Source of the DNA: Acanthochlamys bracteata
Lineage: Eukaryota > Streptophyta > Magnoliopsida > Pandanales > Velloziaceae
Direction: 5' to 3'
Assembly (NCBI GenBank): GCA_019914995.1
Contig: CM034129.1
Location: 1,426,001 to 1,490,000, forward strand
DNA length: 64,000 nt
A model generated the notes under the pieces. That model was not told the origin of the DNA and did not search any database. It saw nothing but the letters and a program-made list of their open reading frames with translations. A program made the translations under genes and the position numbers. This document shows positions 1 to 64,000 of this stretch, piece by piece. Position 1 is the stretch's first letter; each line of letters begins with the position of its first letter.

Positions 1-59
1 TTGAGAATTGTGCATATGGGTATTCTCCAAAAGATAAATAAGTTTTAAGCTACAGCTAC

Positions 60-2249
60 CTTGCAGGATCCTTTGCAACCATCTGCTTCAAAGTCCCATC
101 ACGATGACATAGATCAACTGCAGCCCTTACATCTTTGTACATGCGCCCATAACTGGAAAGAACACAAACCTAAATGTTCAGAAGGCTAAGGGAAAATTGC
201 TTGATCACCTAATGAAGATCCAAGGTGCAGAAAGGTGGCTCGTTGGCTATGTACTTCTTTCTTCTCTTTTCTCACTTTTCATGAAGGTTAATATTGGATT
301 TTTGGGAGGTATTTGGGCTGTTTTCAAAAAAAGGTTCTAGCATATGTGTTACTGCTAGGTTAGCTTACCTCATCTATATTCAAAATCTTATTATTTTTCA
401 TAACAAACTTAGAAAGGACAAGATAAGCAGTAGAATTCATATTTCGCTAACAACAAAATACATGCTTTAATTCAAAGTAATTGACAAGTTGATGAACATG
501 GTAATTGACCTCAATCCGGCTAACATTAAATATTTAAATATGCCACAATATAGGGATACTCCACAACCAATGCTTGAGCGAGGCAAAAGGGGAGGGGGCC
601 TAGGCTTGATAGCATTGACCACTTACATAAGAGGTTTTGTTATAGGTTTTTGAAATTAAAAAAAAAACTGGGCAGTCACAAAAATGCCACAGATGTAGGG
701 AATAAGAGAACCTACTCAATACCAGAAGGAATTTTTCCAGGATTCTTGTCTTTGAAGTCAACAAGCTGTGCAAACAGATATGCTTCAGCTAGAGAAAAAA
801 GTGTATCAATCAGCGCATAATCAGGTTCATCAAACGAATCACGTATCAGCGTGTTCCCATAAGTAGCAATTTTTTCTTCCTTGGAAAGTTCCTTGAAGCC
901 ATGGTAAGCTACTTTGACATACTTATGCCTGTCCATCTGAGAAAAACTAGCACATTAGCATGAAGATAACACTACAGAACTGCCAAAGAAACATTCAGAC
1001 AAACTATATAAGCTTATATAGTATTGCATTTATATTTTTGTATACCAAGCCATAGACAACAAATCTTTCCAGAACTATCTACAATGCTTCTAGCTATACA
1101 ATTCTTTTTCTAAAGGATCAACAAAACATGGAAAAGTTGATTTAAAATCTCAGAAACAATTATGAGAAATGTGCCAGTTTTTATCAAAGATCAAATGAGA
1201 TATGTGATGTCTATTTAACTCATAATACACCATATTTTGGTGTAGAATCCCACAGAATGGAACTACAATTTTCTTGATAAAAACTCCAAGATAAACTGCA
1301 GTCAGAAGAGTTAATTCTAAGACTAATTTAGTCTTTCAATAACTACGACGTAATGCATCAAGCATTTCTTCCACTGATGAAAGTATATAATTACAATATG
1401 TGCAGTTTCATGCAGTACACAAACACATTCTTTCCCATCACAGAGGAAAAAAATGTAAAATGGTGTCTCCATGCCCTTGCATGCTTATAGAAACCAACTA
1501 TATAGAAATGGCGCATAAATCAACTACAGACATGGACAAAAACTATTGAAACTAACCTTGAGAATGTTGCCTCTCTTCTTATCTAGAACAAGGCCTCTAA
1601 CCATGTATGTCCAATCAAATGTCCATTCTAGCAGCTGCAGTTTGAAAAAACTAACAAGTTACCAGATAGTGAACCAAAGAACTAACAATAGAAAACTCAC
1701 CAACAAAAATTATAAAACCAGAGACACTCAAATGTGGGGCCGTATGAGGCATTTTTCTTATCAGACTTTTGCTTTGTTTGCTGATATCTCTATAGTTTGC
1801 TATAAGAGAAAATCATGTAGAAATATAATTATCACTATTCCTCTTCACTAAACGCAATAACAAATAAATCCTAATGAGAAGCCTATAGGCAGAAACTCTA
1901 CACTGGGCAACTACGAGAATTAACATTTGAGTTCAAGAAGAACAAGATCAAACAAATAAAACAATCTTGGGATCAAGTTAAAAGTGCTAACCTCGGAAGG
2001 ATACCCAAGGTTGTAGACAAGCTTCCTAACCGTTCCATCATAAGCCAGAGACTCGAAAGTCTCTGGAATATACTGTGCAAGTGTGTAATCCATATCAAAT
2101 CCTACTGCCAAAATACTCTTCATATTCAACGATCTGTTACAAAAGATCTGCTTCCCTATTGCAATCGACCGTCCCCATTTCGGTGACGACCAGATGCATC
2201 CGCCTTCCTCAACCACCGGCAGAGAACTTTTTTCTTCAACTTTCTCCAT
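60..2249 (-). CDS. HAD-superfamily IG-type 5'-nucleotidase (partial, 3' end outside window)
   Basis: This is the 5' part of a cytosolic purine 5'-nucleotidase-like gene. The family dephosphorylates nucleoside monophosphates using a HAD aspartate nucleophile. Four exons read leftward: 2249-1992, 1634-1557, 936-716 and 152-60, all with GT-AG junctions and kept phase. The HAD motif I, FDMDYTLAQY, is near residues 51-60, with the two catalytic Asp at 52 and 54. Exon 2 gives LLEWTFDWTYMVRGLV, exon 3 starts MDRHKYVKVAYHGF, and exon 4 holds YGRMYKDVRAAVDLCH, all hallmarks of the plant IG 5'-nucleotidases. The exon 3 donor GTAGGT was chosen because only that phase gives the conserved Asp-Tyr at the join. 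The last visible exon ends in phase at a GTAGCT donor, and the rest of the gene lies left of the window. Family assignment is firm; the substrate is inferred. Confidence 0.9.
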
Positions 2250-3339
2250 TGAGCCACACGAAACAAGCCGGCTGTAACCTAAATTCGAGTGTTAGACTCC
2301 ATAATTGAGCCAATTTCTTAAACAGCTTAAATTCAAAATCGATTACTGAAAACAGAGAGATAGATTACACCTTTTGTAGTAATATATAGCGGCGATTTTG
2401 AAAAGATATTAAACGTTAACCAAGCTCGCGTTGATGAAGTTGAGGTGAAGGTAGAGAGACAACAGAGAGCGGCAACAACAACTGGTCTCTTGTGAATCCG
2501 CATCGTTCAGAATTTATCTAGACATGATTGCTTCTGCTTCTGCGTTGAGAAAGCAGGTATCGAAGAATCGATTCTACAAACCACAACATGAAATAAAGCC
2601 CGAGACGAGATCATTTAACACACTACCATGCTGATTCTATGCAGATAATTGCAGTGGAGATCCGGTATAATGGTACCTAGGAACAAGCAAGATAAAGAAT
2701 CAGATGCGAGCCTGATTCGTTTGTCCTTCCACTTGTTGTGATGCTTATAATACACGTCTCAGTATCTTATCCGTTGAACCCGATTTTAAGATGTGCTGCG
2801 GGTGAGCGGTGGTGAGCAACGGTTAGAGAGGGAGTCTGATGCTTCGCGGGTTTGATTTATGGGGTTGTGCCGTTGTGGGATTCGATTGATCGGACGGTGG
2901 AGACTTGGATGAAGGCGAGAATCTGTAGTGGATTTGGATGAATAAACTAGTGGCGGGAATCTATTTCGCGGGACAAAATGGTGGGATTTGTTAATCTTAC
3001 CGGTGATTACGGCATTCTAAGCTATCGCTTCTCCGGCGATAGGGACGGTGGTGATCGTAAGCAAATGTCTGAGATTCGATTTGGCCCAATTAGTACTGGG
3101 GCAAGACTTCGTCCATAAGGCCCAACAAATTTAAATTCTTTTTCTCCACTGTGTTAGTGTTATAGCCGACCGAAAAAAGAAAATGTCTATCCATGCACCG
3201 GCTCCGTCTGCTTCGCCGTAATCCGGTGTTTAATGTAGTTTCTGCTGTTTCTTGTATGAAATCTTGGTGTTGAAGTTTTTGATTTTGGTTTTTGATTGTA
3301 TCTGGACCTAACTAATGGTTAAGAGATCAAAAGAAGAAG
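2250..3339. other. 5' UTR, promoter and intergenic DNA
   Basis: Upstream region of the minus-strand nucleotidase gene. The first 250 bases or so are probably its 5' leader. No long ORF, RNA gene or clear repeat was seen; short ORFs here (for example from 2978) look random. Confidence 0.5.
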
Positions 3340-3348
3340 TCGGCGAAG

Positions 3349-3730
3349 TATGTTCTTGCTCCGATTGATGCTCTTGAAACAGTCTAAGAAATGCCTATCT
3401 CCTGCTCGATTGTATTCCCCTGCATTCACTTCTCATGCTTACAGAGTATATTTTTGTTTTCTTGTTTTTGAATTATGGTGAGTAAATTGATGATTGAATG
3501 CAGCTTCCGATACGGATTCGGATTCGGATTCGGACGAAGTACGAAAGCTGCTGAATTTGGTGGCTAGGGATTTTGTGCCGCAGGATTGGAGTTCGATTGT
3601 TTTGTTTCAAGGTAGCGCTGGAGTTGAGGTACCGAGTAGTTTTTTCCATGTCAATAGTTTTGAGATTGTGTTTGTTGGGGATGATATAGCTTTCGTAGTT
3701 TTGTGGCTCTGTATGGATTGTTCTGGTTAA
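3349..3730 (+). other. Orphan N-terminal coding candidate
   Basis: Two adjacent plus-strand stretches look weakly coding. The first (from ATG at about 3350) is rich in Leu, Arg, Lys and Ser and free of acidic residues, as in mitochondrial presequences, and ends near a possible donor at 3447. The second (about 3504-3730, after a CAG acceptor) encodes a run of alternating Ser/Asp, then EVRKLLNLVARDFVPQDW, and stops at TAA 3730. The phases at the suggested junction do not match cleanly and I do not recognise the family. It may be a small gene, the first exons of a decayed gene, or chance. Confidence 0.3.
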
Positions 3731-3851
3731 AGTTCCAGTCTTTAGCACATGACAGTCTGAAAAAACTGGAAATAATATAATTTTGTGGTTTATTATTCTA
3801 TACGCGTAGGTTTGTACATTTTTGTTTTTGGAAAATACTGCTTCACAAAAC

Positions 3852-4001
3852 CTATCATTTTGCCAATGCAAAGCTGGAACATATCAGATGAACCTGTCAT
3901 TTTGCCAATGCAAAGCTATACGAAACCTATCATTTTGTTCACTTCGATTTTCTTTCTATCATTTTGCCAATGCAAAGCTGGAACATATTAGATGAACCTG
4001 T
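3852..4001. repeat. Three-copy ~45-bp imperfect direct repeat
   Basis: The unit ATCATTTTGCCAATGCAAAG, followed by CTGGAACATAT(C/T)AGATGAACCTG, occurs at about 3852-3894 and again at 3957-4001. A shorter version (TCATTTTGCCAATGCAAAGC) lies at 3897-3917. Copies differ at only a few bases, so the duplication is fairly recent. No function is evident. Confidence 0.75.
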
Positions 4002-4809
4002 GTTCTTACTATAAAAGAAGCATCGTCTTAGAAGTCAATTGTTAGTCTCTTATTTAGAATTCTACCAGCAACTGAGACCTTACAAAGTGCATTCTTCGGA
4101 TCCCCTTTAGTCGCATTAGTGCCATTTTGTTCTGCATTGTTAGTTGCTTAGATCTCTCACAATCATGTGATGCGTTTTTGTAAACTTCATCAATTCTGAA
4201 GAGCCTCATGGAGTAAGCAGAACTTGTGTGGAAACTGCCAATATTCTGTTCATTATTTAACTAATGCTAAATTTAGTCACTTATGATTGCTGGAATCAGT
4301 CAGCTTGAAATACTAAAAATATCACGGTTGAACTTGAATATCATATGACATCAAAACTGAAAACATTCGATCTATTGTCTTAAACTTCAAATGTTTCGAT
4401 AATGTCCATGACATTACACTCAAAGATCTAGAAATATGAAACTGCATTAAAGAAAAAGCTTTTAAGAAAAAGGGGTTTTCATATGTAGGAACACTTTGGG
4501 ATTTTAGAGCTTGAGAATAAGAGTGAAATTTTCCCTCATTTTTTTCAATATTACATTGAACTCAGCAAAGTTTCATTATCTAGACTTGCATAACATGAAC
4601 CCATTACATGCCTTTTTTACTTTAAATAGATGTTTCTATGAACTTGCTTGCCTCAGAAACCCTGAGGCTTCTACCAGGTATAGCCTTTGACATGGTGTCC
4701 CATCCTCTTGATGTGTGACATGTGTCTAAATGAACCTTGGTAGGCTCCTTAGCTTGTAGAATATGTAGTGCAGGTTAGGGAGTAATCCAAAATGGGCATC
4801 ATGATCCCC
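4002..4809. other. Intergenic, nothing recognised
   Basis: AT-rich sequence without a supported ORF, RNA gene or repeat. Confidence 0.5.
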
Positions 4810-4814
4810 AATCT

Positions 4815-5770
4815 GTGAAAGTTTACCTCGAAAGATGGGCCTGACAACCAATATAAAATTGGAAAGTATTCTTGGCGACTGAGACAGAAGACTTGTTAAT
4901 GATATCTGCTAGGAGGACTGTTTCTATCAAGGTATATTTCGTGGCTGTTGTGTAATAGTACTTTCATGGCTTGGAGGTGAGGAGGGTAGTAGGTAATACC
5001 TTCAAGTACACTGTTTTCTTCTCAGGCACAAACCTACATGTTTTGAGCGTCTTGTGCCAGTCTTCTTCAATGAGATCAGCAGCTACTCTGGTCAGGGATT
5101 TTGCTGCCAACTTTATGTTGTTCATCTTGGATCCAGTTACCTCGTTTAGAAGCAAGGTGTTCATCCTCATGAGGTCTGGGAAATCCAGTTCAAAGACAAT
5201 GCTTTTCTTCAAATAGCCAAGGCAGTAAGCTCTGCATCCCTACCTGCCTGTTCACATGCTCTTTAATATGTACTCTCTAAAGTAACAGGATCCAGAAAGG
5301 CAAGTATGTAACAAATCACATTGTCACTGCTTGTTCATGCGTGCATATACCTGCCTACATGCAAATACAAACATACACACCTACATACATACTGCATGCA
5401 AGACTTACCTGCTACAAGGAGAACTGCCTGTGTGAAAAGATTGATTTGCAGCTTGAAGCTTGGCATCAAACCACAGGTCCATATTACAAGGATCATACCA
5501 GAAATCTCGCATGGAAGGTCCTTCCTCAACTTCTCATAAAAGTTATGGGGAAGCTCTCTCCAGCAAGAACCTCAGCAACAGGATCATAAATGACATGGTT
5601 CCATAGCACCCTACCAGCTGCAGTTTGCCATGCAGAATGCTGAAGCAAGCACCACTCTTTTCTATGGTTGCATGAAGTGCTTGGATACTCTGCGAGAGTA
5701 ACAAATCTGGCAGCTTCTGTTCCTCAGGCCAACAATCCTTGAACATTTTGGTTTCTCCTACTGACATTGG
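4815..5770 (-). pseudogene. Decayed multi-exon coding remnant, family not recognised
   Basis: On the minus strand several stretches read like conserved protein but are broken. From about 5690 to 5555 one frame gives QHSAWQTAAGRVLWNHVIYD followed by PVAEVLAGES, preceded in another frame by VGETKMFKDCWPEEQKLPDL; the change of frame implies at least one indel. From 5510 to 5410 a third frame gives RDFWYDPCNMDLWFDAKLQA and ends at a plausible donor (GTAAGT). From 5216 to about 4815 a frame gives AADLIEEDWHKTLKTC and, after an in-frame stop at 4964, continues as KYYYTTATKYTLIETVLLAD. This pattern of good composition plus frameshifts and a stop fits a pseudogene. I cannot name the parent. Confidence 0.5.
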
Positions 5771-6812
5771 CTGGCTGAAACTAGGGAAAGTGGATCCAAG
5801 CTGTATAGTTTTTTATAAGATGGAACAGTGGAAGATAAGAGAACAGAACCAAAAACCATCATCAAGAAAACAAAAATTTCCCCATGCTTTATGAAATGGC
5901 CCTACTATGCTTCTTCTGGCGAGGTAATAGTGGGTTTGCAATTGGAAGAGCAACTTATCTTTTGATCAAAGACATTTATTTCTGTTACATAGCTTTTCTG
6001 CATATCTCCATCTACCATTTGTCATCTGCAAAGTCTATTTTGTGGTTTTCACTCAAAAGGTGGGGAAGATATGTTTAGATTTCTACTGTGTGTTAACTTA
6101 GACTTTGCTTTAGATCCTATAAATGACATTTCTTCAGATGGTTTGGAGTGAGAGGATACTGGGTGCACATCAGATAGCAAAGAGCTTGTCGTGATATTTT
6201 GTAGATTTTACAGGAAGCCATGATCACAATCTTCGTGTCCAAATAATCAAAACTTGGAAGCATCTGCTGCACTGTTACAAACCCGCATCCTTCAAGCTAC
6301 TCGATTTACAGTATCTGTTCAGTATCATTACGCTTTAAAGTTTCTAAGACTGACATATCAACTTGTCATTACCATCGGCATACTTATTTCTTGATTTCCT
6401 GAAAGGTCAGACTACTGACTTTTGAAGTCATGATGTCTTTCTTCTCCAAGCATTCCTTTTCAATGCAGACAATATCTTTGCATTTCATCAACTGTTGCAG
6501 CAGTCGCACACAATTCTGTCAAGGTATTTGTTCATATTGTTACTGCTTCCAGTTTTACATGAACATACCGTAAGAATGAATGAAGCTTGCGGTTAGTTTA
6601 GTTAAATTTGAATCTCAGAAACACTGTATAGCCCCATTGTGAACAATGTCAAGACTTGGGCCTGACTCAGCCCATTTGCAGCCCCATTAGAATCCAAAAA
6701 ACACGAATTTACAGCTGGAGTCAAAGCTGAGAGCTTTCTTTGTTTCGTTAATCTTGTTCAGCAAATGAAGAACATGCTTTTTCTTTACATATTTGCTTCA
6801 GGGAAGAAGCTT
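5771..6812. other. Intergenic and upstream region of the PMT28-like gene
   Basis: No supported coding region. The last few hundred bases are probably the promoter and leader of the methyltransferase gene. Confidence 0.45.
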
Positions 6813-6848
6813 AACTTCTACTTCTACATCTACATCTACATCTACAAC
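6813..6848. repeat. ACTTCT/ACATCT hexanucleotide microsatellite
   Basis: Two ACTTCT units are followed by about four ACATCT units. The tract lies roughly 200 bases before the PMT28-like start codon, so it is probably in the promoter or 5' leader. Confidence 0.8.
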
Positions 6849-7051
6849 TAGTACCAGTAGTTACATAAACAATCATGATCACTATCAGACAAAAGCAACC
6901 AAATGGAGGTCTACCAACTTTCAGCTACAACACTTTTCTTCTTCCAAAAACAAAAAAATCCGAACTTCCCTTTTTCTTTACCAATTTCAATTTAGTATGT
7001 AGTCTCTTTCCTGAGTCTCCTCTCTCTACTTTGAACTGAAATAGTGTGGGA

Positions 7052-10000
7052 ATGGCGGGTGCGGCTCTCAGATTCGGGCGTTCCTCAGTAGCAAAGCGCG
7101 CACCTTTGAGTTTCTGTGCTAAAGTGTCATTTGCAGTTGTTCTCGGACTTGGTTTCGTGATATTTTGGTCGGCTTTCTCGCCTTCATCATCACCGTCACT
7201 TGTATCCGAACAGCGAGACAGGTTTGATGATGTTTATGATCCATCAGCACCAGTTGTGAAAAACCAGATTGACAGATCGAAGCAAAACAACCACTCCGAG
7301 ACAGTGAAACCAACTCCACCAGCCACTGTTAAAGAGGATGCAAAGAAGAGCGAGAAGGAAGAATCTAAGAAGGAGAACGAAGTTGTGGAGAAGAAAGAAA
7401 AAGAAGAAGAAGAAGAAGAAGAGAATGTTGATCCTAGTGAGACCGAAGAAAGATTGGAAAATGGAAGAGGAGAAGAAGTTGGAAAGAAGGAAGGGAATAA
7501 TGAAGAAGATTTGGATCTTGAGGGAGGTGTCGAGGTAAATCTGGAAGAGGAAGATGAAAATGTTTTTGAGAATAGAATGAAGAAGATTAACAGGAAGAAG
7601 AAGAAGAAGCTGGGGCCATTGTTTGACCCGGCAGCTAAGTACGAATGGAAGCATTGTGGCGGGAAGGGAATGCAACATTACGTGCCATGCATAGACATGG
7701 AGGGAATGGAGAAACACCAGAACCATAGGCATCATGAACGGAGCTGCCCAAGGAATCCAGTGACTTGCCTTGTACCTCTTCCTCATGGCTATGAGCTGCC
7801 ACCTGCTTGGCCTGAAAGACAATCTAAGGCAACTTCTGCTGAAAATTTATTTCTTTAATACTTTTGAAAGTGGCATTAGCTGCTGGAGTTTTAATTCAGC
7901 TGTAGCTTGTTGCTGGTGTAGGTCTTCTATAAAAATGTTGGTCATCCAAAGCTGTCCGCATATGTGAAGACTCATAGCTGGCTGAATTTGTCTGCAAATC
8001 ATATTGTGTTCCCACAAGAGATGTCTGAAATTAAGGGTGGGGTTCAACACTACCTTGATTCAGTTGAGGAGGTAAGGCATCACATATTTTTCTGTAAGCT
8101 AACACAAAGTTATATAATCTGAACATCTCATATCTGGAGGCAACTGATATTTACAGCATTGTTTTGCTAGTATGCAGAGTTGCATATGCCTAAAGGTTAA
8201 GCTTAGCATTTTGCAAGTCTTAAGTTGATGTTTTGAAGTTTATTCAAAGTTTTATATATTGTCAAGCTTAACCTTTTAGAAGACAGTGTTCATGGATTAT
8301 CTGCTTTGGCTGTTTCACATCACCCGTAAAATTCCTCTTGCATTAATCTGATGTTTCTGCTGACTTTGATGGCTTGTATTCATTTTTCTTTTGGGTTACT
8401 TGACTTACTTCCACAGATGGTGCCAGACATTGAATGGGGAAAGAACATTCGTGTAGTGTTGGACATTGGCTGTTCTGATGCTAGCTTTGCTGCCACTCTT
8501 TTGGAGAAGAACACCTTGACACTGACTTTGGGACTAATGAATGATCAGACTGATCTCGCTCAAGTCGCTCTTGAACGTGGAATTCCAGCAGTTATTAGTC
8601 AACTGGGAACAAGAAGGCTTTCTTTCCCCAGTGGTGTGTTTGATGCGATTCATTGCAGCGAGTGCAACATTCCATGGCACTCTAGTGGTTGGTAACTTGT
8701 GGCACTTATCCTTGTTGGTGTAATACATATTTTGTTACTGTAAATACGGTAGTGTGTGCGTTACAAAGTTATGCACAGGGAAATGCTTGGCACACACTTG
8801 AGATCTTGCAATCCAAGTTGAGATTCTAGAAGTGAATAATGCAATCATACAAACACAAGAATATAAGTGAGAAAAAAAAAATCCGCTAGTGGCAATCACA
8901 TCAAAGGTCTAAGTGTTTGTTCTATCTGCTATCATACCCGGTAACCACTGCCTTGGCACTGATTCGTTAGCATAACTGCATATGGCAGTTGGCACTCTGT
9001 AACTCCCCAATGGGTCAAATCTGGATATAACTACTTTGATTCCTGTTTGTCCTAATTGCTCTTCGGCCCATAACTCCCATAAGCAGCTACACTGGATTAG
9101 AACTGTTGGACTTTTAGCAGCTAGTTGTGGACTGTTTGCTGGAAATCACATCAAAGTGGCTTTAAGTTCCAACATCTGTGTCGTGTATACCTTAAATGTC
9201 AGTTTGCATGAATTGCAGGTGGAAGACTACTTCTAGAGATGAACAGGATCCTGCGGCCTGGAGGATACTTTATTCTCTCGACAAAACATGGTGATATTGA
9301 AAGAGAAGAAGGTAAATGGCACTTTTTGCTGTCTTCCTCCTGATAGTAATTTTTAGATTTTAAGAAAGACAAGAAAGTTTGAAGGGTTTTGTATATTAGA
9401 TCAAAAGCATAGTAGGAGCTTGGGAGTAGACATATTAAAGTATGAAAAAATGAAAGTCCAAGCAATTTTGTTCTCCACAAGGTTTTGCTACCTCATGGTT
9501 AACTCCCGTTGCAATTCTGTTACTGTAGTAGCCATACCCCTACAAAAGTACGAGTCGGTGCTCATGGACCCTAAGGAGATGGAAAAAATGAAAGACTACA
9601 TATAGTATTTAAATTGTCATCGCTGCTACTGCCTCCAACCTTATATATCATTCTTTTGCTAGCTACTTATTAAATTAGAATCATGCAATTACCAAGGCGC
9701 TTCCTGCCTGTTATCAACCTATTCTGCATATCCTGTGCTCTAGCTTATCAATGGAACTATAATCTGTGGATTCATCTTGACAGGCCATTTTCAAAGACAC
9801 AGAGATGCCAACATGAAATGTTTCGTCTTTCCTGATGTTTTTACTTGACATTCTTGTAGGAATGTCAACATTGACTGCAGCAATTTGTTGGAACATTCTT
9901 GCATATAAAACTGATGAGGATAGTGACATGGGTCTCAGAATATATCAGAGACCAGCATCTAATGACATATATGAGCTTAGACGGAGAAGGGAGCCTCCTT

Positions 10001-11298
10001 TTTGCCAGGAATCTGATAACCAGGATGCTGCTTGGTAAAATGAGTATACAAATATTTCAGGCATCAAAGCCTGTATAGAAGTCACAAATTGCTCAGAAAC
10101 TTTGGATTTAGGAGCTTAATTTATTTGTTTCAATAGTCCTATGGGAGGATTTGCTGACCTTAATGGGCTGGTCCTTATTTTGTAGGTACACGCCAATGAA
10201 AACATGTCTGCACAAAGTTCCAGCTGCTATAGAAGAACGAGGTAGTGACTGGCCTGAAGAATGGCCAAAGAGGCTTAGAAATTTCCCAGAATGGTTGGTT
10301 GATTCTCGTACGAAACTAATCGCTGATGATGAGCACTGGAAAGCTATTGTCAGTAAATCATATCTTGATGGAATGGGCATTGATTGGTCATATATTAGGA
10401 ATGTAATGGATATGAAGGCCATTTATGGAGGGTAAGACAGTCATCCTTTCTTTCCCTCATTTTAAGCAATAGTGTTAGAAGAAGTTGGTTTTGATACTAT
10501 TTATGCAAAACTAAGATACTCTGCAATTTGACAGATTTGCAGCAGCTCTCTCATCACATAAGGTGTGGGTCATGAATGTAGTCCCTGTGCACGCTCCTAA
10601 TACCCTTCCCATTATCTTTGAGCGCGGACTTTTTGGCGTCTACCATGACTGGTGTGAACCATTTAGCACTTACCCAAGGTCCTATGATCTTCTACATTCT
10701 GATCATCTGTTTTCTCGTCTGAAAAACAGGTATCATTTTGAAGATTTTGCTTACTGATTTCAATATGTCAAAAGAATTTCCACTCTCTATAGTGCAAAAC
10801 TTGCAGAGTATTGCTTATAATTCAGATTTGGTGGAAGTTTTGTTTGCAATACTATATGTTCTCTGCAAGATGAATATTTTTTCATTTGAGGCAGACTTGC
10901 CTTAATTTAAAATGATGGAAGTTCCTGCTGTTCGTTTGTCTTGGTGTGACTCACTAGTAACTGTTAGAATCCATCTTTACCTTAGACAATTAACATGCTA
11001 AAACAAGGTAACTTATAGTCTTTGTTCTATATGTTTTACCCTTCTATGATTTTTTTTTAAAAGAAAAAGAACCTGATGTTTGTTTTATATATGTCGCAGG
11101 TGTAAGCACTCCATCGTTATCGTGGTTGAGATGGACCGAATATTAAGACCTGGGGGTTGGGTTATTATCCGTGACAAATTGGAAATATTGAATCCACTAG
11201 AGAATATCTTTAAAACATTGCACTGGGAGATTAGGATGACATACGGAAAGGATAAGGAAGGTATCATTTGTGTGCAGAAAACCACATGGAGGCCCTAA
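7052..11298 (+). CDS. PMT28: PMT28-like putative SAM-dependent methyltransferase (Golgi type II membrane protein)
   Basis: Eight exons: 7052-7828, 7922-8071, 8417-8687, 9219-9311, 9860-10034, 10186-10431, 10535-10729 and 11100-11298 encode about 701 residues. The family (DUF248, QUASIMODO2-like) comprises Golgi proteins thought to methylate pectin. A short basic N-terminus precedes one membrane segment (about residues 21-41), then a long Glu/Lys-rich stem from exon 1. The catalytic part starts near [16 protein letters not shown]. The SAM-binding motif [13 protein letters not shown] is in exon 3, and [10 protein letters not shown] and the terminal TTWRP are in exon 8. Several blocks ([38 protein letters not shown]) match the PMT24-28 group, and overall length and ending fit PMT28 best. 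The start is ATG 7052; two codons upstream there is only a GTG. Intron 1 (7829-7921) appears to use a GC donor. Methyl acceptor not shown. Confidence 0.9.
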
Positions 11299-12063
11299 AC
11301 GTCTAATAAAACAACGTTCATATGGAGATTTGGTACCCTTGGCTTGAGATGAGTTCGACTTTAAACTTTAAACTGTCATTGATTTTAATTACCATTGGTT
11401 GGAATTCTTTTACATGAGGCTATAGCACCGACTCCTTCGAAAGATCTACGTTCTCTTCTTACATCTACGACGGCATGCCTCCAGAAAGTTTTGCTCTGTT
11501 TGTGGCTTGTACAAAGAAATGAGATGACAAGTTTTTCATCGAGAAGAATGAAAAGAGTTAGTCTATGCATATGTTGCCAAGTTTTCATGTATTAGCAAGT
11601 TTATTCGTTCCTAAATTCTCTTGTTCATTGTTGTTATGGTCAGCTCCTAAAACTTATTAGGTAGTCTTAGAGGAAACATGGAATTAAACAATTTTGCCAA
11701 TTATATTTATAGACGCATTTAGGCCATATTTGGTATGACTTTCTAGAAGACTTCTTAAACTTTTATGCTCATAAAAATGTCATAATTTTTTTTTTTTTCA
11801 AATTTTCAGAAATTAAATATTTATACATGTAAGATTTTTTTAAAGAAGTCTTTAACAAATATAAAATTTTCAAAATCTTATATTTTCAGCTATCTCAGAC
11901 GCGGCATTAATCTAACAATTTAGAATTAAATAGATTGCTCTCGGGCATTTTCTAATAATTTCTCAGCCTGCCCTAGTTTTGAGGTCGTTTGAAGAATACA
12001 GAGTGGCTACATTTTCTTCTGGACTTAGTTTGCTCGTAGTGATTCCGACTTTGAATAATATAA
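11299..12063. other. 3' flank of PMT28-like gene, with a MITE-like left end
   Basis: Holds the 3' UTR, then AT-rich sequence. At 11718-11740, TTA is followed by GGCCATATTTGGTATGAC, which resembles a Tourist-like terminus. I could not find a matching right end, so a complete element is not claimed. Confidence 0.4.
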
Positions 12064-12348
12064 GAAGCCGTGTTTCAATCGTCCCGAAAATTTATGTTTT
12101 TTGTTAAAATTAAAATTCTAAAAAATTTATATATTTTATTTATATAAAAAATTAAATATTTAAATTTAAATTTTATACATATAATTTTAATTTTTTAATT
12201 TGTATATTTTTTAATTAAATTTTATTTTTTAATTTTTACTTTTTAAAAAAATTATTAAATATAAAATTAAATTCTATTTTTAATTAATTTTTTAAAAAAT
12301 TTTTAATTTTTATTACAAAATTCAATTAAATATATTTGAAACACAACT
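12064..12348. mobile_element. Tourist-like MITE (285 bp)
   Basis: The left end GAAGCCGTGTTTCAA and right end TTGAAACACAACT form imperfect terminal inverted repeats sharing GTGTTTCAA. They are flanked by TAA on both sides (12061-12063 and 12349-12351), the target duplication typical of PIF/Harbinger. The interior is almost pure A/T and non-coding. Confidence 0.65.
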
Positions 12349-12514
12349 TAACTGTATAGCGACCAAGTTCTAATTGTCACTCAAAAGCTGTGAACTTTCT
12401 TTACATGGTTATTAGTAGCTAAATAACAATTTAACTCGCTTGATTAACAAAACCTCTCTAAATCCCCCATTCAATTCATTTCTCTGCACTTCTGCAGCTC
12501 ATTCACCGGTCGCC

Positions 12515-15500
12515 ATGACAACAGAGACCTCGTTCTCTCTCCCTCTTTCCCGCGTCGCTCTTCTCTCCTTGTTCTCCTTCTCTTCTCTCTTCTTCTTTTA
12601 CAAATCTCTCCAACACTGCCGCCTCCGCAACCGCCTCTCTTCTTCCTCCACGGGTCGCCGCGGCAAAATCTTCTTCGCTTCTCAATCAGGTACTACCAAA
12701 ACCCTAGCTTCTCGTCTTCTTTCTCTTCTCAACAACTCTTGCACCGACCTCTCCCTCGATCTTATCGATCCATCCAACTACGAGCCTGAAGATCTCGTTA
12801 ATGAATCTGTAATCATTATTGTTTCGTCTACGTGGGAGAACGGTAGTCCGCCGGATAATGCGTCTTATCTCGCTCGATGGCTTGCTGATTCTTCTGAAGA
12901 TTTTCGTGTTGGATCGTTGGTTTTGTCTAAGTGTAGGTTTGCTGTGTTTGGTGTTGGGTCGAGGGCTTATGGAGAGAAGTTCAATGCTGCTGGTAGAAGC
13001 TTTTGGAAATGGATGAGGGCGCTTGGTGCGGTTGAACTGTTGCCAATTGGCGAGGGTGATGTTGATGGAGGAGATGTTAGTGAGGTGTTTGATTTGTGGA
13101 GTGAGGTACTGGTTAAGTTGTTAAAGGGAGATGGTGGTAGTGGGAAATTGGTGGATTCGAATTTAGAGATTGATAACTTCGATTTTTCTGGTGTGTCAGA
13201 GGAGGAGGATGAGGAAGAAGAAAAGGAGGTTGCGGAGTCTGGAGTTGTTGATATGGAGGATATTGCTGGTAAGGCTCCTTCACACAAGTCCAGTAATGGT
13301 TTGGGAAATGGCCGCAAGAATGGAGTCAAGGAGATGGTGACATCAGTGATCAGGGCAAATTTGGAGAAGCAGGTTAGTTTCTACTAGTAGCTCTTTTCTT
13401 TTTTGTTTTTTTCCTTTCAGTTACATGATGCTTTTCCTCAAAAGAAAAACGATAAAAGAAATAAACAAAGAGCAAAAGAGAGGTGCTTGGTAGTGATTGC
13501 TCTTGAAATTGCTCTTCCCTGAGGTTATGTAGCAAAAAAGACTATTGTTAGTCTGTTACTTGATGAGATCATTTGTTTGTGACACGTATAAAAGAAACCT
13601 GCACTTAGATGTTATTAGGTGGTTGTGTGATTCTTTTGCATTGAAAATTAATATCCTGAATATGGCTTTCTTAAATTCTGTCTATATATTTATTGGAAGT
13701 TCACCACTTCCACTAATGTAGTCCTTTTATGGAATCTTCTTTTCTGTCATTTATTTGTATATGAGAGTTCAATCATGTCCAGAAGTGGAGAAGCTTACTT
13801 ACCAATTTTTGACATTAATGTTGCAGGGTTACAAGATCATTGGTTCTCATAGTGGAGTTAAAATTTGTAGATGGACTAAGTCACAACTGAGAGGGCGAGG
13901 AGGTTGCTACAAACACTCATTTTATGGGATAGAAAGCCACCGGTAATGGTTCTTTGCTCATTTTTCAATTTCTAATTAATTCAACCATCTAACTAATTAC
14001 CTATTTTATGTTATCACCTGCTTAGTTAATATTTCATACTGTTTTGTACATTTATCAAAGTTTTGCTAGACACACAACTGTACAAGGGCTGTTGCGCTGT
14101 GGAGCGTATATTGGTTTGTATCGGGTATAGTTTCCTTTCCAACATGTAGGACTGTGTAACATTCATTTAATAAATAGGGATCTTAATGGAATAATGTAGA
14201 TGGTGATTCACGATGCATACAGCTTTATCCAAAATATTTTTTTTTTGGTGGAACTGTTAGGTGCATGGAAGCAACACCAAGCTTAGCGTGTGCAAATAAA
14301 TGTGTGTTTTGTTGGAGACATCACACAAATCCTGTAGGAAAGAGTTGGCAATGGAAGATGGATGATCCTCTTGAGATTGTAAATGGAGCTATACAGCAGC
14401 ATACAAAAATGATAAAGCAAATGAAAGGTGTTCCAGGTGTGGCTAATAGCACCCTGATAGTTCCATGTCTAGTGCCCCCTGATTGTAACATGCTATATCA
14501 AGTTGTTCGCCATTGTTGTTTGTCACTACTTTGATTTGTTTATCATTCTTATCCATTAAGTGAACAGTCAAGACTTTTGAGAACTGTTAACTTCCTAAGT
14601 CCAATGCATTCTTCCTTTTAGCATGCTCAACTCCAATGTTCTTTTTCTGTTGGTGTAGGAGTAAAGCAAGAGTCTTTGCTGGAAGGTCTCTCTCCACGAC
14701 ATTGTGCCCTTTCTCTTGTTGGCGAACCAATTATGTATCCTGAAATAAACACACTTATTGACGAGCTGCATAAGAGGCGTATATCTACTTTCCTTGTTAC
14801 CAATGCTCAGTTTCCTGAAAGGATAAAATCTTTGAAACCTATTACTCAGGTAAAGTGCATGCACCAAGGATTTCTGTCTATGTAATTTGAACCTTGATTG
14901 CCTTCCTTCAGCACTTATTTCTTTAGAATGAATGCAGTTATATGTCAGTGTAGATGCTGCAACTAAAGAAAGCTTGAAGGCAGTTGATAGACCACTTTTT
15001 GGAGACTTCTGGGAGCGTTTTCTTGTGAGCAATCTGTTCTCTTATATAATTTTTGCTTATTTTTGTATGCTTATTAGTTGACAGCAGGTTTTTACTACCT
15101 TCATTATCTTGGGACTGTTAATGACTAATGTTTGGTATGTTGATGCATAACATGGGTTGGGACTTGTCTATAGGTTTTCGTTATTGATCTATTGTTGATA
15201 CTTTGTTCTTATTCATTCACCTTTTCTGAATTTCAAGTGAATGCTATGGAGTTGTCTTATTGCTCTATATTTTTCTCGCATTTTAAAACAAAGAAATGTA
15301 GCTTATATATGTAAAAAGCATTTCATGTATGAGGAATTCAGATAATCAAGCTTTTGCGGAATAGTGAAAATCATATTTGTGAGATAGATATCATATATTT
15401 CTTTTTACTTGGAAAGCTATTGAAGACACGTTATTTATCAGCTTCTTTGGTGAAAGTTGATAAACTGAGTACACATAAAGAAGGTTGAGTGATGATGATG

Positions 15501-16657
15501 ATTTTCTATCTAGGGTGTGAGGGCTGACATGTCAGCTGTGCGTCTAATGTTTTCAGTTGGAGCTAGTTATTAACTCTAAAATTTGGATGTCATTTAAGAA
15601 GTCAAAGTACTAGTTGAAAGGCATATAAGATCTTAAGCCAGGATCTGATAAATTTGGTTACTGTGAAGTTCTTGTCTAGGGTCTAAATTTTCTGAAATTT
15701 TCACGAATATGGTAAATTTAGCCCGTGGATATACGCCTTCTCCATATTCATTGTGATAATAATAATCTTGACAATGTCTAGAGGTCTCTTTACTTGGATT
15801 CATCCAACAGAATTGAGTTGTATGTTGTAGCTTTTTCACCATCATCCCTATCTAGGATTTGATTGTTAATTAATTTGTTGTCCTTTTCATGTATCATCTC
15901 ACTGTACATCTAGAAATAAAGTAGAGATGTAGCGGATGCTTGAATCTTTTTTATTGCTTGTCATCAGGATTCGCTGAGAGCACTACACGATAAAGAACAA
16001 AGGACTGTTTATCGTTTAACTCTGGTTAAAGGTTGGAATGCTGAAGAAATAGGTTCATACTCGAGTTTGTTGAACATTGGAAGTCCAGATTTGGTGGAAA
16101 TTAAAGGTGTTACATACTGTGGCTCGTAAGTTCTATTCCTCTCTCATGGAAATAGCCTAAAGCCTGAACATGAGAAAGACCACTGTAACTTATGATTGCT
16201 TTCATGTTTTTGTTACAGTTCGGCTACTTCAAAACTAACAATGGAGAATGTTCCATGGCATTCCGATGTCAAAGCTTTCTCAGAAGCATTAGCTGCCAAG
16301 AGCAATGGACGATATGAAGTTGCTTGTGAGCACGCCCACTCGTGTTGTGTGCTTCTTGCAAGGGTTGACAAGTTCAAGATAGATGGGCAATGGTATACAT
16401 GGATAGACTATGACAAGTTCCATGAACTGGTAAATCTCCACCTTTGCCAGTTTCCTCCATATATACAAAGAAACGTATCTTGATTTGTGTTAACTGCTCC
16501 TGATTAGGTTGCTTCTGGGAAGCCATTTAAAAGTGAAGAGTACATGGCCCTGACCCCGTCATGGGCAGTCTATGGTGCAGAGGAAGGTGGTTTTGATCCT
16601 GATCAGTCCAGATACAAAAAGGAACGGCGGCATGGGGCAGCAAGCCTTCAGAATTAG
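12515..16657 (+). CDS. TYW1: TYW1-type tRNA 4-demethylwyosine synthase (flavodoxin + radical SAM)
   Basis: TYW1 forms the tricyclic wyosine core at G37 of tRNA-Phe from N1-methylguanosine and pyruvate. Eight exons: 12515-13372, 13827-13942, 14261-14436, 14659-14849, 14938-15024, 15968-16125, 16219-16429 and 16508-16657 give about 648 residues, the usual plant length. A hydrophobic segment (about 14-32), as in an ER anchor, precedes the flavodoxin domain with FMN-binding FFASQSGTTKT and SSTWENGSPPDNA. An acidic linker joins it to the radical SAM domain, whose Cx3Cx2C is CANKCVFC (Cys 335, 339, 342), followed by WRHHTNPVGKSWQWKMD. SLVGEPIMYPEI, LVTNAQFPE and the C-terminal WAVYGAEEGGFDP are family hallmarks. 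ATG 12515 was chosen over upstream in-frame non-ATG codons. Intron 5 is the longest (943 bases). No lesions seen. Confidence 0.95.
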
Positions 16658-17068
16658 CTTGTGTGACCTTGGAATCTGGTCTAAAGATTTTTTTAGCACA
16701 TAAACCTTTTCTCCTACCCCATACAGTAAATTTATGGGTCGATAGTGTAATATTTCCAGTACAGTCGTGTTAGGGAAGTATGTTATATCTGAGCTAGCAT
16801 GAAGTATTGTCCTGTAAATGGATAATTCCCATAGCCCTCTGCAATGTACTAACCAAACTTCCAACAATGCATATGAAATCGTAAGTCATCATTCATACAA
16901 GGCTGTGTATGCTCCAGGCCTAGTAGTTTGTTAATGTGCTTGAAAGTATCCCACCACATCTGTACATGGACTTCACTTTGTAACGGGCTTTATTGTTTTA
17001 TACAAATTTTATATTTTTCTTTGAGTCGGTGGCATTCGGTTTGTGCTTTTTTTGGACATCTTTGAGCT
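16658..17068. other. 3' UTR of TYW1 and intergenic DNA
   Basis: No ORF or RNA gene supported. TYW1 3' UTR probably fills the first 200-300 bases. Confidence 0.5.
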
Positions 17069-17284
17069 GGGGATGTTTAGAAATTTTTATTGAAAAGGAG
17101 TTTTTATTTTAGAATTTTTTTTAAAACGAGTTTTATTTTTTTATTTTAAAAAATAGTAAAAATAACTATAAAGAAAATTTCTGTATTTTCAAAATTTTTT
17201 AAAAAAAGTTTGTATAACATTCTAAAATTTTATTAAAAAATATAAAATAAAAAATTGAGTGAGAAAAGCTATCCAAACATGATC
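17069..17284. mobile_element. MITE-like AT-rich element (ends imperfect)
   Basis: GGGGATGTTTAGAAATTT at the left and AAAGCTATCCAAACATGATC at the right are approximate inverted repeats around an A/T-only core rich in TTTTAAAA runs, resembling the better-supported elements at 28333 and 40078. No clear target duplication was found, so boundaries are approximate. It ends about 80 bases before the AE7-like start codon. Confidence 0.4.
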
Positions 17285-17288
17285 GCGG

Positions 17289-17316
17289 TACTCTCCTCTC
17301 TCTCTCTCTCTTCAGG
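17289..17316 (+). promoter_or_regulatory. CT-rich tract (Y-patch-like) before the AE7-like gene
   Basis: An almost pure CT run lies about 50-75 bases upstream of the start codon. Pyrimidine patches of this kind are common near plant transcription starts and in 5' leaders. The role is inferred from position only. Confidence 0.4.
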
Positions 17317-17362
17317 CAAAGGAAAGTAAAGGCGATCCACTGCAGTGAGTAGCTGAGAAGAG

Positions 17363-20144
17363 ATGACTCTGGGCTTGGTCAACGCGAATCCGGTTGTTCA
17401 CGCCAAGAAGGAACGTCTCCCTCGCTCCGATGAACTCAACGGGGCCGCCGCCGTTGACGCCCTCGATGTCTTCGGTACTCTCTCCCTCTCTCTCTGCGTA
17501 TTAATCGATTATCGGGTGTACTGTAGTTCCAAATGTCTGCTAACTATGCTCGTTTTCTTATGGTTACTAGATTCTGTGAGGGACATCAGGGATCCGGAGC
17601 ATCCCTACTCCCTCGAGCAGCTCAGTGTCCTCTCTGAAGATTCCATCACTGTCGATGATAAGCTCGAAAGGATTCTGTACTCTCCATGCCCTACTTGATT
17701 TAGATTCTTACGTTCTTCTCTTGCCGCGCAGTCTGTTAGTGAACAATTTTATTGAATTGATTAAGCTAAGATAATAGTTTTTCTAGAAACGATAACTATG
17801 TAGTGATGTTTGCTTTTCCAGAATTCGGTTGAGGAATCAATCGAGATACATTGAGTGTGTGGATTTGAGCAGAATCTATATGAGTAGTGTGTAACGAACG
17901 TTGGATGGACGCATATATTGTAGGCTAACGGGTTGTATCACTATCGCATACTTGTCTTTCTAGTGTGGTAAATTGCTTGGTGGCGTTGAATGTGGGGTTT
18001 TTGATTGCAGATGTTCCAAGCATAGTGTGGGTAGTAATGCTGCTGGATAGGCTTTATGCTTGCATGTCGCTGCAAGCCTTTCTGTATCTTCAGCTGCCTA
18101 AAGAATGAACAAAATGAGAAAACAATTACTTCATCCATTTAGGGTCTATGATTCCTTCTTGTATGCATCTTGTACTATAGAAAGATCTAGCAAGCGTTCT
18201 GTATATACTAGTCATTAATGATCTATCATCATCATCATTAATTCTTGGATAAATTTCTTATAATCAAACTATTGTTGATAATTTCTTCCATGCTTGCAGG
18301 ATAACCTTCACTCCAACTGTCCAGCACTGTACCATGGCAACTGTTATTGGTTTGTGTCTGAGAGTGAAACTAATGCGCAGCTTCCCTCCAAATTACAAGG
18401 TTAGTGTAGAGGCATGCCAATATCTTGAGATTCTCAAAGAATGCTAAAGTTTGTTTTTTTTTGTCAGTTGCGGCATATGAATTACCGGTATTGAGTTTCC
18501 ATTGTCTAGATTCGGTTTAGCTTTGCATCAAGATATAACCATTTTTGTTAAGTCAGTTGCGGCATATGAATTACCAGTATTGAGTTTCCATTATCTAGAT
18601 TCAGTTTAGTTTCGCATCAAAACATAACCATTTTTGTTAAGGATCTTTTTTGCATCCTAAAACCATGACAAAATTGGTCCTTTGCAGTGTCTCGATTCGA
18701 TCTTGCTGACTCTCCTTTCCTGGTTTTTGTGTTCATGTTTATCTTTTTCCCTCAATTTCACCTAATCAGTATGTGTTCTACTAAATGTTTTATTATTCTA
18801 TTAATAACATACTTGATTCCCTCAGTTGACATTTGACTTTTTGAACTACATAGATGACTCCCTTAGCCTGGTAGAATATTCATATGGTCTATATGATACT
18901 TGTGGTTGCCAACTTATAATCTCAGATTGGAATTAGCATAGAAATTCCAAGTTGTGAAATTGTCAGTGGTTAGAAAGTAAAGACTGCAAAGTTATTGGAT
19001 TAGGAGTTAAGCACCTAAGGAGACTAGAGGCATTGGTTGTGTATTGGATGGCTTGAGTGGTTAAAGAAAATGGCCTACTATACGAGTTGCGTAGTTGAAC
19101 TTTGCAATGTTCCTATTGTTATATGTAATGTTGCCATTTTTACATGTGAATGTGGTGAAGTCTTTGATTGTTCAAGCTGCCTAGTAGATGTAATTCATGT
19201 ACAAGTTTTTTCATTCATAAATATATATGCAGGTTGATATCAATGTGTCCCCTGGGTCTCATGCAGATGAAGCATCAGGTTTTTTCCAATAAACCTTATG
19301 GGTTGCGTTGCATGTATTCACACACTGAACTCACAATCAAGTACACACGATAATAATGGTCCCACGTCCTAGAATAGTGATTTCAAGTGTCTTGAGTTAT
19401 TTTAAGACGAGAAACCCCTGAAGACTTAGTAGTGAAACTCATTGTGGTTAGGTTCTGCATTTTAATTTTAGATAAAAGAAAAGAAACAAGCAAATTTTAT
19501 GTTGTAGCTTGTCATTTGAGCCCTAGTCTTGTTTCATACTATGATGGAATTTTCGATAACCTTTGAAAGTGATAAATCTTTACAATCTGCAGTGTGTAAT
19601 CATCATCAATAGTTGGTAATTATGAGCTAGGATGGTCTTGAATTATGAGATCTTGAAATATGAGATCAATACACTTATCAGGCACATATTACTTTATGTT
19701 CATTCTTAGGCAAAAGCATCCCCTACCATATGGTGGGAATTACCTCTGAGAGTAGTGAGATTTCTGACAAGTTTATAAGCTCTTGAAAGGAATAAAGCAA
19801 CAGGCTTTTTGCTCTATATAACTAAGAAGCAGGCAAACCTCATGCAGCTATTCTCTGAATTTATCTTTGTTAGATGTTCATTTCACTTTTCAGGGACTAT
19901 GGTGGAAATTCTTCTTGCCTTGTTCCTGTTCCCTCTAACATTTGCTTTTTGTTCTAGCTTGCATGGGATGCCCACTACTCTAGCTTTCAACTTATGTCTC
20001 ATCACTTTCAAGGGGATTGATTGATTGCAATTCTGATTTGCAGTTAACAAGCAGTTGAATGATAAGGAAAGAGTAGCTGCAGCTCTTGAGAATCCCAATC
20101 TTCGCCAACTTGTAGACGAGTGCCTCCTCTCCAATGAACTGTAA
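17363..20144 (+). CDS. AE7: AE7/MIP18-family cytosolic iron-sulfur assembly protein
   Basis: Homologue of Arabidopsis AE7 (FAM96B/MIP18), a subunit of the CIA targeting complex that hands Fe-S clusters to cytosolic and nuclear proteins such as DNA repair enzymes. Five exons: 17363-17474, 17571-17676, 18300-18399, 19233-19278 and 20044-20144, all phase-consistent, encode about 154 residues, close to the 157 of AE7. The start is [18 protein letters not shown]; the core has [16 protein letters not shown], then [16 protein letters not shown] with the conserved reactive Cys, [11 protein letters not shown] and the ending [17 protein letters not shown]. Two introns are long (about 620-830 bases); intron 3 contains an 89-bp tandem duplication. 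AE7-like paralogues exist in Arabidopsis, so orthology to AE7 itself is likely but not proven. No defects visible. Confidence 0.93.
18463..18640. repeat. 89-bp tandem duplication in AE7 intron 3
   Basis: Two head-to-tail 89-base units (18463-18551 and 18552-18640) both start GTCAGTTGCGGCATATGAAT and end CCATTTTTGTTAA, and differ at fewer than ten positions. They lie within an intron and show no coding or RNA signal. Confidence 0.9.
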
Positions 20145-21192
20145 CGCATGTCATAGTCTTTACCTGTATATATGGAGTTATGGCTCAAATCAAGATAGAG
20201 TTATTGTTGTATTAACTTGTTCCATCTGTTCTTTTAGTTTGGTGATGTGTTTACCTGTTGTCGCTATGTATTAGTGAGTCGTGAAATCAACCTATAGCTG
20301 TCTGTAGGGTCTTGTTCTTGATAAAGAAATACCTGGTTTATTAGAAGTTCGTGAGGATAAGGCAAGACAAGACATGAGCCCATGCGATGTAAACTAATTA
20401 ATTCATGGCCGCCTCAATGAAACAACTTTTTGGTGGTTTATGATTAAAGGTGTATGGACCTGTGGTGGATGTTTCAACACATTAATGTGTTGTGGTGGTG
20501 GATGAAGATCTTCCACAGATCTCCTGTGAAAGTGTTGTGGAAACATACTCTTCCATGTATAATATTGGTGTGACGGGTATAAGAACGTCTTCCACACATG
20601 ACATGCTCTTGAAAGAAATTCCTGTTGTGATTTGGGTCTCTCATTTTTGTGACTGGAGATCCTAATGAATCTTCACTCTTATTCTGGCCCTCTGGGTACC
20701 CTACTTGTAAGTTGTTGAAGTTGCATACCCACGAATTACCACTATTGCTCAGTATTCCTGCACTCTGTTGAGTTTCTCTTGCCTAGGTTTAATATGATTT
20801 ACTTTCGTAAAACTTAGAAAATGGTTATTTTCAACACTTCTGTTGGTGCAGTGATTGCTCCATACACAAAATATCCTTGCGTTGAAATAGGGAATAAAGG
20901 AGAGAACTATAGTCGAGATTTTTAACTTGCTGCAAACAGGGAGATAACGCAAAACTTCTGGAGGTCTTCGTATTCCCATACGTACATGCGTACTGATGAC
21001 AATACACAGTGGAAAGAGACGGTGTCTTTATCTATCTACATCTGTAAAGAAGACTGCACCTTTCTCTTCCTCCCTGGTCTGTACTGTTATAATAAAATTC
21101 TTTCCTTATTCATTCTACATATACACTCCCTCCGATCGATTTTCTTTGCAAAGTCTCAATTTTATTCAGGTGAATTTTTGTTGTCTGCCTAA
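20145..21192. other. 3' flank of AE7-like gene, intergenic
   Basis: No supported gene. Short ORFs here lack family resemblance. Confidence 0.5.
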
Positions 21193-21452
21193 GGGCGTGT
21201 TTACCAAGGAGTAGGAAATAGAGTTTTGGATGAAGTGGAATTTTTAGGAAATAAATTTAAAATATAAAATTAAAAATTAAAAATATTTAATAAAAAATTA
21301 AATTTTATATTAATTATATATTTTTAGTAAGTTTTAAATTTAAATTTTAAAAAATATTTTATTGATAAAATAATTATTTTAATTTTTATATATATTTATG
21401 TGAAATTTGAGTTTAAGGGAAGTGGAGTTAAGGGGTGTTGGTAAACACGCCC
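21193..21452. mobile_element. Tourist-like MITE (260 bp) with perfect 15-bp TIRs
   Basis: The left end GGGCGTGTTTACCAA is the exact reverse complement of the right end TTGGTAAACACGCCC. TAA flanks both sides (21190-21192 and 21453-21455). The core is A/T-rich and non-coding. TIR type, TAA duplication and size fit a PIF/Harbinger-derived Tourist MITE. The perfect ends suggest it is the youngest of the elements in this window. Confidence 0.88.
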
Positions 21453-21774
21453 TAATTCGAAGAGACTTGGAAAAGGTATGTAATTAATGATCAGTTTACT
21501 GCTCTTCGACACGTTTATAACTTCAATTTTCCCTTTTTCTCGACTTTCTAAAAATAATATTTTGAAAGAAGTAAATTTTTTAAAAGTAAATTATAAGTAA
21601 AGAATATAGACTCTTTTTTAGAATTGACCTTTTTACACGGTCAGTTAAATTCGCTGATATTTTGTTTTGTTTCTTATTTTTGATTAGTTGAAAAACTCTT
21701 GCTTTAATAATGTTCTGAAATCTTCACGAAGACTTGCTTTTTTTTCTTTCACTGGTTCCTCTCTCTGTAGGGCT

Positions 21775-22361
21775 TCAATCGATCGAAGCTCCTGTTTTGG
21801 TTTGTTGTTTCGTTATTGCTATGTTTTGATTTGAATTTTTGGGAGGATTGGTTGACATCATCGACAAAGATGGTTTGTTGATGATTGATTCAGGTTTGTT
21901 AATTGCTCTTTGCCAGTTGCATGTTATTATAATTATTACTTATCTTGATTTGTTTGGTTTATCCACAATTTGTTTTGCTAGGAGTAGATGTTAATGGTTC
22001 ATGGAGAACTATCCTATTGATTTACCCTTGAGCGCTTTTTGTATCTTAGTTTCAAGATGTTTCTGGATTAATTGGTTCAGCTAGATTTTGTAATCCAAGA
22101 TTAGTTTTGATTGTTTCATGGATCTAGGATTTTCTTATAATCTCCTTGACTTCCCTTATTTTACTGCTGGTTAATCACAAATTTTTAAAGAAGGAAAAAA
22201 GAAAATTAAAACTTGAATAACAAGGGCATACATCTTCCCTGTATATCGAGATATTTATAATTATTTGATTGTAATTAAAAAGGATTTTGCTTACTATTTT
22301 TGCAGACGGAAGACTGTGGAGACTCTGAGTATCATACAAATTCTGGCTTTTTAGTTGATAG
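21775..22361 (+). promoter_or_regulatory. 5' leader with probable 5'-UTR intron
   Basis: A pyrimidine-rich stretch near 21760 is followed by probable leader sequence. CAG|GTTTGT at 21893/21894 and TTTTTGCAG at 22305 define a likely 412-base intron ending 56 bases before ATG 22362. Exact transcription start unknown. Confidence 0.45.
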
Positions 22362-23559
22362 ATGGGGAGTCTTGATGTTGATGAGTCTTCTCAATCTCAC
22401 GGAAACATAACCATGCCTCTTCTCTACGGCTCAAAGATATCAGCAGGTCTTGATCTCAGAGTCTTTTATCTAAGGTTGAGCAACTTTGAGGTTGATGACT
22501 CCATACCGGATAGCCTTACGCTTAATTACATCCCTCTGACTCCTGATAACATTCTCGAATTGAATGGTAGAAGGAGCAATGAGTATTTGGAATGTGCTTC
22601 TGTAGTGCTTAGGAGGGACAGGTTTGATAAGAGATCTGAAGAAGTTACATTCGTGAGCACTGATAGCATAAGAATAATCGGGAGTGTGCAGTTTGAGGTC
22701 TATGATAGAATTGATTTGTTGCTGTCTGGAGTACTTGAGTTAAGTAGTGGCGATGGCCTTGTGGGAGAAGCAAAACATCACAGCAGGAAGTGGAGCTTGA
22801 ATTGCGGATCAGTAATGCCAGCAAGCAAAGGCTTCTTAAAAGCCAAGTACATGAGTTCAATGATGGCTTTGCCTCTGATTGAGGTGTATATTACTGGTTC
22901 TTATTCAGGTTCGCCTATCATCTTAACTAAGACTATTCAGGTGGGTTTACCTAAGAAACATCAGATGAAACCACTGCTTAAATCCATCCCAGAGTATGAA
23001 ACAAGTGAAATGGAAAAGGAAGACCAAGCAGAGGTATTTGTTTATTCACCTCATTCTTAGACCATTGTTTCGTCTAGATAGAAATTCAAACGTTTGGGAT
23101 TTTGCTCTCTTTCTCAAGTCTCCTTGCATCTTAGGGATCTTTATTTCTTAAACACAGGAGACAATAATCAACTAAGCAACTGATTGTTAAGTTTTAGTAA
23201 TATGTTTAATTTTTATATCATTATTTTATATGTCATTAACTAATATTAGTTCCTTCTATGCGACATCTAAAATACTCCAAGTTTCTTAATGTGAATTATC
23301 TCTATGATATTGGGACATTTTGCAGGCACCTCAATATCAAGTCTATAAAGAAAATGATATGGATGTGGACTATCATAGAATGTACTGTGGAATGAATTAT
23401 CCAGAGGGAGAAGATGAGGAGCTTTCATGGTTTAATGCTGGTGTAAGGGTGGGAGTCGGGATTGGTCTTGGCGTCTGTCTCGGTGTTGGTGTAGGTGTTG
23501 GCCTTCTTGTCCGAACATTTCAAGCTACTACCAGAAATTTCAAGAGGAAGCTCATCTGA
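22362..23559 (+). CDS. At1g01500-like protein with Gly-rich C-terminal membrane anchor (function unknown)
   Basis: Two exons, 22362-23033 and 23326-23559, encode about 301 residues. The protein matches the plant family that includes Arabidopsis At1g01500, whose database name (erythronate-4-phosphate dehydrogenase family) has no support from any catalytic motif visible here. The body has a beta-rich pattern: LDLRVFYLRLSNFEVDD, PDNILELNGRR, RIIGSVQFEVYD, LPLIEVYITGSYSGSPIILT. An acidic linker (GEDEELSWFNAG) precedes a C-terminal segment with repeated GVGIGLGVCLGVGVGVG followed by basic residues, which looks like a Gly-zipper transmembrane helix facing a basic tail. That arrangement suggests a tail-anchored protein; location is inferred. 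The exon 1 donor (GAG|GTATTT) and exon 2 acceptor (TTTTGCAG) keep the frame. Function is not known to me. Confidence 0.82.
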
Positions 23560-24322
23560 ACATGTTCCCTGCACTCCTGTGAAATGAGCGATTTTCACTT
23601 GTTTGGCATCATAAAGCAGCTAACCCCGTTTTGTAATTGTAGTTTCATGCTTGTTTATGGTGAGTTTACTGTCCATGAAAAAAAAAAAATTGTAACAAAC
23701 TGTCCTGCTTTCTTGATGTAAGTAAATTCCAAGCAATATGACAGATATAATGATGGAATTTCATTCTCTGCAGCTTCTACACTCCCGTCTTCTTCCGTTA
23801 AAAGTTTAATTAATAAGAACAGTTAAGGGAAAAATCTGCCCCTCAAACTTTGGTGGTGCACAGCAATAAGGTTCATGTCGAATATTTAAACGAGTAAGAA
23901 AAACATAAATCTATAACGAACTACAGCTATGCAACACACGTACTTGATTCTTCAATAGAAGAACCGAACCTTGAACTGAAGCACAAGTTTGAGTGCAAAA
24001 AAGAGGACGTAGGTAGGTAGTTACAATGTTATCACATCATTGAGCATTTCTAAAGAATACTGAAACTGCATGAGACCCAAAATATAGACATTTACTGAGA
24101 ACACCCAGCCCTACAAGACATAACCACACTTCACAGTTATGTACATTTACTGACCCAAAATACAGAGAACACCTACTTCTGTACGATAACATAACCAAAC
24201 TTCACAGTTATGTGCAAAACTTAGACAATTGAGTAGATTGCCTGACTTCTTTTTTTTTCCCCCCTTGATATAGTGAGTAGATTGCCAACTTATATAATGA
24301 TACCCAGTAATTTGGAGAATTT
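23560..24322. other. Convergent intergenic region
   Basis: Lies between the 3' ends of the At1g01500-like gene (plus) and the BTB gene (minus). It holds the two 3' UTRs, poly-A runs and a T/C tract near 24250. No gene or element is recognised. Confidence 0.5.
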
Positions 24323-26935
24323 TCAGCTTGCATTTTCATCAAACGGCTGGCGGTTTGCTCGCCTGAACCAGGTGTTGAATGCAGATACTAAGTGAGGGCA
24401 ATCGTCTATGTTTCTGGTGGAAAAGCTCAGGCACTGCGGAAGCAGTTCTTGAGAATCAGACATGGGCAGGGTGGATATAATCCTAAGGAACGTTTCCTCC
24501 AGCTCATGATAGAGGGCCTTGTGGCCAGAAGGAATTGGAGATCCTATATCTCTGCAAACATTGAGAACTGGAAGCCAGTCCTTCACAAGTTTCATCCTCA
24601 CCTGAAGACAACCAGGTTGTTAGAATGACCGCTGAAAGATTGTACTTATGATGGAAGTTGATCCAGTATTGGCATGAAACTTTGAATTCAAATGTTGGTA
24701 ATGCATTATCTATATGTTCTATCCAATTCATTGAATCATGCTGAAGCTTCCATTCAGACACATTGTGCTTATTACCCAACATGGTTCCTAAGACTAAACA
24801 AAATTATTACTGTCCACTGGGGTAGCAATATCCACCTAACAACAACGGCAAGTGAAACAAAAAGCTTTCAGTTTGCATACACCTTTTGCATCTATATAGC
24901 AACATTCTAATGCGAATGGAAACACACAAGTAATAGAACCACAGGTTTAAATTGTTGCTAATATCATTTCTCTTTTTTCATACACTGACCACATGCCAGA
25001 TAAAGTAAACCTTCTTTGAAGATATCTATTTATAAGTCACGTGACTGTGAAAGATCTGTCCCATTTGGTTAGCCCGTCAAAACATTAGCCCCATTTGGAA
25101 TAGATCTTCTAAGGACTAACTCTAAATAGCTAAGTGTTCATCCGTTCTTCACATACTTCATTATTGTACTTGTCAATTGTAAAGTTCAGTATGCAAATCT
25201 AATAGCTGAGAGAGAGCCACAATATTGATGTTCATGAGTCAAGGAATAGAAAGAAAAACAACTACACATTTATAAATAAGAAGTCCCATTATATAATAGG
25301 ATTCTTCTACATTTGTGTGAGGTGAAGCTCTCATTTATTGAATGTACGTACTATGCCAAAGAAGGTTTATGCATACATAACACCAAAGATGGTCACATGG
25401 GATCTTGGTTTAACCGGAGAATAACATAGGAGCTATCATTTCCAGCTCTTTCCTTCATTATATACTGCTCTGATAATGTTGTGAGTAAATGCTAACATGA
25501 GCCTGTCATTAGTTACTCCTGATGAATGACTTCGCAAGAAATTAATTATTCCATAGGCAGTTAAACATAACATCAATCAGTTACACAAGCATTAATCTGA
25601 ACTTTAAAACATCAGAACCCAATCAGTTACACAACCTTAACCTGAACACATATTGCAGCTAATATTCTTTTGAAAGTCAAGCAGCCACGACCATATTAAG
25701 TAAAGGAAAACAATCATATCATATCATGGCAATTGCAAGTCATGTAGTAGCGGCCGAACCTGTCTAGGTGCCAAAATAGAACCAGCAGCAACAGCATTAG
25801 CCAGCTTACTGGTACACCGCATCATGAGGGATGACAAACCCGGTGCGATATTTCTCCAAGCATCCTCCCTGAAAGTCTTCTGCAGGTCAGCAGCAAGTGC
25901 AGCCTGCTCGCTCCACTCTTTCACTGCAGTATCTGCCACACCCAACTCAATCATTCTCTCAACCAACCACAACAAATGCCTCGCATTCACCACTGCAGCA
26001 TGCAAACTCAGCCTCTGTATAGCTTCCGTCTCATCTCCATCACCAGCAACTCTAAAATCAGGGCTTGCATACTCTCCTAACAACTCTTTCACAGTTTCCA
26101 GACTCTCAAGGAAAGCTTTGTCAAGCACTCGACGAACCGATTCCCTTGCAGGATAATCACGCAACAACTTCGCAACAAAAGCCTTCACATTGGCAACCTT
26201 GGGATGGCTATGAATAGCAGAATGAATCAATCCATGGAGCATTTCTTCAGACGAAGCCGATGAAGGATTGGCATTATTAAACCGAGCGAGGAGATCAACA
26301 GATTCTTCTTGTCGTAAGAAAGGGATAACATTGAGAACAGTTTCTTCTTCCTCCTCAGTCCATGGAACAGCTTCGAGAAATCGAACACAGGAACGGACGC
26401 AATCATCGAACAAAAGCTCGAGGGCAACAGGGAGAATCTCAAGAGCATCTGATACTGATGAGATAGTGGACGCGAAATCGAGCGTGTAGAGAAGTTGAAG
26501 AACGGTTAAGTGCGGGGTGAAACTGTGATTTGAAACCTTGAGAGTTAGACTTCGAACCGAAGAAGAAGGCGAAGAAGAAGGGAGGTTTGATTGCCACCGA
26601 TCGGAGAGAAGAGCAGAGAAGTAACGAGAGCGGCGGAGGGCAGAGGAGTGCAGATGGAGATCGAGAGAAGAAGGCGGAGGAGAGGAGTCGGGATCTTCGA
26701 CTTGGAGACGGAGGAAAACGTCTGAGGTTGATGGATCGTTGAATCCTTCTATTGGAGAAGAACAAGAAGATGATGGATAGTTGTTGCTGATTTCATTGTT
26801 GTTTTCGTTGCTGTCGTTGTTGATTTTGGTATTGTTGTTGTCGTCGTCAGTGGTTGGTGGTGGCGGAGGAGAGGAGGAGGAGAGACGGCTGGAGCTGCCG
26901 GAACGCTGACGTTTGCGGAGGCTGCCGGCGATCAT
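24323..26935 (-). CDS. BTB/POZ domain protein (At1g63850/At5g60050 group)
   Basis: Two exons, 26935-25760 and 24601-24323, separated by a 1,158-base intron, encode about 484 residues. Such BTB proteins are generally thought to act as substrate adaptors of CUL3 ubiquitin ligases; targets of this subgroup are unknown. The N-terminus is low-complexity Ser/Pro/Asn. The BTB fold follows (about residues 70-190): STSDVFLRLQVED, HLHSSALRRSRYFSALLSDRW and LQLLYTLDFAS. A long helical region (VPWTEEEEETVLNVIPFLRQ, KAFVAKLLRDYPARESVRRV) continues to the C-terminus, where exon 2 adds VRMKLVKDWLPVLNVCRD. Exon 1 ends in phase 0 at CAG|GTTCGG; reading through gives only a few extra residues, so the spliced model is preferred. 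ATG 26935 is the only good start before the Ser-rich stretch. Confidence 0.85.
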
Positions 26936-27211
26936 CGGCGGAGATGTCTGAAAGAGAACTGAGATCTGGAAAATGGAAGTGGTTTCTGGAACGGAAGATG
27001 GAAATGGAATTGGATAAGATTGAACGGAAAAATGGTACCCACGTCACTGTGGTCTCGTCATCGTCGTGTCTATTGAAGTATCAATTATATTAATTAATGG
27101 CTTTATTATTACTGATAATGGATTAGCTCTGCCTCTCTGTGAAGTAACGCATAAGAAATTATTAGATAATTCCGGAGTATATGCCCCTTGGTTCTACGAC
27201 TTTAAAATTAA
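26936..27211. promoter_or_regulatory. Upstream region of the BTB gene
   Basis: Non-coding, with Gly/Arg-coding-like shadows only. Probably contains the leader and promoter of the minus-strand BTB gene. No specific element was assigned. Confidence 0.4.
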
Positions 27212-27375
27212 GGCGACGTGCGTTTGAAAACAATGAACTTTTAAATTTTTATATATTTTATAAATGTATAAAAAATTTATTTAAAAATTTAAAAAATATT
27301 AAAAAAAATTTATGTAATAAAATATTTTTATTATTTTTAAAAATTTTTATTTCATAAACAATTTCAAACACCTCC
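27212..27375. mobile_element. Short Tourist-like MITE (164 bp)
   Basis: TAA flanks (27209-27211 and 27376-27378) bracket a left end GGCGACGTGCGTTTGAAA and a right end TTTCAAACACCTCC, which pair through TTTGAAA and outer G/C bases. The core is A/T only. The left end resembles that at 40079 (GGTGCGTTTGAAAG), so both may belong to one subfamily. Confidence 0.6.
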
Positions 27376-27435
27376 TAAATACCGTATCAAGGTAACTTAT
27401 TCAATCCTTAAGGCTCATTACATAAGTTGAAAACA

Positions 27436-27504
27436 GGGACCTTGGTGGACTTGAACCACCATCTACCCAATAAAGGGTGCTCTTTCAAATTGAGCTAAAG
27501 ATCC
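27436..27504 (-). pseudogene. tRNA-like relic with shortened anticodon arm
   Basis: Read on the minus strand this 69-base sequence folds as a tRNA: acceptor GGATCTT pairs with AAGGTCC (one G-U), D-stem GCTC/GAGC, and a perfect T-arm GGTGG-TTCAAGT-CCACC. The anticodon arm is defective: ACCC/GGGT encloses only TTTATT, so a base pair and a loop base seem missing. It matches none of the plastid or nuclear tRNAs I can recall exactly. Probably a decayed or organelle-derived tRNA copy. Confidence 0.5.
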
Positions 27505-28332
27505 ACTTGCAAACAAGCAAAACAACAACTTACTACAAACGACAATTATTCAAGTCTAATTTCAAGTACTTCTTACATTTATATTATGCAACAGATTTTT
27601 AGTTTATGTGTAACAGATTTAGTTTAGCAATTACCGGCTTTGTCGCTAGCAACACCAACACACCACAGTAGTTCACCGCAAACTGGAAATTCACTGCTTC
27701 TTCCCTCTCTTCTATTAACATTTTTGCTCACAGCTAACTTGAAATTCACTCATAACTGCAACTACTATATGCTTCATCAAAAATATTACAAAGAGCGGCG
27801 CATAAAATACAGCTTACCTAATTTTTATTGCAATTGACATGCCAAAATGTGCAAATATATGCACTTTGGCATTCGCCATTATCACCCAAACGACGGCAAC
27901 TTTTTTTCCTACAACTGCTTGCAAGCAGAAGAAAACAAACTTGAGTACCACACAATTTTCTTTTAAAAATACGCTAAAACACAAAAAAAAAGTTTCCTTC
28001 TGTAACATAAATGCTTCAACATTCCAGTCTCCACTAAAGTGCTCAAATGTTCAAAACTGACCGTATTGCAATCTCCAGCGAAAAACATGGACTCCAAGAT
28101 CTGATGAAGAGAACATTTCGGAATATTTTTAACATAAAATTTTTCTAAAATAAAATAACATAATAAAATCTTAGTAAATAAACTTATTTTATATTTTTAA
28201 ATTTTTTAAATAATTTTTATAAAAAAATATAAAAATTTATTAGAAAATACAAAATAAAAATCACTTTTCCAGAACGCTGGAAAAGCAATCCAAGCGCTCC
28301 CTTAATTGCTTTCATCATGTAAAACTCTCTTA
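27505..28332. other. Intergenic AT-rich DNA with MITE debris
   Basis: No supported gene. At 28125-28307 an A/T-only stretch ends in GCAATCCAAGCGCTCCC followed by TTA, like a MITE right terminus; the left end is not recognisable, so this is probably a truncated element. Confidence 0.4.
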
Positions 28333-28591
28333 GGGATGTTTAGTAATGTTTATGAAATAAAATTTTTCTAGAATGAAAGATATTTTTATCTTTTTTTAAA
28401 AACGAGCTATATTTTTTTTATTTTCAAAAAAATAATAAAAATATACGATAAAAAGATCTCACTTTATAAAATTTTTCTACACTTTTTAAAATTTTAAATA
28501 AATTTTTTATATATTTATAAAATATGTATTGAAAAATGTGAAATAAAAAATTGAAAAAGAGTGTTGAAAAAAAACAATCCCAAACACCCCC
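28333..28591. mobile_element. Tourist-like MITE (259 bp)
   Basis: TTA on both sides (28330-28332 and 28592-28594) flanks a left end GGGATGTTTAGTAATG and a right end CAATCCCAAACACCCCC, which are imperfect inverted repeats. The core is A/T-rich with no ORF. Another similar right end (CACTCCCAAACATCCGC, to 28731) lies just beyond, suggesting a second, truncated copy next to it. Confidence 0.65.
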
Positions 28592-28934
28592 TTAAAGTCG
28601 CAAATTTTATTATTAATTTTTTAAGATAGAAAATATAAAGCTTATTTAAAAAATTTTATAAAATAAAAAGATTTTCTAAATATCTTTCATTTTATAATTT
28701 TCTTTTTTCAAAAACACTCCCAAACATCCGCTGTAGATGAAATACTCAACAACCTAACAAAGCCTTAAATGGACAGCACAAAATAATTACGGTCTCCCTA
28801 GAAACAGAATATCCTACAGTCTCCCCAAGTCTAGCAACAATGATGAAATATTGTAATCACTACATGAAAAGATAAAGAAATTCAATTTATCATTAAATAA
28901 CAGAAAGGAAAATAATTTAAACTTACAATCAAAC

Positions 28935-28973
<39 letters not shown>
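28935..28973. repeat. (TAA)13 microsatellite
   Basis: Thirteen uninterrupted TAA units. Confidence 0.97.
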
Positions 28974-28974
<1 letters not shown>

Positions 28975-29315
28975 TGCATCACAGCTAGCCAAGACAATCT
29001 ATTCAATCCTGTTACCTCAATCTCCAGCAATGTAGCCTCAGGAAATCCAGGCCACACAGACCATCCTAAAGAAACAGCTTCTTCAAGGAGCAGAGAATAT
29101 ATGCACCACCAGATATCTTCCAGCAATATGGTATCCATTTGAGTGTAGCGACACTTGATTTACCATACTGCTTGAACACTCCCAGCTTCTGCAAGAAGAA
29201 CTAGGTGATATAAATCTAAAAAAATATAGAATATACTGATCAGTTCTCAAAGATGAGAAGTGGATGAATACATGCTTCTCAAACAACCTTCCAGCCTTGC
29301 GACAAAATTTATCCA

Positions 29316-29428
29316 AGTCTAGCAGCAAAAACCCTGCAGGAGTAAAAGACTAGATGCTTAGCGCTGAAAACTTGTCAATAACACAAAGTCCAGTAGCAAA
29401 AACCCTGCAGCAGTTGGAGACTAGATGC
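29316..29428. repeat. Imperfect direct repeat pair (~45 bp)
   Basis: AAGTCTAGCAGCAAAAACCC (29316 on) and AAGTCCAGTAGCAAAAACCC (29386 on), both followed by TGCAG and then GACTAGATGC, form two diverged units about 70 bases apart. Confidence 0.7.
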
Positions 29429-29683
29429 ATGGCACCCAAATATTCAAAGAGCAAAACGAACTGCTGAAGCTAGATACCTGCTAATTCACCTTGCAAAACA
29501 ATGAGAAGCCCGAGATCTCCATGCACTTCTTCAAGATAAGCTAATAAGGTAAGTCTGAAGGAAACAGTAAAAGATGAGGCACTAATGGAAGAAAGAGAAG
29601 GGACGGAATCAGAAACTGGGACACAAGCAAATTCCTTTGCAGCCCACTTCCCCAAACACACCTAAAAATATAAACTTTTCTTA

Positions 29684-30895
29684 AAAATTGTTGCCCTGCC
29701 AAGCGAGGCGCACCCATCATGGCAAAGGTCACATGATGAATCAGCACCAGCATACGTTCCTTATTTGTTTGATACTCAACCTTCCAGTTATACAATCTGA
29801 ACTCCTCAGGGAACTTGGTATCGCCTTGGGCTTGGGTTCTAGTAGAACAAAAATATCAATATCTCACAGCTGATGAGTGTCATGATCCCAGCACATTAGC
29901 ACTACCTTCTCTCTTGGCACTACCAGATGAATCAAGCAGGTTTCACCCCTTGCTGACACAGACTGACACAAAGAAGAAAGCAGAAGAATCAAAACTGTGC
30001 TGAAGAGAAATCCAGTTGTCCTGTTGTTCTTGACTTGCTAACAGGATTCAGACATGAAAACCATCTCACAAAGTTCAAATCCACTGAATGCTCCACAGAC
30101 CAATTTTCCTTGGCACTGACACCTGCAGGCGGGGCAAATAGAACATAGAAAGAGACATATGGACATGACAATACGCATCAACCCACAAGTCTCCCGGCTT
30201 ACAAGAGTACAACTAATTCCTCTATGATGTTTCTACAGATTATGAAACAAAGCATCGCCTCAAGGTGGCGACCTTACATATATAAAGCTTAAGGAAATGA
30301 CCGTGGGGCAGGCACTGGCACCAGGGCAACAAAATAAAGTAAAAGTACAAAAGACAGTGCAATTTCAGTAACAACAAGACGCACTGACCTTATAACCTTT
30401 GGACACCGTTGTAACGAGCACTAGAACTCAAAATAGGATGTCCATCTTTACATCCCATATATGAATTAAGTGCTTAAATCATTTAATCTGAAGTCAGTTG
30501 AAAAACTAGGTAGCAAATAAGATTCCTACAATGTACGATGACGGGAAGTGCTAGGGCTACTGCGCCAAGAATTTCATCATGCAAAATTATAACTAAATAG
30601 CTCGTCACAAGAATTTGCTCTACCCTAATTAGATTACCTGAAACGAATAGGGTAGGTCCTATGTATATAACTGCGCTTGTAAACTAGGCATTGCCTCTCC
30701 CCGGGAAAAAACCAACCCCGTGCGATCTCCCCCCCAAAAACACGACAAAAGAATATTTTTTTTTATTAGGGGTTGTTGACCTGCCACGTGAGCGCACCCA
30801 ACATGGCAAAGGTCCTATCATAACAAAGAGTTAGCAACCATACCAACATGAGTTCCCTTCTCTGGTTTGATCCACTTCAAACCCAAGCCACTCAT
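29684..30895. repeat. Dispersed repeat pair flanking ~1 kb
   Basis: Around 29688-29785 and 30771-30890 the same diverged sequence occurs in direct orientation, with shared blocks TTGTTG(C/A)CCTGCCA, GCGCACCCA and CATGGCAAAGGTC, then CAGCATACGTTCC or CAACATGAGTTCC. It may be a remnant of a small transposable element or a duplicated exon. I do not recognise the family. Confidence 0.55.
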
Positions 30896-31800
30896 TATCT
30901 GTCTATTTTCATTCATGGAATAACAAGCATAACACTTCATTTCTAGAGCAAGAGGCATAACGTGAAACATCAACAATCTTCAGCATAACATGAAACATCA
31001 ACAATCTTCATCAGCAGAAACCTTTGCCTGAAGCAATCACCAAAAATTTCTTCAATTCTTTATGCAAAAACACCATCGGTTTGATCAAATGATCGACCAC
31101 ATCCCTCTTACGAAACTCCACCTATGAGGTTCCTTGGATTACCAAATCAGAGATCGCTGGATATATGTTGAATGACTGCAAAAGCAAATTTCTCAAAGCA
31201 GACATCAGGGTAAACAGAGTGATAAACCACTAATCGAACACCTCCAACAAAATAAAAGCATTACTTCCGAATCCGAGGCACATATTTGCTAAACAATGCA
31301 ACATTTCCAATTAACAAATAATTAAGGAAATTGTAGGCCAAAAAGACTGAAACTTCAATAATCATAAGGAGTTATATATAAATAAGATCAAGCAAGATAG
31401 ATCCAGAAAAAAAAAAGCCAAAAACAAGATTTGATTAGAAGACGATCAGAAATCATAATTTGACCTAAGCAGATTTACTGAGAGAACAAATTGTTATGGA
31501 ACCAGTATGATCCGTGACTATGCACGCAAACATAATCGAAATCTGTACGCAAAAAAATTGAGGGAAAAAAGTTAAAGCTGAGTTTCGAGAAATACAACCT
31601 GTATAGATCAAAAAACGACGCGAAAATCGACTTGATCTCGAAAACCAGCGGCAGATCTGAGATGGACAACTGCTTCAGTAGCAGATCTAGGGGTTCTTTG
31701 AACAAGAAATTATTTCGGTAAATTTGGGAAAGATAGAAAACAAGGAGAATATTCGCCCGGCATAAGAAATCAGGGCGTGGAGAAGAATGCAGAGAAAGGA

Positions 31801-32525
31801 AGGCTGAATATAGTCTCAGGAAAAAATAATAATCAATTTTTGTTCTCCGCCCGAATTATTCTCGTCGAAATCGTAGGCAGTTCTATAATAATCTCAGCAG
31901 CTATGAATCGTTGTACAATTACATAGCGTTTCACTGTTTATCGACCAGTTTCGGACGAAATAATTCCAACAGACTAGCTGCAAATGAATGAACGGTTAGG
32001 CGGTTATTGGACTTTAACTTTGAACTGCTTAGATTCAATCGTGGAAATCATACGAACGGTTGATATTAATTGCACCGGTATAAATGTGGCGGTTACTTGA
32101 CTTTGCGTTGTATTGCTTTTTTTTAACAATTTTTCGTGTATATCACGTGTCTGAACAGTCCAGCCATCAATGGGCTGACACAAATGGGCCTCCTACATAT
32201 TAATCTTGGCCCAACAGCTAATGTAATGTCTCATTCTAGAAATTTCTGAACACTCGTTAGTTGTAACACAATTGAATTTTTTTTAGACACTTAAAACATA
32301 GGTACCTAGTAAAACTAATGAAATAAACAATCTATACTCTTAAACACCAAAAAAAACAATATATACTCTTCGCAAATATAATTCGATTTTTAATTTAATA
32401 GCATAGGTTTCAATCCAGCACTTTAAAATGGTACAAAATATTTGGAGAAAATCTTCCTTTGGTAACAATTCATTATATAACATAGCTGGCCGAAATTTTC
32501 TCTACGTTGAACACGTGTTACAATC
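31801..32525. other. Intergenic, nothing recognised
   Basis: AT-rich sequence between the putative leader at 31.8 kb and the 3' end of the small gene at 32.5 kb. Contains the latter's 3' UTR. Confidence 0.45.
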
Positions 32526-33097
32526 TCAAGCCTTGTGTTCTTTCTGGTTCCTAGCTTTCTCCTTCTCTGTTACTTCACTCCCCTGTGATATGTCATAATC
32601 TGCAACAGACACCAACAAGAACGAAATAAACTCTTTAGCAATTTCAGTAAATTAATGTTGTAATCAAATTTATCGACAAAAATGATTAAATCTCAGGTTA
32701 CCATGGTGTTTCTTGTAAGCATCATTTGGTTCTTCAGTATCTTGATCATAAACTCCACCAAACCCTTCTTCATCACTGCGTGTTGAGTAACCTTCTCCAA
32801 ATGAATCAGCCATCACATCTCTACAACAATCAAAGAAAGTCAATCATCAGTTACCATCGACCACTTGAAGAAACAAAACAGTAAAACAGTTGGTTGCTAT
32901 TGAATTACTTACCCTTTCTTCTCTGTTTGTTCTTTGGTTTTCTTCTCCATCTCTGCAGGTTGACCTCCCAATGGGTAATAAGTTGTTAGTGTTCTCTGTT
33001 TCGGCTTCAAAGAGGAAATCTTTGAAACAGAAGAAGAATTGATCCAGGAAGGTTGCAGACGTAATCGAGCTAAACGGAGGCCTTCAACATGAAGCAT
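32526..33097 (-). CDS. Small acidic-tailed plant protein, probably organelle-targeted (function unknown)
   Basis: Three short exons, 33097-32913, 32820-32702 and 32599-32526, join in phase to encode about 125 residues. The first 40 or so residues (LARLRLQPSWINSSSVSKIS) are rich in Arg, Ser and Leu without acidic residues, like a mitochondrial presequence. The remainder is hydrophilic and probably disordered: EMEKKTKEQTEKKG, DVMADSFGEGYSTRSDEEGF, VYDQDTEEPNDAYKKHHDYD and a Lys/Glu-rich end. Such composition recalls small LEA-like or stress-related mitochondrial proteins, but I cannot assign a family. Phase 2 at the first donor (GG|GTAAGT) and phase 1 at the second fix the acceptors uniquely, which supports a real gene. 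Confidence 0.7.
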
Positions 33098-34499
33098 TTT
33101 AACACAACAAAACTTGAATCTGAATTCCCTCTGTATCGTAGAAAGCTTGGCCAGATCGACCAGTTCACAAGTTTATATTGGTTTCTTGCTTAGGTAACTT
33201 CGCGTAGTTGGCAAAGTGGCACAGGAATAAAGATGTTAGGAGAGTACGTGGCTCGAGCTGCATGGATTCAATGTCGTTGTCTTCGACATGAAAGTTCTAC
33301 GTGTAATTGTCTGGAAGGGGAACAAGTGTTGCATGACAACTCATTCACCTGTCTTTAATCACTGAGTTTTGTTCTTAACTTATCACACAGACAACCACCA
33401 CTATAATCATCTCAGGTAAATTTGTCAAATGGTAAAACTATGGAAACTAGAATTTTTTAGAGCTCTATACAGCTAGCTACTTTAGACCACTGTAAAAATG
33501 TAATTCTGTAGCCCTAAATTCAAGATGATTTGATCTTCCAGGTCATCTTGCCTCGTTTCCCATGGACTTCTATCTTGCGAAGCAGACTACAAATTCATAT
33601 TGTTATCGTTGGATCAACGACGACAAATTCATATTACCGGACATGAAGAATCCTCAACACCAGTTATCTGCTTCTTCCACCATTCGTCGATCTCCTGTTT
33701 GGAGCCTGGAACTATCCACTTCGTCCCCATCCAAAATCACCAATACCCTTGTACTCTCCTGTTGGTGATTGATGATCATGAATTGACGTACGCTAGCTCG
33801 CTGCGAAGAGAACCATCGCCTGATCACGTCCTCGGAGAACCTGCTGCGATATTCCGCTTGCTGCAGCACCTTCAATCGCCCCAGCTGGTGCGTTTTCTTA
33901 GGATTCGATTTTTTGTACCTTTAAAACAAATTGATTTTAAGCGCAGTTCAAATCTTAATATCAGCACAGTGAGACCTATCCCCCGGCATTGCCCGATCAG
34001 GCCTTACCACAACGCAAAAAGAGTAACGTCAGAGGCTGACATAAGAATCATTTTAGAGCTGAAAAGTTTCCACGATTCGTAAGCACGTATTCAGCATTGC
34101 ATCTCTACAACCAAAAATTATTTTTATTTTCTTTTCAAAGTGGAAGAACATTGATTAATGATAATAACAACAAAAGATACGTACATTCACTAACGTATCA
34201 GATCTTCTTAGCTTCTGGTGTTAGCTTTGCGAAGAAGCTCTTGAGATCAAACCTTTTCCGCTTTGCGTAGATTGCGGTTCATGTCTTGTACAGACAGAGG
34301 GATGCTTTCATGAGATCTAACGTTTACGTCAAACAACATACTCCAGAACAAATGGGACACTTCGTCTTTTTCTCCTTAATGAGAGAAGACAGACTACCAT
34401 ACAAACCAATGACAATCCGGACAAAAACTCTTTAACTACTCTTTAGAAAAAACCCTTCTCTTTGGAGCTGAACGAATTCTAAATTTCTGTGTTAAAATA
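33098..34499. other. Intergenic between divergent genes
   Basis: Promoter regions of the small gene (minus) and of the DUF3741 gene (plus). An open frame around 33600-34082 has no ATG start and no family resemblance, so it is not called. Confidence 0.45.
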
Positions 34500-37400
34500 A
34501 TGGTAAAGGGATCAGATTTTGCTCAGAAGCTGCTCGATGATCTTCGGCGAAGGAAGGAGAAGCTTGGGTTTACTCATTCGAGTCGGCAATCAGCTCAAAG
34601 CTCCGCAAGCAGTAAGTCACAGTATAATAGAATATTGTTGCTCTCTTCTTCCATATGGAGTATGTTTGCATCAACCGAACTACAATCATTTTATTTGATT
34701 TGCCAGCTGAGAATGTATACAACAAGTGATCAAACAGTATTGACATCAGTAATTAGTAAAACATCTGTTATAGGCATAAATATGAAAATATAAAGTCTCT
34801 AACTTATGCCATACCAGTTGATCACCTATTTTTCCGCAAAGTTGTCTATGCAGAAAAAAAACACATTGGAGTGTGCCTTCTCAGTCATGGGCATCTTTGG
34901 TCACCTTTTATCAATTTATCCTCGCCTTATATGGCATTTGCATCATTCTGCTGTTACATACGAAATTCCATAAGGAAAAAAATAATCAACATGAACAAAA
35001 TGAGGAGAGCATATCAACTTCGAACAGGAATGACACTAACGAGAAGGAAAGATCATGTACAAATTATAATCCATGACTAGAGAGTTTCGTTCGTATAGGC
35101 TCTCTAATTGTATATCTCTACTAACAAAATGTGTTGTATTTAGTGAAAAATGGAATGAGAAATAGTAAAGCAATCAGGTTCACCTATAAAGACATGGGAA
35201 AAAGTTGATAACTAAGAACCAACTCACGCTTTCACTGAAGAAACCAAACAGTGACTATAACAGATCAGGGTGCAAACTATAGTTAATTCAAGCTCGTAAG
35301 AAGCTGATATCACATTAAGTCAGATCAATAACAGAGTGACCTATGGAAGAACTACTTCATATAATAGATATCTGAAATATGCATGATGAAATGACGTCAT
35401 GTATTGTAAGGCTAATAGGTTGAGATTATTCAAACTGTCGACCAAAGACTATCCTAGGTAAGCAACCAACAGAACCATCTCTGATTCTTACATCAGCATC
35501 AACTACCAACAATCTCAAAGTCAAGTTCTTTCTGGCTGAATTTAGCATATTTCACACCATTCCCTGAGATGGGATTCCGTTTCGAGTAATTGTGTTCACA
35601 AGCTATATGCCTAAACAATCTGTACTTTTGTTTCGCAGCATACAGAAGCCAGGAAAGGTCCTCCCAAGTTTCAATACAGGGAAATGCTTCTACACTTGTA
35701 AGTTTTCCATTGCCATCATTGGCTTGATCTGAAAATAAAAATTTTAGAAACCATGACCTATTACCCTCTTGCAGGGCACAGCAGAGATCACAAAGAAATA
35801 TGGCACTGGATATAATAAAGTACCAACACTTGAAAGGCCTTCTCAAGAGATTGTTCCATTCACTCAAGGAAATAGGGTAGAACAAACTGGTGATGGTATG
35901 TCAATGGGACTTACATTTGCACTTGGTAACAACGGCAAACTCCAAAACGTAGATCTTTTCAGCAATGCAATGGTGGGTAACAAACTCATAATGCACCGTG
36001 GATCAATCGATTTCAAGAAAATCGAGCAATGCATTACCAATGGGCAAAGTTATTCTACTAATCACGGTCCTTACCTCTCAGATTTACAACTAGGAGAAAT
36101 ATCAAAATGCATTGACAATTTAAATAAGTTTCTCAAACTAAGCTCCAGTAAGTCTACAATTACCAGGGACTCCATTGACATCGGACGGGAGCTACTGAGG
36201 GGAGCCATAGATCTGGAGAAGTCTCTTGGAATGCTTGTGACCTTTCAAGAAGCTTCTACTGACATTGTTGGTCCTCAGAAGAATAATGTCAAATTGCTTA
36301 AGGGAAAAGAAGAAGAATCAACCTCACCAAAGCATAGCCAACATAAGCTAAAGAACAAGAATGGAGTTTCCTTTGATATGACGTCTAGGAGCATGCGTGA
36401 CCTTTCCCTCGAAGAATGCAGTCAGAGGACGCTTGCACAAAGGTCATTGGACATGACCTTAGTCGGGAAACCAAAAGTCACTAAATCTAGTTCTAAGATT
36501 GCTTCGAGTTCTTCCACACATTTTGTATCCCATGGACGGTCCGTAAGCTACGATTCAAGTTCTAAATTCGATGGCAAATTATCAAGAATTAAAGGGGTCT
36601 ATCAGGATGATGCATTAAGGCAAGTGGCAGATGATTTTGACAACCGTTCTTCAAAAACTATAAGCAAGACTGAGAAAAGTTCTCGTAGTGAAAAAGCAAG
36701 GGTGCCGAGCATTGTTGCAAGGTTGATGGGCTTGGAGGAACTTCCAACAGCCAGAAGAGAGGTTATGGGTGAAATCCAAAAGAGGTCCAAAGCCAATAAA
36801 TACAGTGAGATGTTCAAGAACTGGAAAGCAGGTGAAGACGTCAGTAAGGACATTGAATTGATTGCTGAAACAAAAAAGCACACAAGTAAAGCATATGATA
36901 AGAAGAACAAGTTTCTCGATGGTGACAACAGTGATAGAATTAAAATCAGGAACATTGAAGAAGGAAGACCTACTGATGGATGGCCAGCTAAAGTGGATCA
37001 TAGTAACATGGAGGAGGGCACGACCAATTTCACTGCAAGTAGGGAAGCTAGCCATGGCAAGGATATGGCCTCAGAAACCAGTGGCAGCACAGACATCAAC
37101 GAAAGGGACCTCAGACCAAAAGATGAAGAGAGCTCCAGAGAAGACGGTGCAAGTATTATCTTAGAATCTAAATATGGAAAGGCAATCAGTGAGACGAGAT
37201 TAGCACAAGTTCATACAAATTCAGTTTCTAATGACTCCAATTACAGGAATATAGGTATTGATAAGAGAGGTCAATATAGAGAAACATTTGAAAGCCAAAG
37301 TATTAAGATACAGTACTCCAAGGAGAAAATCAAAGAGACTGAGGCAACAGCATTGAACCATTACGATAAGAGTGGCAGGATACCTACAAAACATGCTTCG

Positions 37401-39209
37401 TCTCAAAGTGTAAGGAATGATGTCTCCAGAGATTTGATCTCAGACAAGTTGATCGCATCAAAGCAGCATTCTGGAAGCTCTAAATTAACATCCAAGCACA
37501 CAGGTCATACGCAGGACAAGAAACTCGGACATAAATCAAGCAGTACGTTGCAGAAGAGGAATACAGAGAAACGGGACCTAAAGTTGAAGACAGGGAATGA
37601 GTATGGAGCTGGCAAAAACAAAAAGGTTAAATATGTTTCAGAGAGAAGAAATTCTCTGAGCACTAGTACAGTAGAACTGCAGGAAAATCCACCTGAAAGA
37701 AGTGAAGCTGAACTTGATATAAACAAAGAAATCAATATCATTGACCACAATCCAGGCACAGAGGAGAGAAGAGATCAAGACACTGGAAACATGAAGCCAG
37801 AGATGAGAACAAATGAAGGGAAGAGCACTAATGCAGAATCAGTAGTTGAAGTGCATTATAATATGTCTACACTAGACTCCAGCACTGCACTGATTGCAGT
37901 AAGTAAGCAAGAAGAAGGCACCGCAACACAGGATGGACCTCGGAAGACCGAATCAATGCTTCATCAGGAGGAGCACTTGGTGCAACAGCCTTCACTTGTC
38001 AATGAAATAGGAGAATGGAACTCAAAGGAAAGTGAAGTGGCTGAAGAAACAATCGCTGAAGGAATGATGGATTTTCAACAAACATTGAAGGAAAGTGGTG
38101 AGGAAACCAGTACCACCCTTTCGGACAGTTATGTAGCAAATGGTCATGAAGAACTGCCAGCAGCAGAGGAGAATAGTTCTGAACTAGTAAGTGTCTATCT
38201 CTTCTTCTAAATCTTATTCCACACGAGACTTCTTAATTCAGAATAACCAAAGCAAGCATGATGATTTCTAAGAGCATGAGGAAATCAAATTTCCAACTGA
38301 AGATTCAACTATTCAACATTCTAATGACATTCTTGAGGAAAGAAAAATCATACCTTGTGTTGTTGCAGATTGATAAAATCATCAACATATCTTCTACATC
38401 ACAAAAGCTCGATGGGCCTGCTACTGAGCAAGATCTACAAATACATACATCTGATTTAGATGAAAATTGTGCCAAAGGTAATCAAGATATGGGGTTAAAT
38501 ACATTCCTCCTGCTATATATATTTCATATGCCTATAAAGCTACTCAGTTTTTTCTCCATTAACTTAATGTGATGCAGATTTGGCACATGCCAACCAACTT
38601 AGCAGTCGTGAGACTTTTGAAGAACAGAAGCAGAGTGGTTCCAACCGATATGAACAAAAGTCGCTTATCAAAGACCACTATTTTCTCAAGCACATAGTAC
38701 TTTCGAACAAACCTATCACCGATACAGCAAAAGCGCTCTTCAGAATTGAAGTTGATTCTGCAAGCCTGCCAGCTGATGATGGTAAATGTGCATGCCATCA
38801 ACAGGACAATGCCAAGGTACTTGAAGACTGTGTGCATGAACTAATGATAAGGAAGTGGGAAAGAGAAAAAGCCATCTCCGTTTCTCAGATGCCTTCCAAA
38901 ACTGTTAGAGAAAGATGTTTGGATGATCTGATTATTGAGTTGAATTTTGACGTTGAAAGCATACAGGCTCTTGCTAAAACTGAAAATGGAGAGAATAGCA
39001 CCGCAGAACACATACAGAAATTACTTGAAAAGGATATCTTGGATGTTAATCCTGATGTCAACAGCTTTTGGGATTGCAGTTGGAACAAAGTGACATTTGC
39101 AATCGGTATAAGATACGACATCGTAAGAGATCTTGAGAAACATATTCTCGATGGACTCATCAATGATCTAGCTGAAGATTTGTTCACTGCAAGCATTACA
39201 GTTTTATAA
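34500..39209 (+). CDS. DUF3741/DUF4378 protein, TRM-like (TON1-recruiting-motif group)
   Basis: Five exons, 34500-34611, 35639-35697, 35775-38186, 38369-38477 and 38578-39209, keep phase and give about 1,107 residues. The start MVKGSDFAQKLLDDLRRRKE is typical of the plant family with DUF3741 in the middle (VPSIVARLMGLEELP, exon 3) and DUF4378 at the C-terminus (exon 5, from about IRKWEREK to LINDLAEDLF). Relatives in the TRM superfamily bind TON1/TON2 and organise cortical microtubules and division planes; for this subgroup that role is inferred. Most of exon 3 is charged, Ser-rich and probably disordered. The first intron is about 1 kb. Exon 4 is the least certain: its acceptor TGTTGCAG at 38361-38368 was preferred because an upstream frame is interrupted by a stop at about 38267. 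Confidence 0.8.
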
Positions 39210-40077
39210 GAGTTGCTCCAACATTTCGACTCGCATCAGGGCTTACAGTAAGCACTTGATGTTTGCAACAGTTATATGTCCTTCTAATGCTACGCTACCG
39301 TACAACTACAAGCTCCCTAGAACAAGATTGGATTTTTTTTTTCTTCGAGTAAGATGCTTTACAGAAGTGTTTTACAGTTTTTTCCTTTACATGTAAAAAG
39401 CAATGTTAAGAAAAGACGTTGTACAAAAGTTGTTATAGTTGTATGTTAAAAAGCTGCTTCCACTGAAACTGGAAATTATGCATAAACATCAGAGAATAAT
39501 TCAATATTCACTTTCCTTCAAACAACAAACATCCCAAACACTGATTACAACACAAGCAAAACATTTTTGACGACACTGGGAATTCAGTAAATATTATTTA
39601 AACTTTTAATGATTTATTCATCCAGCAACATATTAGCAGGATTTTGGAAAGAACACTACATAAAGAAATAAAAAGAACTGGGAAGGTAAAAATCAAAATC
39701 TAATCTTACAGCAGGATTGCAGAATCCAAACCATGAAGAAACCAATTATGATAGCTGAGATTGCCAACTACAAACGAAATAGAATCAAATATTTTCTTTT
39801 TTCTTCCTGATTATGGAGGGAGACTTGTTCAATTATAATTTGGGGGAAGAAAAAAGATTAGAGAGAGATCCGACTCAAGAAGCCACAGAGATAATGATTA
39901 TCGCAAAATCAGTCCTCAAACAGTAAATTTTGCATGACCAGTTCAATAATAGTACATTAGTGAATTGATATGTTAAAACAGATCCAACGGTTATAAATCT
40001 TTTAAGGGCCTCGGTGGGTCCCGGCGTTCTACGTGGTCTTCAGAAACATCTCCCGAAGACGTTTAATAAACGTTTAA
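39210..40077. other. 3' flank and intergenic
   Basis: 3' UTR of the DUF3741 gene, then AT-rich sequence. No ORF or RNA gene supported. Confidence 0.5.
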
Positions 40078-40329
40078 AGGTGCGTTTGAAAGTGCCGTAA
40101 AATAAATTTTTTTAAAATAAAAAATATTTTTGTTTTTTTAGAAAATAAGTTTTATTATTTTTATTTTTAAAAAAATAATAAAAATATGTAATAAAAAATT
40201 TTATTACGTAAAATTTTTTTACACTTTTTAAATTTTTAAATAAAATTTTTAAATATTTATAAAATATATATTAAAAATTATAAAATTAAAAATTAAAAAT
40301 TTTAAAAAAAAATAATCCCAAACAGCCCC
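40078..40329. mobile_element. MITE-like element (~250 bp)
   Basis: Left AGGTGCGTTTGAAAGTGCC and right ATAATCCCAAACAGCCCC are approximate inverted repeats (GGxGC, GTTTG, then A/T) around an A/T-only core. Flanks are TAA on the left (40075-40077) and TGA on the right, an imperfect target duplication. Probably an older member of the Tourist-like group in this window. Confidence 0.5.
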
Positions 40330-40867
40330 TGAGTAACTACAGTAACACGTTACTGCTTCACTCACTATGATTGGCTCATCAATCAGAGGTTTCAAGCTTT
40401 GTCTTTGCTTTTCTTCTTCTGCAGCTGCTTTGTGCTTTGGAAAGCAATCGACTTCTTCTCCTCAGTTGCATAGTTCTTCTTCATGTTTTTGTTTCTGGAA
40501 GTAAGATTACGATCGTAATCTATGGTATATTTTTATCTTCAAGTTAGTTTTATGAAAGTTCCAGGAAGAAATGCTGGAGTCCGATAAAAAAGGTTTAAAC
40601 TTTTACGTATAGTAACGATAGAAACAGAGAGACCTCTTGCTTTCTGCTTCTGATTTTAGTTAGATTTTCAAAAATTTTGATTCTTTTTCTACGCTAATTA
40701 CTCCACTAAGCTAGAACTTTGAAAGGTCGAAAAAGATGAGAATTTGATCACAGAAAAATTTTCATGTTTACAAACTTTGATCAAGTTTTGCTCTTTGAAC
40801 TTTTTTCTCTTCTTCAATTCCTCGAATAACGAACTTTCTCAAATTCTGGTTCCTTGGGTGATTAACC

Positions 40868-42609
40868 AGATGGGCAATCGTTCATCGGACTGAATTACGG
40901 GCAGGGACAATCTGCCTCTGCCAGAATCAACAGCACGGCTTCTGCAACCTACCAGCATCTCCAAGGTCTGGCTCTACGGCGCAGATCCTGCGATAATTCG
41001 CGCACTTGCTAACACAAACATCTCCATAGTCATCGGTGCTCCGAACGCCAACATCCCCTCTCTGGCCTCTGACACTTCCGCCGCCGGCCGGTTGGTCGCC
41101 ACCAATGTTCTCCCTTCGTGCCGGCGTCAATAATATCTGTTGCATCTGTTGGTAATGAAGTTCTTGAAGCCACTGACTCTTCCCTTGGTGGTCAACTCCT
41201 CCCTTCTATGCAGAATCTACGCAACGCTCTCGCCGCTAACCCGGTGTCCGCCGGCATAAAGGTATCTTCTATTCTTTACTTGTTGACAAAATTTGGTTGT
41301 TGTTAATCTTATTCTTGATAGTTGCCTATTATAGTTGTGATTGATGAAGAATTTGTTTGTAGTCCGTGGAGAGCAATCATTAAGATTGATTATTGTTGAT
41401 CCGTGAATATTTGCTGTTGTTGGCGGTGTTCTTGCTATGTACAGGTAACAACAGTGAGCACAATGGCAATGCTGGCACAACCAGACCCGCCGTCACCGGG
41501 TGCCTTCCAAAGACTAGCAGCTTGCTGTAAGAGGGGATGGTGCTTGTTTGGGGGGTGTGCCACCAGTTGAGAAATCTGCAGCTCCGTCTCAAGCAAGTGA
41601 CGTGCTGATATTGCTCCTTCACTGCGTGGAATTTTCAGCTTTTGAACCAAACTGGGTCTCCGTTCATGATCAATCCATTCCCCTGGTTTGCTAACCTCAG
41701 TGACCCAAGGCCGGAAACACTACACTTCTGCTTGTGTTTCAACCGAACGCCCCGCGAGGATTGATGGCAAAACCAATATCACCTACATGAACATGTTTGA
41801 TGCCCAGCTTGATGCGGTCCATTCTGCCCTGAAAGCTCTTGGCTTTCCCAATGCCAATATCGTTGTTGCAGAAACAGGTTGGCCATACCGTGGTGATGCT
41901 AATGAGGGCGGTGCTACGCTCAACAATGCCTGCGCCTACAACGGAAATTCGCTCTGGTGTTGAAACGCCGACCGATGCCGAACAGAACAGTCGATACCTA
42001 CATCTTTGCTTTGAATGATGAAGACTTGAACCCCGGGCCAACATCCGAGAGATGATTCGGTCTTTACAAGCCTGATTTGACTGCCACTTACAATGCAGGG
42101 TTAGCGAAATCAAGCGCAACAGGCAACAAACCAGGAAGTTCAACGGCACCAGCAGTGAAGAAACCAGTATGGTGCATGTCTAAGGCAGGAGCTACTGATA
42201 GACAGTTGCAGGCGAACTTGGATTACGCCTGCTGGCAACCTCAGGTCGACTGCAGTGCTATACAGCCCGGTGGGGTGTGCTTTGAACCAAACACAGTGCA
42301 GTTCCACGCTGATTATGCCATGAATCAGCTTACCAGGATGCTGGTTGGAATTCATGGAACTGTGATTTCAAGCAGACTGCCGCATTATCCCCATCTTTCT
42401 ATTTGTAGTACAATCTTAGCCGTACGTAGTTGTACTAATAATGCAAGCAAGTTACAACTCTTAACACGCTATTGAAACAGAAACAAGTAGGAGTAAGTTA
42501 GTAGTGTAAATGGAAATTTTGAACAGAAACTTCATGTTGTTGATCTTTGTTGTTGTTTTTGATCTTTGCAACAGGTTATGCTGGATGCGTTTACCGAGGA
42601 AGTTAAATA
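40868..42609 (+). pseudogene. Glucan endo-1,3-beta-glucosidase (GH17 + X8/CBM43), frameshifted
   Basis: The sequence clearly descends from a plant beta-1,3-glucanase with a C-terminal X8 callose-binding domain, a usually GPI-anchored wall protein at plasmodesmata. It begins DGQSFIGLNYG after an acceptor at 40869. ISKVWLYGADPAIIRALANT, SVASVGNEVLEATD (acid/base Glu) and IVVAETGWPYRGDANEGG (nucleophile Glu) are visible, as is the X8 core VWCMSKAGATDRQLQANLDY with VDCSAIQPGGVCFEPN. These pieces lie in different frames: breaks occur near 40905, 41120, 41510-41650, 41730, 41955 and 42200-42330, and TGA replaces a codon at about 42053. A last exon (42576-42609) gives AGCVYRGS and a stop. No clear signal-peptide exon was found upstream. 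Dense single-base indels mean a pseudogene, unless the assembly is poor here. Confidence 0.85.
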
Positions 42610-43480
42610 AAAAGAATGAAGACAATAATCTTATCAAAATTCTCTAGATTGTAATTAAGATTGATAAGTTGTCAATAACTATTGTGCACTAAGTTGTTCT
42701 TGGCTTCATATTGAAGTTCTCAGCTTTGCTGGTTGTGGTGATAATGGTAATGGTGTGTTCGATGAAAGAAAACTAGAAATGAACTCAATGTCTACTTTCC
42801 AAGTCTCTTTCTGCTTTCATTTACTTTCTAATACCTTTCTTCTTCTTTGTTTTTCTTCAAAAGATGTACAGTAATTGATTGATAGTTGTGGGGTTTCCAT
42901 GTTCATGTGGTTGTGAAATTTGTTGAGAAATAGTAGCAGTACTTGAAATTGACGCAAGAATATAATCTATCATTGGCACTTTTACAGAGTTATATACACA
43001 AGAAATGCAGCGTCTCCCACATGATTGAGAACATGGTGAGAACAAATGGGCAAGAACAAAGTTCTGAAGAAATCAAGGAAACCACTTCTCTGATTTTCTT
43101 TTTTCTTCTTTTCTTTTTCCAGATTCAGAAATGAAACGGAAGTCATGGAAGTAATCGAATGGATCTTGACTGCTTTCCCAGGCGGTGGTCCCGGCTGCTG
43201 ACAACTCTCCACGAAGCTGGACCATATTACATACAGGTCACGTGGCAATTAAGACCATGTCAGTCCATTTCTTCTCTCACCTAGTCTTTCTCTTCTCTAT
43301 TTTCTAAAACCGCGTCTATCTGACGTCAGCAAAGTTCTGGTCACGACGCTCTGGCTACCGGTGTTCTGGTTCCTTGGATTCTCGATCTCTAAAAATTGAA
43401 AGTCTAACAATGGCGAAGAAGAGTTTGATCCCTACAGATTGAAAAAGACTTGATTTTTGTTTGTTTTAGGGTTTTGAGAA
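42610..43480. other. Intergenic, promoter of AGB1
   Basis: No gene recognised. The last 200 bases are probably the promoter and leader of the Gβ gene; the leader carries TTTAGGGTTTTGAG just before the start codon, the reverse of a telo-box-like AAACCCTAA. Confidence 0.45.
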
Positions 43481-46400
43481 ATGTCGGTGGCGGAGTTGAA
43501 GGAGCAGCACGCGGCAGCGACGGCGCAGGTTAATGCTCTCAGAGACCGGTTGATGCAAACACGAAGACAGCTTCTTGATACCGATGGTAGATTTTCTCGA
43601 AGTTTTCATTTCATTTTTTTGTTTTGTTTTACTTCAGTTATTTTTCTCGGTTGGTTACTTTGATGAATTGTTTCATGAGTTGTTTGGATTGGTGTTGTTG
43701 TTGTTGAAGTTGCGACATACGCGAGAAGCCATGGGAAGACTCCGATTAGCTTCGGTTCGACGGATCTGGTCTGTTGCCGAATATTGCAGGGGCATACGGG
43801 GAAGGTATTGTTGGGTTTTACTAGCAGAATTCAATTGGCTCAGTTTGAAAGTTTACATTCTTTTAATTGCTTGTTTTATTGGGTTTCTCTTCTTTGTAAA
43901 GGTTAATTATCATGTTATTCTTCTTTTTTTGAGGTAAAATTATCATGTTACCTTTCTGGTTTCCATTTTTGTAAATCTTGATTGATGCATTATGTGTTTA
44001 ACTTTAGAGTGCTTGTTTGGCCTAATTCGAGTGCTGGTACGTTATTGGCAGAATATTATGAATGCATATTGTTTTAAATCATGAATTGTATTGTAGCATT
44101 TGCATTATGATTGATGAAAGAAATCCATTTCAAATTAAAGTAAAGTTGGTTGTTTGAGAAATTTTTTGCTATTCATCTGACTGAAACTCTTGAATGTGAT
44201 ATTTGTCACACGCAGTAGTTAGTCCATATTTGGTTATACTCATGTTCAGAAATTTGAACTTTGTGCTTGACATGTCTTTGAAGTCAAGAGGCGAAGTTCT
44301 GCATTCAGAACTCATCAATTTTGTTGAGCACTCTTATTAGGTTTATTCATTGGACTGGACTCCCGAAAGAAATCGCATAGTCAGTGCATCTCAAGATGGG
44401 CGGTTGATTGTATGGAATTCTTTGACAAGCCAGAAAACACATGCAATAAAGCTTCACTGTGCCTGGGTCATGACATGTGCTTTTTCTCCTGATGGTCAAT
44501 CAGTTGCATGTGGCGGTCTTGATAGTGCGTGCTCTATCTTTAATCTCAATGCACAGGCTGACAGAGATGGTAATATACCAGTCTCAAGGGTTTTGACTGG
44601 GCACAAAGGCTATGTCTCATCATGCCAATATGTCCCAGATCAGGGAGCACGTCTAATCACCAGCTCAGGCGACCAGACATGTGTCTTGTGGGATGTTACT
44701 ACAGGACAGAGGATATCCATTTTTGGAGGTGAATTTCCATCAGGGCATACTGCAGATGTATTGAGGTATTTGGAATTCTTTGGTCCATTTGCGTCATGAG
44801 TTTGATACTAGAGTTTCTCTTTTTCGTTTCTGTTAGTGATGTTGTTGGATAGTGCTACTCTTAGTATCTAAATGCAAAAGCATGCCTTAATGCTTAAAGG
44901 TTGGGTTGGTTTGGCATATGACTGCCCTGTTTTGTCAAACTTGGGACTGCTGCTTGTGGGCATCAGTATCATGCTGTCTGCATAACGTAATGCTCATGTA
45001 TGCATACTTATTCAATAATCTTAACCCGACGAGAAAATCCTAGATAGAATTCTTATGAGTAGCTCTTCGCCGTGTAACTTGCTTTATCTGTTGCATGAGG
45101 ACATTGCTATTCTTTTAGTTGAGATGAAATTGCGTCCCGAGTATGAATAGAAACCACTACCTTTTTAAGTTGATCATTAAATCTAAAACACCCACTGTTT
45201 TATGCCTGTTAATACGCACTGAGCATTAATCTGACATCACAGTTACTCTAAATATATGCCTCTATGCCTGTTCATGCTTGTAGGCATGAGCTTTAATGGC
45301 ATTTTCTTTCCTTTCTCTTCAATACCTTTTTTTGGAATTTCGTTTGTTATATCATAGGGTCATCTATATGTCTTCTCTTTACTTAGGTGTCTTCTGCTAT
45401 GACAGTGTCTCCATAAACAATTCAAATACAAATTTGTTTGTCTCGGGTTCATGTGATGCAACTGCTCGGCTATGGGACACTAGAAAAGCTAGCCGAGCTG
45501 CTCAGACATATCATGGCCATGAAGGAGACGTTAATACTGTCAAATTCTTCCCTGATGGGCAGAGGTTTGGAACAGGTTCTGATGATGGCACTTGTAGATT
45601 ATTTGACATGAGAACCGGGCATCAGCTTCAAGTTTACTCTCGACATCGAGGTGATAATGATAATGGCATCCGTACCGTTACGTCAATCGCTTTCTCCATA
45701 TCCGGAAGACTACTTTTTGCTGGATATTCTAATGGTGACTGTTATGTGTGGGACACATTAGTGGCTGAGGTATGCAGCTGTTTTAATGAATGCAAATCAA
45801 AGTTAATTTATAATATACTAATTAAGTAATTAGAGTGAACAACCTTCTAATATATTCTATCGTGTCAAGTAGTCACCATTCGCTGCAGTCTATAAGTAAT
45901 AGTGATCATTGTTTACTCTTCCTTTTTCATTTTTCCTGAGAATCAAATAAAGTCAAATTCGATGCATCAAGTTTAGGTAACCCAACCAAGATTGTCTTCT
46001 GGTTGCAATTTCATACGTCTACTCTTCCACTGGCAATGGCTTCTTCTATGTATAATCCTTGCTTGCTAGCCATATTTAGAAGGTGATTGTAACCTATTTC
46101 AGTCCCATAATATGAGACTCGAGATGGACTCTCCTTTAAAAGAAAAACAAAATTCTCTTTGAAGCAGTTTTTTGAAAATTTTAAATGAAGAAGGAAATGA
46201 GGCAGGCTTATCATTGCGATGTGATGTTTGCACTATGCAGGTAGTTCTGAACTTGGGAACTCTACAGAACTCACACGAGGGTCGAATAAGTTGCCTGGGT
46301 TTATCAGCTGATGGGAGTGCCTTGTGCACTGGAAGCTGGGACAAGAACCTCAAGGTTAGTTCTTTGGTCACGAACTTGAGTAGATCCGCGTCCTTCTAGT

Positions 46401-46838
46401 TCTGTATATATATCCTATGTGTATGCTAAGCCTACTTATATTTATTGAAGCACCTCCATTATTTACTCCCATGTCGTTGGATGATGCGGTAGAATTCTTA
46501 CTATAGTTGATGGTCAGTAGCACGCTGCTGTCGTGCCTTCTCTGGTGGAAGACTAAACTGAAGATTTTTTTCTAAAAGATTCTATATGACCTTGACACAG
46601 CAGCAAACTCATTGCTTACCCAGCGTAAACGAACAAACTGTCATTAGGAACATCTTTAACTCTCTTGGAAGTAACTTAGATCATGTCATACGGACTTGGC
46701 TCATTCACTCTGAAATTTAGCAAAAATAAAGAATTTGTTAAAACTTTCAAGAATGTTCTTGTATATCACTGTGTCATTGAGCTCACTCTCTTCTTCCTGC
46801 AGATCTGGGCTTTCGGAGGAAACAGGATAGTAGTATGA
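43481..46838 (+). CDS. AGB1: Heterotrimeric G-protein beta subunit
   Basis: Plant Gβ pairs with a Gγ and with Gα (GPA1) or extra-large Gα proteins at the plasma membrane and signals in defence, development and stress. Six exons, 43481-43586, 43710-43804, 44341-44765, 45406-45769, 46241-46354 and 46803-46838, give about 379 residues (Arabidopsis AGB1 has 377). The N-terminal helix ([19 protein letters not shown]) forms the coiled coil with Gγ. Seven WD40 blades follow, e.g. [64 protein letters not shown] and [19 protein letters not shown] at the very end. The 36-base last exon is only recognisable because it completes the seventh blade. The first two exons have phase-matched donors. No lesions seen. 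Confidence 0.96.
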
Positions 46839-47405
46839 ACTTAACACAGTTAGCAATCCTTGTCCAAGACCAATCTGACAATCATATGAAGAAAGCAAAG
46901 CTGCTTGACCTGGTTCCTAACCATCATTGTTGTAGAAGCTGTCAGCAACTATCCATGTTCTGCAGAATCATTCCCTATCTTCAAACAACCATGCCAACGT
47001 CTGTCTGTCGTGAATGAGAGTCTGATTGATGATTAGCTTGAAATGGGTAGCTCCTGGTTTTCGCCAATTGTATTGCTTTATATGATGCCTGTCAAATGTA
47101 TTCGAATATTGTTTTCCCCATGTGTCTATGTTGTAAATGCTGTGACATTATTCTACATATTTAGTATTGACTAATACTAGTGAAGTTTCTGTCTAATTTA
47201 AAACTTTTGAGATATATTGATGTTTCTACATTATTCTACACATTTAGCTTATCAACTCTGAAATTCGTCGTACAATCAAACCATGATATCAACCATAAAT
47301 GGGCTTCGTATATTCTAAATGTGCCCAAAATGGACCGAATTTTGCCAAGACAATCTCAGCCTTCGTGTGCTCACACTGATACGAAATTTCGGAAACTTGG
47401 GGAAA
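46839..47405. other. 3' UTR of AGB1 and upstream of dUTPase copy 1
   Basis: No ORF supported. Direct repetition of TTCTACATTATTCTACACATTT-like words near 47150 and 47230 is minor. Confidence 0.45.
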
Positions 47406-47414
47406 AAACCCTAA
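47406..47414 (+). promoter_or_regulatory. Telo-box (AAACCCTAA)
   Basis: The exact telo-box AAACCCTAA lies about 140 bases before the long-form start of dUTPase copy 1. This motif is common near transcription starts of plant genes active in dividing cells, which suits an S-phase enzyme. Function here is inferred. Confidence 0.5.
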
Positions 47415-47446
47415 CGAGAGAGAAGGCCTCGTAGTTAGAAACAGCA

Positions 47447-47515
47447 ATGGCGGGAGCGCACTCGTACGAAAATTTCAAAAACGTGGAAAGAGAGGGAAAA
47501 AATAAAAAAGCATAA
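47447..47515 (+). CDS. Upstream ORF (22 codons) before dUTPase copy 1
   Basis: An ATG in the context AACAGCAATGGCGGGA opens a 22-residue frame (starting MAGAHSYENFKNVE) that ends at TAA 47515, 31 bases before the main ATG. The start context is nearly a repeat of that of the main start (GATAGCAATGGCGGGG), as if this short stretch had been duplicated. If it is in the transcript it could lower translation of the long form. Confidence 0.4.
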   Translation: MAGAHSYENFKNVEREGKNKKA

Positions 47516-47546
47516 CGAAAGGCAAGGACAGGAGTTAGAGATAGCA

Positions 47547-48425
47547 ATGGCGGGGAAAATTCCCACCAAAAACTTTTTCAAACGTTTTTCTTCATCTACA
47601 TCTATAAACCCAACCTTCTCCCTTCATCTTCTTCACCTCCCACGACATCCGCCATCTCAGTTTCAGAAACTTCTTCAATTATCTCAATCGCGTTCGGCAA
47701 TGGCTTCCAACAGTTCCGCTGCTGCAGAAGTTCAAGAGCCTTCGTCAAAGATCCGGATGCTCGAATGCAATGGCTCTAATAAGGAAAACTCTGACGGCGC
47801 TGTTCCTCTGAAAGCTCCTCTCCTCTTGGTGAAGAAGCTCTCCCCGCTCGCCGTCTTGCCTAAACGTTCATCTGCTCTCGCTGCCGGCTACGATCTATCC
47901 AGGTTTGTGAAATCTCTTACTCTTATCTTTTGTCTCTGGTTTTAACTATTTAAAATATTTGATGAATGATTTTTTGTGTTGCAGTTCTGTAGAGACCAAA
48001 GTTCCCGCTCGAGGTAAAGCCCTTGTAGCCACGGATCTCAGCATTGCTATTCCTGAGGATACTTACGCTCGAATTGGTAAAACTGCAATTGCTTTATCTC
48101 TAACATTTAGATACTGCTCACAAACTGTTCAATGAAATGCGTTTATGAGTCAAACGCTTTTTCTTTTTTCCTCTTGAAAGCTCCAAGATCTGGATTGACG
48201 TGGAAGCACTCGATCGATGTCGGAGCAGGAGTGATCGATGCTGACTACCGTGGCTCTGTTGGTGTTATTCTGTTCAACCACTCGGATGTGGACTTTGAGG
48301 TGAAGCCTGGTGATCGTATCGCGCAGCTGATCATCGAGAGGATCGTGACGCCGGAGGTTTCTGAGGTCGAGGATTTAGACGAGACTGTGAGGGCTGCCGG
48401 GGGATTTGGCTCAACAGGTGTTTAA
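47547..48425 (+). CDS. DUT1: dUTPase (deoxyuridine triphosphatase), copy 1 with N-terminal extension
   Basis: Hydrolyses dUTP to dUMP and pyrophosphate, preventing uracil incorporation in DNA and feeding dTMP synthesis. Three exons, 47547-47902, 47985-48076 and 48181-48425, give about 230 residues. The five trimeric dUTPase motifs are present: [32 protein letters not shown] (catalytic Asp), [13 protein letters not shown] and [11 protein letters not shown]. The first 51 residues ([19 protein letters not shown] and a Leu/His/Arg-rich stretch without acidic residues) look like a mitochondrial or plastid targeting peptide. An in-frame Met at 47700 ([17 protein letters not shown]) would start a 179-residue cytosolic/nuclear form, close to the length of Arabidopsis DUT1. 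Two products from alternative starts are therefore plausible. A near-identical, shorter, inverted copy lies at 56604-57327. Confidence 0.92.
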
Positions 48426-49337
48426 AATTTTTTTTTAGTTGAATGAAGGATAGGTAGATTTCGAGTACGAGGGTTGCTGATCTTGTCTGCCTGACAAGCT
48501 CTTTAACTTTAAGATTCTAATTAGGAGATATTTTCAATTGATTATGAAATGAATTTTTTTTGAAATGAACAATTTTTTTAAAATGTTTGAGAAAGCTAAA
48601 TAAAAATTTTATTAAAAAATATAAAAAAAATTTGAAATGAAATGAAATTAAAAAGCACTTTCAAATATTAATTTCGTACTATATCATAAATTCTAATTAA
48701 TATCTACCACTTCACTTTTAACTTTTAGCTGTGTTTAGAAATGCTATATCAAGAAAAATTTTAGGAACTTGGGTGTAGTTACATGACGTGAAGGGCTCGA
48801 ACTTTGGAATATGTAATGATAAGAAATGAAATTCTTGTCTTACATAGACACAACAACTACAGTTCCGTTCTTGCTACTTCCAGCAAGCCTCAATTGATCA
48901 TCTACCACTACCATAGAATCACATTCTTGTATAACGTTCTTTCACCTATTAGTTATAAGTAACTCTCCATAGCACATTAGATATCCAGTTAAACACTTCA
49001 ATATAAGCAGAAAATACAAACTTCTCAAACACCACAAGCTCCAGTCTTTGCCATTGCTGGCAGCACAACAGTTTGCAACAAAACATAAACAGCAAACATA
49101 ACCTTACTGGTGATGCTTCCCACCAACATTAAACAAGTATGTGGTATCACCAAGAGAAGCTTTCTCAAATGCATCTCCATCTACGCTACAGGTGTCTTTC
49201 AGCCGAAACTTTTTGGGAAATAAAACAAAGGACAAAGGCCAGTCAAGCACCTTTGAAGACTTTTTCTTCCTCAAGTATTCTAAACAAACTTACTCTGAAA
49301 AGGCTTAACATCTTAGAAGTTCAAAGCAGTAGGTCTC
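48426..49337. other. 3' flank of dUTPase copy 1, a segment shared with the Copia-related region, and U1-70K 3' UTR
   Basis: About 48426-48560 is also found, inverted, after dUTPase copy 2 (56603-56470). About 48805-48992 is repeated, inverted, at 57690-57890 next to the Copia remnant (shared blocks include CAAGCCTCAATTGATCATCT and TAGAATCACATTCTTG). The last 300 bases are probably U1-70K 3' UTR. No ORF supported. Confidence 0.6.
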
Positions 49338-52300
49338 TCAGTGCTGATACTTGTAGTCTTGTTCTTCAATTCCCTCCCCATCTTCAGGGACATATTCTTT
49401 TTGATCATACCGATTCTTATAATCATCAGTCTGCATCTTATCGTAATGCTCATGCCCATAGTACTCATTTTCTGGACGCTCCGATTGGTTGTGATGGCCA
49501 AAGTCCTCCTGGATCTGTGGCTGTTCATAGGGATCATAGTCACGTTCATGGTCATGCTTCATGACCTTATCATACCGTTCACCATGTTCTGCATCCCTAT
49601 CCCTCGTACTTGACTGCTCTCTGTAATGCTTCATCTCACCATGGTCATAACCTGCATCCCTCTCATGACTATATCCTCGCTCTTTCTCATAGCTAGTCTC
49701 ATCGTGGTCCCTGTCCCTATCATAATCCCTATCACGTTCTCTGTCCCTCTCGCGATGCCGATCATGATCTTGGGTGCGGTCACGGTCATAGTCACGTGCA
49801 CGATCCCTGTCCCGATCCCTCTCCTTATCCCTACCGCGGCCGCGATCACGACCTCGATCTCTTTCCCTATCCTTATCATGGCCCCTATCACGGTCTCTAT
49901 CGCGGTGGTGTCTATCTTCTCTAGAATCACGATCTCGTGACCTGTCATGCGAACGTTCATGAGACCTTTCTCGTTCACGATCCCTGTCCTTCGCTCTTTC
50001 TCGAGATTTTTCCCTGATCAAACAAGGACAAATTAGTTCAATGGAAGAGAACCACAGAAACAACTTGTAGATTGTATCTTGCAGTAACAAATGCCATTGT
50101 CTGAAATTTCCTATTTAAATATAACTGCTGGTATTTCAAAACCAACTATCAGCCAGTATTACCTATCATGGCGGTCATCACGCGCCCTTGGCTCCTCCGA
50201 TCTGCGAGGTGCTCCTGATGCAATCTGTTGCTGCTCCCTGTTTAGCCATATAAGAAAATAGTCACTTGTTAACAAAAGAGAAAAGGTAAAACAAATTTGT
50301 ATAAAATCAAATCCAGAGGGTTATATGATGTCTATGCAGATACATAAGAAAGAGGAGCCTAAGGTCACAAAAATGTATGAATGAAGGTAATCAAAGAAAG
50401 AAGGTTAATTAGCACGCTACATAACTACATTGCAAATTACCTTCCAGAATTCTTCTGATTGAGATCTTCGCCTCCAACCCTGGACGAACCAAGCCCACCT
50501 CCTAATCTACGAGGCCGCCAATTAGGAACAGTTCTACCACGCTCAACATCCACAAGGACTCTCCTGCTATCAAGTTTCCTCCCATCAGCTTGTTTATATG
50601 CAGCTGCACCGCAACAAAATCAATATTTTAGCTCTGAAGAAGCAGTCAACTGAATTGCATTCAGTCTGAGCTTACTTTTCATGTCCCTGGTGTGCATATA
50701 CTCGACGAACGCATAACCTCTAGGTTTATTGGTCATCTTGTCAGTAACCAGCTGAACCTGAGAATCTCACAACAGAATAGTTAACATGTAAAAAATAAAA
50801 TAGAAGTAAGAAACCCAAGAGATTAATGAAGCGTAATACTATTTTAAATCCTAAATGGCACGACAGACAGGCACAATGCCTCACTAGCCGTGCTCACCTT
50901 TAAGGTGTAAGGCTTCGCCAGCAGAACGCATCACCGCCATATGAAAAGAGTCGTAGAAAAACTGACGTATGTGGACGATTTACTATTTAACCCCTTACCA
51001 GGGAAATTCTACAAATCTGAAAACTAGTAACTACAAGATACAGAGAATACCAGAGTATCTTCTGAAAAGGGAAGCAAAATTCCAAACTAAGTGTCGATAT
51101 GGATAGCCTGCTAATACCCTGAGATCAGTGATTCAGCAATGGTAAATGAGGGAGAGGAAATAATGACGAAGTAAGTTAAATTAACTCCCTGATCATGGTG
51201 GCAAGTAGGTTGCACCATTGCTTTCTGATAGACCTCAATAAATACAAAAGAACTTGCTTGACAGGTAGGGGAACATCCTCACCAAATTGGACATACATCA
51301 AGCTAATGATTCAAGGGGCTTACCATCTTTGGACATGTGCCACATGATTATTCCTCAGTATAAACAGTTTTGAGTCAGACAGACCTTTTTGTTTACCATG
51401 TATAGATTCATATTTACCTGCCCTTTACTCACTCTGGTGCCGAACATGATGCTCATCCAAAACTCTACCTACATATTAACCATTTTCTACTTTACCTGCC
51501 CTCTCCAATGGCATCCCTAGAGCCTTTTTACTAGCTTCTAGAAACAAAGGATGAAAAACACGATAGAAGTACAAAAAACACGACCTACATTCTTGCTTTA
51601 CAGACCTGTTATGATTGGTCAAAGGCGCCCAGAACTAAGGGTATTCACAGAGCCCTACTATTGCCTACGAATACAAGCAAAAAATGTTAAAATAAGAAGA
51701 CAAACCCATGAGAAAGAAACACTCAACCAAGGCTTCAACTAAGTATGCGATTGAAACATACATACCTAACATGAACCAGGAATACCAGTTCATGCGCCAC
51801 TTTGTTGATCCTCTTACAGGCACTTTTGTCTTATATAAAGTACTTTTAGACAAGGTGAACTTTTAAAGTTTTCGAAGAACATAAAGTTCATTAAAAAAAT
51901 TGAGAGATGTGACCCATAAGTAGGACTTGGTTTTCGTATGAAAAATTAACACAGCCCATACCGCCATGCTGAAATATGCCATTGCCTAACATCTTGTTTA
52001 AATAAAATATGAATATAATAAAATCCTAAATCAAAAACCATGACTTCCCAGCTAAAGTATATACAGAACATAGAATAGCATTTGAAATGATACATTCATG
52101 AAAATATTGCTTCCTCTACCCAGAAGACATGAAGTATAAGATAGCTTCCCTATATCACTTCGTATTATACCAACATCCTTCCCAAATTCAGGTATAACTT
52201 GAGCTCCCAATATCAGAGCTATAATAGAATACTTACCCGCTTTATTGGTCCATAGGCTTCAAACTCCCTCTTGATCCTATGCTCGGTTGTCTCATAACTC

Positions 52301-53763
52301 TGCATTAGCAATGCAAGGTTACCATAAAAGCAGCACATTTAGACTTCCAACAAGAAGAAAAATCAAGGAATATATCTTACAAGTCTTGCCACAAAAAGGG
52401 TCTTGTATGGATCCCCAGTTACATTAGGATCATTAGATGGATCATCTGCATCCAAAAGGAGTAGGATTAGACTACCACATAGATGTGCACATATACAATC
52501 AAGTATATCCTTATGAAAAAGGACAGTACATTTTTTAAGCTCCTCAGCTGCTCTTTCTGCACCCTTTTCAAGTCGTACTTTGTGTATTCTAGCTCTTCTC
52601 TCTGCCTGTATTCAAAACGGGGAACAAAAATGCAGGATATTCAAAATTAGAAATTCCACCCAAGCCTCACAAACACACTACTCCATGCTCATCATGCCGG
52701 AACAAAAGAGTATTATATTTCATACAGACATGTTCAAAAGGAAACAAGAATATTGTTTACAACATTCAAAACAGCAGTCTGGGAAAAGTTATTGGAAAAA
52801 ACTGAAATGACAGGTGACAAGCACTGCCTAAATGTATCTTATTAGTTTAAATTGATCATCAGGAAAACATGATCAAGTAAAGCATTTGCTGACAACATCC
52901 AGCTAAAAAGTTCTGTGACTTCAAAAGCAGCTAAGTTATTCAATGCTTGAAAGAATACAAGAAACCCACAAGAAACAGTAATCAAATCAAGATATTACCG
53001 GAGTCTCTCCCTTCTGGACAGGTGGAGCATATTCAGGGTCTCCAGGTTCAGCAAAGTGGCTCACAAATTGAGCCATCGTAGTGTATGGAGGGCATTTCCT
53101 CTTCTCAGGAGGTGGTTTGTACTCTAATGGAGGACGAGGCTCAAAAAGTTTCAACAGGTTTGCTGTCAAACCAGTTGGATGACTCTGCCCTATCTGCAGA
53201 TGAGGAAATCAAAGTCAACAACCTACCAGCCTAAAACACATAGTCCATAGTTGCACATACATCAATTTCCACTTAAGTTTTTAATAGAAACAAAAGAAAA
53301 ACATGAAAAGAAACACTACGAGTGAAACGATGGCAAGCAATACATTCCAAAGCACTAATATTCACATTTCGCTTAGAATGCATAATGCATTTCTGCGAGC
53401 CAACAATGTTATGGTGTTTACTGAAAGGCATCAGTTAGGCCATATAAAACTAGCTCAAACCATAAAACTACACATTTCATATCACCGACCGGTGCAGATA
53501 TATAGAATAAGTTTCCCCAAATTTTATTTAAAATTGCAGATAATGAACAAACTAATCAAGTGTAAAGCACCGATCAACAAATCGAGAACCAAATTGAAAA
53601 ACATACAGATCTATAGTCTACAAACAGCAGAAGAAGAAACGAATCTATGGAATTAGAAGACTACCATCTTGAGCTGGAGAACGTTGGAGCGGTTCTGGGC
53701 CTTGGTGCGGGCCTGAACAGCCGCATCGCGGTTGCGCATGAAAGTGTCATTGAAGTCCGCCAT
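49338..53763 (-). CDS. U1-70K: U1 small nuclear ribonucleoprotein 70 kDa (intact)
   Basis: U1-70K binds stem-loop I of U1 snRNA and helps define 5' splice sites with SR proteins. Nine exons on the minus strand: 53763-53665, 53193-52999, 52605-52530, 52445-52381, 52299-52237, 50757-50676, 50603-50441, 50237-50163 and 50013-49338, phase-consistent, give about 497 residues. The U1-snRNP70 N-terminal region ([20 protein letters not shown]) is in exon 2. The RRM has RNP2 TLFVARL in exon 4 and RNP1 RGYAFVEY (about 179-186) in exon 6. The C-terminus is a long Arg/Asp/Glu/Ser repeat tract (DRDRDRDR-type), followed by a Tyr/Glu/His-rich end. The intron splitting the RRM (50758-52236, 1,479 bases) is far longer than the others; in Arabidopsis a long RRM intron of this gene is retained in some transcripts to give a truncated protein. 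Stop TGA at 49338-49340. Confidence 0.95.
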
Positions 53764-54357
53764 CACCGGCGGAGGGATTGCGGCGACGATCGACGGAGCA
53801 AAACTCTAGGGTTTTGAGATGGGGTCTTCTCTCTTTTCTCCGCCTGCGATATGTCCGCGAGCGAGACAACACGAAAGAACCTAAGCCAGGTGGGGGGTTT
53901 TCAAGTATTTATCGGCAAAGGAACTCGCGGTAAACCTTGGGCCGGATTAACGAGTACGATCCCGACTCAAATAACGAGCCTGACATAACATCTCTAATCT
54001 GTATTTTCTCAAATTTTTAAATTTAGTTTATAGATGTTTTGTATTCATGGAGCAGGTTTGTGTTTATTTAGTATTAAACAACAACGACTTATTTATTTAT
54101 CAAAAAAATCTAAAAAATAATTTTATATTTATTCTATAAAATTATTCTTTTAATAACTTATTTTTTCAAAACTTATGTTTTAGAAACATAATAGCCATCC
54201 AAAATCAGTGCTCCAAAATTTTTTAATAACCCTCCAAAAATTCAATTTAAAAACATAAATCCCAAGTATGTTTTTTCCACAACAACGCAGACTTCACTAG
54301 TAGAAAGATGGATCATTGCAAAACATTGAGCAGCAGTACAACATCACTATGTTCTCG
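53764..54357. promoter_or_regulatory. U1-70K promoter, also duplicated at 58.95-59.96 kb
   Basis: Includes the 5' leader with CTAGGGTTT (telo-box, minus, 53806-53814) and GGGCC-type site II-like words near 53940. The whole stretch is repeated in the second unit of the tandem duplication, where a further ~460 bases are present. Confidence 0.55.
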
Positions 54358-56402
54358 TTAGGGCAGCCTGTGTTTGTTGCCTCCAGTAGGGTTGATCTCG
54401 CCCGAGAAGATGTCGTCACTGCTGGAAGCTGACGGATGGTGACCGAAATCGGTGCTGTAATCGCCGCTGAACTCAGGACTTGCCAAAGTTACCTTCCTGA
54501 ATCTGTTTATATTTGAAGTGTAAGAGCCTGAGTCGTTGAAGTCGGAACCAGAGCAGAAGAGGATGCTTCCTGGCCGCACAGTCGTTCAGGTCTTCCAGTA
54601 ACACATCGCCCTCCAGAGCTCCCACAATCTGCAATATGTCAAATTTGCTTCTGTGCAAGTATATTCGGCTAAAAGATTATTCGACACAGCGCAAGTACAG
54701 AAGGAACATTTCTGTTGTATGTCAATTACAACGTAAAACTGTGGAGTATTTGTACCTGGCTCATCTTAGGGCGTCTCTTGGCCGATTGTTTGACACAGGC
54801 ATTAGCACAAGCGACCAATCTTGCCATCTCCAATTCATTGTAGTTGTCCAAGCCGTACGTGGACCAGTTCATCATAGCTCCCATCAGCCATACAACGTTG
54901 CATTAGTGGTCTCGCCTGTCCATGCATGATCAAACAAAATTAAGCTCAATATCAGATACTAGACTAGAAGCATGCAGTGGAGGAGCATATCTTGAGGGGC
55001 TCACCCAATCAACCATGCTATCCTCCATAAAATTGTGGGAGGTATCTACAGGACGCTTTCCAGAGATGATTTCTAGCATCATCACATCAAAGGAGAACAC
55101 GTCCGATTTCTCAGTCAACTTGCCACTTGATGCATATTCAGGGGCTAAGTACCTCCGTGCCCATAATCATAAGAATACCAATTCTATGCAGTAATCAAAC
55201 ATCTTTGCCTCTTGTAAACCCCAGAAAATTATATTTTGAACAACATAGAGACACCTACCCAAAGGTTCCCATCACACAAGTAGAAACATGAATATGGTTG
55301 TCTGAAGACAGCTTCGCCAGTCCAAAGTCTGCAACCTGAAAATCCATGTATTTGTTCTTTTTTTAAATGGAATTCCAAAGGACAACAATCTGATCAATGA
55401 GTTGACGTTTAACTTTCTTACCATTGCTTCAAATTTATTGTCCAGAAGAATATTAGCTGATTTGATATCCTGTGAATTATACGAGGATGGCCTTCAAACA
55501 CACATATAGAACACAAATCAATCTTTATAATCGTCAAGCATGCAAGATCCACACAACCACCAAACAGAAGCCATTTGACATTTATATGCACTCACAATCT
55601 TCATGCAAATATGCAATTCCCTTTGCAGCACCTGTGGCGATCTTCAGCCTCGTTGGCCAATCCATAACAGCTAATCCCTTAGCTGGAAAAGGAAAAAGAT
55701 CCAAACAAGCTCAGTATGGTTTTCATCATCGACATGTTTTACTTTGAATTCTAAACTATTAAATCTAATATTTACCATGGAGGTGGTACTCAAGCGTTCG
55801 GTTAGGAACAAAATCGTACACAAGCATTCTCTGAGTTCCAGCAATGCAGTATCCAACAAGCGAGACGAGATGCCTGTGATGAACTCTGCTAATTATATCC
55901 ACCTCCGCCTGAAACTCTCGTTCTCCTTGCCCACTTCCTGCTCGCAACTGCTTCACCGCAATCTCTTTTCCATTAAGCAACACACCTATGAACATACCCA
56001 AACCCACCTTGCCCAAGAAGGTTGGATGGAAAAAACCCCCCCTGTTGCAGCAACAAGCTCTTCATAGGTGAACGTGCTCTTTAATCCTAGCGCCATTGTC
56101 GGTGACGGTGGAGGAAGGACAGGTGCATGCGGGGCTGTGTAAGGCCCACTTGACTCTCAAGCTCTATAGAAGACCGCTGCTACAGAAGACATTCTTACCT
56201 GCATAAACACTCATCCTTTAAAAGATGAAAACAGATCCCGAAAGACTCAATCTTCGAGTATTGGTTCGACTTCATACTTTTAATGTTGAACAAGGGAACA
56301 GAAACTCTTAATAATTTGATCACTGAGTGTTAATTTGGATACCCTTTCGAGCTGAGGTATCTGCGTAGTACCCAATGGAATCCTTGCTCTTCTTCCTCTT
56401 CT
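54358..56402 (-). pseudogene. PERK kinase, truncated and frameshifted copy
   Basis: Copy of the intact PERK gene at 59984-62572, including introns, in the same orientation. Lesions seen against that copy: exon 1 is missing except for its last ~60 bases, being cut at 56402; about 110 bases are deleted inside exon 2 near 56155; a two-base deletion near 55984 precedes the kinase domain; one base is lost in the catalytic-loop exon, breaking HRDIK near 55472; a two-base loss near 54855 disrupts exon 7; another near 54580 disrupts exon 8. GQGGFG has also changed. No functional kinase can result. The left part (3' end) runs into the shared intergenic DNA of the duplication. Confidence 0.92.
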
Positions 56403-56603
56403 AAAAATTAGCTTCTAAAAATAAAGTTAGCTTTCTAAAAAATTTTAAATATTTTTTATTTCCAAAAACAATTTTTAATTTCATAATAATTTTTAAAAAA
56501 ATCTCCTAATTAGAATCTTAAAGTTAAAGAGCTTGTCAAGCAGACAAGATCAGCAACCCTCGTACTCGAAATCTACCTATCCTTCATTCAACTAACAAAA
56601 CAT
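56403..56603. other. Duplication junction and inverted 3' flank of dUTPase
   Basis: At 56402 homology to PERK exon 1 stops. After about 70 A/T-rich bases the sequence becomes the reverse complement of the 3' flank of dUTPase copy 1 (AATCTTAAAGTTAAAGAGCT, then TCGAAATCTACCTATCCTTC). Confidence 0.75.
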
Positions 56604-57327
56604 TTAAACACCTGTTGAACCAAATCCCCCGGCAGCCCTCACAGTCTCGTCTAAATCCTTGACCTCAGAAACCTCCGGCGTCACGATCCTCTCGATGACC
56701 AGCTGCGCGATACGATCACCAGGCTTCACCTCAAAGTCCACATCCGAGTGGTTGAACAGAATAATACCAACAGAGCCACGGTAGTCAGCATCGATCACTC
56801 CTGCTCCGACATCGATCGAGTGCTTCCACGTCAATCCAGATCTTGGAGCTTTCAAAAGAAAAAAAGAAAAGCGTTGACTCATAAACACATTTCATCGAAC
56901 AGGTTGTTAGCAGTACGTAAATGTTAGAGATAAAGCAATTGCATTTTTACCAATTCGAGCGTAAGTATCCTTAGGAATAGCAATGCTGAGATCCGTGGCT
57001 ACAAGGGCTTTTCCTCGAGCGGGAACTTTGGTCTCTACAGAACTGCAACACAAAAAAATCATTCATCAAATATTGAAATAGTTAAAACCATAGACGAAAG
57101 AAAAGAGTGAGAGATTTCACAAACCTGGATAGATCATAGCCGGCAGCGAGAGCAGATGATCGTTTAGGTAAGACCGCGAGCAGGGAGAGCTTCTTCACCA
57201 AGAGGAGAGGAGCTTTCAGAGGAACAGCGCCGTCACAGTTTTCCTTGTGAGAGCCATTGCTTTCGAGCTTACGGATCTTTGACGAAGGCTCTTGAACTTC
57301 AGCAGCAGCGGAACCGTTGGAAGCCAT
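56604..57327 (-). CDS. dUTPase, copy 2, short form lacking the N-terminal extension
   Basis: Three exons, 57327-57125, 57042-56951 and 56848-56604, with the same junctions and phases as copy 1, encode 179 residues. All five motifs are kept: [43 protein letters not shown] and [12 protein letters not shown] count about ten amino-acid differences from the matching part of copy 1, all outside the motif cores or conservative (e.g. Ile to Val in motif 4), and no stop or frameshift. The introns are also very alike, so this is a recent DNA-level duplication, not a retrocopy. Homology to copy 1 stops 37 bases before the ATG, where a Copia LTR begins, so the organelle-type peptide of copy 1 is absent. 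Expression would depend on the LTR or on new sequences; whether it is active cannot be seen. Confidence 0.88.
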
Positions 57328-57364
57328 TGTCGAACACGACTGAGAGAATTGAAGAAGTTTCTGA

Positions 57365-57545
57365 TGATAAAATCTTTCAAATTTAATTTCAATAATTCAA
57401 TAAACTTAGATATATATCTATATATATATTATAATACTAAATAAAATAGAGTCTAAATAAAATATATATATATATATATATCTAAGTTATATCATATAAT
57501 TTTCAAAAAACATATCTAAGATAATTATGTTGACTCATTTCAACA
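57365..57545 (-). mobile_element. Ty1-copia LTR (181 bp), sense to dUTPase copy 2
   Basis: Read on the minus strand it starts TGTTGAAATGAGTC directly after a purine tract (GGAGGAG, the polypurine tract) and ends TTTTATCA, so it has the TG...CA ends of an LTR. It is A/T-rich with (TA)n runs. It is followed after the CA by TCAGAAACTTCTTC, the start of homology with dUTPase copy 1. It thus looks like the 3' LTR of a copia element, placed 37 bases before the copy 2 start codon in the same orientation. Confidence 0.75.
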
Positions 57546-57662
57546 CTCCTCCTCAAGTTGGTACAAAAATATCATCTATGCCCAACTTGTTCAGTGAGTC
57601 CTAAAAAATTCTACTTGATACTCTTTTTGTCAATATGTTTGATAATTGCGCTTCTGAAGTCA
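57546..57662 (-). pseudogene. Copia polyprotein C-terminus (RNase H end), decayed
   Basis: On the minus strand the frame reads TSEAQLSNILTKRVSSRIF, a stop, then DSLNKLGIDDIFVPT and a stop, followed by the polypurine tract. This is the usual end of plant copia RNase H (pattern Q-L-A-D-x-L-T-K ... F-x-D-S-L-x-K-L-G). The in-frame stop and the loss of all upstream pol mean it is a dead fragment. Confidence 0.75.
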
Positions 57663-57689
57663 CAAAATATAACTAAGATAAATCATATA

Positions 57690-57890
57690 ATTGAAGTGTT
57701 TAAGTGGATATCTAATGTGCTATTGAGAGTTACTTATAACTAAAAGGTGAAAGAACGTTATTCAAGAATGTGATTCTATGGTAGCGGTAGATGATCAATT
57801 GAGGCTTGCAGGAAGTAGCAAGAATTGATGTAATTGTAGTTGAGTCTATGTATGACAACAATTGCATTTCTTATCATTTCAAGTGTCGAA
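57690..57890 (-). repeat. Second copy of the 48.8-49.0 kb segment (inverted)
   Basis: Reverse complement of about 48805-48992, with long matching blocks such as AGATGATCAATTGAGGCTTG. Here it lies next to the copia remnant, so the segment may be part of that element or an insertion beside it. Confidence 0.7.
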
Positions 57891-57952
57891 GTTTCGGTGA
57901 GGTTTATACAGCATTGTTATAGATGACTAACGAAAGTTATTGAAAAACAGGA

Positions 57953-58946
57953 GTCTGGGAAAAGTTATTGAAAAGAACTGAAATGACAGGTGACAAGCAC
58001 TGCCTAAATGTATCTTATTAGTTTAAATTGATCACCAGGAAAACATCATAAAATAAAGGATTTGCTGACAACATCCAGCTAAGAAGTTCTGTGACTTCAA
58101 AAGAAGCTAAGTTATTCAATGCTTGAAAGGATACAAGACACAAGAAGCAGTAACCAAATCAAGACATTACCGGAGTCTCTCCCTTCTGGACAGGTTGAGC
58201 ATATTCAGGGTCTCCAGGTTCAGCAAACTGGCTCACAACCTGAGCCATCATAGTGCATGGAGGGCATTTCCTCTTCTCAGGAGGTGGTTTGTACTCTAAT
58301 GGAGGTCGAGGCTCAAAACATTTCAACAGGTTTTCTGCCAAACCAGTTGGATGACACTGCCCTATCTGCAGATAAGGAAATCAAAGTCAACAACCTACCA
58401 GCCTAAAACACATAGTCCAATAGTTGCACATACATCAATTTCCACTTAAGTTTTTAATAGAAACAAAAGAAAACCATGAAAAGAAACACTACAAGTGAAA
58501 CAATGGCAAGCATACATTCCAAAGCACTAATATTCACACTTTTCGCTTAGAATGCATTAACGCATTTCTGCGAGCCAATAATGTTTTCAATGGTGTCTTT
58601 ACTGAGAAAGGTATCAGTAAGGCCATATAAAACTAGCTCAAACCATAAAACTAAACATTTCATAATACCGGCCGGTGCAGATATATCAAATAATTTTGTC
58701 CAAAAATTATTTTAAATTGCAGAAAATGAGCAAACTAATCAAGGATAAAGCGCTGATCAACAAATCGAGACCAAATCGAAAAACATACAGATCTATATCC
58801 TACAAACAGCAGAAGAAGAAACGAATCTATGGAATTAGAGGACTACCATCTTGAGCTTTGAGAACGTTGGAGCGGTTCTGGGGCTTGGTGCGGGCCTGAA
58901 CAACCGCATCGCAATTGCGCATGAAAGTGTCATTGAAGTCCGCCAT
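57953..58946 (-). pseudogene. U1-70K, 5' fragment (exons 1-2 only)
   Basis: Copy of the first two exons, first intron and part of intron 2 of the intact gene. Exon 1 (58946 leftward) starts [11 protein letters not shown] but has an extra base near 58865, so the frame is lost before the donor. Exon 2 (about 58366-58171) is open and close to the original ([20 protein letters not shown]). Homology stops within intron 2 at about 57953, where the duplicated unit begins. No RRM or C-terminal part is present. Confidence 0.92.
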
Positions 58947-59983
58947 CACCGGCGGAGGGATTTCGGCGGCGATTGCCGGAGGAAAACTCTAGGGTTTTGA
59001 GATGGGGTCTTCTCTCTTTTTTCCGCCAGCAATATGTCCAACCGTCCGCGAGCGAGACGGCGAGAAAGAAAGTAAGCGGGGGCCGGGTGTGGTGCTGGGG
59101 TTCAACTATTTATAGGCAGTGGAACTGGCGGTAAACCTTAGGCCGGGCTAACGTGTACGATTTCGACTCAAGTAATGAGCCTGGCCCAACATCTCTAATC
59201 TGTAATTTCTGAAGGTTTTCAATTTAGTTTATAAATGTTTTGTATTCGTGGAGCTGGTTTGTCTTTATTTAGTATTAAACATCAAGGACTAATTATTTAT
59301 CAAAATAAATCTCAAAAATAAATTTGTATTTAATCTATAAATTTATTCTTTTAATAACTTATTTTTTAAAAACTTATGTTTAGAAATTTGCTTTTTCTAT
59401 CAAATAAACAAACCCAATTCGGATGCATGGGTTATCATTTAAATAGAATCGTTTGAAATTGCTCATCATAAAGTGCTTTTTAGTGAATAATTTTTAATAA
59501 AATTTTCTAAGAGAAATTTATCTTTTTTATCCTTTCAAAAGTAAAATTTTGATAAATTTAATAATTCTGTAATGTACACGTTGTATGTATTTTTTAATTT
59601 AAAAAAAATACTATTAAAAAGTTTTTTTCAAATAAAAAGACAAAAAAGAGATGAAATAGCTAGTTAAAATTAATACCACGAGGCGAAAGTTTTACATAGA
59701 TACTTCTAAGATTAATATTATCCGAAAAGTTGAGCTTTCATAAACTACAAAGTACAAACTATGATATGTACGGACATCACCCATAAATTACTCGCTCATT
59801 CACCACATCAAAGTAGCACGTAAAATAAAAAAAGATGCATATATGACCTCAATAGCCCTCCAAAAATTCAATTAACAAACATAAATCCCGAGTATGTTTT
59901 TTCCACAATAACGCAGACTACACTAGTAGAAAGATGGATCATTGCAAAACATTGAGCAGCAGTACAACAGCACTATGAACTCT
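58947..59983. other. Duplicated U1-70K promoter and PERK 3' flank, with a ~460-base unit-specific stretch
   Basis: Matches 53764-54357, except that about 59394-59850 has no counterpart there. This extra stretch is A/T-rich without an ORF, so it is either an insertion here or a deletion in the first unit. Confidence 0.65.
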
Positions 59984-62572
59984 TTAGCGTAGCCTGTGTT
60001 TGTTGCCGCCAGTAGGGTTGATCTCGCCCGAGAAGATGTCGTCACTGCTGGAAGCTGACGGATGGTGACCGAAATCGGTGCTGTAATCGCCGCTGAACTC
60101 AGGACTTGCCAAAGTTACCTTCCTGAATCTGTTCATATTTGAAGTGTAAGAGCCTGAGTCGTTGAAGTCGGAACCAGAGCTGAAGAGGATGCTTCCTGGC
60201 CGCACACCCTCGTTCAGGTCTTCCAGTGACACATCGCCCTCCAGAGCTCTCACAATCTGCAAGATGTCAAAATTGCTTCTGTGTAAGTATATTCGGCTAA
60301 AAGATTATTCGACACAGCGCAAGTACAGAAGGAACATTTCTGTTGTATGTCAATTACAACGTAAAACTGTGGAGTATTTGTACCTGGCTCATCTTAGGGC
60401 GCCTCTTGGCCGATTGTTTGACACAGGCATTAGCACAAGCGACCAATCTTGCCATCTCCAATTCATTGTAGTTGTTCTCAAGCCGTGGGTCGACCAGCTC
60501 ATCATAGCTCCCATCAGCCATACAACGTTGCATTAGTGGTCTCGCCTGTCCATGCATGATTAAACAAAATCAAGCTCAATAGCAGATACTAGACTAGAGG
60601 CATGCAGTGGAGGAGCATATCTTGAGGGGCTCACCCAATCAACCATGCTATCCTCCATAAAATTGTGAGAGGTATCTACAGGTCGCTTTCCAGTGATGAT
60701 TTCTAGCATCATCACACCAAAGGAGAACACGTCCGATTTCTCAGTCAACTTGCCACTTGATGCGTATTCAGGAGCTAAGTACCTACGTGCCCATAATCAT
60801 AAAAATACCAATTCTATGCAGTAATCAAACATCTTTGCCTCTTGTAAATTCCAGAAAATCATATTTTGAACAACATAGAGACACCTACCCAAAGGTTCCC
60901 ATCACACGAGTAGAAACATGAGTATGGTTGTCTGAAGACAGCTTCGCCAGTCCAAAGTCTGCAACCTGAAAGTGAATGCTAAAATTGAATCCATGTATTA
61001 CTTCTCAAACATTTCATTTGTTCTTTTTTTAAATGGAATTCCAAAGGACAACAATCTGATCAATGAGTTGACGTTTAACTTTCTTACCATTGCTTCAAAT
61101 TTATTGTCCAGAAGAATATTAGCTGATTTGATATCCCTGTGAATTATACGAGGATGGCCTTCAAACACACATATAGAACACAAATCAGTCTTTATAATCG
61201 TCAAGCATGCAAGATCCACACAACCACCAAACAGAAGCCATTTGACATTTATATGCACTCACAATCTTCATGCAAATATGCAATTCCCTTTGCAGCACCT
61301 GTGGCGATCTTCAGCCTCGTTGGCCAATCCATAACAGCTAATCCCTTAGCTGGAAAAGGAAAAAGATCCAAACAAGCTCAGTATGGTTTTCATCATCGAC
61401 ATGTTTTACTTTGAATTCTAAACTATTAAATCTAATATTTACCATGGAGGTGGTACTCAAGCGTTCGGTTAGGAACAAAATCGTACACAAGCATTCTCTG
61501 AGTTCCAGCAATGCAGTATCCAACAAGCGAGACGAGATGCCTGTGATGAACTCTGCTAATTATATCCACCTCCGCCTGAAACTCTCGTTCTCCTTGCCCA
61601 CTTCCTGCTCGCAACTGCTTCACCGCAATCTCTTTTCCATTAGGCAACACACCTTTATGAACATACCCAAACCCGCCTTGCCCAAGAAGGTTGGATGGAG
61701 AAAATCCCCCTGTTGCAGCAACAAGCTCTTCATAGGTGAACGTGCTCTTTAATCCTAGCGCCATTGTCGGCGACGGTGGCGGAAGGACAGGCGCATGAGG
61801 GGCTGTGTAAGGCCCACTTGATTCTCCGCTCATTATTGTATGTGGGTTTGGCCTGTTTTGCCATCCGCCACCTGCTGCTGGTGCTGCATGCCCGTGCCTA
61901 TTCTGCCATTTTGGTGCTGGAAGACCGCTGCTATAGAAGACATTCTTACCTGCATAAACACTCATCCTTTAAATGATGAAAACAGATCCCGAAAGACTCA
62001 ATCTTCGAGTATTGGTTCGAATTCATATTTTTAATGTTGAACAAGGGAACAGAAAGTCTTAAGAATTTGATCACTGAGTGTTAATTTGGAATACCTTTTC
62101 GAGCTGAGGTATCTGCGTAGTACCCAATGGAATCCTTGCTCTTCTTCCTCTTCTTGGTGCAACAAACGCAGATGGTTACTATCAAAAACAAGAACGCTGC
62201 GAAGCCCGCACCGATACCAATAGCAACATATTTATCTATATCTTTGCCATGGGCCGGGATTCCAGGAATATTAACCCCATCTGCCTTGGAATCCATTGAC
62301 GGTGACGACGAAGAATATTTATTGTTTGATTGCTGTTGTTGTACTACATCAACATGTGAAGGCGGCGACGGAGATGAAAGCAAAGATGGTGAAGAAGATG
62401 GAGATAATAATGATGGTGACAATGTTATTTTTCTCTGTGAAGGCTGCGGCGGAGACGGTGGTCGTGTTGGAGGGCCGTTTCTTGTTGAAGGAGGAGGTGA
62501 TGAGGTATTTATAGTAGAATGTGAAGTAGGCGGAGCGGGCGGAGATGAGCTCTCCGGCGATGGAGCGCTCAT
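59984..62572 (-). CDS. Proline-rich extensin-like receptor kinase (PERK), intact
   Basis: PERKs are plasma-membrane kinases with a Pro/Ser-rich outer part thought to contact the cell wall. Eight exons on the minus strand: 62572-62095, 61949-61443, 61349-61263, 61158-61088, 60965-60889, 60782-60635, 60545-60384 and 60256-59984, all in phase, give about 600 residues. Residues 1-110 are Pro/Ser-rich without a classical signal peptide, as is usual for PERKs. One membrane segment spans about 115-138 and is followed by basic KKRKKSK. The kinase domain starts near [14 protein letters not shown], with Gly loop GQGGFG, catalytic Lys in IAVKQL (about 270), [23 protein letters not shown] and [18 protein letters not shown]. 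The group closest in wording is PERK4-7, but the member is not decided. A broken tandem copy lies at 54358-56402. Confidence 0.93.
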
Positions 62573-63060
62573 TTCTCAAGTTCCGTACCTGCTCTTCCTC
62601 CCAAAGGAAAATCTAATCACCATTTTAAATCAAAACCAAAATAAAAAAGAAAGTCAAGAAAAAAACAAAAAAAAATTCTACGAAAAATCGATGTTCTTCT
62701 ATGCATGCATGGATAAATTTTCAAGAAACGAATTTACAGAGTGCATCAGAGAATACCTTGTTGGTTTGTTGATTGTTATTTGTTTCTTTTGATAAAATTT
62801 TGATTGAGAAAGAGAAAGGACGAGGCGTATGAGGAGCAAAAGAGGTGGTGGATGGAGACGTGTTGATCTAGCTCTCTCCAGCCACGCTTCTTTTAGTTGG
62901 ACATAATAGAATAGAGGTTTACTATTTTTCACCAACACAAAGTACCGTCATCAATAAATCAGAAATAAAAGATTTACTTAGAAATGAATCGTTGTTAGGG
63001 CCTCCTTCTCTCTGTTTTTACCTATTTTCGGTAACTTGACAGAAATTTTTACACGCCTTC
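62573..63060. promoter_or_regulatory. PERK upstream region
   Basis: Non-coding; holds the leader (perhaps with an intron, as pyrimidine tracts and AG sites occur) and promoter of the intact PERK gene. This stretch is not in the duplicated first unit, whose break is inside exon 1. Confidence 0.45.
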
Positions 63061-64000
63061 ACTGAGTCAAAAGGAATAACTTCCTGCCCAGCATCCAGGC
63101 AATGGAGTTTCCTGTAATAATGTAAAATCATTTAAGTATTAGAGCCAAGTATAACGTTGACCATAGGTAAAAGATTATAAATATAAATCATGGTAGGTAG
63201 TATAGCGTACAGGCATTACATTTTGTAGCCAGCTCCAGAAAGATGGACTTGTAAATATTTGCAGACAAGCCACCGTTACCAGATTACATAGCTCCAAAGT
63301 CTTACAGACAGGTTTCTGCTCTCTGTCAAGATTTGGAATCCTTCGTTCCCTCGCCACCTCAAACAGGTACTTGGCTAGTAGCATTTGAACTGCTAATTAA
63401 TCTTGAAACATCTTCATTGGAGTTCATATTTGTGCTGCAAGACCCTAGGCCCAACAACAATGTGGCCTGTGCCTTCTCATCAATTTTTGCTCCAGTTATG
63501 GTTGGTGGTTTTGCAGCCCATGTTCGAAGTGGAGGTTCAAAGAGTTTTCACAGCAACATCAGGTGGTTGCTGCGGAGATACTTCATCTGGAAGCTGAGGT
63601 CTATTTGGTTTATAGGTAAAGGTGGGAAATAATAGCGATGGTGAAATATTTTCTCACCTTAACCATGTTTATTTTGTTTCATAAGGAGAGAAAATGAGAA
63701 CAGTTCTCCTTCCTTGGTGGTAAAATGCACAACCCACCGATCTACGCATAGTGATTAAAAAAGAAATAAATTTGCTTCCTTTTATCATTTTATTTTTTAA
63801 TCTAATTTAATATTTTATTTTAATTTAGTATTCATTTTTAATTAACATGTATTATTTTTTATTATAATAGTTCATAATTTTTATATTTATATAATTTCAA
63901 TTGATTTTAATTAGTAAATAAAAAATAAAACTATATGATCAATATATTTAAAAACTAATTTGATTTTTATTAAATTATATCTAACATTAATATAAAATTA
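63061..64000. other. Window end, no gene recognised
   Basis: Open frames at 63175-63384 (minus) and 63333-63632 (plus) overlap and neither resembles a known family. From about 63770 the sequence is almost pure A/T. Confidence 0.4.

What the first reader, a model, noticed from the sequence alone, without database searches (positions are those of the whole stretch)
52775..62155. Tandem duplication with both breakpoints inside genes, and an inverted third locus at the junction
The segment from U1-70K intron 2 (about 52775) to PERK exon 1 (56402) recurs in direct orientation at about 57953-62155. As expected for a tandem duplication, the intact U1-70K lies left of a PERK copy cut in exon 1, and a U1-70K copy cut in intron 2 lies left of the intact PERK. 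The join is not clean: 1.55 kb of an inverted dUTPase locus plus copia sequence fills it. Such filler taken from a nearby locus on the opposite strand is what template-switching replication repair (FoSTeS/MMBIR) would leave, though several separate events are also possible.
Basis: partly seen in the sequence, partly recalled or inferred. Interest (0 to 1): 0.8.

Follow-up and report, generated by a model that had tools for sequence, protein, structure and literature searches.

The report
Tandem duplication with scrambled inverted filler
A plant chromosome carries an old copying accident in which a stretch covering parts of two genes was duplicated in tandem with pieces of a neighbouring gene pasted backwards into the seam; it is a well-preserved, datable example of a known kind of DNA rearrangement.

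Summary
Confirmed. Window 52768-56402 recurs in direct orientation at 57944-62154, and the seam (56403-57943) holds inverted dUTPase-locus DNA. A homeologous block on contig C6, single-copy as far as searched, aligns straight across both breakpoints, so the left dUTPase, full U1-70K and full PERK are ancestral and the seam is derived. The seam is not one inverted piece: it is two pieces, dUTPase (48599-47663) then its downstream flank (49002-48812), in permuted order. The copia fragment between them ends at a native LTR end on the dUTPase 5'UTR, best read as a later insertion. Non-coding divergence does not differ significantly between dUTPase (7.5%), flank (9.6%) and U1-70K introns (6.8%): no sign of different ages, about one eighth of the homeolog dS. 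PERK looks younger (introns 3.8%; 1 mismatch in a 508-column tract), which I read as gene conversion. Best reading: one local template-switching duplication, a kind described in human genomes, later overlaid by copia insertion and gene conversion. U1-70K and PERK copies are broken; the dUTPase copy keeps introns and an open frame. Mechanism is inferred; structure and ancestry are shown.

The parts
47663..48599 (+). Ancestral dUTPase gene (donor of filler piece 1); exons 47700-47900, 47986-48075, 48183-48422 (splice-spanning bases not counted)
   Evidence: 93.1% inverted match to 56427-57364; C6 homeolog matches 47544-47643 and 47682-48445; Pfam PF00692
48530..48672 (.). AT-rich repeat (MITE-like by eye) in which the donor-side breakpoint of piece 1 falls; ends approximate
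   Evidence: 44 rows besides self in the genome search, 40 of 80 candidates scored; 7 copies aligned, common end near 48672 by eye
48812..49002 (+). dUTPase downstream / U1-70K 3' flank, donor of filler piece 2
   Evidence: 90.2% inverted match to 57690-57881; no other place among the scored rows (40 of 235 candidates scored)
49341..53763 (-). Intact ancestral U1-70K gene (RS-rich C-terminal exon to start codon)
   Evidence: reading frames, PF12220 on exons 1-2, C6 homeolog matches 48975-51563 and 51799-53958, the latter one alignment across 52768
52768..56402 (.). Tandem unit 1: U1-70K intron 2 to 5' end plus PERK cut in exon 1
54225..56402 (-). Truncated PERK copy, pseudogene (frameshifting indels in exons 2, 4, 7 and 8, including a net 83-bp loss in exon 2, relative to unit 2)
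   Evidence: alignment, frames, exon models
55468..55975 (.). Conversion-like tract in unit 1 (partner about 61135-61642): 1 mismatch in 508 aligned columns, plus one 1-bp indel
56403..56426 (.). Seam J1: AT-rich bases with a TTCTAAAAA motif starting at 56399, 56413 and 56433; donor homology weak from here to about 56497
56427..57364 (-). Inverted dUTPase copy (filler piece 1), introns kept, open frame 57327-56607 across three exons
57365..57685 (-). 3' end of a copia-type retrotransposon (end of pol, then a whole LTR beginning near 57545), LTR end on the dUTPase 5'UTR; 5' boundary approximate; the name copia is from motifs I recall, not from a call
   Evidence: 38 other places, lower bound; 18 of these aligned, identity among them falls from 81% to 38% at 57365/57364
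57690..57881 (-). Inverted downstream-flank copy (filler piece 2)
57882..57943 (.). Seam J3: about 50 bp of unknown origin, ending in a 14-nt exact repeat of the adjoining unit 2 start (57933-57946 and 57961-57974)
   Evidence: only itself found in the genome search, no significant local donor, repeat in 0 of 500 shuffles
57944..62154 (.). Tandem unit 2: U1-70K 5' part cut in intron 2 (pseudogene, 1-bp frameshift in exon 1) plus PERK
59387..59850 (.). 464-bp stretch present only in unit 2 (38 bp in unit 1); insertion versus deletion not resolved
59987..62572 (-). Intact ancestral PERK-like receptor kinase, 8 exons
   Evidence: kinase domain; C6 remnant of exon 1 aligned across 62154; the name PERK is recalled

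Best explanation
One replication-based template-switching duplication, after the duplication that made the C6 homeolog. Inferred order: synthesis running through PERK exon 1 stopped at the position of 56402. It switched to the dUTPase locus about 8 kb away on the other strand, inside an AT-rich repeat near 48.6 kb, and copied dUTPase backwards to or past 47663. It jumped back to about 49.0 kb and copied 191 bp, again backwards. It then returned through a short filler to the original strand in U1-70K intron 2 (52768) and re-copied onward through PERK. This gives a tandem duplication whose seam carries two inverted, permuted templates. Later a copia element inserted at the dUTPase copy's 5'UTR and lost its 5' part; the U1-70K and PERK copies decayed; the two PERK copies exchanged sequence by gene conversion. 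Shown: structure, ancestral state, native LTR end, no significant age difference among dUTPase, flank and U1-70K pieces, a conversion-like tract. Inferred: that it was one event, the direction, the polymerase-switch mechanism, the order of the later steps.
For: Duplicated and inverted blocks abut at the seam. Single C6 alignments cover 51799-53958 and 62107-62558, that is both breakpoints, and one dUTPase and one U1-70K were found on C6. Non-coding mismatch: dUTPase 24/319, flank 18/188, U1-70K introns 47/688, PERK 3' side 10/136; Fisher p 0.69 (dUTPase vs U1 introns), 0.19 (dUTPase vs all B non-coding), 0.41 (dUTPase vs flank), 1.0 (flank vs all B non-coding). A later independent insertion landing exactly in the seam would be a coincidence (inference). 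A 14-nt exact repeat of the re-entry sequence lies in the J3 filler, 0 of 500 shuffles. In the passages I saw, PCAWG (PMC7025897) defines 'cycles' of templated insertions as strings that re-replicate a segment of the host chromosome and speaks of 'local n-jumps' when templates are local, and PMC5120786 takes templated insertions with iterative switches as the FoSTeS/MMBIR signature.
Against: Microhomology at the junctions is not readable after 7-10% decay; the junction between the two filler pieces is hidden by copia; the repeat tests at J1 (28 of 500 shuffles) and J2 (155 of 500) are weak or null. Divergence is heterogeneous within blocks: U1-70K 5'UTR/promoter 64/423 against introns 47/688, p=1.2e-5; dUTPase 3' flank 3/104, introns 17/181, AT-rich part 19/70. 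So the clock is rough and 'same age' means 'not distinguishable'. PERK introns outside the tract (21/552) are less diverged than U1 introns (p=0.023), all B non-coding (4.7e-6), dUTPase (0.025) and flank (0.004), while PERK exons outside the tract do not differ from U1 exons (p=0.26) and the PERK 3' side fits either (p=0.44 with B, 0.10 with PERK introns). Gene conversion is my explanation for this, not a separate measurement. B, where I claim no conversion, also has a longest identical run (98) that only 41 of 5000 shuffles reach, so mismatches cluster there too.
Confidence: 0.68

Rival explanations
1. Circular intermediate: the dUTPase locus (47.6-49.0 kb) was excised or copied as an extrachromosomal circle, opened near 48.6-48.8 kb and captured in the seam of a tandem duplication. 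Read on the minus strand the seam is flank then dUTPase, while the donor is dUTPase then flank, in the same direction: the permuted order expected of a reopened circle.
For: Permutation shown; the signature is stated by Takahashi and Innan (PMC7188851, first of four parts of the text seen).
Against: A single cut should leave both sides of the cut point, but 48600-48811 (212 bp) has no detectable counterpart at either end of the insert. The circle's joining point is not visible. A circle alone does not make the tandem duplication.
Confidence: 0.13
2. Several separate events: a simple tandem duplication first, then separate insertions or inversions bringing the dUTPase and flank pieces into the seam.
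For: Two pieces, permuted order and an extra insertion (copia) show that more than one step occurred. Positional order dUTPase, flank, U1-70K 5' part, PERK matches a larger tandem duplication followed by two in-place inversions and a deletion. PERK is less diverged than the rest, which on its face could mean a different age.
Against: Non-coding divergences of dUTPase, flank and U1-70K pieces do not differ significantly; all boundaries coincide with the seam; more breaks are needed than for template switching; B and C are collinear in both units.
Confidence: 0.15
3. Assembly artefact: unmerged haplotypes or a chimeric contig.
For: No reads were available to exclude it; the assembly has 557 contigs.
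Against: 7-10% substitution plus 11 gap events in B non-coding; frameshifts found in the duplicate U1-70K and PERK units and not in the ancestral ones; a copia fragment inside the seam; no N in the window.
Confidence: 0.03
4. Retrocopy or transduction: the dUTPase copy came in with the copia element through RNA.
For: Copia LTR abuts the dUTPase 5'UTR in the same orientation.
Against: Both introns are present with GT/AG ends and the genomic 3' flank is copied.
Confidence: 0.01

Closest known systems
Local n-jumps and cycles of templated insertions (PCAWG, PMC7025897; 12 of 17 matching passages seen)
   Same: Host segment re-replicated with a string of extra templates, inverted junctions frequent; a pattern with small (<1 kb) templates is described.
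   Different: Old and present in a reference plant genome rather than a tumour; overlaid by copia insertion and gene conversion; ancestral state read from a homeolog rather than a matched normal.
FoSTeS/MMBIR complex duplications with long templated insertions (PMC5120786; 9 passages seen)
   Same: Copy-number gain, long templated insertions copied from nearby, iterative switches.
   Different: Microhomology could not be tested here; no triplication of the host segment.
eccDNA-mediated duplication in human segmental duplications (PMC7188851; first of four parts seen)
   Same: Permuted order of two blocks in the copy, same relative direction.
   Different: A 212-bp block is missing at the presumed cut; the copy carries an open-frame gene, whereas that paper says its cases seem not to have made new coding gene copies; a tandem duplication is attached.

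Membership tests
Template-switching duplication (local n-jump / cycle of templated insertions) | A host segment is present twice in direct orientation around the seam | tested here: met
Template-switching duplication (local n-jump / cycle of templated insertions) | Seam filled by extra copies of other loci, donor left in place | tested here: met
   donor position matches C6
Template-switching duplication (local n-jump / cycle of templated insertions) | All pieces formed at one time | tested here: inconclusive
   dUTPase, flank and U1-70K part not distinguishable; PERK introns significantly lower, read as conversion
Template-switching duplication (local n-jump / cycle of templated insertions) | Short microhomology or small templated inserts at junctions | tested here: inconclusive
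   14-nt repeat at J3 (0 of 500 shuffles), J1 borderline (28 of 500), J2 nothing (155 of 500)
eccDNA-mediated duplication | Permuted block order, same direction, relative to donor | tested here: met
eccDNA-mediated duplication | Single cut point: both insert ends adjoin in the donor | tested here: not met
   48600-48811 missing; no significant trace in the J3 filler (score reached by 99 of 200 shuffles) and none clear at J1
Retrocopied gene | Introns absent | tested here: not met
   both introns present
LTR retrotransposon insertion (copia fragment in seam) | Native LTR end against host sequence | tested here: met
   18 of 38 other places aligned; identity among the 18 is 0.81 at 57370-57365 and 0.38 at 57364-57355; less sharp by eye in L024, L025, L026 and L031
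LTR retrotransposon insertion (copia fragment in seam) | Target-site duplication on both sides | not testable with these tools
   5' part of the element is gone
Functional dUTPase | dUTPase family match, open frame | tested here: met
   PF00692, E 2.2e-39; residues 5-177 of 177 match the solved dUTPase 2pc5, E 1.2e-68
Functional dUTPase | Purifying selection on the copy | tested here: inconclusive
   pair dN/dS 0.37; copy branch 8 assigned changes, 7 non-synonymous and 1 synonymous, 6 further changes unassigned

The most novel reading that the evidence does not exclude
The seam came through a circular or re-invaded dUTPase template and created, in one step, an intron-bearing extra dUTPase gene that lost its own promoter and is now driven by a copia LTR fused to its 5'UTR, while the flanking tandem copies died and keep exchanging sequence with the live PERK gene.
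Probability: 0.12. Interest if true: 0.5.

Novelty: new member of a known kind. Interest (0 to 1): 0.32.

Why it matters
In the listing (13 papers, titles and abstract starts seen), duplications with templated insertions are treated mostly as recent events in human disease and cancer. Here an old germline one in a plant is read nearly base by base, with a homeologous block giving the state before the event and several non-coding blocks giving its age. It also shows the later fate of the parts: two copies broken, one gene copy still open, and, if my reading is right, gene conversion making one part of a single event look younger than the rest. That last point warns against dating duplications from one segment.

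Tried and rejected
Rejected: simple inverted insertion of one dUTPase block (the two pieces are permuted); retrocopy (introns kept); the 212-bp donor gap being a post-duplication insertion (the AT-rich repeat seems to begin within the shared flank with a trace of it in the copy, by eye, and the C6 spacer is of similar size: 530 bp in the window, 675 bp in C6); copia as a template taken up in the event (native LTR end), although a donor allele that already carried the element is not excluded.

Led nowhere: origin of the roughly 50-bp J3 filler; insertion versus deletion at 59387-59850; selection on the dUTPase copy (too few changes). My first self-BLAST filter wrongly hid most pairs; repeated correctly (a tblastx step in that script was run but its hits were not printed or used). 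A guess at the plant family from chromosome number was dropped. One search (papers on dUTPase with LTR retrotransposons) listed five papers, none on point from title and abstract start.

Paper searches that ran. I make no claim that such a locus is absent from print. Papers opened: PMC7025897, PMC5120786 and PMC7496488 (passages only), PMC7188851 (first of four parts).

Full report
THE OBSERVATION. The window is C4:1426001-1490000 of a 195.5-Mb, 557-contig genome. Self-comparison gives five pairs in the region. B, 52768-54186 with 57944-59386, C, 54225-56158 with 59851-61826, and D, 56169-56402 with 61920-62154, are direct. A, 47663-48599 with 57364-56427, and A', 48812-49002 with 57881-57690, are inverted. 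Exon models put the left breakpoint in U1-70K intron 2 (exon 2 ends at 52999) and the right one in PERK exon 1 (62096-62572). Gene names: dUTPase, U1-70K N-terminus and a protein kinase are given by Pfam; PERK, copia and MITE are names I recall from sequence features.

Read left to right, the seam is PERK exon 1, a short AT-rich stretch, inverted A, copia, inverted A', about 50 bp of unknown origin, then U1-70K intron 2. An inversion of the donor as one block would give A' first and then A; the order is the reverse. The donor end of A lies in an AT-rich repeat (44 rows besides self; 20 rows besides self and donor for the copy side; 7 and 6 loci aligned). The copia part matches 38 other places, a lower bound because 40 of 235 candidates were scored. 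I aligned 18 of the 38. Identity among these 18 is 0.89 at window columns 57380-57371 and 0.81 at 57370-57365, then 0.38 at 57364-57355 and 0.32 at 57354-57345, and 57364 is within about 3 bases of where donor homology of the dUTPase 5'UTR starts. This is a native LTR end, as an integrase leaves it; by eye it is less sharp in L024, L025, L026 and L031. The most economical reading is that copia inserted into the dUTPase copy after the duplication and then lost its 5' part, although a donor allele that already carried it is not excluded.

ANCESTRAL STATE. C6:9300314-9325787 is a homeologous block. It aligns to window 47544-47643 and 47682-48445 (dUTPase and upstream), 48975-51563 and 51799-53958 (U1-70K), and 62107-62558 and onward (PERK exon 1 and beyond) in the same order and orientation; two weak off-diagonal matches (window 21186-21455 and 65417-65497) are outside this order. 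The 51799-53958 and 62107-62558 alignments each cover one of the two breakpoints. One dUTPase and one U1-70K were found on C6. So the left dUTPase, full U1-70K and full PERK are ancestral, and the seam is derived. The C6 PERK is itself a remnant of exon 1, so it cannot date the PERK part.

AGE. In dUTPase, copy against donor has dS 0.069 and dN 0.026; donor and copy against C6 have dS 0.57 and 0.54 (splice-spanning codons left out). The event is thus about one eighth as old as the homeologs in dS. Non-coding mismatch: dUTPase 24/319, A' 18/188, U1-70K introns 47/688, all B non-coding 111/1111, PERK 3' side 10/136. The four Fisher tests among dUTPase, A' and B give p 0.19 to 1. Against a uniform clock: the U1-70K promoter side is 64/423 (p=1.2e-5 against its introns), the dUTPase 3' flank 3/104 and introns 17/181, and the AT-rich repeat part, which I set aside from the dUTPase total, 19/70.

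PERK LOOKS YOUNGER. Introns outside the tract are 21/552, inside it 1/196; exons are 41/984 and 0/312. Introns outside the tract differ from U1 introns (p=0.023), all B non-coding (4.7e-6), dUTPase (0.025) and A' (0.004); exons outside it do not differ from U1 exons (p=0.26), and the 136 columns at the PERK 3' side (7.4%) fit B (p=0.44) or PERK introns (p=0.10). The longest identical run, 454 columns, was reached in 0 of 20000 shuffles of the 2177 columns. As a caution, B also shows clustering: its longest run of 98 was reached by only 41 of 5000 shuffles. Because B and C are one collinear unit apart from a 464-bp length difference, I read the pattern as gene conversion between the PERK copies, the last tract being recent, and not as a second duplication. 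The unit 1 PERK is broken by frameshifts and a net 83-bp loss in exon 2; the direction of conversion was not tested.

THE PARTS NOW. U1-70K copy: truncated, with a 1-bp frameshift in exon 1. Of its 17 exon differences C6 assigns 13 to the copy and 3 to the original, with 1 unclear, in 294 columns. dUTPase copy: three exons, both introns, open frame, Pfam dUTPase, residues 5-177 matching the solved dUTPase 2pc5. Of its 19 differences C6 assigns 8 to the copy and 5 to the original, with 6 unclear. Eight to 14 changes is fewer than the roughly 20 expected if neutral at half the dUTPase non-coding divergence (P 0.002 for 8, 0.11 for 14) and the pair's dN/dS is 0.37; but 7 of the 8 are non-synonymous, against 2 of 5 on the donor branch (Fisher p 0.22), and an open frame survives neutral simulation 6 to 65% of the time depending on settings. 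Whether it is kept by selection is open. It has about 34 bp of its own 5'UTR and no donor upstream sequence; the copia LTR lies upstream in the same sense. LTR-driven expression is possible and untested.

MECHANISM. Template switching in replication repair explains a re-copied host segment with two short opposite-strand templates in the seam and a return to the host strand. PCAWG (passages) calls such strings cycles when they re-replicate a host segment, and local n-jumps when all templates are local; PMC5120786 (passages) treats iterative templated insertions as the mark of FoSTeS/MMBIR. Small-scale support: a 14-nt exact repeat of the re-entry sequence in the J3 filler (0 of 500 shuffles) and a thrice-repeated TTCTAAAAA at J1 (longest repeat borderline, 28 of 500); J2 shows nothing (155 of 500). 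The chief rival is a circular intermediate, whose permuted order (PMC7188851, first of four parts seen) is met, but whose single cut point is not: 212 bp are missing.

VERDICT. Real, well preserved, and of a known kind. Interest is moderate for its completeness and for the warning that one event can show two apparent ages.

Noticed in passing
C6:9304841-9305997 (loci L051, L052): The homeologous PERK on C6 is reduced to exon 1 and upstream sequence; no kinase exon was found in the 40 kb of C6 searched (tblastn, E up to 1e-3). About 570 bp of AT-rich sequence sits where the kinase exons should be, part of it similar to window 21186-21455.
   Followed up: partly
59387-59850: 464 bp present only in unit 2 between the U1-70K promoter and the PERK 3' end, with weak similarity (68-73%) to 7 other places. 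Divergence between the units stays at 7-8% for some 130-190 bp past it and then drops near 54.4 kb.
   Followed up: partly
48530-48672: AT-rich MITE-like repeat family with many diverged copies, end motif near ACTTTCAAA by eye.
   Followed up: partly
57403-57488: AT-rich near-palindrome inside the copia LTR (arms 31 nt, 94% complementary).
   Followed up: no
18454-18641 and 3852-4001: Short direct repeats elsewhere in the window: a 99-bp pair 89.9% alike, overlapping by 10 bp, and a 46-bp pair 97.8% alike.
   Followed up: no
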